A stretch of DNA of 57,941 nt from Nautiliaceae bacterium (GTDB lineage: Bacteria; Campylobacterota; Campylobacteria; Campylobacterales; Nautiliaceae). The DNA is taken from positions 1 through 57,941 of the forward strand of contig JALVAK010000143.1 of the NCBI GenBank assembly GCA_027011225.1, read 5' to 3'. The notes beneath the pieces are model-generated. The model did not search any database, had not been told where the DNA came from, and worked only from the letters and a program-made list of their open reading frames with translations. Below are positions 1 through 57,941 of this stretch, piece after piece. Numbering within the stretch: position 1 is the first letter of the stretch; each line of letters starts with the position of its first letter. The translations under genes were made by a program, and so were the position numbers.

Positions 1-1197
1 CTCATTTTTAAATTTTTCTTTAAAATCAATTCCAAACTTCTCTTCAAATCTTTTAATATCAAAACTAAAATTTGCCATCATCTCCATTATAATATATTTT
101 CTAATTTTATCTTCTTCATTTAGTATAACACCTCTAAATACAGGAAGCTTTCCTTCATCTATTGCTTTTTCATAATTTTTTAAATCTTTATAATTTTGAA
201 AATACGCATCATCAGTCTCACTTATAGAAGTTAGCCCAATTCCTATTAAATCAGCCCCACCTTTTGTAGTATATCCTTGGAAGTTTCTATGAAGCTCACC
301 TTTTTCAATAGCTCTAAATAGCTCATCTTCTGGCTTTGCAAAATGGTCCATACCTATCATTTTATAACCATTATTTTCAAAAAAATCTATTGTATATTTA
401 AAAATTTTAAGTTTTTCTTCAGGAAGAGGAAGAGTAGTCTCATCAATTTTTCTCATTCCTTTTTTAAGCCAAGGTACATGAGCATAATTAAACACTGCTA
501 CTCTATCTGGGTCAAGCTCTTTTACTAAGTCTAAAGTTTTTTTAAATGTCTCTAAACTTTGATAAGGAAGCCCATATATTAAATCTATATTTATCGAATT
601 AATCCCAGCACTTCTTGCAATATCTACTGCCTCTTTTGTCAAGTCAAATGGCTGAATTCTATTTACAGCTATTTGTGTTGCTTCATTAAAATCTTGCACT
701 CCAAAACTAATTCTATTAACTCCATATTTTTTCATTACATCCATATGCTTTTTAGAAAAAAATCTTGGGTCAATCTCTACACTAATTTCTGCATCACTCT
801 CAAAATTTTTAAAATATGAATAAATTAGCTCATAAACTTCTTCTAATTCCTCTGGAGTAAAAAACGTAGGAGTTCCCCCACCAAAGTGAAGTTGTCTTAC
901 AAGTCTATTTGTATCAAGATATTTAGATAAAATTTCAAGCTCTTTTTTTAAATAATCAATATATCTTCTTCTTTTATCGGCTTTGCTTGTATAAACTACA
1001 TTACATCCGCAAAAATAACATGCACTTCTGCAAAAAGGTAAATGAAAATATAAACTTAAACGTTTTTTTGAATTTTGTAAAAAAGGAATAATATCTTCAG
1101 GTGTTAAATCTTTAAATTCAACAGCTGTAGGATATGATGTATATCTTGGTGCATGACGAGAAAATTTTGCTAGTTTTTTAAAATCAATTTGACTCAT
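1..1197 (-). CDS. hemN: Oxygen-independent coproporphyrinogen III oxidase (3' end cut by window)
   Basis: Radical-SAM enzyme converting coproporphyrinogen III to protoporphyrinogen IX without oxygen, in the cytoplasm. The reverse strand is open from an ATG at 1197 to the window edge (399 codons, C-terminus missing). The radical-SAM signature reads HLPFCRSACYFCGC, i.e. CxxxCxxC plus the extra Cys typical of HemN, about 55 residues in, and the N-terminus (SRHAPRYTSYPTA) is also HemN-like. It lies 8 nt downstream of hemC and is the last visible member of the haem operon, which fits an anaerobe or microaerobe. The only other possibility is a HemW-like paralogue, but HemW lacks this N-terminus. 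Confidence 0.93.
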   Translation of the reverse strand, partial: MSQIDFKKLAKFSRHAPRYTSYPTAVEFKDLTPEDIIPFLQNSKKRLSLYFHLPFCRSACYFCGCNVVYTSKADKRRRYIDYLKKELEILSKYLDTNRLVRQLHFGGGTPTFFTPEELEEVYELIYSYFKNFESDAEISVEIDPRFFSKKHMDVMKKYGVNRISFGVQDFNEATQIAVNRIQPFDLTKEAVDIARSAGINSINIDLIYGLPYQSLETFKKTLDLVKELDPDRVAVFNYAHVPWLKKGMRKIDETTLPLPEEKLKIFKYTIDFFENNGYKMIGMDHFAKPEDELFRAIEKGELHRNFQGYTTKGGADLIGIGLTSISETDDAYFQNYKDLKNYEKAIDEGKLPVFRGVILNEEDKIRKYIIMEMMANFSFDIKRFEEKFGIDFKEKFKNE

Positions 1198-1205
1198 AAT
1201 ATGCC

Positions 1206-2081
1206 TTATTTAAATTCTCTTGCAAATTCTCTACCAGCATTTTGCCACTCATCAAAAGGTACAAGAAACTCTTTTTTTATAAGTTTATCATCTTTCATAA
1301 GCGCAGCTTTAATTTTTATAGAATCATCTACCATAATTTTTGCATTCACTCCAACAGGTGCATGACATCCAAGATTTAGCTCATCTACAAAGTCTCTTTC
1401 AATTGTTACTTCTACTTGAGTCCATAAGTCATTAAGAGGTTTTACGGCATTAATTACCGCTTCATCTTTAATAGTCTCAATACCTAAAGCACCTTGTCCC
1501 ATAGCTGGCACAATAATATCTGTATCAATAACTTCGTAATATTTTACTTCTTTTAATAAACCAAGCCTTTTTACTCCAGCATAAGCTAGAATAATCGCAT
1601 CAAATTTACCTTCTTTAAGCTTTCTAATTCTTGTATCAACATTTCCTCTCAAATCAGTTATAACTAAATCATCTCTAAATGCTTTTAGCTGCATTGCACG
1701 TCTTATTGAGCTTGTACCTACTACCGCATTATGAGGAAGCTCTGCTAATGTCTCAAACGTTTCTGATAAAAATACATCTTCTACCGCTTCTCTTTTTGGA
1801 ATTGCAGCAAGAGTGAAGTGCTCTTTATCATAATCAGTTGGAAAATCTTTTAGTGAATGCACTGCAATTTGGGCTTCTCCTTTTAGAAGTGCTTCTTCTA
1901 CTTCTTTTATAAAAAGCCCTTTTCCGCCAATTTCAGCAAGAGGTTTGTCAAGTATTTTATCTCCTGTTGTAGTTACTATTTTAAGCTCAACCTCATGTCC
2001 AAGCTTTTCAAGTCTTTTTTTAACCCACTCAGCCTGCCATAAAGCAAGTTTACTACCACGAGTTGCGATTGTTAGTTTCAT
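1206..2081 (-). CDS. hemC: Porphobilinogen deaminase (hydroxymethylbilane synthase)
   Basis: Polymerises four porphobilinogens to hydroxymethylbilane. The 291-residue length is normal for the family. The N-terminus (IATRGSKLALWQAEWV) and the HSLKDFPT and GTSSIRR blocks are diagnostic. The cysteine that carries the dipyrromethane cofactor is Cys239 in LNLGCHAPVGV; the usual following residues are Q-V/I-P, so CHAP is a small local variant. It lies between hemB (31 nt upstream) and hemN (8 nt downstream) on the same strand, so it is almost certainly co-transcribed with them. Confidence 0.97.
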   Translation of the reverse strand: MKLTIATRGSKLALWQAEWVKKRLEKLGHEVELKIVTTTGDKILDKPLAEIGGKGLFIKEVEEALLKGEAQIAVHSLKDFPTDYDKEHFTLAAIPKREAVEDVFLSETFETLAELPHNAVVGTSSIRRAMQLKAFRDDLVITDLRGNVDTRIRKLKEGKFDAIILAYAGVKRLGLLKEVKYYEVIDTDIIVPAMGQGALGIETIKDEAVINAVKPLNDLWTQVEVTIERDFVDELNLGCHAPVGVNAKIMVDDSIKIKAALMKDDKLIKKEFLVPFDEWQNAGREFAREFK

Positions 2082-2112
2082 TTAAACCCTTTTTTATTTT
2101 AATTATACCAAA

Positions 2113-3090
2113 CTATAAAAGTTTTGCGGCATCTTTGCTGTGATAACTAATTATCATATCAGCACCTGCTCTTTTAAATGATGTTAAAATCTCCATCATT
2201 AAACTCTCATAATTCATCCAGCCGTTAAGACTTGCTGCTTTTACCATTGAATATTCACCACTTACATTATAAACACAAAGTGGTTTTAGAGTATTTTCTT
2301 TTATGGTTTTAATTATATCCATAAATGCAAGAGCTGGTTTTACCATTAAAATATCAGCACCCTCAGCTTCATCTATAAGACTCTCAAGCAATGCTTCTCT
2401 AGAATTTGCTATATCCATTTGATAGGTTTTTCTATCTTTTGGTAAATATTCATTTGCAACAGGTGCGCTCTCAGCCGCATCTCTAAATGGACCATAAAAG
2501 CTTGATGCAAACTTTGTAGAATAGCTCATAATTGGAATATGAGAAAATCCATTGCTATCAAGTGCATCTCTTAGAGTAGCTATAATCCCATCCATCATTC
2601 CACTTGGAGCTATCATATCAGCCCCGGCTTTTGCGTGAATTAGCGCTTGTTTTGCACTAATTTCAAGCGTAGCTTCATTATCAACAGTTTTTAGTTTTGG
2701 ATTTATAATTCCGCAATGTCCATGGTCTGTAAACTCACAAAAACAAAGGTCTGTAATAATTGCTATCTTATCCCCAAAAGCCTCTTTTGCTCTTCTTACG
2801 CTTCTTGCAATTAGCCCTTCTTCATCAAGAGCATCACTTCCACAAGAATCTTTTAGTTTTGGAATACCAAAAAGTATAACAGCTTTTATTCCTAAATCAA
2901 TACACTCAGCTATTTCATCTAAAAATTCTCTCTCTCCATATTGATAAATCCCAGGCATACTTTTTATTTCATTTTTACCTTTAAGACCCTCTTTTATAAA
3001 TACAGGCATTATTAAATCATTTTTTGTAACATAATTTTCTCTTACTAAATCTCTTATATTGCTATTTAGTCTAAGTCTTCTTAAATTCAT
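2113..3090 (-). CDS. hemB: Delta-aminolevulinic acid dehydratase (porphobilinogen synthase)
   Basis: Condenses two 5-aminolevulinates to porphobilinogen; 325 residues. I start it at the ATG at 3090, which has a good AAGGAG seven bases before it; the frame is open a further 12 codons upstream but that part overlaps hemE and has no ribosome site. The zinc-type cysteine triad is present (C116, C118, C126 in DLCFCEFTDHGHCG), so this is a Zn-dependent rather than a Mg-only enzyme. Active-site lysines are K193 (SYSTKFASSFYGPFRDA) and K251 (MVKPALAFMDI). The start follows the hemE stop by one base. Confidence 0.97.
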   Translation of the reverse strand: MNLRRLRLNSNIRDLVRENYVTKNDLIMPVFIKEGLKGKNEIKSMPGIYQYGEREFLDEIAECIDLGIKAVILFGIPKLKDSCGSDALDEEGLIARSVRRAKEAFGDKIAIITDLCFCEFTDHGHCGIINPKLKTVDNEATLEISAKQALIHAKAGADMIAPSGMMDGIIATLRDALDSNGFSHIPIMSYSTKFASSFYGPFRDAAESAPVANEYLPKDRKTYQMDIANSREALLESLIDEAEGADILMVKPALAFMDIIKTIKENTLKPLCVYNVSGEYSMVKAASLNGWMNYESLMMEILTSFKRAGADMIISYHSKDAAKLL

Positions 3091-3091
3091 C

Positions 3092-4117
3092 TTATCTCCT
3101 TGTAACTTCCTTACATAAATCCACAAAATATTTAGCGTTTTCTACTGGTACATCAGGTAAAATTCCATGCCCTAAATTAAATATGTGCCTATGCCCTTTC
3201 ATAATTTCAGCTATTTTAATAACTGCTTCTTTTGTAGCCTCTTTAGAATATAATCTTGTTGGGTCCATATTGCCTTGGAGAGTATAATTATCTTTAAAAA
3301 TACCTAAAGCATACTCCATTGGTGTATTCCAATCAACTCCTAACACATCAAACTCTCCATCCATATCACTCATATAAAGCCCAACACCTTTTGAAAATAA
3401 AATAACAGGAATATTTTTGTAATTTTGTTTAATATTTCTTGCTATCTCTTTCATATATTCCCAAGAAAACTCAAAAAATTTCTCTCTCTCAAGTGCTCCA
3501 CCCCAACTATCAAATACCATAACAGCATCAGCACCAGCTTCAATTTGTTTAGATAGATATTTTATAGTCTGATTTGTAACTTTATTTAATAATTTATGAA
3601 GCAGTTTTGGATTTGTATAAACCATCTTTTTAATTTTTGCATATTGTTTAGAGCCTCTTCCTTCTACCATATATGTAGAAACAGTCCAAGGAGAACCACT
3701 AAATCCAATTAAAGCTTTAGATTCTGGCAAATCTTTTTTAATAAGTTTAATTCCCTCATATACATAAGAAATTTTCTTATATGCGTTATCATCAAGCTCC
3801 TCTATATCTTTTTCATCATTTATTGTCTTATCAAAAACAGGACCAACTCCTTTTTCAAATCTAAGCGGAAGTCCCATTTCCATTGGAAGATTAAGTATAT
3901 CACTAAAAAGAATTGCAGCATCTACATCAAGTCTTCTTACTGGTTGAAGTGTAATTTCGGCAACAATCTCAGGATTTCTTGTCATATCAAGAAAATTACC
4001 AACTTTGCGTCTCACTTCCATATATTCTGGCAAATATCTTCCAGCTTGTCTCATCATCCATACAGGCGTATAAGGCGTACTTTTACCAAAACAAGCATCA
4101 ACAAAAATCTTTCCCAT
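3092..4117 (-). CDS. hemE: Uroporphyrinogen III decarboxylase
   Basis: Removes four acetate carboxyls from uroporphyrinogen III to give coproporphyrinogen III; cytoplasmic. It has 341 residues, the family norm. The signature [15 protein letters not shown] lies about 18 residues in, and FSDIL (catalytic Asp) and a C-terminal [11 protein letters not shown] are also present. It sits between hemA (53 nt upstream) and hemB (1 nt downstream). A clear AAAGGAAT precedes the ATG at 4117. Confidence 0.97.
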
Positions 4118-4170
4118 ATTAATTCCTTTTATTAAAATTCAAAATCATCCTCATACACTCATCTACCAAT

Positions 4171-5430
4171 TTACTTAAAAATACCTTTTTCCATATGATA
4201 TTCGCACTTATTCATATCCATTTTAAGCTCATTCTCCCCAAATAATCTTCTTATAACTGATACAAAAATATCAACTTCTGCACTATCTGCCATTTTTCTA
4301 AGAGTCATATTTGGATGATGCAAAAATCTTTTAAACGCATTATGAAGCACTTTTTCCACTTCTTCTTCAAGCTCTGCTGGAATATAATGTTTTTTTACTG
4401 CATTTTTTAAAGCTCTTTTTGCACATTCATGAGCTTTATCTTGTAAAAATTTAATAACTGGCTCAACAGATACTGATTGAAGATATTTTTCAAACTCTTT
4501 TACACATTTTTTAATAACTTCATTTGCAATTTCTACTTCTTTTTTTCTTTTTTCTAAATTCTTCTCACTTATCTCTTTTAAATCATCCACTTTTATAATT
4601 TTTATATTTTCATCTTCAATATCTTCAATATCGCTAGGAATTGCTAAATCAAACCAAAGTCTTTTAAAATTCCTAGGTTTAATAAAGTCTTTTTTTATAA
4701 CAGCACAAGGAGCAGATGTTGCAGAAAAAAGTAGTCTATAATTATTAATAAGTTTTGGTAAAGCATCTAGAGGATGAACATCAATATTAACTTCATCTCC
4801 TAGCTCCTCTTTTAGAGCAATTGCATTTTCAATAGTTCTATTTACTAAAATTATATTTACACCATCTTTTATTAAATTTTTACAAACAATTCTAGCTGTA
4901 TCACCAACACCAACCACCACGGCAGAATATCCGCTCAAATCTCCTAATTCTTCTTTTGCTTTTCTTACAGCAATACTTGCTACGCTTACAGGCTCAGATG
5001 AGATTTGAGTTTGATTTCTAATTTTTTTAGCACATTTAAAAGAAAAATGTATAAGTCTTGTTAAATCTTTGCCTATAAAATGCTTCTCATAAGCTTCCAT
5101 AAAAGCTTCTTTTAGCTGTCCTGTAATTTGAGTCTCTCCTACTACCATAGAATCAAGAGAAGCTGCTACTTTAAATATATGCTCAACTGCATCCATTCCT
5201 TCATAAAGCTCTGCTTTTAAAAACTCTTTTGGAGAGACTACCTTATAAAACACTTTATCATAAAGCTCATTTAAATCTCTTTTTTTATTAAAAATTACTT
5301 CAATTCTATTACATGTTTGAAGATATAACACTTCTTTAAACTCAGCAAAATCTTCTAATTTCAAATCTGAGAGCTTACTTCTAAGCACAACATCTGAATT
5401 TCTATAGTTAAAACTTATTACAAAATACAT
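4171..5430 (-). CDS. hemA: Glutamyl-tRNA reductase
   Basis: First committed step of C5-pathway haem synthesis: NADPH reduction of Glu-tRNA to glutamate-1-semialdehyde. It has 419 residues. The catalytic Cys40 lies in LQTCNRIEVIF; GETQITGQLKEAF is the substrate-binding signature; VVVGVGDTARIV is the NADPH Rossmann segment; the C-terminus is the usual helical dimerisation domain. The start follows the PhnA-like gene by 2 nt. The partner hemL and hemD are not in this window. Confidence 0.96.
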   Translation of the reverse strand: MYFVISFNYRNSDVVLRSKLSDLKLEDFAEFKEVLYLQTCNRIEVIFNKKRDLNELYDKVFYKVVSPKEFLKAELYEGMDAVEHIFKVAASLDSMVVGETQITGQLKEAFMEAYEKHFIGKDLTRLIHFSFKCAKKIRNQTQISSEPVSVASIAVRKAKEELGDLSGYSAVVVGVGDTARIVCKNLIKDGVNIILVNRTIENAIALKEELGDEVNIDVHPLDALPKLINNYRLLFSATSAPCAVIKKDFIKPRNFKRLWFDLAIPSDIEDIEDENIKIIKVDDLKEISEKNLEKRKKEVEIANEVIKKCVKEFEKYLQSVSVEPVIKFLQDKAHECAKRALKNAVKKHYIPAELEEEVEKVLHNAFKRFLHHPNMTLRKMADSAEVDIFVSVIRRLFGENELKMDMNKCEYHMEKGIFK

Positions 5431-5432
5431 TA

Positions 5433-5903
5433 TTACACCTTTTTAATAAACTCCGTTTTAATATAAATATTTTTTGCCAAAATATGTCCAGGAGTATCTC
5501 CAAGGCGTATATTTTTAAAAACTTCTCCTCTTTTAATTGTACTTCCACCTTTTACATTCAAATCTTTAATCACCATCACACTATCGCCATTTTTTAAAAC
5601 ATTCCCATATGCATCTTTTTTAATTTCAACCTCAGCATTTGCCCACGCTTCTTCTTCAGGCTCTAAATACATCATATCAAGCAAATCAGCCCTTCCAAGC
5701 TCTTTTAAAAGTCTATATGTCAAAACTTTTACAGCACTCTTTTCACTCCACATAGCATCATTTAAACATTGAAAATGATTTTCATCTAAATTGCCGCTTT
5801 CTATTTGAGATTTACAATTTTTGCATAAATTTACATACTCATCTTTTGGCTCTACTTTAAAAGCAGTTACACTCTCTTCACTTCCACATAATTCACAAAT
5901 CAT
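5433..5903 (-). CDS. PhnA/YjdM-like zinc-ribbon protein
   Basis: A 156-residue protein with an N-terminal zinc ribbon (C3, C6, C27, C30) and a C-terminal PhnA (YjdM) type beta domain containing LKNGDSVMVIKDLNVKGG. The family name comes from a phosphonate operon, but its members are not phosphonate hydrolases and the function is unknown. The ATG overlaps the ccsBA stop (ATGA), and hemA starts 2 nt later, so it is locked between cytochrome c assembly and haem synthesis. A metal- or haem-linked role is only a guess from position. Confidence 0.8.
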   Translation of the reverse strand: MICELCGSEESVTAFKVEPKDEYVNLCKNCKSQIESGNLDENHFQCLNDAMWSEKSAVKVLTYRLLKELGRADLLDMMYLEPEEEAWANAEVEIKKDAYGNVLKNGDSVMVIKDLNVKGGSTIKRGEVFKNIRLGDTPGHILAKNIYIKTEFIKKV

Positions 5904-8416
5904 TGTTTCTCCTTATATTCTGGATGATAATCGTTATTTTGATTATTTTCACTAAATTCAACAGGTTTACTTATCTTTTGCATAATCCCCATTACTAAAC
6001 TAACAAGCACTACACCAAACCAAGCTCCCATTCCAAAAAACAGGATATAAACCCAAGTATACCCATCAGCTACACCTTGACCATAACTATGAAGCCCTTG
6101 CGCAATATAGAAATTTACTCCAAAGTATGTCATTAAAATGAAAAAGAAGCTCAAAAACGCAAGTAAAGAGAAAATAAATTCTCCTCTCATCTTTGGAATC
6201 ATTTTAGTATGAATTACAATTGCATAAACTACCATACTAATTAAACTCCAAGTCTCTTTTGGGTCCCATGACCAATATCTACCCCAAGATTCATTTGCCC
6301 AAACACCACCTAGAAATGTTCCAATACTAAGAAGTGCTAACCCTATATATAAAGCAATGTAAATAATATTATTTAATTGTTTAATTTGAAAATCTAACTC
6401 TCTTTTTAGATATTTTTTAATTGCAAAAAGAATTAAATTAAGAAATCCTAGCATTCCACCAACTGCTAAAAATCCATAACTTGAAGTAATTACAGCCACA
6501 TGCACTAAGAGCCAATATGATTTAAGTACTGGTACTAAGTTAGTAATTTGTGGGTCAATATTATTTAAATGTGCAACCATCATAAACATACCAGCTACAA
6601 AAAACCCTGCACCAAATGCAAGCATTGAGCGTCTAAAGAAAATAAGCGATGCAAATGCAGCACCCCATGCTATAAAAATAATAGACTCATATGCATCAGA
6701 CCAAGGAGCATGACCTGCAACATACCATCTAAGTATCATATTAGCTGTATGAAGTAAAAATGCAATCCACCCAAGAGCTACTATTATACGCTCTATATTT
6801 TTATATCTTTTAAGTTTTAATATCTCAATAAATCCTAAAATAATTGCAATTAATCCAATTGTTGTATAAAGCCCTATTAATTTTGGAAAAATTTGAAGTC
6901 TATTATAAGTTACTTCCCATTTAATTCTGCTTTTGCTTGGTAAAATCTCTGCGCTATAAGTTTTTTGCAATTCATAAATTTTCTCTCTTGCATCATGTAC
7001 TTTTTTAACATCATAAGATTTTATCCCAAATGCAAGATTTTTAAATAAATTAAAATAAAAATTTGCATCCATTGGGCTCATAAGCCCCATTTTTACAGCT
7101 TGCTCAAGCTCTGGCAGAGAAAACCATTTATAATTCATTCTTTTTGCTTTTGGAGTTGGAAACATATGAAAAATTGATGCAGTATAAATTGTATAAGCTA
7201 CATATATTCTCTCATTAAGTTTTAAAAATTCTCTTTGAACTTTATTTCTATCTTTATCAGGGGTATGAAGAGCATTATTTATCTCTTTTTGAAATTTTAA
7301 ATTACCATTTGCATCAAAAAATGCATTATATGGAGCATATTTTCCTTCAATTCCAAGCATTTTACGAATTGCAGGATGTCCTACATAAATTAATGGAAGC
7401 TTTTGAAATTCACTTGGATATGCAACCATTCCAGCTACTATTTGATTATAATTCATTCCAAGTAATTTTGATTTTTTGCTCATTTTATGAACTACATCTA
7501 AATCCAATGTATCCATAGGCTCAATTCTTCCTCTATTTTGCACTAATACTAAAGCCCATTCATTTGCAACATCTTTTGATTTTTTAATATATTCATTTAA
7601 ATCAAATGCATTTAAGTTATAAGAAGTTGCAATAAGTAAAATTAATCCAAAAAGCCCGCTTTGTTTAAGTTTTTTAATTGTTAACATAAACCTAGATTTT
7701 TTATATAACATACTCCATAAAAATCCTATAGCTAAAAGTAAATATCCTAAATATGTAATATACATACCTGGGTCATGGTTAACTGAGAGAATACTACCTT
7801 GCTCATCCATATCATAACTTGCTTGATAAAATCTATAACCTTTATAAACTAAAATATGATTCATATAAATGTGGTATTGAAAACTTTTATTGCCATCTAT
7901 AATAGTTACATAACTATCATAACTACTTGGTTGCATACTTCCTGGATATTTATGCATCACAAATCTATCAAGTTTTACTTTAAATCCAAGCTTTTTAGGA
8001 TATACATCAGCTGGATTAGATTTAGATTTTTCTACCATTATAAAATCTTTAACCTCTCCATTTCTTAAATGAAGCTGTCCTTCATATCCAAAATATCTAG
8101 TAATTGCAGCTCCAATTAAGATAACTATAATTGAGATATGAAGTAAAAAAATAGGAGGTTTTTTATAAGTTTTATATCTAAACATCACTCCTATTAAATT
8201 AATACCTAAAAGCCATAATAATGCTTCAAACCACTTTGTTTCATATACATATTTCCAAGCATCACTCATACTAAAAGTATGTTTTATACCCATAGAATCT
8301 ACATAAAATCCAAGAGTAGCCCAAATCATAGCAGCTAAAAAAATTAAAGATAAAATTACTGCCATCTCCAAAGAAAAGAAAAAATTATATATTTTTCTTA
8401 AATAAGAACTATTCAT
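5900..8416 (-). CDS. ccsBA: Fused cytochrome c synthase CcsBA (ResB-CcsA fusion, System II)
   Basis: Integral membrane haem exporter and ligase that attaches haem to CxxCH motifs of apocytochromes outside the membrane. It has 838 residues. The N-terminal third is ResB/CcsB-like (membrane segments, a periplasmic domain, LHLRNGEVKDF). The C-terminal part is CcsA-like, with the WWD haem-binding motif WGRYWSWDPKETWSLI at about residue 710, flanking histidines (RWYVAGHAPWSDA, LHSYGQGVADGY) and multiple helices. It overlaps the upstream thioredoxin and the downstream PhnA-like gene by 4 nt each. The many c-type cytochromes in the window are its expected clients. Length is at the short end for CcsBA. 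Confidence 0.95.
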   Translation of the reverse strand: MNSSYLRKIYNFFFSLEMAVILSLIFLAAMIWATLGFYVDSMGIKHTFSMSDAWKYVYETKWFEALLWLLGINLIGVMFRYKTYKKPPIFLLHISIIVILIGAAITRYFGYEGQLHLRNGEVKDFIMVEKSKSNPADVYPKKLGFKVKLDRFVMHKYPGSMQPSSYDSYVTIIDGNKSFQYHIYMNHILVYKGYRFYQASYDMDEQGSILSVNHDPGMYITYLGYLLLAIGFLWSMLYKKSRFMLTIKKLKQSGLFGLILLIATSYNLNAFDLNEYIKKSKDVANEWALVLVQNRGRIEPMDTLDLDVVHKMSKKSKLLGMNYNQIVAGMVAYPSEFQKLPLIYVGHPAIRKMLGIEGKYAPYNAFFDANGNLKFQKEINNALHTPDKDRNKVQREFLKLNERIYVAYTIYTASIFHMFPTPKAKRMNYKWFSLPELEQAVKMGLMSPMDANFYFNLFKNLAFGIKSYDVKKVHDAREKIYELQKTYSAEILPSKSRIKWEVTYNRLQIFPKLIGLYTTIGLIAIILGFIEILKLKRYKNIERIIVALGWIAFLLHTANMILRWYVAGHAPWSDAYESIIFIAWGAAFASLIFFRRSMLAFGAGFFVAGMFMMVAHLNNIDPQITNLVPVLKSYWLLVHVAVITSSYGFLAVGGMLGFLNLILFAIKKYLKRELDFQIKQLNNIIYIALYIGLALLSIGTFLGGVWANESWGRYWSWDPKETWSLISMVVYAIVIHTKMIPKMRGEFIFSLLAFLSFFFILMTYFGVNFYIAQGLHSYGQGVADGYTWVYILFFGMGAWFGVVLVSLVMGIMQKISKPVEFSENNQNNDYHPEYKEKQ

Positions 8417-8835
8417 TTATTGCCTTTATATCTCTTTTCTATCTCTTGCAAAGCTTTTAAGAAAACTTCAGGAGGTCTTGCTCCATATATTGCACTAAAA
8501 AGCTCTCCATTTGGTTTTATAAATAAAATTGTAGGAGTTGAGCCTTGAAAATAATTTTGAACTTCAACTGGAAGGTTATCTTTATCTGCTAAATAAAAAA
8601 CTGGTACAAAATGAGAATTTATATAATTTGCCACTTTATCATTTGTGTATACATGAGTAGCTAAATATCTGCATGGAGGACAATGAGACAAAGATACATC
8701 CACCATAATTAACTTATTCTCTTTTTTAGCAATCGATTTTGCAGTATCGTAGCTAATAGCCCAATTAACTTTACCGCTCCAATCAAATGAAAATGCAAAC
8801 ACTACCCCTAATATAAAAAATAAAAATTTCTTCAT
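8413..8835 (-). CDS. Periplasmic thioredoxin-fold protein with CPPC active site
   Basis: A 140-residue protein with a cleavable signal peptide (MKKFLFFILGVVFAFS) and a thioredoxin fold carrying C52-P-P-C55 and a cis-proline segment (GSTPTILFIKPNGEL). Proteins of this kind reduce apocytochrome CxxCH cysteines before haem ligation. Its 4-nt overlap with ccsBA supports that role (CcsX/ResA-like), and the membrane electron donor could be the CcdA at 23978-24673. It is the first gene of the haem/cytochrome operon; a TAAAAT-type -10 lies about 20 nt upstream. An alternative is a DsbD-C-like or SoxW-type thioredoxin. Confidence 0.85.
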   Translation of the reverse strand: MKKFLFFILGVVFAFSFDWSGKVNWAISYDTAKSIAKKENKLIMVDVSLSHCPPCRYLATHVYTNDKVANYINSHFVPVFYLADKDNLPVEVQNYFQGSTPTILFIKPNGELFSAIYGARPPEVFLKALQEIEKRYKGNK

Positions 8836-8911
8836 ATCTAACCTTTTTTTGTGTATTTTAACATAAATTTAATATTACTTTTACACTAATGAAGAAAAAA
8901 AGAAGAAATAA

Positions 8912-9472
8912 TTATTCTTGAGATAAAGCTTCTAAAAGATTTGGGTGAGCAAAATGTGTCATAGTTTTATCATTATGACATCTAACACAGCTAACATCTT
9001 CTCCTGCTTTTTTAGGCTCCCAATAATATTTTTCATGAATTTGTTTAATATTTTCACTAAGCCCTATTGCACGCTCAGGCTCTTTTATACCCTCATGACA
9101 ATGTAAACACGCACTATCATATACATAATTTTCCATTTCATTAAAGTTTTCTTTAAAATCAACCATCTTTTTAAGACCAATATGAGCTAGAAAGTCTCTA
9201 GTACCACTAATACCTTTCATTACTAAATAACCAGCTAATGAATTATGAGGTAAATGACAATCGGTACAATGATGAGCCGCAAATCCTTGAGGGTTGTTTC
9301 CTCCATGCACACTATATTTAAAAGTCTCTCCCATTGGTTTCATTTCATGACAGCTCATACAAAATTCTGGCGTACCTGTTTTATCAACTGCAACTGCTGC
9401 AATATATGAAATACCAAGACCAATAATTACACCGCAAATAAGTGAGCCCCACAATACTTTTTTATTTGCCAT
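8912..9472 (-). CDS. Tetrahaem NapC/NrfH-family quinol dehydrogenase
   Basis: A 186-residue protein with one N-terminal signal anchor (residues 7-30) and a periplasmic domain with four haem motifs: CMSCH (38-42), CTDCH (69-73), CLHCH (122-126), CVRCH (162-166). CMSCHEMKPM resembles the Met-ligated first haem of NrfH. The family oxidises menaquinol and passes electrons to periplasmic oxidoreductases. The nap cluster carries no napC (NapGH serve NapA), so the likely partner is the octahaem Hao at 21032 (HaoC role) or another reductase outside the window; that pairing is inferred. It sits alone between the cytochrome-assembly operon and the mod/two-component operon. The ribosome site is AAGGTAAGGT. 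Confidence 0.9.
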   Translation of the reverse strand: MANKKVLWGSLICGVIIGLGISYIAAVAVDKTGTPEFCMSCHEMKPMGETFKYSVHGGNNPQGFAAHHCTDCHLPHNSLAGYLVMKGISGTRDFLAHIGLKKMVDFKENFNEMENYVYDSACLHCHEGIKEPERAIGLSENIKQIHEKYYWEPKKAGEDVSCVRCHNDKTMTHFAHPNLLEALSQE

Positions 9473-9492
9473 ACCTTACCTTTTTTGATTTG

Positions 9493-9498
9493 ATTATA
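9493..9498 (-). promoter_or_regulatory. Candidate -10 box for the tetrahaem cytochrome gene
   Basis: The reverse strand reads TATAAT here, placing a start of transcription about 14 nt before the cytochrome ATG at 9472. No good -35 at 17 nt; many Campylobacterota promoters have only AT-rich sequence there. Confidence 0.4.
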
Positions 9499-9526
9499 AG
9501 TAAAATTAGTGCTTAAAAAGTGCTTT

Positions 9527-11146
9527 TTAAAGCTCTATTACAAAAACTGCACCATTTTTAGAGTTATATGCATAAAGCTTGCCATTGAAATGCTGATTTA
9601 TAATAACTTTACTCATATAAAGCCCTATTCCTGTACCTTGAGACTGAAATTTAGTAGTAAAATATGGCTCAAAAATTTTATCTTTAATCTCTTCAGGAAT
9701 TCCTCCTGCATTATCTTCTATTTCTATTTTTTTACCATCGATTCTTATCCAAATTTTTCTATTTTTGATATCTCTTTCTTTAAGCGCATCTATAGCATTG
9801 TTTATAATATTTAAAATAACTTGAGAAAATTCACTTTTATATCCTGTAATTGGCTCAGTTTTTATAAATTCAAGCTCTACTTCAACTTTATTTTGCTTAA
9901 GTCTTCCTTCAATAAGTTTAAGAGCTTCTTCAATAATTTCTTTTGGACAAAATTCAACTTTTTTTGTATCTCTTTTAAAAAAATTTGTAAAATCATCAAT
10001 TGTTTGAGACATATATTGGATTTGAGTGTTTGCTTGCTCCTTAAATTTTTCTATAAATTCAGGAGTTAGTTTATTTTTGCTTGCTGCAAGCTCAAAGTTT
10101 TGAATTAAAAGAGATAGTCTTGTTAGAGGGTGTCTCCATTGATGAGCAATATTTCCAAGCATCTCACCAAGAGCTGCGAGTTTACTCTGAGCAATAAGGA
10201 GCTGCTCTTTTTCTTGTCTTTTTTCAATCTCTTCTTTTACTCTTTTATCAAGCTCTTCATAAAAAGAATAAAGAGGTTTTGAGAAAAATATTCCAAGTGG
10301 CACGGCAAAAAGTATAGAAATTCCTATCATAATTAGTGTTAAAGTTTTTGAAATTTCATTAGTTTTATTAATTAAATTTTTATTTTGAATAAACACTACT
10401 TTTATTTTATCACTTAACGATTTTACATATATCTCATCCGTAACAAATCCGTTTTGAGTATTTAATATTTTTTTATTTAGAAAAAAGTTAAACACATCAT
10501 TTAAATTTTTCTCATGATACAAATCAGAATATAATATGTTTCCATGCTTATCTATTATAATAAAATGATAAAGGTTATTATTTCTAAATAAATCCTTTAT
10601 AAATGACTTAACTTCAATAAACCCTGGATATTTTTCTATTTTTACAGGAGAAAAAGCAATAAATTCAATTCCTTTATCTTTAAAATTTTCTTTAAAAAAT
10701 AGCTCTTTATCACTTTTTAAGTTTTGTACTTTTAAAGAAATATTTGTATTATTACAATAAATACTATTCTCAACTTTCTCGCAAGATATAATATTTTTAC
10801 CATACCTATTAAAATAATTAATCTGTTTTAATTCATTATTTGCATAAAGCATAGTTTTAAAAACAGATTTTAATATTTCAGTATTTGGAGTAAAAGCAGA
10901 ATTAAAAATATCATTTTTAGCTAAAGCTAAGGTAGTATTTTTTATAATATTTTCTTTTGTTTTGTAATCTTTATAAATATTCTCTGCAATAATTTTAATT
11001 TTATCTTCAAACTCTTTAGTTGTAAGCTGTGTAAAAAGATAAATAGAAGTATAAGTAGTAATAACAATAATAACAAATGCAAAAATAACAAATGCAAAAA
11101 TCAAATCAAATTTAAAATCATTTGAGTTTTTCAATCTTATATCCAA
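9527..11146 (-). CDS. Membrane sensor histidine kinase
   Basis: A 539-residue two-component sensor: membrane segment at about 15-37, a roughly 200-residue periplasmic sensor region without a recognisable motif (possibly Cache-like), second membrane segment at about 258-280, a coiled linker, the phosphoacceptor box NIAHQWRHPLTRL (His near 335), and an ATPase domain with N box (NIINNAIDAL), DNAGGIPEEI and GTGIGLYMSK. HQWRHPL is the H-box common in Campylobacterota kinases. The TTG start at 11146 overlaps the response regulator by 29 nt, so the two are a cognate pair. It is the last gene of the mod operon. The ligand is unknown; nitrate, nitrite or molybdate are guesses from context. Confidence 0.9.
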   Translation of the reverse strand: MDIRLKNSNDFKFDLIFAFVIFAFVIIVITTYTSIYLFTQLTTKEFEDKIKIIAENIYKDYKTKENIIKNTTLALAKNDIFNSAFTPNTEILKSVFKTMLYANNELKQINYFNRYGKNIISCEKVENSIYCNNTNISLKVQNLKSDKELFFKENFKDKGIEFIAFSPVKIEKYPGFIEVKSFIKDLFRNNNLYHFIIIDKHGNILYSDLYHEKNLNDVFNFFLNKKILNTQNGFVTDEIYVKSLSDKIKVVFIQNKNLINKTNEISKTLTLIMIGISILFAVPLGIFFSKPLYSFYEELDKRVKEEIEKRQEKEQLLIAQSKLAALGEMLGNIAHQWRHPLTRLSLLIQNFELAASKNKLTPEFIEKFKEQANTQIQYMSQTIDDFTNFFKRDTKKVEFCPKEIIEEALKLIEGRLKQNKVEVELEFIKTEPITGYKSEFSQVILNIINNAIDALKERDIKNRKIWIRIDGKKIEIEDNAGGIPEEIKDKIFEPYFTTKFQSQGTGIGLYMSKVIINQHFNGKLYAYNSKNGAVFVIEL

Positions 11147-11768
11147 CTCCTCTTACATTTTTAATAAAATTTTCTTTTAATTTGCTTCTTAATTTTTTAA
11201 CTTGAGTTCTAATTGTATTGTTGCATATATCTTTTCCATCCCATACATAATCTTTAAGTTTATCAAGCTCTACTACTTGACCAATATTTTTAATAAGCAT
11301 CTCAAGAAAATATTTTTCATTTTGAGTTAAATCTACTTCTTCATCTTTATAAAAAAGCTTTAATTTATCTAAATCAAATTTATAATTATCTGTAATTTTA
11401 ATCTCATTAGTATTTTTAAATACAAGTCTTTTAATTCTTAGCTCAAGCTCTTTTAAATCAAATGGTTTTTTAATGTAATCAGCCGCACCTAAATCAAATG
11501 CTTCTTCTATATGATTTATATCAGAATAAGCGGTAATAAAAATAGCTGGCACATCTTTTGCATAATTTTTAAGCTCTTTATAAAACTCATATCCATTCAT
11601 CTCAGGCATATTAATATCAATCAAATAAACATCATAATGCTCTGGATAAATCTCCTCTAATGCTTTTAGAGGAGAAGAGTAATAATCAACCCTATTATCT
11701 TGAAGCTCTAAATAATTTTTTATAGATTCTCCAATAAACTCATCATCTTCAACTAATAATATTCTCAT
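11118..11768 (-). CDS. OmpR/PhoB-family response regulator
   Basis: A 216-residue transcription regulator with receiver domain (acidic VEDDE, phospho-acceptor D51 in LIDINMPEMNG, switch ITAYSD, KKPFD lysine) and C-terminal winged helix (DLTQNEKYFLEMLIK through NVRGVGYKIE). The start overlaps modC by 20 nt and the kinase by 29 nt. OmpR-type regulators bind direct repeats with one-turn spacing; such repeats occur at 22912-22938 before a small cytochrome gene, but no link is shown. A regulator in this operon suggests that nap, hao or mod genes are the targets. Confidence 0.92.
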   Translation of the reverse strand: MRILLVEDDEFIGESIKNYLELQDNRVDYYSSPLKALEEIYPEHYDVYLIDINMPEMNGYEFYKELKNYAKDVPAIFITAYSDINHIEEAFDLGAADYIKKPFDLKELELRIKRLVFKNTNEIKITDNYKFDLDKLKLFYKDEEVDLTQNEKYFLEMLIKNIGQVVELDKLKDYVWDGKDICNNTIRTQVKKLRSKLKENFIKNVRGVGYKIEKLK

Positions 11769-12561
11769 TTACTCCCTTTAATTTATAAGAAGTAGGCGAT
11801 AAAATTACCCTATCGCCCTTTTTTAAATTTTCATTTCTTATTTTAACAAATCTATTTCCAACGCTAATTATAGCTATATTATCTAACGTTTCAATAACTA
11901 CGCCTCTTATTAATAATTCTTGATTTAATAACTCTTTTTTGTTTTTAAAAGAGATTATTTTACCTTTTTTTAATTCTATCATATTATCAGCTAATTTATA
12001 AATCTCACTAAAAGAGTGAGTTACCATAATAGTAGTTAAATTAAATTCTTTATGAAACATAAAAAGCTTATCTTCTAAAATCTCTTTAATTCTCTCATCT
12101 AATGCAGAAAAAGGCTCATCAAGAAGTAAAATTTTGGGTTTTCTCATAAGAGCCCTTGCAATAGCAACTCTTTGTTTTTGACCACCACTTAAAGTATGAG
12201 GATATCTATCTTTTAAATCATATATTTCACTCATTTCTAAAAGTTTTTTTGCTAAATTTTTATCATTATTTACATACAAAAGATTTTCTAAAACACTCAT
12301 ATTTGGAAATAACGCATAATCTTGAAAAACAAATCCAATTTCTCTTTTTTGAGGAGGTAAGAAAAATTTATTATCTTGCCATATTTTATCTTCTACTTTT
12401 ATAATTCCATCTGATTTTTCAAGCCCTGCAATAATCCTCAAAAGTGTAGTTTTACCGCTTCCACTCTCTCCAGTAATAGCTAAAAATTCTCCTTTTTTTA
12501 TATTTAAATTAACTTTTAAATCTATATTGCTTAATTTTTTACTTATATCAATAAATATCAT
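11749..12561 (-). CDS. modC: Molybdate ABC transporter ATP-binding protein
   Basis: A 270-residue ATPase: Walker A GESGSGKTT, Q-loop FVFQDYALFP, signature LSGGQKQR, Walker B LLLDEPFSALD, H-loop VTHS, then a short C-terminal TOBE-like region (NIAIISVGNRFVKIRN). It powers molybdate (or tungstate) import with ModA and ModB. At 270 residues it is shorter than E. coli ModC, with room for one compact TOBE segment rather than a full tandem pair. It overlaps modB by 14 nt and the response regulator by 20 nt. Confidence 0.92.
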   Translation of the reverse strand: MIFIDISKKLSNIDLKVNLNIKKGEFLAITGESGSGKTTLLRIIAGLEKSDGIIKVEDKIWQDNKFFLPPQKREIGFVFQDYALFPNMSVLENLLYVNNDKNLAKKLLEMSEIYDLKDRYPHTLSGGQKQRVAIARALMRKPKILLLDEPFSALDERIKEILEDKLFMFHKEFNLTTIMVTHSFSEIYKLADNMIELKKGKIISFKNKKELLNQELLIRGVVIETLDNIAIISVGNRFVKIRNENLKKGDRVILSPTSYKLKGVNENIIS

Positions 12562-13225
12562 ACTTTTTTCTTTGTTTATGGTTTATAAAATAGACTATAA
12601 ATAAAACTAAAAAGCTAATAACAAGCAAAATTGCACTATAGATATGAGCTGAGTGATAATCTAAATTTTCTACATAATCATAAATTGCAACACTTGCAAC
12701 TTCAGTTTTTCCCGGAATTGAGCCTCCTACCATTAAAACTACTCCAAATTCTCCTATTGTATGCGCAAAAGTTATTACAATTGCTGTTAAAAGAGCTGGT
12801 TTAATATTTGGCAAAATCACTTTAAAAAGAGTTTTCATTTTTCCTTTGCCACTAAGATAAGAGGCTTCTATAATATTTTTATTAATACTCTCAAAACCGC
12901 TTTGAAGAGGTTGCACCATAAAAGGAAAAGAGTATATAACACTTGCTACTACAAGTCCTGGAAATGAAAAAACTAACTTTATATTAAAAAGTTTGTAAAT
13001 AATCCCACCTAAAAAAGAATCAGGAGATAAAAATACTAATAAATAAAATCCAAGCACTGATGGCGGAAGCACTATAGGCAAAGAAGTAATAGTCTCTAAC
13101 AATGGTTTTATTTTAGATTTTGTATTAGATAAAAACCACGCATAAGGAATACCTATAATTAATAAAATCAACGTTACAATAAATGCTAATTTAAAAGAAA
13201 GTATAAAAGGAGTAAAATCAATCAT
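12548..13225 (-). CDS. modB: Molybdate ABC transporter permease
   Basis: A 225-residue inner-membrane permease with five to six hydrophobic helices. The conserved coupling region ASYLSGKGKMKTLFKVILP and the ModB segment EFGVVLMVGGSIPGKTEVAS match the ModB/CysT family. It overlaps modA by 8 nt and modC by 14 nt. Substrate could be molybdate or tungstate; the neighbouring Mo enzyme NapA favours molybdate. Confidence 0.93.
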   Translation of the reverse strand: MIDFTPFILSFKLAFIVTLILLIIGIPYAWFLSNTKSKIKPLLETITSLPIVLPPSVLGFYLLVFLSPDSFLGGIIYKLFNIKLVFSFPGLVVASVIYSFPFMVQPLQSGFESINKNIIEASYLSGKGKMKTLFKVILPNIKPALLTAIVITFAHTIGEFGVVLMVGGSIPGKTEVASVAIYDYVENLDYHSAHIYSAILLVISFLVLFIVYFINHKQRKKYDIY

Positions 13226-13931
13226 TTATATCATACCCATATTTTTTAAAGATGTTTTTTGCGCTTTTAGAAAATAAAAATTTGTAAAAATCTTGTGCTT
13301 TTTTATCCAAAAGCAAAGCTCCTTGATTAAGTGGTGAATAAAGTGAAGAGTTTATATCTTTATAGTAAAACTTTCCTATTTGTTTAATATTTTTGGAAAA
13401 AATTAATGACTTACTGATAATTCCAGCATCAACTCCATTTTTTACATATGAAATAACAGCCGCCACTGCCGGAGCATAGACAAGTTTTGATTTTATTTTA
13501 TTATAAATTTTTGCATTTTTAAATACTTCAACTGCCGCTTTTCCATATGGAGTAATTTGTGGTTTTGAAATAGCAATAGAATCAAATTTAGCTAAATTTT
13601 TAATTGAGAGATTATTATATTTTGTACTAAATAAAATTAACTTGCCTTTTGCATAAACTTTTGGAGGTAAAATCCCTATCCCTTTAGAATACAAATATTT
13701 TGGATATTTCATATCAGCAGATAAAAACAAATCAAAAGGTGCCTTTTTTAAAATTTGTGCCGTTAGTTTACCACTGCTTGATGTTATAAATCTTATTTTT
13801 TCATTTGGATATTTTTTATTAAATGCTTTAATTATTTCTGGCATTACATAAGTAAGATTTGATGCAGCCGCTATTACTATTTCCGAAGCAAACACAAAAC
13901 TTGCAAATAAACACAAAAAAACCGCTCTCAT
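13218..13931 (-). CDS. modA: Molybdate-binding periplasmic protein
   Basis: A 237-residue substrate-binding protein. I choose the ATG at 13931 because it opens a signal peptide (MRAVFLCLFASFVFASE) and follows GGAGGG by 3 nt; the frame extends 19 codons upstream, but that part lies in the structured leader. Mature-protein motifs are IAAASNLTYVMPEII, FITSSSGKLTAQI and a C-terminal GVDAGIISKSL. It is the first gene of modABC-regulator-kinase and starts beneath a candidate Mo-cofactor riboswitch (13935-14070). Confidence 0.93.
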   Translation of the reverse strand: MRAVFLCLFASFVFASEIVIAAASNLTYVMPEIIKAFNKKYPNEKIRFITSSSGKLTAQILKKAPFDLFLSADMKYPKYLYSKGIGILPPKVYAKGKLILFSTKYNNLSIKNLAKFDSIAISKPQITPYGKAAVEVFKNAKIYNKIKSKLVYAPAVAAVISYVKNGVDAGIISKSLIFSKNIKQIGKFYYKDINSSLYSPLNQGALLLDKKAQDFYKFLFSKSAKNIFKKYGYDIND

Positions 13932-13934
13932 ATA

Positions 13935-14070
13935 CCCTCCATAAAGACCTACCTGAGTTGATAAGCCTTTATGAAGGTTTCTTTCCAACTCAGGAGGCTT
14001 AATTTTTTCAAATTAAACCCTATCGGCTATAACTCCATAGCTAAACCTTAGGAGATATAGCTCGAAACCT
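13935..14070 (-). ncRNA. Putative molybdenum-cofactor (Moco/Tuco) riboswitch, modA leader
   Basis: Read on the reverse strand, the leader folds into: (1) a stem GCTATA-T-CTCC / GGAG-T-TATAGC enclosing CCTAAG (14047-14052) and TATGG (14035-14039), the exact halves of the canonical 11-nt GAAA-tetraloop receptor; (2) a hairpin TTAATTT-GAAA-AAATTAA (13999-14016) offering the GAAA tetraloop (14006-14009); (3) a 9-bp stem CCTGAGTTG/CAACTCAGG (13986-13994 with 13952-13960) enclosing GGAAAGAAACC; (4) GCCTCC (13993-13998) able to pair with the modA ribosome site GGAGGG (13935-13940). A tetraloop-receptor pair, about 140 nt, upstream of mod genes, matches the known Moco RNA motif and suggests translational shut-off when cofactor is abundant. 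Class assignment is by eye; the tungsten-cofactor variant cannot be excluded. Confidence 0.75.
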
Positions 14071-14076
14071 AAAAGA

Positions 14077-14105
14077 ATTTTAACTCAACTTTTATTTAAA
14101 GTCAA
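14077..14105 (-). promoter_or_regulatory. Sigma-70 promoter of the modABC-regulator-kinase operon
   Basis: The reverse strand shows TTGACT (14100-14105), 17 nt, TAAAAT (14077-14082). This near-consensus pair predicts a start near 14070, which leaves a leader of about 139 nt, exactly the structured region described above. Confidence 0.7.
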
Positions 14106-14209
14106 TTGTGCCTAATAAGTGCCTTTAATCTTAAATTTTTCTTAAAAATATAGCTTTATAAAAAGAAAAGATGTATCATAATATTGTTAAAATTGCTAAA
14201 GGAGTATCA

Positions 14210-17026
14210 ATGAACAGAAGAGATTTTTTAAAAACCACAGCAGCAGTTGCAGCAGCTAGTGCAGCAGGGCTAAGTATTCCAGAAGATGCAAAAGCAGCTT
14301 CAGAAAATACTCAAGCTAATTGGCAATGGGATAAAGCTGTTTGTAGATTTTGTGGTACTGGATGTGGTATTATGATTGCTACAAAAGGTAATAAAGTTGT
14401 AGCAGTAAAAGGTGACCCAGAAAATCCAGTTAATAGAGGAATTAACTGTATTAAAGGTTATTTTAACGCAAAAATTATGTATGGTGCAGATAGATTAACT
14501 CAACCGCTACTTAGACTAAACGATAAAGGAGAATTTGATAAAAATGCTCCATTTAGACCAGTTAGCTGGAAAAGAGCGTTTGATGAGATGGAGAGACAAT
14601 TTAAAAAATACTATAACCAATACGGACCAACAGCTGTTGGAATTTTTGGCTCAGGTCAATATACAATTCAAGAAGGGTATGCAGCAGTAAAATTAGTAAA
14701 AGCTGGATGGAGAAGTAATAACATAGACCCAAATGCAAGACATTGTATGGCTAGTGCGGTTGTTGGGTTTTATCAAACATTTGGTATTGATGAGCCAAGT
14801 GGATGTTATGATGATATAGAGCTTACTGATACAGTTATTACTTGGGGTGCTAATATGGCAGAGATGCATCCAATTCTTTGGTCAAGAGTAAGTGATGCAA
14901 AATTAAATAATCCTGATAAATATGTAGTTGTAAACCTTTCAACTTACAAAAATAGATGCTCTAACCTTGCTGATATGGAAATAATTTTTAGACCTAATAC
15001 TGACCTTGCAATTATGAACTATATCGCAAGAGAAATTATTAAAAGAAATGCTGTAAATTGGGATTTTGTAAAAAAACACACTGTATTTGCAACAGGCTTT
15101 GCTGATATCGGATATGGTATGAGAGACCCAAATAACCCTCATGTAACACCAAAAGAAAAAGATACAGTAGAAAAACAAGTTGCAAAAGTTGTTACTGAAG
15201 AAGAAGCAATAGCTCTTAGCCCTATTGGCAAATGGAAAGCTGGCGATGAGATGAAAATGACTCATGCAAAAGGTAAAGGTCCATTTAAACACTGGCAAAT
15301 TAGCTTTGAAGAGTTTAAAAAAGGTGTTGAGCCTTATACACTTGATTATGTAGCAAAAATTGCTAAAGGTGATAAAAACGAATCACTTGAGAGCTTTAAA
15401 AGAAAACTTCAAAGATTAGCAGACTTATATTGCGACCCAAATAGAAAAATAGTATCTTTTTGGACAATGGGATTTAACCAACATGTTAGAGGAAGCTGGG
15501 TAAATGAGCAAGCGTATATGCTACACTTACTTCTTGGAAAACAAGCTGAGCCTGGTAATGGAGCATTCTCTCTAACAGGTCAACCAAGTGCATGTGGTAC
15601 TGCAAGAGAAGTTGGTACATTTGCTCACAGACTTCCAGCAGACTTGCTTGTAGCAAATCCAAAACACAGAAAAATTGCTGAAAAACTTTGGAAAGTACCA
15701 CATGGTACAATTAATCCAAAAGTTGGTAACCATTTTCTTAAAATGATGAGAGAGATTGAAGATGGAAATGTAAAATGGGTATGGGTTCAAGTAAATAACC
15801 CATGGCAAAATACTGCAAACGCAAATCACTGGCTAAAAGCTGCAAGAGAGATGGATAACTTTATAGTAGTTAGTGAATGTTATCCAGGAGTTAGTGCAAG
15901 AGTTGCAGACTTAATCTTGCCAATTGCAATGATTTATGAAAAATGGGGAGCATATGGAAATGCTGAGAGAAGAACTCAACATTGGAGACAACAAGTAGTA
16001 GCTCCAGGAATTGCAATGCCAGATTTGTGGACAATAACAGAATTTGCAAAAAGATTTAAATTAAAAGAAGTATGGAAAGAGTGGAAACTTCCTGATGGAA
16101 CAGTTTTACCAAATGTATTAGAAGAAGCAAAAGCTATGGGTTATAGCGAAGATGATACACTATTTGATGTATTATTCAATAGAGAAGAATATCGCAAAAA
16201 TTTCCCATGGCCAGACCCAATAGCTAAAAACCCACAAACTGGAAAACTACATCCAAATACTGAAGCTGAGGGTGATTTTAGAAATGTTGTAGGAACTGAT
16301 GGTAAAGTATTTAAAGGATATGGATTCTTTATCCAAAAAGCACTTTGGGAAGAGTATAGAAAATTTGGTCTTGGACATGGACATGACTTAGCTGATTTTG
16401 ATACTTATCATAAAGTTAGAGGTCTAAGATGGCCAGTAGTTAACGGACATGAAACTAAATGGAGATTTAATGTAGATTATGACCCATATGCAAGAAAATA
16501 TGCAAAACCTGGTGAAAAATTTGCATTTTATGGACCACTTCTAAAAGCAATTCCAAAAGGTGATTTAAAAGGTCCTAAAACTAAGAAAAAATATCCGCTT
16601 CCAAACAAAGCAAAAATTTTCTGGAGACCATTTATGGTGCATCCTGAAGACCCTAAATATGATGATAAAGGATACAACTTCTGGCTATGTACAGGAAGGG
16701 TACTTGAGCATTGGCACACAGGTACAATGACTATGAGAGTTCCAGAGCTTTATAGAGCAATGCCTGAAGCACTTTGTTATATGAACCCAGAAGATGCAAA
16801 AGAGCTTGGTCTTAATAGATTTGATTTGGTTGTAATTGAATCTAGAAGAGGTAAAGTTAAAGCAAGAATTGAAACAAGAGGTAGAAATAAACCTCCAAGA
16901 GGGCTTGTAATGGTTCCTTGGTTTGATGAAAAAATACTTATCAATAAATGTACACTTGATGCAACTTGTCCATTAAGTAAAGAGACTGATTACAAAAAAG
17001 CAGCAGTTAAAATCTATAAAGCGTAG
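14210..17026 (+). CDS. napA: Periplasmic nitrate reductase catalytic subunit
   Basis: Mo-bis-MGD enzyme reducing nitrate to nitrite in the periplasm; 938 residues from the ATG at 14210, which has AAAGGAG before it (an upstream ATG at 14171 has none). The Tat signal is [15 protein letters not shown]. One [4Fe-4S] is bound by C45, C48, C52 and C80 (CRFCGTGC...NC). The Mo-ligating cysteine is C179 in [10 protein letters not shown], which marks a Nap-type enzyme rather than a Ser- or Sec-ligated relative. First gene of napAGHBFLD. It diverges from the mod operon across 278 nt. Confidence 0.97.
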
Positions 17027-17034
17027 GAGATAAT

Positions 17035-17850
17035 TTGGATAGAAGAAATTTCTTAGCAAATTTAATTCAACTCTCAGCAGCAGCAACTGCTGCTGGTGCA
17101 GTTGTTTCTGGATTTGCCGAAGAAAATAAATATAAGCCACTTACACTTAGACCACCAGGTGCATTGCCAGAAGAAGAGTTTATTAAAACATGTATTAGAT
17201 GTGGTTTGTGTGTTGAGGCATGCAAAAATAGAGAAAATAAAATGATTATTAATGGAAAAGAAATTGATACTCTTTTCCTTGCAGCACCAGGAGATAAAGC
17301 ACCAATTGGAACACCTTATTTTATACCAAGGACAGGTCCATGTTTTATGTGTGATGACATACCTTGTCTTTTTGCCTGTCCTACAGGTGCATTAACTCCA
17401 GATATGTGCAAAAATGAAAAAGGTGAAGTTTCTATTGATTATGCAAAAATGGGTGTTGCGGTAATTGACCCTAGCAGTTGTATTGCTTATTGGGGGCTTC
17501 AGTGTACTGCATGTTATAGAGCATGTCCTGAGATGGATAAGGCTATTACAATTGAATGGAAACAAAATGAAAGAACAGGAAAACATGCATATAGAATTCC
17601 CGTTGTTCATGAAGAATATTGCACGGGATGCGGCATGTGTGAAATGGCATGCGTTACTGAAAAACCAGCTATAAAAGTTTTCCCAAGAGAAGTTTGTCTT
17701 GGAAAAGCAGGAGATAGATACGTCAAAGGATGGGATATAAAAGACCAACAAAGAGTAAAAAAAGCAAGCACTAAAACAACAACCAAAACCCCTTGGAGCG
17801 AAAAAAATCCGCTTCAAAACTTAAATGAGGGAGTAAATTGGGATGAATAA
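17035..17850 (+). CDS. napG: NapG, periplasmic ferredoxin-type quinol dehydrogenase subunit
   Basis: A 271-residue Fe-S protein starting at TTG (17035) with TAGGAG upstream. It has a Tat-like signal (DRRNFLANLIQLSAAA) and four [4Fe-4S] cysteine clusters: CIRCGLCVEAC, CFMCDDIPCLFAC, a central CTACYRACP and CTGCGMCEMAC. With NapH it forms the menaquinol dehydrogenase that feeds NapB/NapA in Campylobacterota lacking NapC. It begins 8 nt after napA and overlaps napH by 8 nt. Confidence 0.95.
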   Translation: MDRRNFLANLIQLSAAATAAGAVVSGFAEENKYKPLTLRPPGALPEEEFIKTCIRCGLCVEACKNRENKMIINGKEIDTLFLAAPGDKAPIGTPYFIPRTGPCFMCDDIPCLFACPTGALTPDMCKNEKGEVSIDYAKMGVAVIDPSSCIAYWGLQCTACYRACPEMDKAITIEWKQNERTGKHAYRIPVVHEEYCTGCGMCEMACVTEKPAIKVFPREVCLGKAGDRYVKGWDIKDQQRVKKASTKTTTKTPWSEKNPLQNLNEGVNWDE

Positions 17851-18685
17851 AATATTTAAAAACAAATATCTCATCCTAAGACGCCTTAGTCAATTTACAA
17901 TTTTATTTTTGTATTTTGCAGCAAATTATTGGGGTTGGAAAATATTAATGGGAAATTTAAGCTTTTCAAAATTATTTGATACTATTCCCTTAACTGACCC
18001 TTATGCATTTTTACAAATGCTTTTTGCAGGAGCTGTAATTAGCACGAATTTAATTATAGGCGTGTTAGTTGTAGTTTTATTCTATGGGATAATTGGAGGA
18101 AGAGCTTATTGTAGCTGGGTGTGTCCAGTAAACTTAATTACTGATTTAGCAGCATGGGTTAGAAGAAAAACTAATCATGAAAAAGATAACTTAGTAAGTG
18201 CAATTAAAATTAAAAAATTTAGATATGCATTTTTAGTTGCTATGCTTATATTCTCAGCCATTATAGGTGCTGCGGCGTATGAATTTATAAATCCTATTGG
18301 ATTTTTTACAAGAGCAGTAGCATTTAGTATGGGATTTGCATGGGTGTGGCTTTTGGTTATTTTTATTTTTGATGCATTTGTCCTTAAAAACGGATGGTGT
18401 GGGCATATCTGCCCAGTAGGTGCTACATATGCCCTAATAGGTGCTAAAAATATAATCCGTGTATATCATGAAAAAGAAAAATGCACTAATTGTGGTAATT
18501 GTTTTATTGTTTGTCCAGAAAACCAAGTTTTAGCACCTGTTATTAACAAAAAAAGCGATTTCATATCAGGAATAGAATGTACAAATTGTGGTAGATGTAT
18601 TGAAGTATGTGAAGATGATGCACTACATTTTTCAATCAGAAATTTTATAAAAGGAGAAAAAAATGAAAAAAATAGCTCTAATTAG
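17843..18685 (+). CDS. napH: NapH, membrane quinol dehydrogenase subunit
   Basis: A 280-residue membrane protein with four predicted helices, two cytoplasmic CxxxCP motifs (CSWVCPVN, CGHICPVG) and two C-terminal [4Fe-4S] sites (CTNCGNCFIVCP, CTNCGRCIEVC). It oxidises menaquinol and hands electrons to NapG. It overlaps napG by 8 nt and napB by 23 nt, a tight translational arrangement. Confidence 0.95.
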   Translation: MNKIFKNKYLILRRLSQFTILFLYFAANYWGWKILMGNLSFSKLFDTIPLTDPYAFLQMLFAGAVISTNLIIGVLVVVLFYGIIGGRAYCSWVCPVNLITDLAAWVRRKTNHEKDNLVSAIKIKKFRYAFLVAMLIFSAIIGAAAYEFINPIGFFTRAVAFSMGFAWVWLLVIFIFDAFVLKNGWCGHICPVGATYALIGAKNIIRVYHEKEKCTNCGNCFIVCPENQVLAPVINKKSDFISGIECTNCGRCIEVCEDDALHFSIRNFIKGEKNEKNSSN

Positions 18686-19160
18686 TGCAGCAGCTGCATT
18701 AATAGTTTTTAGTGGATGTAGTTTAAACAACTCATCTAATAAAGTTTCAAACAAAAAAGTTGAAGTTACAGGAATTAGAAAAGCAAGCCTTGATAAAGGC
18801 TCTCAAAACTTACCAGTTGTAACATACAACAATCAAGCGCCAATTCCTGGGAAAGTAAAACCATATAAAAAATCATATGTTACTGCACCTCCTATGATTC
18901 CTCATAGTGTAGAGGGAATGTTGCCAATTACAGCAAAAAGAAATATGTGTTTAAATTGTCACTTACCTCAAAATGCGAAAGCTCTTGGTGTAACTCCTAT
19001 GCCAGAAGACCACTTTATAGATAATTTTGAAGGGGGCAAAAAAGTTAGAAGAGTTGCAGGAAGTAGATATTTTTGTACAACATGTCACGTACCACAAGCA
19101 AACTTAAACCCTGTAATTGAAAATAAATTTGAATCACTAAAAGCAAATGCAGGATTTTAA
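18663..19160 (+). CDS. napB: NapB, dihaem cytochrome c subunit of nitrate reductase
   Basis: A 165-residue periplasmic dihaem cytochrome (CLNCH and CTTCH) that passes electrons to NapA. The N-terminus MKKIALISAAAALIVFSGCS ends in a lipobox-like FSGC, so it may be a lipoprotein rather than a freely soluble NapB; that is unusual and needs experimental proof. The middle (PVVTYNNQAPIPGKVKPY, APPMIPHSVEG) matches NapB. It overlaps napH by 23 nt and napF by one base. Confidence 0.94.
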   Translation: MKKIALISAAAALIVFSGCSLNNSSNKVSNKKVEVTGIRKASLDKGSQNLPVVTYNNQAPIPGKVKPYKKSYVTAPPMIPHSVEGMLPITAKRNMCLNCHLPQNAKALGVTPMPEDHFIDNFEGGKKVRRVAGSRYFCTTCHVPQANLNPVIENKFESLKANAGF

Positions 19161-19636
19161 TGATAGATAAGAAAAAAAGAAACCTTTTTAGGAGAGCTTC
19201 TTCTCCTTTTAAATCTTTTATTTATCCTCCGTATTTTGAAAAAAAAGAAAATTTTTTAGAATGCATTGAATGTGAGAGTAAAGATTGTGTAAATGCATGT
19301 CCTGAAAATATTATAGAAATTGAAAATAATATTCCTGTAATTAAATTTGGGATAAACGGATGTACATTTTGTGATGAATGTGCAACCGCTTGTCCTAATG
19401 GAGTGCTGGATATAAAGCATAAGAAAAATAAACTAAATGCTGAATTTATTATAAATCCTAAAAATTGTCTTGCATGGAATCAAACAATGTGTTTTTCTTG
19501 CCAAGATATCTGTGAAGAAAATGCTATAATATATAAAGGAATGTTCAATCCTGTAATTGATTTAGATAAATGCAGTGCATGCGGATTTTGTATAAGTGTA
19601 TGCCCTACATATGCAATTGATATAAAAATAATCTAA
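19160..19636 (+). CDS. napF: NapF, cytoplasmic ferredoxin-type Fe-S protein
   Basis: A 158-residue protein with four cysteine clusters: CIECESKDCVNACP, CTFCDECATACP, CLAWNQTMCFSCQDIC, CSACGFCISVCP. NapF is a cytoplasmic accessory involved in NapA maturation, possibly its Fe-S or electron supply. No signal peptide. The ATG overlaps the napB stop; napL follows after 10 nt. Confidence 0.92.
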   Translation: MIDKKKRNLFRRASSPFKSFIYPPYFEKKENFLECIECESKDCVNACPENIIEIENNIPVIKFGINGCTFCDECATACPNGVLDIKHKKNKLNAEFIINPKNCLAWNQTMCFSCQDICEENAIIYKGMFNPVIDLDKCSACGFCISVCPTYAIDIKII

Positions 19637-19646
19637 AGGCTAAAAA

Positions 19647-20600
19647 ATGAAAAAAATATTTCTTTTTTTTATAAGTGCAATTTTTGTATTTGCGATTACT
19701 GATATAAAACCTTACAAACTTTATAAATATGATTACTACATATCAAAAATTGCCTTTAATAAAAAGTTACTTGCAATAGGGCTTGAAAATGGCACTATTT
19801 TGATAAATGAATTTAGTACAAATAAAAATATAGATAAAATAACTCTTCCAAAAATTCATGATTTTATGGGAGAGCTGATTCCTATGCCAATTTATTCAAT
19901 TGATATCTCTCCTGATGGAAAAAATATTTTTATTTTAACTGAAGGCGAAGATGCAAAAAGAGAAATGTTTATTTATAATCTAAAAAACAAAAAGCTAACT
20001 AATGTGTATGAAACAAAAGAGACTTTAATGAAAGCTAACTATATCAATAACACACAAATCTTTATAGCATTACTTAGTGATGAGGTAGAGCTTTTTGATT
20101 TAAATACAAAAAAAATTATTTACAAAAATCAAGTAGGAAACTATGTATTTTCTACATATGCTCTAAATGAAAAAAAATCACTTGCCGCAATTGGTGATGA
20201 GAGTGGAAGCATAAAAATTGTAGATGTTAAAAGTGGTAAAAGAATAAAAAAAATTCAAGGCTTTAACAAAGATAAAACAATTTCACTAGATTTTGTGAAA
20301 AATTATGTAATAAATGGAAGTAGCGATAAAAGAGTAGGAGTTTATGATATAAAAACTAAAAATGCAATTGTTACTCTAAAAGCAAAATTTTTACCATACG
20401 CTAGTGCAATTAGCCCTGATGTAAAACAATTTGCTATTCAATATGATGAAAAATATAATATTAAAGTTTTTGATATGAATAAAAAGCCTCTATTTTTATT
20501 AAAAGGTCACAAAATGCCACTTAGCGATATGAAATATTTAAATAAAAATACAATAATAAGCTACTCACCAAGTGAAATAATAATATGGAAGGAGAAATAA
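19647..20600 (+). CDS. napL: NapL, periplasmic beta-propeller nap accessory protein
   Basis: A 317-residue protein with a signal peptide (MKKIFLFFISAIFVFA) and repeated WD-like beta segments (KLLAIGLENGTILINEF, SIDISPDGKNIFILT, LAAIGDESGSIKIVD, VINGSSDKRVGVYD). NapL occurs in the nap operons of Campylobacterota; its precise role is not established. Position between napF and napD is the standard order. Its stop overlaps the napD start by one base. Confidence 0.88.
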   Translation: MKKIFLFFISAIFVFAITDIKPYKLYKYDYYISKIAFNKKLLAIGLENGTILINEFSTNKNIDKITLPKIHDFMGELIPMPIYSIDISPDGKNIFILTEGEDAKREMFIYNLKNKKLTNVYETKETLMKANYINNTQIFIALLSDEVELFDLNTKKIIYKNQVGNYVFSTYALNEKKSLAAIGDESGSIKIVDVKSGKRIKKIQGFNKDKTISLDFVKNYVINGSSDKRVGVYDIKTKNAIVTLKAKFLPYASAISPDVKQFAIQYDEKYNIKVFDMNKKPLFLLKGHKMPLSDMKYLNKNTIISYSPSEIIIWKEK

Positions 20601-20944
20601 TGAATATTTCAAGCATAATTGTTAGAACAAGACCTGAAAATTATGACGCAGTATGGATGAACTTACAAGAGAGTGAGCTATGTGAAGTGCATTTTGGAGA
20701 TAAACAAAAAGGTGTCATTATAGTTACAATTGAAGGAGAGTGTGTAGAAGAAGAAATTGAAAAATTAAGACAAATAGAAGAGATGCCATTTATTATAAGT
20801 GCAGATATGCATATGAGTTATTGTGAAGAAGAGCTTGATAAAATGATGGAAGATATTGATGCAAATAAAACAGTTGAAGAGATAAATAAAGATAAAAAAG
20901 CTGAAGAAATTACTTATTTTGGCTCTCTTAAAGGAAAATATTAA
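20600..20944 (+). CDS. napD: NapD, NapA-specific Tat chaperone
   Basis: A 114-residue cytoplasmic chaperone that binds the NapA twin-arginine signal and delays export until cofactor insertion. I start it at ATG 20600 (MNISSIIVRTRPENYDAV), preceded by GGAGAAATA; five upstream codons in frame would overlap napL. Compact ferredoxin-fold core, followed by an acidic C-terminal extension typical of Campylobacterota NapD. Confidence 0.9.
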   Translation: MNISSIIVRTRPENYDAVWMNLQESELCEVHFGDKQKGVIIVTIEGECVEEEIEKLRQIEEMPFIISADMHMSYCEEELDKMMEDIDANKTVEEINKDKKAEEITYFGSLKGKY

Positions 20945-20972
20945 AAATTTTTTAAAAATTATACTTTTGGCA

Positions 20973-21022
20973 CTTTTGAGACACGTTTATTTTATAAAAT
21001 TTTAAAGAGATAGTCTCAAAAG
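20973..21022 (+). promoter_or_regulatory. Inverted repeat and palindrome in the hao leader
   Basis: CTTTTGAGAC (20973-20982) is perfectly repeated in inverse as GTCTCAAAAG (21013-21022), 30 nt apart. The right arm runs into the Hao ribosome site AAAAGGAG. Between them lies a 12-bp palindrome ATTTTATAAAAT (20989-21000) that could also serve as a -10 box. It is either a DNA operator flanking a promoter or, if transcription comes from nap, an RNA hairpin that masks the ribosome site. Confidence 0.6.
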
Positions 21023-21031
21023 GAGTGAAAA

Positions 21032-22570
21032 ATGAAAAAAGCACTAACAGCAGGTCTAAGCGTAGCAGCAATCACATCTGTAGCATTTGCAGCTAACAGC
21101 TTAGATTCTAACCCAAATTACAAAAAACTTAAAAACTTTCACCCAAAAGGTGTAAGTAACGACCAATGTTTAATGTGTCACAAAACTACTGACCCTGGAA
21201 TTGTAGCTGATTGGCAACATTCTAAACACGCAAAAGCAGGTGTAGGCTGTGTTGAATGTCACGTAGTACCAAAAGACTATCCAACTGCATTCAAAAATCA
21301 CCCAATGCAAGGTGCTAACTGGACTGTTCAAATTGCTGTTTCATCTGTAACTTGTGCAAAATGTCACGCAAAAGAAGTAACTGAATATCTAAACTCTGGA
21401 CACGCAAGAGGTGCAGCTCAATGGCTTGCAGTAAATGGAACTAAACATGGATATTTAATGACTAAACTTTCATATTATTATGAAAGTTTAAAAGGTAGAA
21501 ATCCAACTCTAAATGGCGTACCTGGCGATAAAATGGCAAAAGGTATTAGAAGAGATGGTGAAGTATTTTATGCAAATGAAAAAAATCCAAAAATTGCTGA
21601 TTTAAACGTAGCAAACATTTGTATCCAATGTCACGGAACAACTATAAAACTTGATAAAAATGGTGTTCCAGACCCAAGAACTTGGCCAAATGATGGTATT
21701 GCTTCATTATATCCAGATGGAGGAGTTGGAAACTGTCTAAGCTGTCACAGCAGACATAAATTCAGCGCAGCTGAAGCTAGACATCCAGCAAGCTGTGGTA
21801 ACTGTCACTTAGGACCAGACCATCCAATGAAAGAAGTTTTTGAATCAAGTGTACATGGACACATCTTTGATACAAATGAAGAAGATTATAAATTCGATAC
21901 AGGTGAGCAAATCCCTGGTAAAACTCTAAGAGCTGCTACATGTTTTACATGTCATATGGCAGCAATTAATGGTCTTAAATCAACTCACAACGTATCACTT
22001 AGACTTAAATGGAATCTTTGGGCACCAGATAGCTTCTTAAGAACAGGTGGATATGAAACAGCTGGTTGGGCATTCTGGAAAGGTGGAGGAAAAGTTATTG
22101 GTGGCAAAACTGTAATTAGAGGTAATCCAAAAGCTGGTAATCCTGCAGGTCCAGAAGCAGCTAGAGCTGATATGAAAAAAGTTTGTATGACTTGTCACCA
22201 AGCTACATTTACAAACAATTATTTCCAAAGAGTAGATGCAGCTGTAAAAGTTTACAATGAATACAAAGCATTTGCTAATAAAATGATGAAAGATTTAAAA
22301 TCAAAAGGTTTAATTAAATCTGATGTATGGAGTGACCCATTCTTCAAACTATACTATTACCTATGGCATCATGAAGGAAGAAGATTTAGACATGGTGCAG
22401 CTATGGGAAGCCCAGATTATGCACATTGGCATGGAGTATTCCAAGTAATGCAAGATATTAGAGAAATGAAAGATATCTATGATTACAGAATGAAAATGTA
22501 CAAAAAATATAAAGACGCTAAAAAAGTTCTTGAAAATGAGCCTCCAATGCCAGTTGTTACTCACGAATAA
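21032..22570 (+). CDS. haoA: Octahaem cytochrome c, epsilon-type hydroxylamine oxidoreductase family (Hao)
   Basis: A 512-residue secreted cytochrome (signal MKKALTAGLSVAAITSVAFA) with eight CxxCH sites, Cys at 46, 73, 108, 197, 235, 255, 304 and 385. Spacing, GPDHPMKEVFESSVHG and the C-terminal LWHHEGRRFRHG and PDYAHWHG blocks are those of the HAO family, not of NrfA (which would have a CxxCK site) or Otr. In Campylobacterota, epsilon-Hao enzymes are reported to act reductively on nitrite/hydroxylamine, with electrons from a NapC-type partner. It sits 87 nt after napD and ends in a terminator, so it belongs functionally to nitrate reduction. Whether nitrite or hydroxylamine is the physiological substrate is open. 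Confidence 0.92.
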   Translation: MKKALTAGLSVAAITSVAFAANSLDSNPNYKKLKNFHPKGVSNDQCLMCHKTTDPGIVADWQHSKHAKAGVGCVECHVVPKDYPTAFKNHPMQGANWTVQIAVSSVTCAKCHAKEVTEYLNSGHARGAAQWLAVNGTKHGYLMTKLSYYYESLKGRNPTLNGVPGDKMAKGIRRDGEVFYANEKNPKIADLNVANICIQCHGTTIKLDKNGVPDPRTWPNDGIASLYPDGGVGNCLSCHSRHKFSAAEARHPASCGNCHLGPDHPMKEVFESSVHGHIFDTNEEDYKFDTGEQIPGKTLRAATCFTCHMAAINGLKSTHNVSLRLKWNLWAPDSFLRTGGYETAGWAFWKGGGKVIGGKTVIRGNPKAGNPAGPEAARADMKKVCMTCHQATFTNNYFQRVDAAVKVYNEYKAFANKMMKDLKSKGLIKSDVWSDPFFKLYYYLWHHEGRRFRHGAAMGSPDYAHWHGVFQVMQDIREMKDIYDYRMKMYKKYKDAKKVLENEPPMPVVTHE

Positions 22571-22590
22571 GCCCTCTTTTTTGGGCTTTT
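22569..22590 (+). terminator. Rho-independent terminator after hao
   Basis: AAGCCC, 8-nt T-rich loop, GGGCTT then more T. The stem begins in the hao stop codon and closes the nap-hao transcript. Confidence 0.85.
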
Positions 22591-22627
22591 ATTTTTATCA
22601 AAAATAGTCTTTGACACTAAATTTAAA

Positions 22628-22651
22628 AAATTAAAAAGCCAAAAAGGCTAA
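22628..22651 (-). terminator. Terminator of the small cytochrome gene
   Basis: On the reverse strand AGCC-TTTTT-GGCT (22637-22649) is followed by TTTAATTTTTT. It faces the hao terminator across about 40 nt of convergent intergenic DNA. Confidence 0.7.
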
Positions 22652-22659
22652 AGTAGGTT

Positions 22660-22896
22660 TTATTTTTTTCCGTATTTTTTAGCTGCTTCTTCGATTTCTT
22701 TATCACTCATTCCTTTAGCAATATTAACCATCATAGGATTGCCTTTTCCAGCTTTAAATTCTTTCATTTTTTTAACAATTTCTGCTGGAGTCATGTTGTC
22801 AAGTTTTTTTGCCATTCCACCATTATGGCACATAGCACAATCTTGATATGCAAATCCTAATGCCGCTAATGATAAAAACGCTAATAGTTTTTTCAT
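22660..22896 (-). CDS. Small monohaem cytochrome c (c553-like)
   Basis: A 78-residue secreted protein: signal peptide MKKLLAFLSLAALGFA, one haem site CAMCH at once after it, and a C-terminal helix with GNPMMVNIAKGMSD, whose Met residues can supply the distal ligand. Mature size is about 60 residues, very small for a cytochrome c. It resembles the 75-residue protein at 23754-23981, so the two look like paralogues. Role: probably a soluble periplasmic electron carrier, partner unknown; it stands next to, and convergent with, hao. Good AAAGGAGTAGTA ribosome site. Confidence 0.85.
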   Translation of the reverse strand: MKKLLAFLSLAALGFAYQDCAMCHNGGMAKKLDNMTPAEIVKKMKEFKAGKGNPMMVNIAKGMSDKEIEEAAKKYGKK

Positions 22897-22911
22897 TACT
22901 ACTCCTTTTAT

Positions 22912-22938
22912 TCAAATGTAATTCAAATTATATCAAAT
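22912..22938 (-). repeat. Three TCAAAT direct repeats with helical spacing upstream of the small cytochrome
   Basis: TCAAAT at 22912, 22923 and 22933 (ATTTGA on the gene's strand), spaced 11 and 10 bp, overlapping a TATAAT -10 box (22927-22932). One-turn direct repeats are how OmpR/PhoB-type regulators bind. AT-richness makes chance possible. Confidence 0.35.
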
Positions 22939-23750
22939 TAAGTTCTAAATTTCATAGGAAGAGGAGCAAATTTCATTTTACATTTATTTTTAATGATTTT
23001 TCCATTTTTATCTATTATGATTTCATAATAACTATCAGCTCCCATATCATCAGTGGAATACAGCTCTAAAATAATTTTTTCATTATCTATTTTATATTTA
23101 TCAAAACTCTCTTCACTTCCTAAATCAAAAAATCTAATCCAACCTTTATTTAAATTAGCTATAAACGCATCTTGAGTAGTATTTTTTATTGTACCTATTA
23201 CAAATAAGTCATCTCCTACTTTAAATACAAAATTGCCATTAATAGAATTTTTAAGTTGCATTTTCTTAATTAGTTTTCCATTTTTATAAATTTCTATATA
23301 GCTTTTACCATCTCTAAATACATCAATTAATACGTAATAATCTTTATTTTTTACATACAAATCTTTAATAAGAGCATATTTTCTTGGAATTTTCACTCTT
23401 TTAATAACCCTTCCATTCTCATCTAAAACTAAAATTTCTGGAAAATAATTTGAATCTAACCCTGCTACATAAATTTTATCATTATCAACTGCAATTTTTT
23501 TAGTATCTAAATTAGTAGAAATAGTTTTGACTTGATTAAAATTTTTATCCAAAAAAACAATTTTAGCTCCATTTGCGCTTGGAGATGAAAAAATATAAAA
23601 ATTTTTAAATTTAATTAAATCATCACTTGTTATATGATATTTCTTTATTAAAGTTTTATCAATATTAACTTTTTCAATTTTCTTATCTATTTGAGACGTA
23701 GCACACCCTGCTAAAAAAATTATTGCTGCTAAATTTATTATCTTTTTCAT
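22938..23750 (-). CDS. Lipoprotein of unknown function, probable beta-propeller
   Basis: I do not recognise the family. It is 270 residues, with a lipoprotein signal (MKKIINLAAIIFLAGCA) and repeated short beta units such as IVFLDKNFNQVKTIS, ILVLDENGRVIKRVK and YIEIYKNGKLIKKM, each ending in a G/N-turn. These repeats resemble NHL/6-bladed propeller proteins. It is sandwiched between two monohaem cytochrome genes (3 nt to the one upstream), suggesting a membrane-attached scaffold for them; this is inference from position only. Confidence 0.7.
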   Translation of the reverse strand: MKKIINLAAIIFLAGCATSQIDKKIEKVNIDKTLIKKYHITSDDLIKFKNFYIFSSPSANGAKIVFLDKNFNQVKTISTNLDTKKIAVDNDKIYVAGLDSNYFPEILVLDENGRVIKRVKIPRKYALIKDLYVKNKDYYVLIDVFRDGKSYIEIYKNGKLIKKMQLKNSINGNFVFKVGDDLFVIGTIKNTTQDAFIANLNKGWIRFFDLGSEESFDKYKIDNEKIILELYSTDDMGADSYYEIIIDKNGKIIKNKCKMKFAPLPMKFRT

Positions 23751-23753
23751 ATC

Positions 23754-23981
23754 TTACCTTCCATATATTTTTAAAATATTTTTAATATCTTCTTTTGTTA
23801 AGCTTCTAGCAATATAAGACATGGTGCTATTTTCTTTTTTTAGCTCATTTAATCTTTTTTGAATATAACTTTTTTTAAGAGAATTTAAATCTACTTCTTT
23901 TCTTCCATTATGACAACTCATACAAAAAGTATAATTTTTTGCAAAAATTAAAATAGGTAAAATTAATAATATCTTTTTCAT
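23754..23981 (-). CDS. Small monohaem cytochrome c
   Basis: A 75-residue secreted protein: signal MKKILLILPILIFAKN, haem site CMSCHNGRK, and a C-terminal half (STMSYIARSLTKEDIKNILKIYG) that lines up with GNPMMVNIAKGMSDKEIEEAAKKYG of the 78-residue cytochrome at 22660. It overlaps ccdA by 4 nt, so it is made together with a thiol-reductant exporter used in cytochrome maturation. Electron partners are unknown. Confidence 0.8.
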   Translation of the reverse strand: MKKILLILPILIFAKNYTFCMSCHNGRKEVDLNSLKKSYIQKRLNELKKENSTMSYIARSLTKEDIKNILKIYGR

Positions 23982-24673
23982 TTTAACCCTTTATAAAGCA
24001 TATAAACACCAACTAATATAAGCAAAATCCCACTAATTTTTTCAATTATTCCCATATATTTTTTTAATTTTTCTATAATTTTTAAACTCATTAAAGTAAA
24101 AATTGCCATCAAAATAAAAGGCAAAGCAAGACCTATAGTGTATAAAATCATCATTATTATACTTTTAGTAGGCTCAGTGGCTGCCATCCCTACAATAGTA
24201 CCAAAAATTGGACCAATACAAGGCGTCCAACCAAGAGCAAAAGAGACACCTAGTAAAAAACTTCCTACATTTTGTAAATTAAGTCTTTTTTCGTATTGTA
24301 AAAATTTAATTCTTATAAACCCTCCTAAATGCAAACCAAAAATAATAATAATTAATGCTGCTACGATATTAAAAATTTTATTATGTAAAAAATTTCCTAT
24401 CAAATTTGCCATTGCAGCACCAAGTAAAATAAATACAACAGAAAAACCTAAAATAAACATTACAGAATTTATAAAAATTTTTATTTTTTCTTTTTTATCT
24501 AATTTCCTTTGTTGAAGCTCTGAAGCGCTAATACCTGTAATATAAAAAAAGTAAATTGGCACTAAAGGCAAAACACAAGGTGAGAGAAATGATAAAACTC
24601 CTGCTATAAAACTTACAATAAAAGGCATTGAATCAAAATAGTTAAAAAGCGAATATACCAAATTATCAAGCAT
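23978..24673 (-). CDS. ccdA: CcdA/DsbD-family transmembrane thiol reductase
   Basis: A 231-residue membrane protein with six helices. The two redox cysteines sit in the family motifs LSPCVLPLVPIY and GWTPCIGPIFGT. It carries electrons from cytoplasmic thioredoxin to periplasmic thioredoxin-like proteins, here plausibly the CPPC protein at 8413. It overlaps hemY by 8 nt and the monohaem cytochrome by 4 nt. Confidence 0.93.
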   Translation of the reverse strand: MLDNLVYSLFNYFDSMPFIVSFIAGVLSFLSPCVLPLVPIYFFYITGISASELQQRKLDKKEKIKIFINSVMFILGFSVVFILLGAAMANLIGNFLHNKIFNIVAALIIIIFGLHLGGFIRIKFLQYEKRLNLQNVGSFLLGVSFALGWTPCIGPIFGTIVGMAATEPTKSIIMMILYTIGLALPFILMAIFTLMSLKIIEKLKKYMGIIEKISGILLILVGVYMLYKGLK

Positions 24674-25898
24674 TTTTATCCTTTAATTTTTTAGCTAATT
24701 CATATGAATTTTTAATACAATCATTAAAACTAACTCCTCTATAAGCATTACCTGTAAGTATTATACCTACTTTTTGCGCTTCTTGAAAAATATTTTCAAC
24801 TAACTCATTATGTCCTAGAGAATAATTTGGAATTGCTTTTTTATGAAGTTTTATCCAACTAAACTTTGGATTTTTAGCTCCAGTTATTTTTTCTACATCT
24901 TTTTTTGCAATTTCAATTATTTTATCTTCATCTAAATCCCTAATTTCAGGATATCTTGCACCTCCTAGCATTACACGAATAGCGTTTCTATTTGGAAAAA
25001 TATACTTATCCATCAAAATTCCAAGAGATTTTTCTTTTATTGTAAGTATTCCAAATCCAACTGGCTTTATTGTATCATAATCAAATCCAACAATTGCTAC
25101 AGGGTTATATTCTATTTTTGAAAGTAGATTTGAGAGTTTATTATATTTTTTTAAAATATTAGCAGCTTCATAAGTAGGAGTTGCTATCACAACTTTATCA
25201 AAATCTTTCAATTCATCAATATCTTTAATTTCCTTTTTTACAAAATTTGCTTTTATATTTTGCTTTAGTTTTTCTATAAATTCACTCATTCCCCATTCAA
25301 ATGAATGAAGCTCACCACTTGGCTGACCTCCTCTTTTTAGTTTTATCATCCCTTTAAATAAACTTCCATATTCACACTCTATCTTTTTAAGCTTTGGAAA
25401 TGCCGCATTCATTGAAGTTTTTTTTGGAGTTGAAGCATAAATCCCAGCAAGCATTGGTATCATCATCTTCTTAGTAAATTCTCTTCCAAATCTTCTGTTT
25501 GCAAATTCTTCTACACTCTCTTCATCACACTTTGGCTTTACAAAAAATTCTTTTAAAATCCTGAGTTTTCCTCTAAAACTCATTATATCACTTTTTAAAA
25601 AATCAAGCGGCTTTGTTGGAATTTGGATAAGTTTATTATCATAAATAAATCTTTTTTTTGCATTTTCATTTGCTTTAATTGGTTTAATTCCTATTTTCTC
25701 GCATAATTCAAGAGTTTTTGGAGAATTACTTAAAAAACCATTCACTCCTTCTTCTAAAAGATAATTATTTACTTTTTGAGTATAAGCCTTACCTCCCCAT
25801 TTCTCTTTTTCAAAGATAGTAATATCAAAATCATTTTGCAAATAATATGCAAGACTTAGCCCACTAATTCCACCACCTACTATTGCTAATTTTTGCAT
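24666..25898 (-). CDS. hemY: Protoporphyrinogen oxidase (HemY/HemG-type flavoprotein)
   Basis: A 410-residue FAD enzyme: N-terminal dinucleotide fold VGGGISGLSLAYYL, FEKEKWGGKA, a central YASTPKKTSMNAAFPKL block typical of the family, and C-terminal TGNAYRGVSFNDCI. It oxidises protoporphyrinogen IX to protoporphyrin IX, completing the pathway whose early genes are at 1-5430. In an anaerobe the electron acceptor must be other than oxygen, perhaps quinone. A coproporphyrinogen oxidase role is less likely because hemN is present. It overlaps lgt by 13 nt. Confidence 0.88.
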   Translation of the reverse strand: MQKLAIVGGGISGLSLAYYLQNDFDITIFEKEKWGGKAYTQKVNNYLLEEGVNGFLSNSPKTLELCEKIGIKPIKANENAKKRFIYDNKLIQIPTKPLDFLKSDIMSFRGKLRILKEFFVKPKCDEESVEEFANRRFGREFTKKMMIPMLAGIYASTPKKTSMNAAFPKLKKIECEYGSLFKGMIKLKRGGQPSGELHSFEWGMSEFIEKLKQNIKANFVKKEIKDIDELKDFDKVVIATPTYEAANILKKYNKLSNLLSKIEYNPVAIVGFDYDTIKPVGFGILTIKEKSLGILMDKYIFPNRNAIRVMLGGARYPEIRDLDEDKIIEIAKKDVEKITGAKNPKFSWIKLHKKAIPNYSLGHNELVENIFQEAQKVGIILTGNAYRGVSFNDCIKNSYELAKKLKDKNA

Positions 25899-26701
25899 GA
25901 TTTTCTCCTATAAATTAATACCATTACTCCTAAAATTATCATAAATGAGCTTAAAATCTGCCCCATTGTAAAATGAGCTATAATAAATCCAAGCTGAGAG
26001 TCTGGCTCGCGCCAAAATTCGCACAAAAATCTAAAAACTCCATATGAGATAAGATAAACTGCTATTAATTCCCCTTGGCATTTGTAAAACTTCTTATAAT
26101 AAAAATAAATTACTAAAAAACTTAAAATTCCTTCAAAAAACGCTTCATATATACCAATTGGATGCCTTAAAGCCCCATTAATATATACTCCCCAAGGCAT
26201 TTCAGTAACTCTTCCAACAATTCTTCCATTTAAAAAATTACCAATTCTCCCAAACACATATGCAAGTGGCACAGCTAAAGCTACTACATCTAAAATTTTC
26301 CAAAAATTAACTTTTTTTATATAACAAAAAAGAAGCGTTGCAATCAAAAATCCTATAACTGCCCCATGATAACTCATCCCAGCAATTCCCACAAACTTAC
26401 CATTTACAAATGGATTAAATGCCTCCCAAGGATGAAGTAGATAATATTTTTGCATTCCTGGCATATAAAAAAGCACATACCCAAACCTAGCACCAAGTAT
26501 TATTCCAATTTCTGCCCAAATAAAATATTCATCAATTATCTTTTTACTAAATCCAAATTTTTCACCAAACTTAATAGCCAAAAAATACCCAGTAATTAAA
26601 GCTAAAATATACATAATTGCATACCAATGAATCTTAAATCCAAACAAAGAAAAAGCAATAGGATTAATGTGAGAATAAATATGCTGCCAAAACTCTATCA
26701 A
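25886..26701 (-). CDS. lgt: Prolipoprotein diacylglyceryl transferase
   Basis: A 271-residue membrane enzyme that lipidates the lipobox cysteine of prolipoproteins. Motifs: YHGAVIGF (catalytic His), GRIGNFLNGRIVGRVTEMPWGV region with the essential Arg/Asn/Gly, and a C-terminal FRFLCEFWREPD. It starts at TTG 26701 with AAGGATAATAG before it, overlapping the stop of the Fe-S gene (TTGA). Seven helices. Confidence 0.95.
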   Translation of the reverse strand: MIEFWQHIYSHINPIAFSLFGFKIHWYAIMYILALITGYFLAIKFGEKFGFSKKIIDEYFIWAEIGIILGARFGYVLFYMPGMQKYYLLHPWEAFNPFVNGKFVGIAGMSYHGAVIGFLIATLLFCYIKKVNFWKILDVVALAVPLAYVFGRIGNFLNGRIVGRVTEMPWGVYINGALRHPIGIYEAFFEGILSFLVIYFYYKKFYKCQGELIAVYLISYGVFRFLCEFWREPDSQLGFIIAHFTMGQILSSFMIILGVMVLIYRRKSCKN

Positions 26702-27972
26702 CTATTATCCTTAATTACTTCTGCTATTAATTCAAGCGGGTGTTTAAATAATTTATTATCTCCAACTTTATCAAGATGCTCAGTTATTTGCATTCTACAA
26801 GCACTGCACTCTGCACTTACAATCTCAGCATCAACTTTTTTAATCATTTCGGCTTTAATAAGTCCTTCTTTTCGTGCTAAATCAAATTTTTCACTCTGCA
26901 TTGTAATACCACCAAATCCACAACAAACATTTGAATCTTCCATTTCATTAATTATATAGTTTTTAGAAATTAAATTTCTTGGCTCAGCTCTTATATTAAA
27001 CACTTTTCCAAAATGGCAAGCATCATGATATGTAACTTTTTTATCTGATTTTTTAATCTCTTCAAGTCTTTTTTCAAGGTCTGTATATTTATAAAGCCAC
27101 TCAGTTGTTCCAAAAATTTTTGATTTTATTTTTTTATGTCTATCAAGCCACTCTGGCATATAATGTTTTATATACTCTTCATAATCTTTTTTTAGCATTG
27201 CTGTACATGTAGCTTCTGGTACCAAAATAGCATCTACTTCATCTATAAAACTCTCAAAATACTCTATATTTCTTTTTATAAGCTCTTCTGTAGTTTTAAA
27301 ATCCCCAGTAAAATAAGCAGGAGCCCCACAGCAAGCCTGTTTTTTTGGAATAAAAATATCAATATTTAAAAATTTTAAAATCTCTACTAAACTATCTCCA
27401 ACTTCTACATAATTATAATTTGCAAGACATCCTATAAAAATAGCAACTCTTTTTTGAGCATTTTTAGCTGGAATTCTCTCAGGATATTTTTTTAAAAAGC
27501 TTTTTTTTCTAAAAGCTGGCAGAAGTCTTCCTTTTTTTAGCATTGGAAGATTAAATCTGCTTCTAATTGATTTTTTTTCTTCTTCTATTTTAAATCCACA
27601 AGTTTGAAAATAAAACCCAAGTTTACTTACTAAATCATATGCCCATCTATGTTTTAGCATAAAGAAAAATGCTCTCTTCCACCAAGCAATTCCAAATTTT
27701 TCTGCTACTTTTGCTCTTGCATTTTCTATCATAAAATCAGTCGGAAGCGAATTTGGACAAACTTCAACACATTGATTACATAAAAAACATGATTCAACTG
27801 TATCTTTTAAGTTTTTATCAATCTCAATCTCTCCTTCATCTACACCTTTTAAAATATCCAAAAATCCTCTAGGAGATGTAGCTTCATCAGGATTTACTCT
27901 ATGAATTGTGCATCCTGGAATACATTTTCCACATTTAATACACATGTCGCTAACTTCACTAAATTTAAACAC
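26698..27972 (-). CDS. Fe-S oxidoreductase with two 4Fe-4S sites and two CCG domains (GlpC/GlcF/HdrD type)
   Basis: A 424-residue protein starting at GTG 27972. The N-terminus has two cluster motifs, CIKCGKCIPGC and CFLCNQCVEVCP; the C-terminal half has two CCG domains (CLANYNY...CCGAPAYFTGD and YHDACHFGKVF...CCGFGGITMQ). Such subunits couple cytosolic dehydrogenases or heterodisulfide-like chemistry to the quinone pool. No flavin partner gene is adjacent, so the substrate (glycolate, lactate, glycerol-3-phosphate or other) cannot be set. It overlaps lgt by 4 nt. Confidence 0.8.
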   Translation of the reverse strand: MFKFSEVSDMCIKCGKCIPGCTIHRVNPDEATSPRGFLDILKGVDEGEIEIDKNLKDTVESCFLCNQCVEVCPNSLPTDFMIENARAKVAEKFGIAWWKRAFFFMLKHRWAYDLVSKLGFYFQTCGFKIEEEKKSIRSRFNLPMLKKGRLLPAFRKKSFLKKYPERIPAKNAQKRVAIFIGCLANYNYVEVGDSLVEILKFLNIDIFIPKKQACCGAPAYFTGDFKTTEELIKRNIEYFESFIDEVDAILVPEATCTAMLKKDYEEYIKHYMPEWLDRHKKIKSKIFGTTEWLYKYTDLEKRLEEIKKSDKKVTYHDACHFGKVFNIRAEPRNLISKNYIINEMEDSNVCCGFGGITMQSEKFDLARKEGLIKAEMIKKVDAEIVSAECSACRMQITEHLDKVGDNKLFKHPLELIAEVIKDNS

Positions 27973-28022
27973 TGCTAGCCTTTTTTAAGTGCAATTTATC
28001 AAAATAACTATAAAAAGTAAAG

Positions 28023-28823
28023 TTACTTTTTCTTAAGAGTATTAAGTCTATCAGCCTTGCTTCCAATAGATGTTATTTGAATCCCAAAGTTTCCATCTAC
28101 AATAACAACCTCACCCTCACCTATCTTTTTATCATCAATTAAAATATCAAGTGGCTCACTTGCAAGCTGGTCAAGCTCAACAACACTTCCTATATCCATT
28201 GATATAACATCTTTTAAAAGCATAATCTTACTTCCAATTCTAACTCTTAGCTGAAGTTTAATATCCATAAGCATTTCAAGATTTTTAATATCTTCATTTA
28301 CTACACTGCTAGAAGAGTGCTCTTTAATTTCTTGATTAAATAAAGATAAAAATACATCATCAAAAAGAATAGAGCAAACTCCTGATATATCTTTTATTTT
28401 ACAATTAAAATTTACTATGTAAGAATACAAAGAAAAATCATCTCTAGTAGTTACAAATTTAGCATTAATAATTTCAAATTTAAGATTTTCCATATCTGAT
28501 TGAGCTTCAAGAGTGGTGGATAATGCTCCTAAAATATTTGAAACTATCTCTTTTATAGCATCTAAATCATCTTCATCCACTTCTTCTTTAGCTACTCCAT
28601 CTCCTCCTAGCATTAAATCACAAATAGCTGTAGATAATGCAGGAGGCAATAAAAAGCACATTCTTCCTTTAGGAGTTACTTTAACTTCTATTTTTACAAA
28701 AGGAGGTGTTGGCTCGCCTATATCTTTTGATTGAGATAGCAAAGTAATCTCAGGAGATAATCCAACTAATCCTTCAATTGTCGATTTTATTTCTTCTTGA
28801 AGTAATTTTATAAAATCATTCAC
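28023..28823 (-). CDS. fliY: Flagellar motor switch protein FliY/FliN
   Basis: A 266-residue C-ring protein starting at GTG 28823. N-terminal CheC-like region, and a C-terminal SpoA/FliN domain (LQLRVRIGSKIMLLKDVISMD and ILIDDKKIGEGEVVIVDG). In Campylobacterota FliY joins FliM in the switch; phosphatase-like motifs cannot be judged by eye. Last gene of the aroQ-fliY operon; 8-nt overlap with fliM. Confidence 0.93.
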   Translation of the reverse strand: MNDFIKLLQEEIKSTIEGLVGLSPEITLLSQSKDIGEPTPPFVKIEVKVTPKGRMCFLLPPALSTAICDLMLGGDGVAKEEVDEDDLDAIKEIVSNILGALSTTLEAQSDMENLKFEIINAKFVTTRDDFSLYSYIVNFNCKIKDISGVCSILFDDVFLSLFNQEIKEHSSSSVVNEDIKNLEMLMDIKLQLRVRIGSKIMLLKDVISMDIGSVVELDQLASEPLDILIDDKKIGEGEVVIVDGNFGIQITSIGSKADRLNTLKKK

Positions 28824-29889
28824 CCTCTTCTCCTGTTATTTGCTCTAATTTTTGTTTACGTTTAAGCTCTAAATACTCTAAAATCTCTTTAACTTCATCA
28901 TGCTCTGTTTTTAATTTTTCTTTTATTTTAATGCATTTTCTATATCGTTTTACTCCAAAATCTGCTATAAACTTCTCTCTTCCATCAACTTTTACAAGTG
29001 CAGTATCATCAGCTGCTCTATCAAGTTTTATAATATCCCCTACTTCAAGCTCTAATACTTCTTTCATATTAAGTTTTGCATATCCTAAAACTGCTTCAAG
29101 CTCTATTTTTGCGCCTCTAAGAAGAGCTCTTAATTCTTTATTTCTAGATTTTCTAGAACTAGAAGTTTCACTAAGCATTAAATCTCTGCTTGCAAGCTTT
29201 GGAAGAAGAGATTCAATTGAAATTACTGGATAACATATATTCATCATACCACTTGTTTGACCAATAATAATCTCCATAACTACCATTATTACAATCTCAT
29301 TTTGAGCTACTATTTGAACTACATTTGGGCTAGATTCTTTTGCCTCAATAATAGGGTAAATCTCCATTATAGGAGACCAAACTTCTTTCATATTTTGAGT
29401 AATAACTCTTAATATCTGGTCTAATAGATTTAATTCAATATCTGTAAACTCTCTATTTGCATCAAAAGGCATTCCAGGACCTCCAAGTAACCTATCAATC
29501 ATTGGAAACACAATACTTGGATTTAATTCAATTACACCTTTTCCATCAAGCGGTTTTAGAGAAAAAACATTAAAAGAAGTAGGAGAAGGCAAACTCATTA
29601 AAAATTCTCCATAAGTCATCTGGTCTACTGAGTGGAGTTGAATTTCAACTATACTTCTCATAAGTGAAGAGATATCACTTGCAAGATTTCTTGCCATTTT
29701 ATCATGTATTGCTCTAATACTTCTTAATTGCTCTTTACTTACTCTATTTGGGCGTTTAAAATCATATAAAGTAATTTGACGCTGCTCTAATATATCAGGA
29801 GTTTTTTCAAGCTCTTCTGGAGCAATATCTTCATCTTCAACAACTTCAAGTAATGCGTCAATCTCTTCTTGTGACAAAATCTCAGCCAT
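28816..29889 (-). CDS. fliM: Flagellar motor switch protein FliM
   Basis: A 357-residue CheY-binding switch protein: N-terminal CheY-binding peptide region LSQEEIDALLEVVEDED, the conserved middle domain (MTYGEFLMSLPSPTSFNVF, LLGGPGMPF) and a C-terminal SpoA domain (LELEVGDIIKLDRAADD). It overlaps fliA by 8 nt and fliY by 8 nt. Confidence 0.96.
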   Translation of the reverse strand: MAEILSQEEIDALLEVVEDEDIAPEELEKTPDILEQRQITLYDFKRPNRVSKEQLRSIRAIHDKMARNLASDISSLMRSIVEIQLHSVDQMTYGEFLMSLPSPTSFNVFSLKPLDGKGVIELNPSIVFPMIDRLLGGPGMPFDANREFTDIELNLLDQILRVITQNMKEVWSPIMEIYPIIEAKESSPNVVQIVAQNEIVIMVVMEIIIGQTSGMMNICYPVISIESLLPKLASRDLMLSETSSSRKSRNKELRALLRGAKIELEAVLGYAKLNMKEVLELEVGDIIKLDRAADDTALVKVDGREKFIADFGVKRYRKCIKIKEKLKTEHDEVKEILEYLELKRKQKLEQITGEEGE

Positions 29890-30559
29890 TTAAACTTTCC
29901 CTTATCTTTTTTATAACTTTTTTATGAATTTGAGACACTCTACTTTCACTTACTTCTAAAATTTCAGCTATTTCTTTTAATGAAAGCTCTTCAAAATAGT
30001 AAAGCTGAATAACTAATTGCTCTTTTTCAGGTAATGTTTTTAACACTTTTTTAATTGAATCAATTAATTCTTCTTCTTCAACTTTTTTTTCTATATTTTC
30101 AAAATAATTCAATTGCTCTTCTATTGGCATTATAGAATAAACTTCACTTGCCGCTCTTGCGCTTTTAATTTTATCTTCATCTATACCTAATACCTCACTT
30201 AGATACTTATCACTTGGCTCATGATTATACTTGCATACATAATCTTGTATTATTTTATCAACTTGTTTTACAATTTTTCTATCATTTCTGCTTAAAATAT
30301 CAAGTTTCCTTAAAAAATCAAGCATTGCCCCATAAATTCTTTTTTGAGCATATCCCCAAAAATTATCATTAATTTTTGGGTCGTATCTGTGAGAGAGTTT
30401 AACAAGCTCTTCATATCCAATTGATACTAAATCATTAAAATCTACACTATCTGGAATTCTCTCTTTTAATTTTGCTGCCATCGCTTTTACTGCTGGCATG
30501 TAATCACTTGCTAATTGTTTTTTATATTCTGATAATTCTTTTATATAAGGATTACTCAT
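29882..30559 (-). CDS. fliA: Flagellar sigma factor FliA (sigma-28)
   Basis: A 225-residue sigma factor. Region 2 (VDFNDLVSIGYEELVKLSHRYD, FWGYAQKRIYGAMLDFLR) and region 4 (LPEKEQLVIQLYYFEELSLK, ILEVSESRVSQIHKKVIKK) are clear. It directs late flagellar genes. It overlaps fliM by 8 nt and the 112-residue gene by 4 nt. One candidate target promoter in this window lies upstream of the chemoreceptor gene at 41698. Confidence 0.95.
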   Translation of the reverse strand: MSNPYIKELSEYKKQLASDYMPAVKAMAAKLKERIPDSVDFNDLVSIGYEELVKLSHRYDPKINDNFWGYAQKRIYGAMLDFLRKLDILSRNDRKIVKQVDKIIQDYVCKYNHEPSDKYLSEVLGIDEDKIKSARAASEVYSIMPIEEQLNYFENIEKKVEEEELIDSIKKVLKTLPEKEQLVIQLYYFEELSLKEIAEILEVSESRVSQIHKKVIKKIRESLNG

Positions 30560-30894
30560 TTTTTCCTTTTCCTTATAAAATCTAATTCTTCTTCTTCAAC
30601 TTTTTTTATAAATTCATAATTTTCTATTATAAAATCTTCACTTTTTTCCAAATTCTTAATTTGAGCATCTAAAATCTCATCAATCTCTTTTTTATTAAAA
30701 AAAACTATTTGTTTAATATCTAAAAATTTTATAAATAAAGAAACACCACCTAATGCAATAACATAAAAAATAGCGGTTATAAAAATTGTAGCAAATAAAA
30801 ACTCAAAAAAATCAAATCCTTTAATAATTGAAAAAATAATTCCTATAAAAAATCCACTAACAGTTGCAAAATAGATAAAATTTTCTCCTCTCAT
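30556..30894 (-). CDS. Conserved small membrane protein between flhG and fliA
   Basis: A 112-residue protein with two hydrophobic segments (about 7-30 and 32-55) and a charged C-terminus rich in Lys/Glu. No known function. A small membrane protein occupies the same place in Campylobacter jejuni (between flhG and fliA), so the gene is part of a conserved flagellar block. It begins one base after flhG ends and overlaps fliA by 4 nt. Confidence 0.75.
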   Translation of the reverse strand: MRGENFIYFATVSGFFIGIIFSIIKGFDFFEFLFATIFITAIFYVIALGGVSLFIKFLDIKQIVFFNKKEIDEILDAQIKNLEKSEDFIIENYEFIKKVEEEELDFIRKRKK

Positions 30895-31758
30895 TTAAAA
30901 TCCTGAAAATATTTTTTTGAAAAAATCTTTTATACCACTTTTATTCTCAAACACTTTTCTCTCTGATATTTTAGCGATTTTTTTTGCAATATTAAACATT
31001 TGCTCACTAACATTAGCACTTGGAAACTCTTTTACAAATATTTCTCTTTTAATAGAAGAATTTGTGATAATTTTGCTTTTTTGTATAAATCCTAACATTT
31101 GAAGTCTAAAATCACTTTTTAAATTACTTTTTGCGACATCAAAAATAGTCTTAAAAACATTTCTTGCTTCTTTTTCACTGCTTACTTCATTTAGTATCAT
31201 ATAAATTATATCTTTTTTCTCACTCAATACCTTTATCATTGCATAAGCATCTGTAATTGCCGCAGGCTCAGGAACTGTTACTACTATTACATCATCAGCT
31301 GCTTCTAAAAAAACTTGAACTCTTTTATCAATTCCAGCACTTGTATCTATAATAAAAAAATCATAATCTTTTAAAAAATCAAGCTGAGTAAAAAAATTGC
31401 TTAAATTTTTCTCATCTGCATATTTAATAATATCTTCCCCACTCTCACCAGGAATTAAAGTAAATCCTTTTTCTATATCTACTGCTACATCTTTTAATTC
31501 ACACTCACCCTTTAAAACATTAAAAATATTTTTTTTAGCATTTACTCTAAGCAACACATCAAGATTAGCAAGCCCTATATCTGCATCAAATAAAGCTACT
31601 TTAAATCCAAGAGAATGAAGGGCATACCCTAAATTTGCACTAATTGTAGATTTTCCAACTCCACCTTTGCCACTTGTTATAGCAATAACTCTTGTTGGAA
31701 GCTCTTTTTTACTTTCAGTTTGAACTAAATTTTTCAATTTATCAGCTTGAGTTTTCAA
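30895..31758 (-). CDS. flhG: FlhG (YlxH), MinD-like flagellar number regulator
   Basis: A 287-residue ParA/MinD ATPase: deviant Walker A SGKGGVGKSTISANLGYAL, FDADIGLANLDVLL, IIDTSAGID. It limits flagellar number, and in Campylobacter also influences division placement, together with FlhF. Starts at TTG 31758 in a TTGA overlap with the flhF stop. Confidence 0.95.
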   Translation of the reverse strand: MKTQADKLKNLVQTESKKELPTRVIAITSGKGGVGKSTISANLGYALHSLGFKVALFDADIGLANLDVLLRVNAKKNIFNVLKGECELKDVAVDIEKGFTLIPGESGEDIIKYADEKNLSNFFTQLDFLKDYDFFIIDTSAGIDKRVQVFLEAADDVIVVTVPEPAAITDAYAMIKVLSEKKDIIYMILNEVSSEKEARNVFKTIFDVAKSNLKSDFRLQMLGFIQKSKIITNSSIKREIFVKEFPSANVSEQMFNIAKKIAKISERKVFENKSGIKDFFKKIFSGF

Positions 31759-32924
31759 CTAAGCTCCTTTTCTAAAATACCCTTTAAAATATAATCAGCA
31801 TTAGCTTCAATCAAATCATCAGGAACCTCTTGACCAATTGAGAGATAGCTAACTGGCTTTTTTGTATCAATTAATAAAGAGAGCAAATTCCCATAACTTT
31901 TAGTTTCATCAAGCTTTGTAAAAATAAAAGTATCTATTGGCAAAATTGAAAAATTATTATAAATATCGACTAAATCTTCATACTTAGTAATTGCTGAGAG
32001 AACTAAATTTACATTAATTTCTGCAAATGAATTAACTTTTAAAAAACTAGAGAGTTTTTCTATTTTTTCTTTATCATGCTGAGAGCTTCCAACTGTATCA
32101 ATTAAAATATAATCATTATGCCTAAGAGCATTAAGCGCCTCTTCAAAATCACTAGGGTCTACTACCGTTTCAATTGGAAGTCTCATCATTTTAGCATATG
32201 TCATCAACTGCTCAACCGCTCCAATTCTATAAGTATCAAGAGTAATTATCCCAACTTTATGGCGAGAATTAAGTTGATACGCATATCTTGCAGCAAGTTT
32301 AGCAATAGTTGTAGTTTTTCCAACTCCTGTAGGACCTACAAACATCATTATTTTTTTATGCGGAGGTTTTACTTCTCTTTCAATTCTTATTGGAATCATT
32401 TTTTTTAGTAATGTATAAAAATATCTTTTTATAGCTTCTCTATTTTTCCTCATTTTAAGAGGCATATATTTAATGGTAAGTTTCATGATTTCATCTAAAT
32501 GTTTTGGAGCAATTCCACTAGCTTTTGTTAAAGCATAAATTTCGCTAAATTCCGGAGGCAATTCAAGCTCATTTTTATTTGCTACATCCCATACGGCAGC
32601 TTGTAAAAATTTAAGTGTATCTGAAATCTTTTTAATTTCTTCTTTTAAACTCACAATCTCTTGATTTACAACAGGTGGTTTTTCATCTGAGAGATTATTT
32701 ATCTCTTTGATATTATTTATCTCTTTTGCCGCATTTGATATTTTTAATAAAACATCTTCTTTATTATCTTCGATTGCTACTACAATTTCATAAAGACCTG
32801 GAGAGTTTAGAGTTTTTCTTTTTATCTCTTTGCTAGAGATTATAACAACATCATCTCCAAGCTCTGATTTTATTTTATTTAAAGTTTGTGTATAACTCTC
32901 TCCCCTATAAGTTTTTAGCTTCAA
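31755..32924 (-). CDS. flhF: FlhF, SRP-type GTPase for polar flagellar placement
   Basis: A 389-residue protein: N-terminal region KTYRGESYTQTLNKIKSELG, then NG GTPase domain with GPTGVGKTTTIAKLAARYA, DTYRIGAVEQL and DTVGSSQHD. It places and activates the polar flagellum. The start is TTG at 32924, overlapping folK by 20 nt. Confidence 0.95.
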   Translation of the reverse strand: MKLKTYRGESYTQTLNKIKSELGDDVVIISSKEIKRKTLNSPGLYEIVVAIEDNKEDVLLKISNAAKEINNIKEINNLSDEKPPVVNQEIVSLKEEIKKISDTLKFLQAAVWDVANKNELELPPEFSEIYALTKASGIAPKHLDEIMKLTIKYMPLKMRKNREAIKRYFYTLLKKMIPIRIEREVKPPHKKIMMFVGPTGVGKTTTIAKLAARYAYQLNSRHKVGIITLDTYRIGAVEQLMTYAKMMRLPIETVVDPSDFEEALNALRHNDYILIDTVGSSQHDKEKIEKLSSFLKVNSFAEINVNLVLSAITKYEDLVDIYNNFSILPIDTFIFTKLDETKSYGNLLSLLIDTKKPVSYLSIGQEVPDDLIEANADYILKGILEKELS

Positions 32925-33378
32925 TTTTATCCTTTAGAGCTAATGGTACCAAAACCGAATCTCTTTGTTTAAAAAAAGGATGAGGTATTATTAGTTTTGG
33001 TTTGTTAATTTTAAGATTATCATAAATAATTATATCTAAATCTAACGTCCTTGGTGCATTTTTAAAACTTCTTTTTCTTCCAAATTTTTTTTCTGTATAC
33101 ATTAAAAAATTCAAAAGCTCAAAAGGTGAAAAATCAGTATAAATTACCATTATAGTATTATAAAAATCTGGCTGATTTAAATACCCAAAAGGAGGATTTT
33201 TATAAATTATAGAAGTTTGAACAACATCTATTTTTGGATGGGATGAAAAAAATAAAAAAAGCTTTTTAAATCTTCTTATACAATTTCCTATATTGCATCC
33301 AACTCCAATTAAAGCTTTATATGGTTTATTTGATTTTTTTATTTTAGCTGGAAAAAAAGTAGTTTTTATTATTTTCAT
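32905..33378 (-). CDS. folK: HPPK, 2-amino-4-hydroxy-6-hydroxymethyldihydropteridine pyrophosphokinase
   Basis: Folate synthesis enzyme transferring pyrophosphate from ATP. A 157-residue protein with IGVGCNIGNCIRRFKKL, NPPFGYLNQPDFYN, KKFGRKRSFKNAPRTLDLDI and PHPFFKQRDSVLVPL, the standard HPPK blocks. It starts directly after the stop of the 54-codon gene and overlaps flhF by 20 nt. The folK-flhF pairing is usual in Campylobacterota. Confidence 0.93.
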   Translation of the reverse strand: MKIIKTTFFPAKIKKSNKPYKALIGVGCNIGNCIRRFKKLFLFFSSHPKIDVVQTSIIYKNPPFGYLNQPDFYNTIMVIYTDFSPFELLNFLMYTEKKFGRKRSFKNAPRTLDLDIIIYDNLKINKPKLIIPHPFFKQRDSVLVPLALKDKIEAKNL

Positions 33379-33543
33379 CTATTTTGGCATTCCTCTACTT
33401 GTTATATATCCATAAATTCTTCTCATAATTCTTTTTATAATAGGAGCAAAATCTTTTTTCTTTATTGCTCTTTTTATCGCATTAAAATCCCCTAAATATT
33501 TTGCCACTTTATAAAGAATTGAGCGGATTTTGCTTATACTCAT
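33379..33543 (-). CDS. 54-residue basic protein between pepQ and folK
   Basis: A short frame: ATG at 33543 in a 4-nt ATGA overlap with the pepQ stop, TAG at 33379-33381 immediately before the folK ATG. The product begins MSISKIRSILYKVAKYLGDF and is highly basic (IKRAIKKKDFAPIIKRIMRR), ending RGMPK. The perfect fit with no slack on either side is strong evidence for a translated gene. I do not know its function; basic charge suggests RNA, DNA or membrane binding. Confidence 0.7.
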   Translation of the reverse strand: MSISKIRSILYKVAKYLGDFNAIKRAIKKKDFAPIIKRIMRRIYGYITSRGMPK

Positions 33544-34541
33544 AATATTTCTACCTCTCCATCATGATTTATTGCTACCATATCCTCAATTCTTATACCA
33601 AATTCTCCTGGAATATAAATTCCAGGCTCAATAGTAAATACCATGCCTTCTTTTAAAATAGTTTCATTTTTTGAATTAATAAAAGGAAATTCATGTATAT
33701 CAAGCCCTACTCCATGTCCTAAAGAATGAGCAAAATACTTACCATATCCAGCTTTTGTAATAATATCTCTAGCAATTTTATCAAGCTCTTTTGCTTTTAT
33801 CCCTGGCTTAATAGCTTTTATAGCTTCTTCTTGCGCTTTTAACACAACATCATATACTTTTTGTATATGTTTAGGGAATTTTTGTTTTTTATCCATAGAA
33901 ATATTATCGCCTACATAAATAGTTCTTGTTCTATCAGAGCAATATCTTTTATATTTAATACCAGCATCAAGTAAAAGTAAATCACCTTTTTTAAGAATTT
34001 TTTCACTAACCTCAGCATGAGGTTTTGCAGCATTTTCATTAATAGCTACAATTGGCTCAAAACTTAATTGACGTCTTCCTCTATTAGTTAGCTTTTCTTT
34101 AAATCTATAGCTTAGCTCAAACTCATCAATATCAGTTTCAATAACATTTTTAAATTCTTCAAAAGCTTCTGCTCCAAGTTTTACAGCTTCTTTAATAATT
34201 TCAAGCTCATTTGGTGTTTTAATCATTCTTTTTTTAAATGAAAAGTTTTCTTCATTTTGCAAATTTGCTACTTTAGATAACTCTATATAATTATTATAAC
34301 TCCAATTATTTGGGTCAATTTTTAATCTTTTTATCTTATGCCTTAAAATAAGCTCTTTTGCTTTTTTAACTAAATCTCTAGCTTCAATAACTTTAGCTTT
34401 AGCTTTTTCTTTTGCATCAAGAGTATATCTTCCATCAGTAATTACATACTTTTCACCATCAAGTGAGAGAAAAAGAGCATTATCACTGCTCCATCCGCAT
34501 TCATAATAAATCTCATTTTCTTTATTTAAAATGTAATTCAT
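33540..34541 (-). CDS. pepQ: Xaa-Pro aminopeptidase (M24 metallopeptidase)
   Basis: A 333-residue two-domain peptidase that removes N-terminal residues before proline. C-terminal pita-bread domain with the metal ligands in LLLDAGIKYKRYCSDRTRT (Asp), SLGHGVGLDIHE (His), FTIEPGIYI (Glu) and GIRIEDM (Glu). The ATG overlaps the aroQ stop by one base. Whether it is aminopeptidase P or prolidase is not separable by eye. Confidence 0.88.
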   Translation of the reverse strand: MNYILNKENEIYYECGWSSDNALFLSLDGEKYVITDGRYTLDAKEKAKAKVIEARDLVKKAKELILRHKIKRLKIDPNNWSYNNYIELSKVANLQNEENFSFKKRMIKTPNELEIIKEAVKLGAEAFEEFKNVIETDIDEFELSYRFKEKLTNRGRRQLSFEPIVAINENAAKPHAEVSEKILKKGDLLLLDAGIKYKRYCSDRTRTIYVGDNISMDKKQKFPKHIQKVYDVVLKAQEEAIKAIKPGIKAKELDKIARDIITKAGYGKYFAHSLGHGVGLDIHEFPFINSKNETILKEGMVFTIEPGIYIPGEFGIRIEDMVAINHDGEVEIL

Positions 34542-34999
34542 TATTTATTTTGTCCTTGTTTTAATTCATTTAAAATTTGTATCATTGCAATAAGTGCTAA
34601 ATGATAACTAAATGGACCAAATCCTGTAATAGTTCCTGCAACTACTGGTGAGATTAGTGATTTTTGTCTAAATTCTTCTCTTGCAGCAGTATTACTAATA
34701 TGCACTTCAATTGTAGGTAATCTAACAGCTGCAATAGCATCTCTAATTGAGATTGAAGTATGAGTTAAAGCTGCAGGATTTATAATAATACCATTTGTTC
34801 CATCAGTTAAACTCTCTTGAATAGCATCTACAATATCCCCTTCATGATTTGATTGAAAAAATTCAATATCAAATCCATTTTGTTTAGCAAAAGTTTCCAT
34901 ATTTTTGTTAATATCTTCAAGCTTTAATGGTCCATAAATATTTGGCTCTCTAATTCCTAGCAGATTTAAATTAGGTCCATGAATTACTTTTATTTTCAT
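34541..34999 (-). CDS. aroQ: 3-Dehydroquinate dehydratase, type II
   Basis: Shikimate-pathway enzyme, 152 residues. Type II motifs: [17 protein letters not shown] with the catalytic Tyr, [47 protein letters not shown]. First gene of a ten-gene minus-strand unit running to fliY. It diverges from the amidohydrolase across 66 nt, in which TAAAAT-like boxes exist for both. Confidence 0.96.
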
Positions 35000-35065
35000 T
35001 TTTATCCTTTTTTTATTGTTATTTTACTAAAATTTTGGCATAAATACTTAAAAAAAGGATTAGTT

Positions 35066-36271
35066 TTGATAAAGCTAAAAGCTGATTATGTAATAACTAT
35101 GAATGAAAAAAATGAAGTTTTAAAAAATGCAGAAGTTTTATTTGATAAAAAAATAATTGATGTGGGATATAATCTAAAAGGAGAAGAGATATACCTTGGT
35201 AAAAACTCTGTATTAATGCCAGCACTTATAAATGCTCACACTCATCTTGAATTTAGCAAAAATAAAACTCTTCTTGATTATGGAGATTTTATAACCTGGC
35301 TTGAGTGTGTAATTGATAAAAGAGAAGAATTATTTATCTCCTGCAAAGGAGAATGCTATAAAAATGCAATAGAAGAGATGAAAAAAAGTGGAGTTTGTGC
35401 ATTTGGAGAAATAAGCTCAAGTGGAAATGATTTAAAATATTTAAAACACTCTCCTTTAAAAGTTGTATACTTTAACGAGATAATAGGAGCAAATCCTGCA
35501 ATTGTAGATGTAATGTATCAAGACTTTTTAAATAGATTTAATGAATCTAAAAAATTAGAAAATGAAAAATTTAAAGTAGGTGTTTCTATTCACTCACCTT
35601 ACTCAGTACATCCTATTTTAATGGATAAAGTAATATCTCTTGCAAAAGAAGAAAACTTACCAATTCAAGCACACTTTATGGAAAGCAAAGCTGAAAGACT
35701 CTGGCTTGATAAAGGTGAGGGTGAATTTAAAATATTTTTTGAAAAACACTTTAAAAATGCTAAACCTTTAATTAAGCCTATTGAATTTTTAGAAAAATTT
35801 AAAGATACAAATACTACTTTTGTACACTGCGTGCATGCAAATGATAAAGAATTACAAAAAATTAACGAAATAAAAGCTTTTATAGCTCATTGCCCAGTCT
35901 CAAACAGACTTTTAAATGTAGGAAAACTAGATTTAGAAAAAGTTAAAAACAATCACATAGACTACTCAGTAGCAACTGATGGACTTAGTAGCAATTACTC
36001 TTTAAATCTTTTTAAAGAAATAAGAGCAGCCCTACTTATGCATACAGAGCTTCATCCAAAATATTTAGCAAAAGATTTGCTAAAAGCCGTAACAAAAATT
36101 GCTGCAAAAGAGCTTAATTTGAATAATGGAAGCTTAGAAAAAGGAAAAGATGCAGATTTAATATCTTTTAAACTCCCATCAGAAGTAAAAGATATTGAAT
36201 ATCTGCCTTTACATATCATTCTTCATACTAATGAGGTAGAAAAACTTTATATAAACGGAGAAGAGATTTAG
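35066..36271 (+). CDS. Amidohydrolase, probable aminodeoxyfutalosine deaminase
   Basis: A 401-residue TIM-barrel deaminase of the MTA/SAH/chlorohydrolase group. I place the start at TTG 35066, after AAAAAAGGA; the frame is open further back, but that part has no ribosome site and a non-protein-like composition. Metal ligands: NAHTHLEFS, IQAHFMES, HCVHAND and TDGLSSN. Relatives in Helicobacter and Campylobacter deaminate 6-amino-6-deoxyfutalosine in futalosine menaquinone synthesis, fitting the menaquinone-based nitrate respiration here. Other adenosine-like substrates are possible. It ends 4 nt inside the convergent lipoprotein gene. Confidence 0.72.
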   Translation: MIKLKADYVITMNEKNEVLKNAEVLFDKKIIDVGYNLKGEEIYLGKNSVLMPALINAHTHLEFSKNKTLLDYGDFITWLECVIDKREELFISCKGECYKNAIEEMKKSGVCAFGEISSSGNDLKYLKHSPLKVVYFNEIIGANPAIVDVMYQDFLNRFNESKKLENEKFKVGVSIHSPYSVHPILMDKVISLAKEENLPIQAHFMESKAERLWLDKGEGEFKIFFEKHFKNAKPLIKPIEFLEKFKDTNTTFVHCVHANDKELQKINEIKAFIAHCPVSNRLLNVGKLDLEKVKNNHIDYSVATDGLSSNYSLNLFKEIRAALLMHTELHPKYLAKDLLKAVTKIAAKELNLNNGSLEKGKDADLISFKLPSEVKDIEYLPLHIILHTNEVEKLYINGEEI

Positions 36272-36885
36272 TTTTTATTTGTAATATCTATAATCTCTAC
36301 TCTTCTATTAAGTGCCCTATTAGTAGATGTAGTATTTGGCACTAAAGGATATTTCTCTCCATATCCTTTAACAACTATTCTTTTTGGATTTACTTTATAC
36401 TCATTTACTAAAATATCTCTTACCGCTTGCGCTCTTTTTAGCGATAATTTTAAATTATAATCTTGTGGACCTATATTGTCTGTATAACCATCGATTTCTA
36501 TTTTAAGATTTGGATTAGCTTTTAGTGTTGTTGCTATCTTTTTAATTTCTGGATAATAAATTTTTTTTACTTTTGCACTATTAAAATCAAAATGAAATCT
36601 CAAAGTTGTAATTATCGGACATCCATAATGATTTACAATTACACCTTTTGGCGTATTTGGACATTTATCTAATTCATCGATTATACCATCGTTGTCTGAA
36701 TCTTTAATTTTTTCTTTAACATATACTTTTTTGATTATAACTTTTGGTTTTTGAGTTTCGTTTTTATCTCTCCAACCTATTACTTTTTTATTTCCCGCAA
36801 GCTCTACTACACTAGTAGCCATCGGTTTTTCAGCACATCCTAAAAACAATAATACCCCAGTTGTAATAATAAAAATTTTTTTCAT
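36268..36885 (-). CDS. OmpA/Pal-family lipoprotein with thrombospondin-3-type calcium repeat
   Basis: A 205-residue outer-membrane lipoprotein: lipobox LLFLGCAE, a DSDNDGIIDELDKCPNTPKG repeat (about residues 62-81, a TSP3 Ca-binding loop), and a C-terminal OmpA peptidoglycan-binding domain (IDGYTDNIGPQDYN, LSLKRAQAVRDIL, GYGEKYPLVPN, NRRVEI). It anchors the outer membrane to the wall. The Tol partners are not nearby. Convergent 4-nt overlap with the amidohydrolase. Confidence 0.9.
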   Translation of the reverse strand: MKKIFIITTGVLLFLGCAEKPMATSVVELAGNKKVIGWRDKNETQKPKVIIKKVYVKEKIKDSDNDGIIDELDKCPNTPKGVIVNHYGCPIITTLRFHFDFNSAKVKKIYYPEIKKIATTLKANPNLKIEIDGYTDNIGPQDYNLKLSLKRAQAVRDILVNEYKVNPKRIVVKGYGEKYPLVPNTTSTNRALNRRVEIIDITNKN

Positions 36886-36893
36886 TTTCTCTC

Positions 36894-39035
36894 CTAAATT
36901 AATATTTCTCTTTGACCTTTTGCGTTTGGCGGTGATAGAATTCCTTTTCTCTCCATTTGCTCGATTATATTAGCAGCTCTATTATACCCAATTTGAAGCC
37001 TTCTTTGAAGATAACTTATACTTGTTCTTTTTTCGGTGAGTATTATTTTTTTCGCTTCTTCAAATAATTCATCCACATCTTCTATATCTTCTTCAACACC
37101 ACTTTCATTTTCTATTGTATTAATAATAGAATTATCATACTCAACTTCTCTTTGAGATTTTAAAAATTCTACTACTTTTTCTATCTCTTCTTCGGTAGTA
37201 AAAGGAGCATGAAGTCTTAAAAGCCCTGTAATACCAGGAGGTGTAAAAAGCATATCTCCTCTACCTAGCAAACTCTCAGCTCCAAATTGGTCTAAAATTA
37301 CTTTTGAATCAATTTTTTGCCCTACTTTAAAACTTATTCTACTTGGTAAATTAGCCTTAATTAAACCAGTTACTACATCCACGCTAGGACGCTGAGTTGC
37401 TACTATTAAATGAATTCCGCTAGCCCTTGCCATTTGAGCAAGTCTTGCAATAGAATACTCTACATCTTTACCACTAGTCATCATCAAATCAGCTAGCTCA
37501 TCAATAATAATTACAATATAAGGCAGTTTTTCTTTGGCTTTTTTATTATAGCTTTCAATATTTTTAACTTTCATTTTTGCCATTAGTTTATAGCGTCTCT
37601 CCATCTCTTTTACCATTGCATTAAGTGCTGTTATTGCTTTTTTAGGCTCAGTTATTACAGGCGTTAAGAGATGTGGAATATCGTTATAAATAGAAAATTC
37701 AAGCATTTTAGGGTCAATCATTACAAATTTAAGCTCATCTGGAGAATTTCTATAAAGCAAAGATAAAATCATCGCATTAATTCCAACACTTTTACCACTT
37801 CCTGTAGTACCTGCTATTAATAGATGTGGAAGTTTTGCCAAATCTGTTACAAAAGGCTCTCCTACTATATCTTTACCAAGTGCTAAAGTTAGAGGAGATT
37901 TTGACTTTTTAAAAATATCACTCTCAAGAATTTCTCTAAGATAAATTGTCTCTTGTTTTTCATTTGGAATTTCTATTCCTACTACATCTTTGCCAGGAAT
38001 TGGAGCTTGAATTCTAATTGACTTAGCCTTAAGAGCCATTGCTAAATCATCTTGAAGAGCTAAAATTTTACTAACCTTAATATGAGGGAGTGGCTTAAAT
38101 TCAAAAGTAGTAACAACCGGTCCTACATAATATCTTACAACATCACCTTCAATTTTAAATTGCTTTAATTTCTCTATTAAAATTTTTATTTTTTTATCAA
38201 TTTCAGCTTCATTAATTTCTGCTTTTTTCTTAGGAGGTTTAGCTAAAAAATCTAAAGGCGGAAATTTCCAGTTTTTAGGTTTACTTCTCTCTCCTATTTC
38301 AATTTGACTAAGAAGCTTTTTAGTATCTTCAAGCTCAGTTGCTTTTTTAACTTCTAATCTCTCAACACTATCTTTTTTTTCTAGTGTTGTATTTTCTATT
38401 TCTTCATTGTTTATTCTTTTTTCTTCTTCACTTACTACTTCTTTTATCTCTTTTTTATCTTCAATTTCTACTTTATTCTCTATTTTTTCCTCATTTCCAA
38501 CTTCTTCATAATCAAGCTCAATATTTTCTACATTATAATCATCTTCAAACGAATTTACATAATTATCTTCTTTATTATCTTCTTTATTAAAATCTTCATC
38601 TACATTTTCATCTTTGCTCTTTTTTAACTTAAAATTTTTAAAATAATTAAACACTTCTTCTTCAAAAACCATAAAAATACCCCATCCGCCTATTACTAAC
38701 ACTAATAAAACAACTCCTAAAATCCCTATAAATTCACTTAAAGTATTTACAAATAAATTACCAACTATCCCTTTTTTTAAAATTAAGCTTTGAATAAATA
38801 AAAAATCAAAAAACAGTATTAATATCCCAAGTGCCCGCAAAGAGTTTTTAAAATCAAATTTATTTTTGAAAGCTAGATAAAGTATCCATAAAAGATACAA
38901 AAACACTAAATAAGCAAAATATCCAAAAAGTTTTAGATTAAGTTTTCCTAAAAATTCTCCTATTTTACCCACATAATGAAAATTTGGAAAAGCGGTTGAA
39001 ATACCAATAAATAAAATAATAGAAAATAAAAACAA
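36894..39035 (-). CDS. ftsK: DNA translocase FtsK
   Basis: A 713-residue divisome DNA pump: four N-terminal membrane helices, an acidic Glu/Lys/Asp-rich linker (about 145-230), motor domain with GTTGSGKSVGINAMILSLL and IIIDELADLMM, VATQRPSVDVVTG, and a C-terminal gamma winged helix (SYLQRRLQIGYNRAANIIEQ) reading KOPS-like sites. The first in-frame TTG (39035) lacks a well-placed ribosome site. The frame continues upstream through LRKALF, and an ATT 12 codons earlier lies after AAAGGATTTAGG, giving positively charged residues before the first helix; that may be the true start. ftsK-flgL adjacency is as in Campylobacter. Confidence 0.92.
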   Translation of the reverse strand: MFLFSIILFIGISTAFPNFHYVGKIGEFLGKLNLKLFGYFAYLVFLYLLWILYLAFKNKFDFKNSLRALGILILFFDFLFIQSLILKKGIVGNLFVNTLSEFIGILGVVLLVLVIGGWGIFMVFEEEVFNYFKNFKLKKSKDENVDEDFNKEDNKEDNYVNSFEDDYNVENIELDYEEVGNEEKIENKVEIEDKKEIKEVVSEEEKRINNEEIENTTLEKKDSVERLEVKKATELEDTKKLLSQIEIGERSKPKNWKFPPLDFLAKPPKKKAEINEAEIDKKIKILIEKLKQFKIEGDVVRYYVGPVVTTFEFKPLPHIKVSKILALQDDLAMALKAKSIRIQAPIPGKDVVGIEIPNEKQETIYLREILESDIFKKSKSPLTLALGKDIVGEPFVTDLAKLPHLLIAGTTGSGKSVGINAMILSLLYRNSPDELKFVMIDPKMLEFSIYNDIPHLLTPVITEPKKAITALNAMVKEMERRYKLMAKMKVKNIESYNKKAKEKLPYIVIIIDELADLMMTSGKDVEYSIARLAQMARASGIHLIVATQRPSVDVVTGLIKANLPSRISFKVGQKIDSKVILDQFGAESLLGRGDMLFTPPGITGLLRLHAPFTTEEEIEKVVEFLKSQREVEYDNSIINTIENESGVEEDIEDVDELFEEAKKIILTEKRTSISYLQRRLQIGYNRAANIIEQMERKGILSPPNAKGQREILI

Positions 39036-39081
39036 AAAAAGAGCTTTTCTTAAAATCCTAAATCCTTTTTTTGATGGAATT

Positions 39082-41667
39082 TTATCTTAAAAAGTCAAGA
39101 AGCGTCAAATTACTAACTTTTGCAATACTTGCAAGAAGTGCTTTATAAGAAGTTTCAATAGAGTTTAATTTCATTGTAGCTTCGCCAATATCAGTGTCAA
39201 TATTTTGAGATTGCAATGATAATACGTGGTTTTTAAGCATTTCTACTCTCTCAATACTCAAATCAAATTCCTGAGAGATTGCCCCAATTTTAGCATGACT
39301 TCTTCTTACTCTATCCATTACATGCTCAATTGCTTCAATAGCACCTTGTATACCAAAATTTCTAGGATTTGCTAAGTTACTATTTGCATAATGATTACCA
39401 TTCTCAACTGCTTTAATTGCATTTTGAAGTGTTTTAAAAAAATCTGTTTGAGGCTCATCTATTGTAATTGCATTATTTGCTTGAAAAGAAAAATTTTCAT
39501 TAAATAAACTCACTCTTATATTCTTATCTGTTTTTAAATAAAATCTACCTTTATTATCTACTAAGCCTTTTACTATTTTGTTAGCAGCTTTAATAGAATC
39601 TTCATAAGAAGAATCTGGAAGATTTTGAGTAACAAGCATAGACACTACATCTGCTAATTGCTTAAAAGTTACTCCTTTAGTAATTTTTTCTTTTTGACAT
39701 AACTTGCAAGTTTTATTATCTAAGTAATTTACAGTTGTTATATGAGTATGAGCTGGAGTTTTTTCGCCAGATTCATTTAAAATATCATAAATTTTACCAT
39801 CAATCTCAAATGTAGATAAATGCCCATTACTATCTGGCGTATCTCTTAGAGTAATTGTTGCTCTTTTAAAATTTCCATTAATATCAAAAAACCTCATCTC
39901 AATTGTTTGAGGAAAAGAGATATTATCAATAGTATCAGCTATAACACTATTATTAGTAGCATAACTTTGAGCATTAGGATTTTGTTGAATAATTAAATTT
40001 CCATCTTTATAAATATACTCTCTATCAGCTATTATGTTAGAGACATTAGATTCTAACTTATTGCCATTTTTTTCAAAAAATAATTCATTAAAATTAGCTA
40101 TATCCTCACTTCTAAAAGCTTCTAAATTAGAATTATTAGCTTCTTTTGCAGTAATTGATAAAGAAAATTTAGATTTTTGAGTGTTATCTATTGTATTATC
40201 TTCCATAATAATTTCGCCATTTTCAATTCTTGCATCTACTCCAAAATTATTTTTGATTGTATCTAACAAATCTTGCATTGTAGTATTAGAATCTATTGAA
40301 AAATTTATATCTACACTATTTCCATTTACATCTGTTCCGCTAAGCTCTAGATGCTCAATATTTGCAATATTTCCATCACTTGCATCATATGCGCTAACTC
40401 CTATAACATCTTGAATTTTATCACTTGCAATTGCATCTCTTGAATTATCAAGAAGCTTAAAGTTTGAAAAAAATTTAAAAGTTTTATTATCCTTAAATCC
40501 TCCATTTGCACTAATAGTATCTAAGTTTCTAATAGAATTAAAATTACTTTTTTGAAAAATAGCAATATCATAAGGATTTCCCAAAGAATCGCCTCTTATT
40601 AAATCTTTTATTGAAGAAGGAGCGCTTTGTCCTTTAAAACTTTTTCCACCAGCAACCATATAAAAATCAGTAATCATTTTTCCAGTATTTAAATCTTTTA
40701 TTTGAATCTCTCCAGCATCATTTAAGTATACATCTACCCTTTTAAAAGTAGACGTATTTCCATAAATTTCTCCTATTTTATCTAATAAAGTTTTTATACT
40801 ATCATCATTACTTAAACTAAATGAAGCATTAATAACACTTCCATCGCTTTTTTTACCTTTTATGAAGAAATAATTAACTCCTGAAGTGTAAGTTTCATCG
40901 CTATTTTTAAAATCTCTAATACCTGTTAATACCCTAAGAGGAGAATTAACATCGCTTATTGTAATTTTTTGAGGCTTAGCTCCTTCTTTATTAGCTATAG
41001 AATCTTGAGGGTTATCTTTATCTATATATAGTTTTCCATCTTTTCTTACCACAAAATTTGGAAATTCTTTTAATTTATTATATTGAATTACATTTAAACT
41101 AAGATGCTTTTTATAATCATCATCTCTTCCTAAAAATAAACTTTTACCATCAATATTATATTCCCTCTCAACGCCTTTTCCCAAAAAAGCTTTAACTTTT
41201 TTATCATTACCCTGATATTCAAAATCTTCACTAATTGGTTTTTTATCAAACGCACTACCACTAAAAATATACTTTCCATCAAGCGAAGTATTTGCTAAAT
41301 CCTTTAAATGATTAAGCTCTCCTTTTAATTCTTTTGCTATAGCTTCTCTAGAAGTTAAATTATTTGTATCATTTGCAGCTTGTATTAATTTAACCTTAAA
41401 AGAATTTAGAGTATTAGAAATTTCATTTAAAATAGTATCAGTTTCATTTGCAAACGTCTTAGCAAACTGCGCACTTTTTTTTATCTCCTCAAATGAATTA
41501 ATCTCTTCTTGAAATTTTAAATCTTTTGTAAAAATAACAGGATTATCATACATATATTCAATTTTTTTTCCAGAAGAGAGCTGATATTGTACTTTTGTTA
41601 AAGCTTCTAAATTTTTTTGCTGATTAAGAATAAAGTTATTATATAACGTAAATTGAGTCACTCTCAT
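39082..41667 (-). CDS. flgL: Flagellar hook-associated protein 3 (FlgL), enlarged
   Basis: An 861-residue hook-filament junction protein. N-terminal D0/D1 helices (MRVTQFTLYNNFILNQQKNL, LSSGKKIEYMYDNP) and C-terminal coil (LNSIETSYKALLASIAKVSN) are FlgL; the roughly 700-residue centre is a variable surface domain, as in the long FlgL of Campylobacter. A stretch HTHITTVNYLDNKTCKLCQ (near residues 638-656) has a CxxC pair and two His, rare in secreted axial proteins and perhaps a metal site or disulfide. Confidence 0.92.
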   Translation of the reverse strand: MRVTQFTLYNNFILNQQKNLEALTKVQYQLSSGKKIEYMYDNPVIFTKDLKFQEEINSFEEIKKSAQFAKTFANETDTILNEISNTLNSFKVKLIQAANDTNNLTSREAIAKELKGELNHLKDLANTSLDGKYIFSGSAFDKKPISEDFEYQGNDKKVKAFLGKGVEREYNIDGKSLFLGRDDDYKKHLSLNVIQYNKLKEFPNFVVRKDGKLYIDKDNPQDSIANKEGAKPQKITISDVNSPLRVLTGIRDFKNSDETYTSGVNYFFIKGKKSDGSVINASFSLSNDDSIKTLLDKIGEIYGNTSTFKRVDVYLNDAGEIQIKDLNTGKMITDFYMVAGGKSFKGQSAPSSIKDLIRGDSLGNPYDIAIFQKSNFNSIRNLDTISANGGFKDNKTFKFFSNFKLLDNSRDAIASDKIQDVIGVSAYDASDGNIANIEHLELSGTDVNGNSVDINFSIDSNTTMQDLLDTIKNNFGVDARIENGEIIMEDNTIDNTQKSKFSLSITAKEANNSNLEAFRSEDIANFNELFFEKNGNKLESNVSNIIADREYIYKDGNLIIQQNPNAQSYATNNSVIADTIDNISFPQTIEMRFFDINGNFKRATITLRDTPDSNGHLSTFEIDGKIYDILNESGEKTPAHTHITTVNYLDNKTCKLCQKEKITKGVTFKQLADVVSMLVTQNLPDSSYEDSIKAANKIVKGLVDNKGRFYLKTDKNIRVSLFNENFSFQANNAITIDEPQTDFFKTLQNAIKAVENGNHYANSNLANPRNFGIQGAIEAIEHVMDRVRRSHAKIGAISQEFDLSIERVEMLKNHVLSLQSQNIDTDIGEATMKLNSIETSYKALLASIAKVSNLTLLDFLR

Positions 41668-41697
41668 AAATTACCTTTTTTTGAGCTTAAGCAAAAT

Positions 41698-42480
41698 TTA
41701 TTCCTTAACTATTTTTTTTAACTTTTCATTTAATTTCGCAATTTTTTCAATTAAAGTATTAATTTTCTCTATAGACTCTACATCCACATCATAAAGCTCA
41801 TTAAAGATATCTTTAAAATCTTGCAATAATCCATACATTTTATCAGTTATGTTAACTAATGTTTTACTCTCTTTAATAATATTTGAAGAATTTTGTTTTA
41901 AAGAGTTTATAGTAACTTCTACTTCTTTTGTAGCCTCTTGGGTTCTCTCTGCTAGTTTTCTAACCTCATCAGCAACTACTGCAAATCCTCTCCCATGCTC
42001 GCCTGCTCTTGCTGCCTCAATTGCAGCATTAAGTGCTAAAAGGTTTGTTTGCTCTGAAATATCTTTAATTAGCTGAATTACATTATTAATCTCTTCTACA
42101 GAAGTTTTAAGACCTTCAAAATTATCAGCAGTATTAGTACTAAATCTTACTATCTCATCAATTTTAGCATTTAAAAGCTCAAATGTCTCTTTTAAATCTT
42201 TAATTAAACTTTTAATAATCTCTCGCATCTTTTTTAGATATTGGGCTTCTTGTAAAGAATTTTCGCTAAGAGCTACCGCTTTTTTTAAATTATCATCGCC
42301 TGTTTTTTCTGTTTTTAACTCTTCAATTCTTTTTCTTAACTCATTATTTTCTTTTTTTAAAGTACTATTTTCATATTCAAGCATTCTTAATTTATCATAT
42401 AACTGCTCATTTTCTTTTTTTAAATTATCTAATTCTTCTTCTTTTTCTAAAAGAGCATTTTTATATTTATTACAAAACAT
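41698..42480 (-). CDS. Soluble methyl-accepting chemotaxis protein
   Basis: A 260-residue receptor without membrane helices: N-terminal coiled coil (about 8-62, heptads rich in Leu, Glu, Lys), then the signalling hairpin with the tip [20 protein letters not shown] and [19 protein letters not shown]. No known sensor domain precedes it, so a signal must reach it through the coiled coil or another protein. It precedes flgL by 30 nt and a sigma-28-like box lies upstream, which suits a late flagellar gene. Confidence 0.9.
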
Positions 42481-42499
42481 ACTTAGCCTTTTTATTTTA

Positions 42500-42505
42500 T
42501 AATCG
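42500..42505 (-). promoter_or_regulatory. Candidate sigma-28 -10 element upstream of the chemoreceptor
   Basis: The reverse strand reads CGATTAT, close to the Campylobacter sigma-28 -10 (CGATwT), 20 nt before the ATG at 42480, with a TGTAAAAAAA stretch in place of the -35. The spacing is not ideal. Confidence 0.35.
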
Positions 42506-42515
42506 TCAAAAAGCG

Positions 42516-43913
42516 TTATTTTTTTACATCAAGGGCTTTTGATTTTATTTTTACTTTTGTATTTACAATATCAAAAACATCTCCTACATTAATCTCTTCT
42601 AATGAAACTCTTTTGCCATTTTTAACAATTTCCCCAAAACCTTCTTTTTCTCTATTTTGAGGATTTAACGCTTTAAATGCATCTTCTAAAGCTTTTAATT
42701 GATTAGATTTTTTATTTAAAACACTTAAAAAAGCATTATCTAAAACTTCAAAAAAAGATAAATTATTTTTTTTAATACGGAAAATATTCTCTATTATATT
42801 TTCAAAATTTTTCATTAAAATCTCTATCTCTTTTTGCTCTTTTTTTAATCTATTTTGAGGAGAGAGAGATAAAAATTCATTTTTTAAAATATCAATTTCG
42901 TTTTGTTTTATATTAAAAATAGTTTTTATGCTATTATCAAATTTATCTTCTAAAACTCTTAACTCTTCTTCTTTTATGAAAATTTTCTTATCAATTGAAT
43001 TTGATTTTAAAAGCTCATACAAATACACAATATTTCTCTCTTTTTTAGAAATTATTGTACTCATTTTATAGTTAAAAATATTTATCATCTCATCAATCAT
43101 CATAAGTATTTCATTGCTATCTGGAAGGGCGATTTCTATTGCATTAGATGGGGTAGCAGCTCTTTTATCTGCTACAAAATCACTTATCAAATAATCAATC
43201 TCATGTCCTACTGCAGATATTATAGGAGTTTTTGCTTCAAATATAGCATCAGCTACTACTCTTTCATTAAAAGCCCACAAATCTTCTTTGCTTCCTCCTC
43301 CTCTTCCTACAATAATTAAATCAAATTTACTTCCATCTTCAAATACAAATTCATCTGCTAATTTTATTTTTCTTGCTATATCCTCAGCCGCCATCTCACC
43401 TTGAACTAGCGTATCAAACAAATAAAATTTTGTAAGTCTCCATCTTTTATTTGCAATTCTTAGCATATCTTGCAAAGCTGCAGCAGTTGAAGAAGTAATA
43501 ATAGCTATTTTTTTAGGAAATTTAGGCAGAGGTTTTTTCTTACTTTCATCAAAATAACCAAGTTTATAAAGCTCTTCTTTTAATTGCTCATAAGCAAGTT
43601 GTAATGCTCCTATTCCACTAGGCTCTATATTTTGGGCTATAAGTTTATACTCTCCTCTTGGAACATACAAATTAACAGCACCATAAACTAAAACTTTCTC
43701 ACCGGGTTTGAGTTTAAATTTTAGTTTTTTTAAATTACTCTTCCACATTGCACAATTAATTGAAGAGTTTTCATCTTTTATTGTAAAATATAAATGACCT
43801 GAAGAATGATATGTAGCTTTACTAACTTCACCTTCAACTAAGACAATTTCAAAATGACTCTCAAGAATAGATTTTATTTGATTATTTAGTTGAGTTACAC
43901 TTATTGGTTTCAA
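42516..43913 (-). CDS. xseA: Exodeoxyribonuclease VII large subunit
   Basis: A 465-residue nuclease subunit with TTG start at 43913. N-terminal OB fold ([20 protein letters not shown]), core with [34 protein letters not shown] and TPSNAIE, and a long coiled C-terminus. The small subunit xseB is not adjacent. Confidence 0.95.
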
Positions 43914-43933
43914 AAAAGAGCCTTTTTAATAAT

Positions 43934-44908
43934 TTATTTCGTCACAATTCTCTTAATTCTTGGGGAAATTTTTACTAAAATATCATAAGTTATTGTATCA
44001 AAGTTTTTAACAAACTCTTTAACATCATCAAATACTATAACTTCTTTTTTAAATTCTCCTAAAACTGACATATAATCCATTGAAATTTTCCCAATAGCCT
44101 CAGTATCTTTTAATTTGCATCCATTCTTAAAATACGGAATACCATCTGCATATCCTACATCAATAGTTGTAATTTTGACTTTTTCTTTACTAAAAAATTT
44201 TTTATTATATCCAACACCATCATTTTCAATTTCTCTACTACTTACAACATTTGCAACCAAACTCATAACCGGCTCATACCCTTCAATCCCACCATATATC
44301 GCAATTCCTGGACGCACATAATCAAATGTATCAGGAAGTTTTGTTAAAGCCGTTGAATTTGCTATATGAAAATATGGTCTTTTTAGGGTATTTATTTTGC
44401 AAAAATGCTCTATCTTTTCTTTTACCTGTTTAAACTTTTGATATTGAATAAATGTATCACAATTTTCTTCTTCAGAGCAGCAAAAATGAGAAAAAACTCC
44501 TCTTAACTCAAAACCTTTTTTTAGAATAATTTCTAATGCTTCATCAACCTCATCTATCTCAATCCCATTTCTATTCATTCCGGTATTAATTTTTAAATGT
44601 ATATACGGATGACGATTTTTTTTAAGTTGAGAGAGAGAATTAATTGCATAAGAGATATTTAAAGCATTTCTATTTGTTTGAGGATTAAATACTAAAATTT
44701 CTTCAAAAAAACCTTTAATTATTTCCGCTTCATTATTGTTTCTTACACATACTTTTTTTATTCCATACTCTTTTAAAAGTTTTGAAATAGTAACAATTCC
44801 ATGCCCATAGGCATTGTCTTTTATAACAGCTAAAATATTAGGATTTATTGAAGAAATTTTGGATAAATTGCTAAAAAGATTAGATTTATTTATATATATT
44901 GTAGCCAC
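43934..44908 (-). CDS. alr: Alanine racemase
   Basis: PLP enzyme making D-alanine for peptidoglycan. A 324-residue protein with GTG start at 44908, on the short side. The PLP lysine is in AVIKDNAYGHG, and INTGMNRNGIE, VRPGIAIYG and IGKISMDYMSVLG follow. The C-terminus ends soon after the second domain, as in other Campylobacterota. It starts 7 nt after the rpsR stop. Confidence 0.93.
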   Translation of the reverse strand: MATIYINKSNLFSNLSKISSINPNILAVIKDNAYGHGIVTISKLLKEYGIKKVCVRNNNEAEIIKGFFEEILVFNPQTNRNALNISYAINSLSQLKKNRHPYIHLKINTGMNRNGIEIDEVDEALEIILKKGFELRGVFSHFCCSEEENCDTFIQYQKFKQVKEKIEHFCKINTLKRPYFHIANSTALTKLPDTFDYVRPGIAIYGGIEGYEPVMSLVANVVSSREIENDGVGYNKKFFSKEKVKITTIDVGYADGIPYFKNGCKLKDTEAIGKISMDYMSVLGEFKKEVIVFDDVKEFVKNFDTITYDILVKISPRIKRIVTK

Positions 44909-44914
44909 AAGGGA

Positions 44915-45196
44915 TTACCCTTTAAGTGGCTTAATAGCATCAAATGGATTTTCAATAACTCTTTTTCTATCAACTACATAAGGAATTAATGCCACTTGTC
45001 TTGCTCTTTTAATAGCTTTTTGCACCATATCTTGATGTTTTTTGCATGTACCAGTAAGACGTCTTGGCATAATTTTGTATCTCTCAGATAAAGAGTATTT
45101 AATTAATTCTAAATCTTTATATCCGATATAATCTACTTTCATTTCACAATATTTACATCTTTTTTTTCCATATTTTTTCTTTGGGTCTTGTGCCAT
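44915..45196 (-). CDS. rpsR: Ribosomal protein S18
   Basis: A 93-residue 30S protein. The core [12 protein letters not shown]-like segment (here [21 protein letters not shown]) and [20 protein letters not shown] are standard S18. It carries an N-terminal extension with CKYC and H/C residues, a zinc-type variant seen in some bacteria. Third gene of rpsF-ssb-rpsR, 10 nt after ssb. Confidence 0.96.
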
Positions 45197-45206
45197 TGTC
45201 TATCCT

Positions 45207-45638
45207 TTAAAATGGTATATCATCTTCATCAATATCTATTGATGGAACTTCATTTTGTTTTGTTTGTGGTTGCATCTGCGGCTTACTATCAAATTCGCCC
45301 TCACTTTGTGCTTTAGAATCCATAAATTGTAATTTCTCAGCAACAATTGAGTGTTTAGAGCGTTTTTGACCTGTGCTATCTACCCATTGCTCAAATACCA
45401 ATCTACCCTCAACTAAAACTCTTCTACCTTTTGCTAAATACTGATTAGCAATTTCTGCGCTTCTACCAAACACGGTTATATCTATAAACATAACTTCTTG
45501 TTTATTCTCACCTGTCATAGTATCTTTATAGCTTCTATTGGTTGCAAGACCAAATTTTGCTATAGCAGTACCAGATGGAGTATATTTAAGCTCTACATCT
45601 CTGGTTAAATTACCAACTAAAATAACTTTATTGTACAT
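45207..45638 (-). CDS. ssb: Single-stranded DNA-binding protein
   Basis: A 143-residue OB-fold protein: MYNKVILVGNLTRDVELKY, FGRSAEIANQYLAKGRRVLVEG, a Gln-rich linker and the acidic interaction tip DIDEDDIPF. The start overlaps rpsF by 11 nt, keeping the conserved rpsF-ssb-rpsR order. Confidence 0.97.
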   Translation of the reverse strand: MYNKVILVGNLTRDVELKYTPSGTAIAKFGLATNRSYKDTMTGENKQEVMFIDITVFGRSAEIANQYLAKGRRVLVEGRLVFEQWVDSTGQKRSKHSIVAEKLQFMDSKAQSEGEFDSKPQMQPQTKQNEVPSIDIDEDDIPF

Positions 45639-45960
45639 TTTTTACCATTTCTTCCCAGCGTTTAATATCTTTTTTTGTTTCATATTTTACAGTCATAAAT
45701 CTTAGTAAATCTTCGTTATATCTCATTTGTCTCTCAAGCTCAAGTACAGCTTCAGCTGGAGCTTTATAATAAATTATATAATAATGACCTCTCTCAAATT
45801 TTTCAATAGGATATGCTAGCTCTCTAACACCTATATTATCAACTGCAACTACTTCTCCACCATTTTGAGTAATTACATTTTTAATATTTTCTACAACTTT
45901 TTCTCTCTCTTCATCGCTAAGCGTAGGCTTTACAATAAACATAGTCTCATAATGTCTCAT
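45628..45960 (-). CDS. rpsF: Ribosomal protein S6
   Basis: A 110-residue 30S protein. I start it at the ATG 45960 (MRHYETMFIVKPTLSDEE) with AAAAGGAGATTT before it; the open frame runs 48 codons upstream through a structured leader and has no ribosome site of its own. Core blocks VVAVDNIGVRELAYPIEKFE and GHYYIIYYKAP are S6. First gene of the rpsF-ssb-rpsR operon. Confidence 0.97.
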   Translation of the reverse strand: MRHYETMFIVKPTLSDEEREKVVENIKNVITQNGGEVVAVDNIGVRELAYPIEKFERGHYYIIYYKAPAEAVLELERQMRYNEDLLRFMTVKYETKKDIKRWEEMVKNVQ

Positions 45961-46032
45961 TAAATCTCCTTTTGGCTTTTTAGCCCCGTTTGCTTGGAGC
46001 AAGGAGGCATATATTTTTGAAGTGAAATTATA
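45961..46032 (-). promoter_or_regulatory. Promoter and structured leader of rpsF
   Basis: The reverse strand has TGTATAAT (-10 at 46027-46032), predicting a start near 46020 and a leader of about 60 nt. In it, CCTCCTT (46001-46007) can pair with AAAGGAG of the ribosome site (45966-45972). Small hairpins TTGCT/AGCAA and GGCT-AAAA-AGCC lie between. rpsF leaders of many bacteria bind the S6:S18 pair for autoregulation; this could be such a site, but I could not verify the motif. Confidence 0.5.
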
Positions 46033-46130
46033 CAATAATTTAAAAAAAAAACCAATAACATAAATTGCACTTAATATGCCTATAATTTTTTTGTAGCTAA
46101 TCATTGTTTTAGCAAGTATTTAATTTAATG

Positions 46131-46136
46131 TATAAT
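46131..46136 (+). promoter_or_regulatory. -10 box of the gap promoter
   Basis: TATAAT 22 nt before the gap ATG, with TTTAGC 17 nt upstream (46108-46113) as a poor -35. The leader is about 15 nt and includes the ribosome site AAAAGGAG. Confidence 0.55.
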
Positions 46137-46157
46137 TACAAAAAAAAAGGAGAAATT

Positions 46158-47177
46158 ATGAGCAAAAAAAGAGTTGCTATAAATGGTCTTGGAAGAATTG
46201 GTAAAATGGTGCTTTGGCATTATATTATTAATAAACCTAAAAATATAGAAATAGTAGCAGCAAATGGTGGAAGTGGAAGTGCTGAAGATTTAGCTTATAT
46301 GCTCAAATTTGATAGTGTACATGGAAGATTTCCAGCTGATATTAGTTATACAGATGATACTTTAAAAGTTGGAGATATGGAAATAAAATTAGTTACAGGA
46401 AGAGAGCCTGAGAGTTTGCCATGGAATGAGCTAGGAGTTGATATAGTACTTGAGTGTACTGGAAAATTTACAAAAAGAGATGCAGCTGCAAAACATTTAA
46501 AAGCTGGCGCTAAAAAAGTAATAATATCTGCTCCTAGCAAAGATGCAGATGTTACCATAGTAATGGGAGTAAATCATGATTGGTATGAGCCAAGTAAACA
46601 TGATGTAATTTCAAATGCGTCTTGTACTACAAACTCACTAGCACCTGCAATTAAAGTACTTAATGATAATTTCGGAATAGAAAGTGCACTTGTAACAACT
46701 GTACATGCTTATACATCTTCTCAAGTTACAGTTGATAGAAAAATGCCAGGAAAACACAGAAGAGGACGTGCAGCAGCTATTAATATTATACCAACAAGCA
46801 CAGGTGCGGCAATAGCAACAACAAAAGTTATACCAGAACTTCAAGGCAAAATGGATGCAAAAGCTCTAAGAGTGCCAGTTGCAGATGTAGCAATTACTGA
46901 TATTTCAGCAACTTTAAAAAAGAATGTAAGCGCTGAGGAGATAAATAAAGCATTTGAAGAAGCAATGAATTCATATCTTAAAGGTATTTTAGAAATTACA
47001 TATGATGAAGTTGTATCAACTGATATGATAAATAATCCTCACTCAAGTATTATAGATGGGCTCTCAACAATGGTAGTTGATGGAAATAAAGCTAAAGTAT
47101 TTGCATGGTATGATAATGAATTTGGATACTCTGGAAGATTATTAGAGCTTGCAGATTTAGTTGCTTCAAAAATGTAA
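46158..47177 (+). CDS. gap: Glyceraldehyde-3-phosphate dehydrogenase, type I
   Basis: A 339-residue NAD(P)-dependent enzyme of gluconeogenesis/glycolysis. Start at ATG 46158 (MSKKRVAINGLGRIG) with GGAG 6 nt ahead; ten upstream codons in frame have no ribosome site. Catalytic Cys in SNASCTTNSLAPAIK, plus VTTVHAYTSSQ and WYDNEFGYS. Standalone gene here with its own promoter and terminator. In an autotroph it would work in the gluconeogenic direction. Confidence 0.97.
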   Translation: MSKKRVAINGLGRIGKMVLWHYIINKPKNIEIVAANGGSGSAEDLAYMLKFDSVHGRFPADISYTDDTLKVGDMEIKLVTGREPESLPWNELGVDIVLECTGKFTKRDAAAKHLKAGAKKVIISAPSKDADVTIVMGVNHDWYEPSKHDVISNASCTTNSLAPAIKVLNDNFGIESALVTTVHAYTSSQVTVDRKMPGKHRRGRAAAINIIPTSTGAAIATTKVIPELQGKMDAKALRVPVADVAITDISATLKKNVSAEEINKAFEEAMNSYLKGILEITYDEVVSTDMINNPHSSIIDGLSTMVVDGNKAKVFAWYDNEFGYSGRLLELADLVASKM

Positions 47178-47194
47178 AGGGAGAAATCCCTTTT
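47176..47194 (+). terminator. Bidirectional hairpin between gap and the RAYT gene
   Basis: AAAGGGA-GAAA-TCCCTTT with a GNRA loop, 7 bp, at the end of gap and directly before the convergent stop of the transposase-like gene. The T tract is short, so efficiency is uncertain. Confidence 0.6.
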
Positions 47195-47933
47195 AACTTT
47201 TAGCAAGTTTGCTAATATAAGCGTTTGATACTCCTAAAAATCTTGCAATTTCACTATATTTATATCCATTTGCTTTTGCAGCTTTGATTGCTTCTTTTTT
47301 ATCTTTATACTCTTCAAAAAATTCTGATAGTTTTTTTCTAATTACTTTTACTTCTCCATCTACTATTATTATTTTTGGCTCTTTGTAAATCTCTTCTAAT
47401 TCATGTTTTTCTAAAGGTTTTCTAAGCCACTCTATATACTCCTCTAAAGGCTTTTGTAAAATTTTACTATCTCTTATAATTTCAAAAAATTTAGTTTTTT
47501 TAAGTCTAAGAGCTAGAGATTGATATTCCCATTTAGTTACATCATCTACTAAATTTAAGGCAACTGCATTTCTTTCAATATATTTAACTACTCTCCAAAA
47601 ATGCTCTTCATCAAAAAGCATATAACTCTCAAATCTACCTTTCCACAGATGCCCTACTCTTCCACTTTTAAAGTTATACCAAGCAGCATAAGCAGAATTT
47701 AAAAATCTCATAGCTTCACTTAAGTTTGGTAAAGTTGTCTCAAGCAAAATATGATAATGAGTTGGAAGCAATGTAAAGGCATGAATTTTTATTTTATAAT
47801 CATATGTAGTTTTTAACATAAGCTCTAAAAATTTATGAAAATCCTCTTTTTGCTCAAAAACTATACTTTCATTTACACCTCTATTTACTATATGATAAAA
47901 TCCCGGCTCGTTTATTCTTGGTTTTCTTGCCAT
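47193..47933 (-). CDS. REP-associated tyrosine transposase (RAYT, Y1/HUH family)
   Basis: A 246-residue single-strand DNA transposase-like protein: N-terminal NEPGFYHIVNRGVN, the HUH-type metal site in FTLLPTHYHILLE, VGHLWKGRFESYM, and a C-terminal helix-turn-helix (YSEIARFLGVSNAYISKLA) absent from IS200 enzymes but usual in RAYTs. Intact and with its own promoter (47967-47995). I saw no REP palindromes or IS ends around it, so it looks like a resident, not a recent insertion. RAYTs are thought to handle REP elements. Confidence 0.9.
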   Translation of the reverse strand: MARKPRINEPGFYHIVNRGVNESIVFEQKEDFHKFLELMLKTTYDYKIKIHAFTLLPTHYHILLETTLPNLSEAMRFLNSAYAAWYNFKSGRVGHLWKGRFESYMLFDEEHFWRVVKYIERNAVALNLVDDVTKWEYQSLALRLKKTKFFEIIRDSKILQKPLEEYIEWLRKPLEKHELEEIYKEPKIIIVDGEVKVIRKKLSEFFEEYKDKKEAIKAAKANGYKYSEIARFLGVSNAYISKLAKS

Positions 47934-47966
47934 ATCTTTCCTTTGACCCTTATAAATTTGACTAAA

Positions 47967-47995
47967 ATATTACATAAATTTTACATCTTTTTCAA
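47967..47995 (-). promoter_or_regulatory. Promoter of the RAYT gene
   Basis: Reverse strand TTGAAA (47990-47995), exactly 17 nt, TAATAT (47967-47972), giving a start about 25-30 nt before the ATG at 47933. Confidence 0.6.
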
Positions 47996-48001
47996 GGGAT
48001 T

Positions 48002-48436
48002 TTAAATTTTTTCTACTCTAATAATTTTATTTCCATTCATTATTAATCTTACTCTATCTCCTTTTTTGAGTTTTACACCTTTTACAATTACTACAATCTC
48101 TCTTCCATCATCAAGCCTTATAAAAAGCTCTTCTCCATTTGCTTTATCAAGCTCATACCCTGCAAGAGCACCCGTTATTCCACCTATTAAAGTAGATAAA
48201 ACATTTCCTTTCCCTCCCCCAAACATACTACCAAGCACACTACCACTCATAGCACCAACCATTACTCCATTTCCATTATCTTTTAAAATAACTTTCTTTA
48301 CATCTTCAACTATACCAGTTTTATAAGTAAACATTTTATTAGTTTCATACACATCAACCTCATTAGAATTATACATTTGAGTACATCCACTAAATAATAT
48401 AGCTATAACTCCTAAAATAAATAAATATTTTCTCAT
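48002..48436 (-). CDS. SlyB/Pcp-like glycine-zipper lipoprotein
   Basis: A 144-residue outer-membrane lipoprotein: lipobox AILFSGCT, a glycine zipper (VMVGAMSGSVLGSMFGGGKG, LIGGITGALAGYEL) and a C-terminal small beta domain ending RLIMNGNKIIRVEKI. SlyB-type proteins stabilise the outer membrane under stress. It overlaps pqiC by 4 nt, so it travels with the lipid-transport operon. Confidence 0.85.
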   Translation of the reverse strand: MRKYLFILGVIAILFSGCTQMYNSNEVDVYETNKMFTYKTGIVEDVKKVILKDNGNGVMVGAMSGSVLGSMFGGGKGNVLSTLIGGITGALAGYELDKANGEELFIRLDDGREIVVIVKGVKLKKGDRVRLIMNGNKIIRVEKI

Positions 48437-48912
48437 TTAATATCCTTTATAATAGCATTCACAATAGCATCAAAAGCATCATTTATACAATTATAATTTT
48501 TACACTTTTCACTGAAGTTTACTTTTTTAACTTTAGAGTTTATATAAACTCTTGCATGCATATATAATTTATCATCTTTTAAATAAAAATCGTCAATTTT
48601 TATATCAACTTTATATTTTGCATCTCCATCCCATGGATACAAAAACACTTTTGAATTACATAATGCATTTGATAATTTAGTGCTAACAATATTTATAGGC
48701 TCTTTTGAAATATAAAGATTTGTATCTTTTAATATATGCTCGTTTAATTCTAATATTTCTAAGTCTTTCATATAATAAGGAAGTGTTACTTCTTTTATTC
48801 CTATGCTAACGCTTTCGTTTTTAACACATTTATGATTTGTTGGCACAAAAACAAATTTCTTATTTGAGCATCCTAAAAAAATTAATAAAAACAAAAATAA
48901 AATTTTTTTCAC
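48433..48912 (-). CDS. pqiC: PqiC-like transport auxiliary lipoprotein
   Basis: A 159-residue lipoprotein (lipobox LIFLGCSN, GTG start at 48912) of the DUF330/ABC-transport auxiliary family, judged by size, the order after an MCE protein and the beta-rich core VSIGIKEVTLPYYMKDLEIL. PqiC caps the PqiB tunnel at the outer membrane. The sequence itself is diverged, so the call rests partly on position (2 nt after pqiB). Confidence 0.75.
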   Translation of the reverse strand: MKKILFLFLLIFLGCSNKKFVFVPTNHKCVKNESVSIGIKEVTLPYYMKDLEILELNEHILKDTNLYISKEPINIVSTKLSNALCNSKVFLYPWDGDAKYKVDIKIDDFYLKDDKLYMHARVYINSKVKKVNFSEKCKNYNCINDAFDAIVNAIIKDIK

Positions 48913-48913
48913 T

Positions 48914-50461
48914 CTAATCTCCTAAAAGTATAGAATTTGGTTTTTTATCGATTTTTATTATTAGTCTATTTAAGTTATTTGTTGTTTTATCTATATCATA
49001 TAAAACTTTTGAGACTTTTTTATAAAATAATGAATTATTTGAATATGTTTTTAAAGTATCATTTAAAGTTTTTAAAAGCTCATTTGAATTATCAAGTAAT
49101 TGATTAATCTTAGGATTACTTACAAAATTGCTTATGTTATCACTCATTTTTGATATTGATAAAAGAGTTTTACTAAGCAAAGGTGTAGTTTTAGATATCA
49201 TCTCATTAAAATTATTTATGCTTTCTTTAAGAGGTAAAGCATTTAATTTATCCAAAAATTTAGATAATTTATCAGCAATACTCTCTTGAGGTTTATAAAT
49301 TACATTTATTTTAGCTCTCCCATTGAGCATTTCATAAGAATAAGCCTTTTTAGTAAAAACTAAATCTAAATAAGCCCCAAATAAATCCTTTTTAAGAGCT
49401 ACACTAATTCCTTTATCAAAAAGCTTTTTAATATTTGTGTTAAATGCAGCCACATTAATTTTTAAAATAGCAAAAGAAATAATTTTGTCTTTATTAAAAT
49501 CAAAATATGATTTTACTTCTTTTATAAATCCTACATTAAACCCTCTAAATTTAATAACCTCATTAGCATTTAAAAGAGAGTTTTGTCTATCAAAAACTGC
49601 TATAAATTCTTTATACTGAGCTTTATCTCCTAATTTATTAGCAAAAGCTTCTGCTTTTGATGGATATAATTCAAACACTTTTTTAGTTAAAGATTTATTA
49701 AAATCTAAAGTATCAAAAGCTATACCTCCAAAAATAAGCTCTTTTAAACTAGGTGTTGAGAGCTGAAGATAATTTTTAGAAAGAGAAATATCAATTTTTT
49801 TCACATTCCAAAATTTAGTAGAATCATTTAAAAATTTTGTATATTTGTTATTAATTGAAATAATTATTTCTACTTTGCCATTATTTTTTAAATTTATCTT
49901 CCTTATGCTTCCAACTTTTATATGCTTATAAAATATTGGAAGTTTTTCACTAAGCCCATATGTAGAATCAGCCACTAATTTTAAAATTTTACTATTTAAA
50001 ATAAAACTATCAAGAGGCGGATTATCAAGACCTTTGAATTTTTCTTTTGTAAAACCTTTAGGTTTTGCATACATTTGAATATATGGTCCGCTAAGCAAAG
50101 CATCAAGCCCTCTAACCTGAGTAAGAGCAATTTGAGGCTTTACTATCCAAAATTTAGTAGTGTCGTTTAAAAACGGCTTCATATCTTTATGCATTCTAAC
50201 ATATACTAAAACACCTTCATTTCTCTTCATAATTTCAACTTTTTCTACCTGTCCAACTGCCACATCTCTAAATTTAACAACCGAGCGTTTTGGCTCTAGC
50301 CCTCCACTATTTTTAAATTGAATTGTAATTAATGGACCAAGAGAAGAGTAATACTTATAAATAAGCCATCCTCCTACGATTAAAGAAATTATCGGTATTA
50401 TCCAAACAATTAAATTAACTTCCTTTTTTTTAATCTTTACTTCTAAAATTTCTTCATTCAC
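48914..50461 (-). CDS. pqiB: MCE-domain lipid transport protein PqiB
   Basis: A 515-residue inner-membrane-anchored protein: one N-terminal helix (IVWIIPIISLIVGGWLIYKY), three MCE domains (QFKNSGGLEPKRSVVKFRDV near 45; ADSTYGLSEKLPIFYKHIKV near 165; DRQNSLLNANEVIKFRGFNV near 290), and a long coiled C-terminus. These stack as hexamers bridging the periplasm and move phospholipids. GTG start at 50461 overlaps the upstream PqiA gene by 8 nt. Confidence 0.93.
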   Translation of the reverse strand: MNEEILEVKIKKKEVNLIVWIIPIISLIVGGWLIYKYYSSLGPLITIQFKNSGGLEPKRSVVKFRDVAVGQVEKVEIMKRNEGVLVYVRMHKDMKPFLNDTTKFWIVKPQIALTQVRGLDALLSGPYIQMYAKPKGFTKEKFKGLDNPPLDSFILNSKILKLVADSTYGLSEKLPIFYKHIKVGSIRKINLKNNGKVEIIISINNKYTKFLNDSTKFWNVKKIDISLSKNYLQLSTPSLKELIFGGIAFDTLDFNKSLTKKVFELYPSKAEAFANKLGDKAQYKEFIAVFDRQNSLLNANEVIKFRGFNVGFIKEVKSYFDFNKDKIISFAILKINVAAFNTNIKKLFDKGISVALKKDLFGAYLDLVFTKKAYSYEMLNGRAKINVIYKPQESIADKLSKFLDKLNALPLKESINNFNEMISKTTPLLSKTLLSISKMSDNISNFVSNPKINQLLDNSNELLKTLNDTLKTYSNNSLFYKKVSKVLYDIDKTTNNLNRLIIKIDKKPNSILLGD

Positions 50462-51035
50462 AATTTGCTCCTATCATTCTTTCATCAAAACTCATCGCAC
50501 TAAGAATAGTAAAAATTACCATTAATAAAAAATAAAGCACTGCTTTTTGAGGAATTATACTTATATATTGAAAATGAATAATACTTGCCATTACAAACAC
50601 TACAAAAACATCAAGTAACGACCATGGACCTGATATTTCTATAAATTTATAAAGTTTTCTTTTAAGTTTTATATTTTTGCATGATTTTACACTAATTATT
50701 AAATAAAATAAAATTACGAATTTCAAAAAAGGAATAAGTACAGAAGCCAAAAATACAATAATAGCAATAGGATAATCTCCACTTTTCCATAATTCAAAAA
50801 TTCCACCAATAATAGTACTTGTGTAAGTCAAAAAGAATTTATTTGTTTGCAATATTGGATAGATATTAGCCGGAAAATAGAAAATAACTGCAGTAATTAA
50901 AAAAGCTAAAGATGTATAAATAAAAGAATAATCTGTTTTAATCTTTAAACTGCACCTTTTACAATATTCATCAAAAGCAGTATTTGTAGCACCACAATGA
51001 ATACATCTTACATATTTTTTTCGTATATTTCCCAT
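50454..51035 (-). CDS. PqiA half-protein, second
   Basis: A 193-residue membrane protein with an N-terminal zinc ribbon (CIHCGATNTAFDEYCKRC) and four helices, matching one repeat of E. coli PqiA. Contains FPANIYPILQTNKFF and WSLLDVFVVFVMASIIHFQY, PqiA blocks. Together with the preceding gene it likely replaces a single fused PqiA. It overlaps that gene by 28 nt and pqiB by 8 nt. Confidence 0.88.
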   Translation of the reverse strand: MGNIRKKYVRCIHCGATNTAFDEYCKRCSLKIKTDYSFIYTSLAFLITAVIFYFPANIYPILQTNKFFLTYTSTIIGGIFELWKSGDYPIAIIVFLASVLIPFLKFVILFYLIISVKSCKNIKLKRKLYKFIEISGPWSLLDVFVVFVMASIIHFQYISIIPQKAVLYFLLMVIFTILSAMSFDERMIGANCE

Positions 51036-51613
51036 AATGAATGAACTCCTATTATTTTTACTATGTAAAACATTATACTTAAAAACAAAATATACGCAAT
51101 AAAGCCAATATCAAAAATTATATCTGCATATGAAAACATTTTTATTAATGAAACTAAAATAGCTATAAAAAATATATCTAAAAAACACCAATCTTTCATT
51201 ATTGTAATTAAAATTAAAAGTTTTTTTACAAAAGACTTATTAAATTTAACTAACAATAAAAAACTACTCATAAAATATGCAACTGCACAAATAAATGGAA
51301 ATAAAAAAACACTAAATAAAACAAACAAAGATATAATAATATATCCTTTATTGAACAAAAATAAAATAGCATTAAAAATTCTAAAAGAATCTTCATACCC
51401 TATAATATTTATTTTAATAATTGGAAAAAACATTGCTATAATAAAAAAAATAACACCACTTAATACTAAAGAAAATATCTTAAGCTCTATATTTGATTCA
51501 TATTTATACAATACTTTACCACATTTAGCACATACTGCTACTTCATTAGGATTTAAGGCTCGTTTTATATTAGGAGATTCACAATGAGGGCATACTATTA
51601 TATTTTTCGTCAT
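51008..51613 (-). CDS. PqiA half-protein, first
   Basis: A 201-residue membrane protein: zinc ribbon CPHCESPNIK...CAKCGKVLY, four helices, PqiA block FFPIIKINIIGY and DWCFLDIFFIAILVSLIKM. First gene of the Pqi operon. A perfect TTGACA lies on its strand at 51643-51648 but the nearest TATAAG is 21 nt away. Pairing with the second half probably reconstitutes a PqiA-like unit. Confidence 0.85.
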   Translation of the reverse strand: MTKNIIVCPHCESPNIKRALNPNEVAVCAKCGKVLYKYESNIELKIFSLVLSGVIFFIIAMFFPIIKINIIGYEDSFRIFNAILFLFNKGYIIISLFVLFSVFLFPFICAVAYFMSSFLLLVKFNKSFVKKLLILITIMKDWCFLDIFFIAILVSLIKMFSYADIIFDIGFIAYILFLSIMFYIVKIIGVHSLWEIYEKNM

Positions 51614-51673
51614 TACTTATACCATATATTTTTTATTAAAAGTGTCAAAGAGTATTTATTTAAGATAAATTAC

Positions 51674-51750
<77 letters not shown>

Positions 51751-51752
51751 AA

Positions 51753-51828
51753 TGGTGGTCGCTGCAGGGCTCGAACCTGCGACCCCCAGCTTGTAAGGCT
51801 GGTGCTCTCCCAACTGAGCTAAGCGACC
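51753..51828 (-). tRNA. tRNA-Val (TAC)
   Basis: 76 nt with encoded CCA. Acceptor GGTCGCT pairs with AGCGACC, anticodon loop CCTTACAAG (TAC), T loop GTTCGAGCC. Two bases separate it from tRNA-Asp. Confidence 0.97.
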
Positions 51829-51832
51829 AAAG

Positions 51833-51908
51833 TGGCGTCCCCAACGGGATTCGAACCCGTGTCGCCGCCGTGAAAGGGCGGTATCCTAGACCACTAGACG
51901 ATGGGGAC
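51833..51908 (-). tRNA. tRNA-Glu (TTC)
   Basis: 76 nt with encoded CCA. Acceptor GTCCCCA/TGGGGAC, anticodon loop CCTTTCACG (TTC), T loop GTTCGAATC. It is also the substrate tRNA for HemA at 4171-5430. Confidence 0.97.
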
Positions 51909-51911
51909 AAA

Positions 51912-51987
51912 TGGTGACCCGTGCTGGATTCGAACCAGCGGCCCTCTGCTTAAAAGGCAGATGCTCTACCGACTGAGCTAACGGGTC
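51912..51987 (-). tRNA. tRNA-Lys (TTT)
   Basis: 76 nt with encoded CCA. Acceptor GACCCGT/ACGGGTC, anticodon loop CCTTTTAAG (TTT), T loop GTTCGAATC. First in the Lys-Glu-Val-Asp transcript. Confidence 0.97.
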
Positions 51988-51994
51988 AATTTCT

Positions 51995-52047
51995 CACAAC
52001 TTTCGTTGTGTGGGTGAAATTATAAGAAAAAAATTTTTTTAAGTCAA
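51995..52047 (-). promoter_or_regulatory. tRNA-cluster promoter and 5' leader hairpin
   Basis: Reverse strand TTGACT (52042-52047), 17 nt, TATAAT (52019-52024): a near-perfect sigma-70 promoter, start near 52012. The 25-nt leader contains the hairpin CACAAC-GAAA-GTTGTG (51995-52010), ending 7 nt before the mature tRNA-Lys 5' end, possibly a processing aid. Confidence 0.8.
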
Positions 52048-52239
52048 GAGATTAAAGAAAATTTTTAGAAAAAGAGTTATTATTCTCTTAAGTATATTTA
52101 TCTTTTCTAATAACTCCTTAGAAATTTGCTCTAACTCTTCATAGTATTTTTTTGCTTTTTCTAATTCTTGTGAGATATTTTAATAAGTATCATGTAATCT
52201 CATATGCAAGTTTTCAATTTTTATTAATGTTTTTAACAT
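52039..52239 (-). pseudogene. Possible short coding frame broken by one stop
   Basis: From ATG 52239 the frame reads MLKTLIKIENLHMRLHDTY, a TAA (52180-52182), then NISQELEKAKKYYEELEQIS and on for 26 more codons to TAA at 52039. The second part is coiled-coil-like. The AAGAAG before the ATG is a weak ribosome site and the 3' end covers the tRNA -35 box. It could be a decayed small gene or chance. No other content seen between 52048 and 52286 except a weak TAAAAT (52259-52264) for the next operon. Confidence 0.25.
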
Positions 52240-52286
52240 CTTCTTAATAAAAAAGTCATAAAATACTTTAATAAAAAAGGCTAAAA

Positions 52287-53216
52287 ATGCACATACTTCA
52301 AAATATTAAAAATGAAATAAAAAAAGCTATCATTGGACATGAAAAATTAATTGATTCAATGCTAATAGCTCTTATTACAAAAGGACATATACTAATAGAA
52401 GGTGTGCCAGGAATTGCAAAAACTACAGCTGTAAAAGCACTTGCTAAATCAGTTGACTTAGAATTTAAAAGAGTGCAATTTACTCCAGATTTACTTCCAA
52501 GCGACATTACAGGAATTGAGATATACAACCCAAAAACAAATGAATTTCAAATCAAAAAAGGAGCTATTTTTACTAACTTTTTACTAGCAGATGAAATAAA
52601 TAGAGCTCCTGCAAAAGTACAAAGTGCACTTCTTGAAGCCATGCAAGAGAGACAAGTAACTATAGGAGAAGAAAATTTTACATTACCAAATCCTTTTATG
52701 GTCCTTGCTACTCAAAACCCAATAGAGCAAGAAGGAACTTACCCTCTTCCTGAAGCTCAACTTGATAGATTTATGCTAAAAGTAGAAGTTGATTATAATA
52801 CGCTTGAAGAAGAAATTGAAATAATAAAATTACTTGACAATCCAAAAGAGATAAAACCAGTAGCAAATAAAGAAGATATCCTAAAACTCCAAAAAGAAGT
52901 TAAAAATATACATATTGATGATGAGCTTATTAGATATATTGCTACAATAGTAAATGAAACGAGAAAACCAAAGCATATTAAATATGGAGAATATATTGAG
53001 CTTGGGGCATCGCCAAGAGCGACAATTTCACTTGTTAACGCCTCAAAAGCCAATGCAATGCTCAAAAATAAAGATTACGTTGCACCAAGCGATATAATTG
53101 AGCTTATTCCTTTAGTGCTTAAACATAGAATAAAACTAAATTACAAAGCAGAAGCCGAAGAGATAGATAAAGATATGATAATTAAAGAAATCATAAAAGC
53201 AATTGATATACCATGA
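52287..53216 (+). CDS. MoxR-family AAA+ ATPase
   Basis: A 309-residue chaperone-like ATPase: Walker A GVPGIAKTTAVKALA, Walker B FLLADEINRAPAKVQSALLE, sensor VLATQNPIEQEGTYPLPEAQ, and C-terminal lid with GASPRATISL. MoxR proteins insert metals or activate partners with von Willebrand (VWA) domains. First gene of the Bat operon; the next gene starts inside its stop (ATGA). Confidence 0.94.
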   Translation: MHILQNIKNEIKKAIIGHEKLIDSMLIALITKGHILIEGVPGIAKTTAVKALAKSVDLEFKRVQFTPDLLPSDITGIEIYNPKTNEFQIKKGAIFTNFLLADEINRAPAKVQSALLEAMQERQVTIGEENFTLPNPFMVLATQNPIEQEGTYPLPEAQLDRFMLKVEVDYNTLEEEIEIIKLLDNPKEIKPVANKEDILKLQKEVKNIHIDDELIRYIATIVNETRKPKHIKYGEYIELGASPRATISLVNASKANAMLKNKDYVAPSDIIELIPLVLKHRIKLNYKAEAEEIDKDMIIKEIIKAIDIP

Positions 53217-54010
53217 AAGAGCTTATAATAAAAACAAAAAAGAGAGTATATTCTCTTTTTAGCGGAAGACATTTAAGCAAATTAAAAGGAAGTGGGCTTG
53301 ATTTTAGAGAAATTAGAGAATATTCATATAATGAAGATGCAAAAAGAATAGATTGGAAAATAAGTGCAAAACTTCAAAAACCTATGGTAAAAGAATTTGA
53401 TGAAAATAAAGAGTTAAACATTATTATTTTATATCTTTTAAGTGGGAGTATGCATTTTGGAAGTGTAAGATTAAAAAGTGAGCTTGCTATTGAAATAATG
53501 TCTATTTTGGCATTTAGTGCAATAAAAAATGATGATAAAGTAACATTTATTGCATATGATAACAAACCCCTACATTTTAAACCTACAAAATCAGCAAATA
53601 CTGCATTTGCATATATTGAGCAAATATCTCAGATTAAACTACTTAACAGAGATTATGATTTTTATTTTATAGATTATTTAAACAAAATAAAAAACTCAAT
53701 TCTTTTTATTATAAGCGATTTTTATAAAATACCGCCCCTTCATAAGTTAAAACACGAAACTTACGCTATAAAAATAAGAGACAAATTTGAAGAAAACCCT
53801 AAATTCAAAGGGTATATCAATACAATCAATCCCATAACTTTAAATGAAAACGAAACTTTTTTTAATGCCTATTCAATACAAAAACATAAAAATTATATTA
53901 ATAACTTAGATAAAAATTTTAATGAATTATTGAATTCAAAAAGAATAAAACATACAAAAATTTATACACATGATGATGCCTTTTTTAAATTAGGAGAGCT
54001 TTTAAAATGA
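53213..54010 (+). CDS. DUF58 protein of the Bat operon
   Basis: A 265-residue protein with the DUF58 signature GRHLSKLKGSGLDFREIREY and DAKRIDWKISAKLQKPMVKE, followed by a VWA-like fold whose metal site is changed (IIILYLLSGSMHFG). It is the usual companion of MoxR. 4-nt overlaps on both sides. Confidence 0.9.
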   Translation: MKELIIKTKKRVYSLFSGRHLSKLKGSGLDFREIREYSYNEDAKRIDWKISAKLQKPMVKEFDENKELNIIILYLLSGSMHFGSVRLKSELAIEIMSILAFSAIKNDDKVTFIAYDNKPLHFKPTKSANTAFAYIEQISQIKLLNRDYDFYFIDYLNKIKNSILFIISDFYKIPPLHKLKHETYAIKIRDKFEENPKFKGYINTINPITLNENETFFNAYSIQKHKNYINNLDKNFNELLNSKRIKHTKIYTHDDAFFKLGELLK

Positions 54011-54360
54011 ATGAATTAGCAAAACTAAAACCTATAAAACCAGATGTTGCAATAAATACATTTCATTTTAATTGGTGGATAGTTTTAGTTATTGTCATTT
54101 TTTTAGGAATAATAATTATTTTTCTTAAAAAATCTTTAAAAATTAAAAAAGAGAAAAAAGAGTTATTAAACTTATTACACAATCCCAAAAAATTTGCTTA
54201 CGAATTTACAAAAAAAGCAAAAAAATTTAAAAATAAAAAAAATGAAAAACTTTTAGAAGAAATTCTAATACGCCTTAGCAACTACAAATATAAAAAAGAA
54301 GTAAAAAACATAGACGAGAAAACAAAAAAAATGATAAAAAACTATTTAGGAATCAAATGA
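54007..54360 (+). CDS. Small membrane protein of the Bat operon (DUF4381-like)
   Basis: A 117-residue protein with one membrane helix (about 25-44, WWIVLVIVIFLGIIIIF) and a Lys-rich cytoplasmic tail. Size and place between DUF58 and BatA match the DUF4381 component; the sequence alone is weak. It overlaps both neighbours by 4 nt. Confidence 0.7.
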   Translation: MNELAKLKPIKPDVAINTFHFNWWIVLVIVIFLGIIIIFLKKSLKIKKEKKELLNLLHNPKKFAYEFTKKAKKFKNKKNEKLLEEILIRLSNYKYKKEVKNIDEKTKKMIKNYLGIK

Positions 54361-55214
54361 GTTTAGAGCATCCTATTTTTTTAATATTGCCAGTGTTATT
54401 TTTAATCTGTTATAAATTTTGCAAACCAAAACTTGAAGCGATAATTTTTCCAAATACAAAATTTTTTGAAAAAAAAATACCTTTTAATCTTCTTTTATTT
54501 TTATCAATTCTTTTTTTTAGCATTGCATTAAGCTCGCCTGTAAAAATAAAAGTTTATAAAAACACCCAAAAAGGATATGACATTCTCACAGTTCTTGATA
54601 CAAGCGGCTCAATGCAAATGTATCATAAATTAGATTCTGCAAAAACTATAATAAGCGATTTTGCAAAAAAAAGAGTAAATGATAGAATTGGGCTTGTAGT
54701 ATTTGGCAATATTGCATATATAGCATCTCCTCTTACTTATGATAAAAAAATATTTAATGATATTTTAAATAGAATATATGCAGGAATTGCAGGAGAAGCA
54801 ACTGCAATATATGATGCTTTGTTTCTTAGCACAACTCTATTTAAAAATTCGCATGCAAAAAACAAAATAATAATTTTAATAACCGATGGGATAGATAACT
54901 CTTCTAAAACTCCAAAAGATTTAGTACTTAAAACACTTAAAAATATTAAAGTTTATACTATAGGCATTGGAAAAAATATAAATAGTAAAAATTTAAAAGA
55001 AATTGCAAATAAAACAGGTGGAAAATTTTATTGGATTAAAAATGCAAAAGAGCTTAAAAAAGTATACAAAGACATAAACAAACTTGAAAAATCAAAACTA
55101 GATACTAAAATCCAAATAGAAAAAATTTATTACTTTGAATATCCTCTTTTACTAGGAGTTTTATTATATTTAATTTTTCTTTTTAACTATAGGAGAAGTA
55201 TATGGAATTTCTAA
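54357..55214 (+). CDS. batA: BatA-type VWA-domain membrane protein
   Basis: A 285-residue protein: two N-terminal helices, a periplasmic VWA domain with intact metal site (D81-T-S83-G-S85, AGEATAIYDAL, LITDGIDNSS), and a C-terminal helix. Bat proteins are linked to oxygen/stress tolerance in Bacteroides and Francisella; the mechanism is unknown. It overlaps BatB by 13 nt. Confidence 0.9.
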   Translation: MSLEHPIFLILPVLFLICYKFCKPKLEAIIFPNTKFFEKKIPFNLLLFLSILFFSIALSSPVKIKVYKNTQKGYDILTVLDTSGSMQMYHKLDSAKTIISDFAKKRVNDRIGLVVFGNIAYIASPLTYDKKIFNDILNRIYAGIAGEATAIYDALFLSTTLFKNSHAKNKIIILITDGIDNSSKTPKDLVLKTLKNIKVYTIGIGKNINSKNLKEIANKTGGKFYWIKNAKELKKVYKDINKLEKSKLDTKIQIEKIYYFEYPLLLGVLLYLIFLFNYRRSIWNF

Positions 55215-56002
55215 ACCCATGGGCGTTTTTGCTTCTTTTTGGATTATTAGTTGTTTTTATAAAAAATAAAAATCTCCCTTTTAAAAAAGATGTATTAGAA
55301 AAAATTACAACAAAAGTCACTTTTTCTAAAAAAAAGAGATTTATTTTATATTTAATAGCATATATTTTTGTAATAATTGCACTTGCAAGACCTATAATAA
55401 ACAATGGCTACACAACAATTACACTACCAAAAAATAATATAACCATTATACTTGATGCATCTGCACCAATGAAATGCAAAGATATCTATCCTAATAGATT
55501 TGATGCGGCTGTAAACAAACTAAATAAACTATTTAAAAAACTTAATATGCAAAATGTAAGTGTAATTATAGTAGATAATTCGCCATATCTTCTAAATCCT
55601 CCAACTAATGATTATGACTCAATTATTTATCTATTAAAACATATTAACAAAACATATCTTTTTACTTCTCCTTTTTCAAATATAAATGAAGCAATTAATA
55701 TAGCTAAAAAAAACATTAAAAACCCTATATTTCTTACAATTAGCTATGAAAAAGCAAAAGAAGGGATTTTTTATAATGTAGGATTAAAACCTTGCCTTAA
55801 TACACAACCAACAAATAAAGGTATAAAATTTACCTACTCAGATACTGATATAAACATAATAGCAAATAAACTTAATAAAATGGAAAAAAACAAACAAGTA
55901 AAAATTTTAGACAAAGTTGAGCTTTTTTACTACTTTTTAATAATAGCTTTTATTTTAATATTTATAGCAAGTTTTTTACCTTCAAAAAGGATATATAAAT
56001 GA
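55202..56002 (+). CDS. batB: BatB-type VWA protein with degenerate metal site
   Basis: A 266-residue membrane protein with the BatB layout (two helices near 8-20 and 46-62, a VWA domain, a final helix). The metal-site DxSxS reads D85-A-S87-A-P89 and the later ITDG-type aspartate segment is replaced by LTISYEKAKEG, so metal binding is probably lost. It is shorter than typical BatB (about 320). Confidence 0.8.
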   Translation: MEFLNPWAFLLLFGLLVVFIKNKNLPFKKDVLEKITTKVTFSKKKRFILYLIAYIFVIIALARPIINNGYTTITLPKNNITIILDASAPMKCKDIYPNRFDAAVNKLNKLFKKLNMQNVSVIIVDNSPYLLNPPTNDYDSIIYLLKHINKTYLFTSPFSNINEAINIAKKNIKNPIFLTISYEKAKEGIFYNVGLKPCLNTQPTNKGIKFTYSDTDINIIANKLNKMEKNKQVKILDKVELFYYFLIIAFILIFIASFLPSKRIYK

Positions 56003-56601
56003 AAAAAATAATAGTTTTTTTAGCAGTAATTGCATTTGCACTACCTCGTACACAAGAAGTAATCTATAATAGCGCAAACTCATATTACAAAAAAGGAGAA
56101 TATAAAAAAGCAATAAATCTTTACAAAAAAATAACAAAACCATCTCTTAGATTTAGAGCCCTTTATAATTTAGGAAATGCCTATGCAAAAACATTTCAAT
56201 TTCAAAAAGCAATAAATGCGTATAAAAATGCTTTAAAGATAAAAAAAGATAAAGATGCTTTGTATAATTTAAAATTAGTTGAAAAACTTTTAAAGCATAA
56301 ACACTCTTTACAACAAAATAAAAATCCTAAAAAACAAAAGAGTGATAATAAAAATAAGAAAAAAAATGCTTCACAAAATAAAACTCAAAATAATCATCAA
56401 AAAAAAGAGCAAAAGAAACAAAATAAAAAACATAAACAAAAAAGTATTAAAAATAAAAAAGAGAGTAAAAAGAAATCCAATAAAAAAAATCTTAAAATAA
56501 TAAAAGAATCAAACACAACTGATATAAGAAAAAGGTTTTATATGAACAAATTAAAAGAGCTTAAATTCAATACTTTATTATTGCCATTAAGGAGTAAATA
56601 G
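55999..56601 (+). CDS. batC: BatC-type tetratricopeptide protein
   Basis: A 200-residue secreted protein: signal MKKIIVFLAVIAFALP, three TPR-like helical pairs (SANSYYKKGEYKKAINLYKK, LYNLGNAYAKTFQFQKAINA, KDALYNLKLVEKL), then a Lys/Asn/Gln-rich low-complexity tail and a short conserved end LKFNTLLLPLRSK. Overlaps batB by 4 nt; its TAG overlaps the batD GTG by one base. Confidence 0.85.
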   Translation: MKKIIVFLAVIAFALPRTQEVIYNSANSYYKKGEYKKAINLYKKITKPSLRFRALYNLGNAYAKTFQFQKAINAYKNALKIKKDKDALYNLKLVEKLLKHKHSLQQNKNPKKQKSDNKNKKKNASQNKTQNNHQKKEQKKQNKKHKQKSIKNKKESKKKSNKKNLKIIKESNTTDIRKRFYMNKLKELKFNTLLLPLRSK

Positions 56602-57941
56602 TGAAAATTTTGATGTTATTAATTCCATTTATTTTATTAGCTACAGGTGTAAATATTAGTGTAAATAAAAAAACTCTATATTCAGGGCAAGAGCTTATCA
56701 TAACACTAAGTGCAGAAGGAGAAAATATTAAATTCCCAAATATTCAAGAAATTGAGGGAAATACAATTATAGGCACTTCCACATCTGATAATATAAGCAT
56801 TATCAATGGAAAAATGAAAGAAACAATTACAAAATCATATATCTTATATCCAAAAAAAAGTTTTACAATACCCTCATTTGATGTGTATATAAACGGAAAA
56901 ATATATAAAACAAAACCAATAAAAATACAAGTTCTCACACCTAAACAAACAAAAGGAGATTTCGAGCTTGATATAAATATCTCAAAAAATAATCTTTATT
57001 TAGGTGAAAATGCCATCTTAAAACTTACCTTTATAAAAAAAGCTGACGCTGAATCTATTCAAATCCAAAGACCTTATATTAAAAATTTCTTTTTAAAAGA
57101 GATAAATTCCACAGAAATAACAAAAAATAAGCAAGATATAATTCATTACAATTTTTTAATCATACCTCAAAAAAGCGGAAAATATAAAGTAGGTCCTCTG
57201 ATAGCTAAAATAGGAAAATTAGTCAAAATAAATACTGATAATTTTATAAAAATTGCAAGTTTAAAATATCAAAACATCTATTCAAATAAACTTAATATCA
57301 ATGTAAAACCAATACCAAAAAATTCAATTTTTGGAGATTTTAACATTTCAATAAAAAGTAAAAATGAAATAAAAGCAAACGAGCCTAATAATGTTACTCT
57401 AAAAATTTCTGGATGCGGGGATTTTTATTCTATTGAGCCTTTTAATTTAAATATTGATAATACTACCATTTACAAAAGAAAACCAAAGCTAAATTTATCT
57501 ATAAAAAATAATAAGTTATGTGGAGTATACACTCAAACTTTTAGTATTATTGCAAATAATAATTATGTTATTCCTTCAATTAAGCTAAAAACTTTTAATG
57601 GTAAAATTCATACTATATCTACTCCTAAAATTTATGTAAAAGTTAAAAATCCTATAAAATCCGAAAATATAACTTATACAAAAACTTCCGATAATAAATT
57701 AAATTTAAAATTCATCATTCTTATATCTTTAATTTCACTTATTGTAGGAATAGTAATAGGAATTTTATTTTTAAAAGCTTATAATTATTTAAAAAACTCT
57801 GAATATACAAAAATCAAAAAAGCTAATGAAAAAGAGCTATTAAATATTTTAAAAAAATATGAAGAAAATAAAAAAATAAAAGAGATAATGCAAAAAATTG
57901 AAGAAAACATCTATAAAAATGCAAAAAATAAAATCAACAAA
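56601..57941 (+). CDS. batD: BatD-like oxygen-tolerance protein (3' end cut by window)
   Basis: 447 codons visible, GTG start at 56601 after AAGGAG. Signal MKILMLLIPFILLATGVN, beta-sandwich domains (VNISVNKKTLYSGQELIITL, FELDINISKNNLYLGENAIL), one transmembrane helix at about 370-392, then a Lys/Glu-rich cytoplasmic tail continuing past the window. Family: BatD, last usual member of the Bat operon. Confidence 0.87.
   Translation, partial: MKILMLLIPFILLATGVNISVNKKTLYSGQELIITLSAEGENIKFPNIQEIEGNTIIGTSTSDNISIINGKMKETITKSYILYPKKSFTIPSFDVYINGKIYKTKPIKIQVLTPKQTKGDFELDINISKNNLYLGENAILKLTFIKKADAESIQIQRPYIKNFFLKEINSTEITKNKQDIIHYNFLIIPQKSGKYKVGPLIAKIGKLVKINTDNFIKIASLKYQNIYSNKLNINVKPIPKNSIFGDFNISIKSKNEIKANEPNNVTLKISGCGDFYSIEPFNLNIDNTTIYKRKPKLNLSIKNNKLCGVYTQTFSIIANNNYVIPSIKLKTFNGKIHTISTPKIYVKVKNPIKSENITYTKTSDNKLNLKFIILISLISLIVGIVIGILFLKAYNYLKNSEYTKIKKANEKELLNILKKYEENKKIKEIMQKIEENIYKNAKNKINK

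Follow-up and report, generated by a model that had tools for sequence, protein, structure and literature searches.

A small cytochrome conserved beside octahaem hao in Nautiliaceae, with a patchy paralogue and a relocated, predicted propeller lipoprotein

The conserved part of a Nautiliaceae locus in which two miniature monohaem cytochromes flank a lipoprotein is one of the cytochromes, here CYTA, together with a gene for an octahaem hydroxylamine oxidoreductase-like protein (hao), and not the three-gene set. The stretch of DNA analysed (the window) is a whole contig of 57,941 bases from this hydrothermal-vent bacterium. With little better than even confidence, we read CYTA as a shuttle of the c553/c552 type that serves Hao, the second cytochrome (CYTB) as a dispensable paralogue and the lipoprotein (LIPO) as a passenger in the operon. 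An initial annotation made from the sequence alone had proposed that the three proteins could form a periplasmic electron-transfer unit; the two cytochromes and the lipoprotein at 22660-23981 were described exactly, but their order occurs in only three genomes and the unit was not borne out.

In the window, lgt, a hemG-like gene, a ccdA-like gene, CYTB, LIPO and CYTA form a tight series on the minus strand. The gene for the CcdA-like membrane protein (DsbD_TM; 23978-24673) overlaps the start of CYTB (75 aa; 23754-23981) by 4 nt, CYTB is separated by 3 nt from LIPO (270 aa; 22938-23750) and LIPO by 41 nt from CYTA (78 aa; 22660-22896). The hao gene (21032-22570, plus strand) arrives from the opposite side, downstream of the nap genes, and is convergent with CYTA; a terminator-like hairpin, identified by consensus match only, lies between the two genes, where hao ends (22569-22588, plus strand). 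Further away, a minus-strand gene at 8912-9472 encodes a tetrahaem quinol dehydrogenase of the NapC/NrfH family (CycB/cM552 type), a putative electron source for Hao; this role is taken from two earlier studies (PMC2628731, PMC3701875). Together with hao it makes up the gene pair of the reverse-HURM pathway in the window genome.

Part of this arrangement has been known since 2009. The Nautilia profundicola genome paper (PMC2628731) places hao (GAmH_1248) beside a small monohaem cytochrome c homologous to cytochromes c552 (GAmH_1249), of which CYTA is the counterpart, and ccdA follows as GAmH_1250. The nearby hao and ccdA genes to which the initial annotation pointed are real, and the link to hao, already in that paper, proved robust for CYTA alone and not for the three genes together. 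The accessible portions of the Nautilia papers cover hao, nap and cycB, with nothing found there on CYTA beyond the 2009 mention; the reverse-HURM study reports induction of hao (8.5-fold) and cycB/napC on nitrate (PMC3701875).

CYTA and CYTB had been taken for duplicates of about 60 residues when mature, and the comparison upholds this. Judged by eye, both carry signal peptides of 14-16 residues, giving mature proteins of about 62 and 61 aa, respectively; the CxxCHNG motif begins at residue 20 in both, and the C-terminal motif reads MVNIA in CYTA and MSYIA in CYTB. The two are 33% identical (BLASTP pair E-value 2e-10), with a local alignment score of 89 against 41 ± 5 for a shuffled null in which the haem motif was held in place; none of 2000 shuffles scored as high. 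All 29 CYTA and CYTB proteins keep a single N-terminal CxxCH and one Met 34 to 37 residues after the first Cys; the likely haem ligands of CYTA are His24 and, in the sixth position, Met56. The Pfam family Cytochrome_CBB3 matches 14 of 14 CYTA proteins, the window copy falling under the curated cut-off. Against the PDB, the CYTA profile matches chains of cytochrome c4, the flavocytochrome c haem subunit FccA, c6 and c552 (E-values of 1e-5 to 3e-8 for the FccA and c4 domains), and CYTB alone gives only a weak c552 match. The CYTA model has helices at residues 27-32, 37-48, 54-61 and 65-75, with block pLDDT values of 83-91 from residue 31 onward; its best fold matches are c552, c553, FccA and c4, although the Foldseek E-values for c552 and c553 are only 0.08-0.14. 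Cleavage of the signal peptide at its apparent site would leave just 3-5 residues before the first Cys, in a part where the CYTA model is weak (pLDDT 49-61), and the usual class I N-terminal helix may therefore be reduced. CYTA is most likely a class I-type monohaem cytochrome c, a shortened relative of c553 and c552.

Of the 21 Nautiliaceae genomes, 19 yielded CYTA, among them all 12 complete ones, as did both genomes of the sister family; hao turned up in exactly these genomes, 19 of Nautiliaceae and two of the sister family. This co-occurrence is weak evidence, as it is phylogenetically confounded: CYTA and this type of Hao are both lineage-specific. CYTA adjoins hao in 18 of the 19 loci where this can be determined (those of G088 and G158 stop at contig edges), and the adjacency survives both a nap cluster located elsewhere (G048, G062 and G012) and an inverted hao (G136). 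The exception is G030, of the sister family, in which CYTA precedes a response regulator gene and is not beside hao. A scan of genome contigs returned six relatives, all of them metagenome bins from vents that belong to this group; none represented a new lineage.

Several features of these loci vary. Both sister-family genomes place CYTA directly upstream of a response regulator gene (L090:5434-8450, L092:4786-5666), which in G012 is followed by a histidine kinase gene, the gene for the NapC/NrfH-type cytochrome and ccsBA. The hao gene nearest to CYTA in G075 is a broken second copy in two overlapping frames (L081:9111-10683), explained either by decay of a duplicate or by a frameshift in the assembly, with the intact hao next to it. 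In two genomes of the window's genus, G153 and G154, ccdA is absent, together with the thioredoxin-like gene, from the interval separating hemG and the cytochromes (L096:7353-8884, L098:593-2341), and in a single genus (G033 and G101) a hydrophobic protein of 61-62 aa is encoded between ccdA and the cytochromes (L075:8621-8806, L085:8782-8970).

CYTB is patchily distributed: it is present in the window genome (G000), G125, G152, G154, G075 and G033 and absent from most others. It forms a clade of its own apart from CYTA across three genera (support 99/97) and lies directly upstream of CYTA wherever LIPO has not intervened (G154, G075 and G033). Its separate clade, scattered presence and position next to CYTA together indicate an old paralogue that was lost several times or occasionally transferred; it would have arisen by tandem duplication and appears dispensable. 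Other duplicates occur, one CYTA-like in G088 and one remote, on another contig, in G147.

LIPO has a different history. Each Nautiliaceae genome in which it turned up has one copy (that of G113 is split over two contig ends), and in 13 of these genomes, drawn from all four main genera, LIPO follows rsmD, in most cases with a PilZ-domain gene and tgt coming next. These include G154 and G153 of the window's own genus, the latter as a fragment at a contig end. LIPO stands next to CYTA in six genomes, all of that genus (G000, G125, G152, G136, G155 and G156), and the rsmD locus is cleanly closed without it in G000, G125, G136 and G152; in the other two this locus runs into a stretch of N (G155) or a contig end (G156). 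In the LIPO tree the six CYTA-linked proteins cluster as a single clade (100/100), and a concatenated tree groups their genomes with G153 and G154, although without support for the placement of G136. A single relocation within the genus explains the absence from rsmD, the adjacency to CYTA and the single clade: LIPO left the rsmD locus once, recently, in a single branch of that genus. The order CYTB-LIPO-CYTA occurs only in G000, G125 and G152. The scattering that the initial annotation had named as grounds against its proposal is thus found for LIPO and in part for CYTB.

The lipoprotein had been described as propeller-like and of no clear family, and both points hold. Every LIPO sequence examined has a G-C pair closing its hydrophobic N-terminus, consistent with a lipobox signal peptide (LAGC in the window copy, with Cys16). 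An AlphaFold2 model built with 13 homologues predicts 20 strands arranged as five four-stranded blades (mean pLDDT 88.7, pTM 0.81). The best Foldseek matches are mostly propellers of many kinds (E-values of about 1e-6 to 1e-5, TM-scores of about 0.4-0.5), among which there is no specific structural relative; a fold search of BFVD gave assorted propellers only, and no Pfam or NCBIfam family scored over its cut-off. The nap cluster of the window holds a WD40-like propeller of its own, NapL (19647-20600), unrelated to LIPO in sequence, and a relationship between the two was rejected at an hhalign probability of 0.7%. A phage origin of LIPO and the cytochromes was rejected, with no PHROG match. 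In both sister-family genomes LIPO is followed by a gene for a SurA-like PPIase (L090:10162-11892, L091:6544-8271), and in G012 this pair directly follows hao. A link to the foldase was rejected, since a SurA-like gene occurs in 14 of 14 genomes searched and is not beside LIPO in the Nautiliaceae examined.

How CYTA might function is suggested by its neighbourhood. As a periplasmic protein it would serve the adjacent octahaem Hao in nitrite reduction by reverse-HURM; in the simplest case it would pass single electrons between that enzyme and the quinol dehydrogenase of the NapC/NrfH type. Linkage to hao that is independent of nap and ccdA supports this reading, in which the transfer, its partner and its direction are inferred. 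CYTA and Hao are both basic in net charge when haem is left out of the calculation, which gives no obvious reason for them to attract each other electrostatically. The published proposal of Campbell et al. in 2009 (PMC2628731) instead connects the quinol-oxidising cM552 protein to cytochrome c peroxidases, and CYTA could accordingly be a general periplasmic c552 carrier between them, its position beside hao reflecting shared regulation or maturation. CYTA does belong to the family of general c553/c552 carriers, and CCP_MauG proteins occur in 16 of 21 Nautiliaceae. Yet G136, which is 97% complete, has CYTA and no CCP_MauG match, as do the less complete G154, G153 and G158, and CYTA keeps its adjacency to hao through rearrangements. 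An obligatory role as peroxidase donor is weakened by G136, and we regard the general-carrier explanation as possible but rather doubtful. As members of an lgt-hemG-(thioredoxin)-ccdA operon the cytochromes might instead work in the maturation of c-type cytochromes or in haem handling, outside respiration, but this is unlikely: although in Nautiliaceae they come after ccdA, or after hemG where the locus has lost ccdA, G153 and G154 retain CYTA beside hao despite the loss of ccdA and thioredoxin, and in G012 CYTA lies outside that operon and beside hao.

The spacing in the window is operon-like, G125 and G152 share the three-gene order, and LIPO is also next to hao in G012, where it lies directly downstream; all of this would suit a complex of CYTA, CYTB and LIPO. 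Synteny nonetheless rejects such a complex as a conserved one, with LIPO at rsmD in 13 relatives and CYTB missing from most genomes, three of which have LIPO beside CYTA. LIPO also lacks a haem-binding motif, and we give the single complex hardly any credence. A narrower proposal is that the nitrite-reducing Hao of Nautiliales has in CYTA a dedicated donor of single electrons, placed between quinol dehydrogenase and Hao, and that the LIPO propeller tethers either Hao or CYTA to the membrane. This would account for two separate arrivals of LIPO near hao, one next to CYTA in a sub-lineage of the window's genus and one directly downstream of hao in the sister-family genome G012. We consider it very unlikely, even though chance does not fully account for the two arrivals and the G012 adjacency leaves a functional link possible. 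LIPO is most likely an operon passenger outside the redox chain, a membrane-anchored propeller from the unrelated context of rsmD that would have moved once into the ccdA-CYTB-CYTA operon and is co-oriented there.

If CYTA is indeed the redox partner of Hao, it would supply a missing step of reverse-HURM in vent Nautiliaceae, published models of which have the tetrahaem quinol dehydrogenase feed Hao directly. The locus also illustrates how the recent relocation of an unrelated gene can produce an operon with the look of a unit in a single genome.

Among known systems, the window most resembles the N. profundicola locus with its hao, small cytochrome and ccdA (GAmH_1248-1250). G062 has the same hao-CYTA-ccdA arrangement, with a CYTA 73% identical to that of the window; unlike the window, it has no CYTB, and its LIPO is at rsmD. 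LIPO shares the beta-propeller fold of YncE, BamB and XusB and differs from them in having five blades and no sequence similarity. The cytochromes resemble c553-like small cytochromes of the Campylobacterota in motif order, with invariant CxxCH, Lys48 and Met56 and a C-terminal SDxxI helix; what sets CYTA and CYTB apart, in an alignment with such proteins from other families of the order, is the absence of a 7-residue loop following CxxCH, together with a mature length of 61-62 aa. Tandem pairs of such genes are found in those families as well (G070 and G120; L109:6967-7665, L110:5799-6507), which indicates that their tandem duplication is common. The CYTA model also aligns with the flavocytochrome c haem subunit and cytochrome c4 with a probability of about 1.0; those chains are dihaem, unlike CYTA, beside which no flavoprotein partner gene was seen. 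A precedent for a small cytochrome as shuttle for Hao comes from Kuenenia stuttgartiensis, in which only one of the highly similar small cytochromes Kustc0562 and Kustc0563 is an efficient electron-exchange partner of an octahaem HAO (PMC8388095). The Kuenenia enzyme works in the hydroxylamine-oxidising direction, unlike the nitrite-reducing Hao proposed here.
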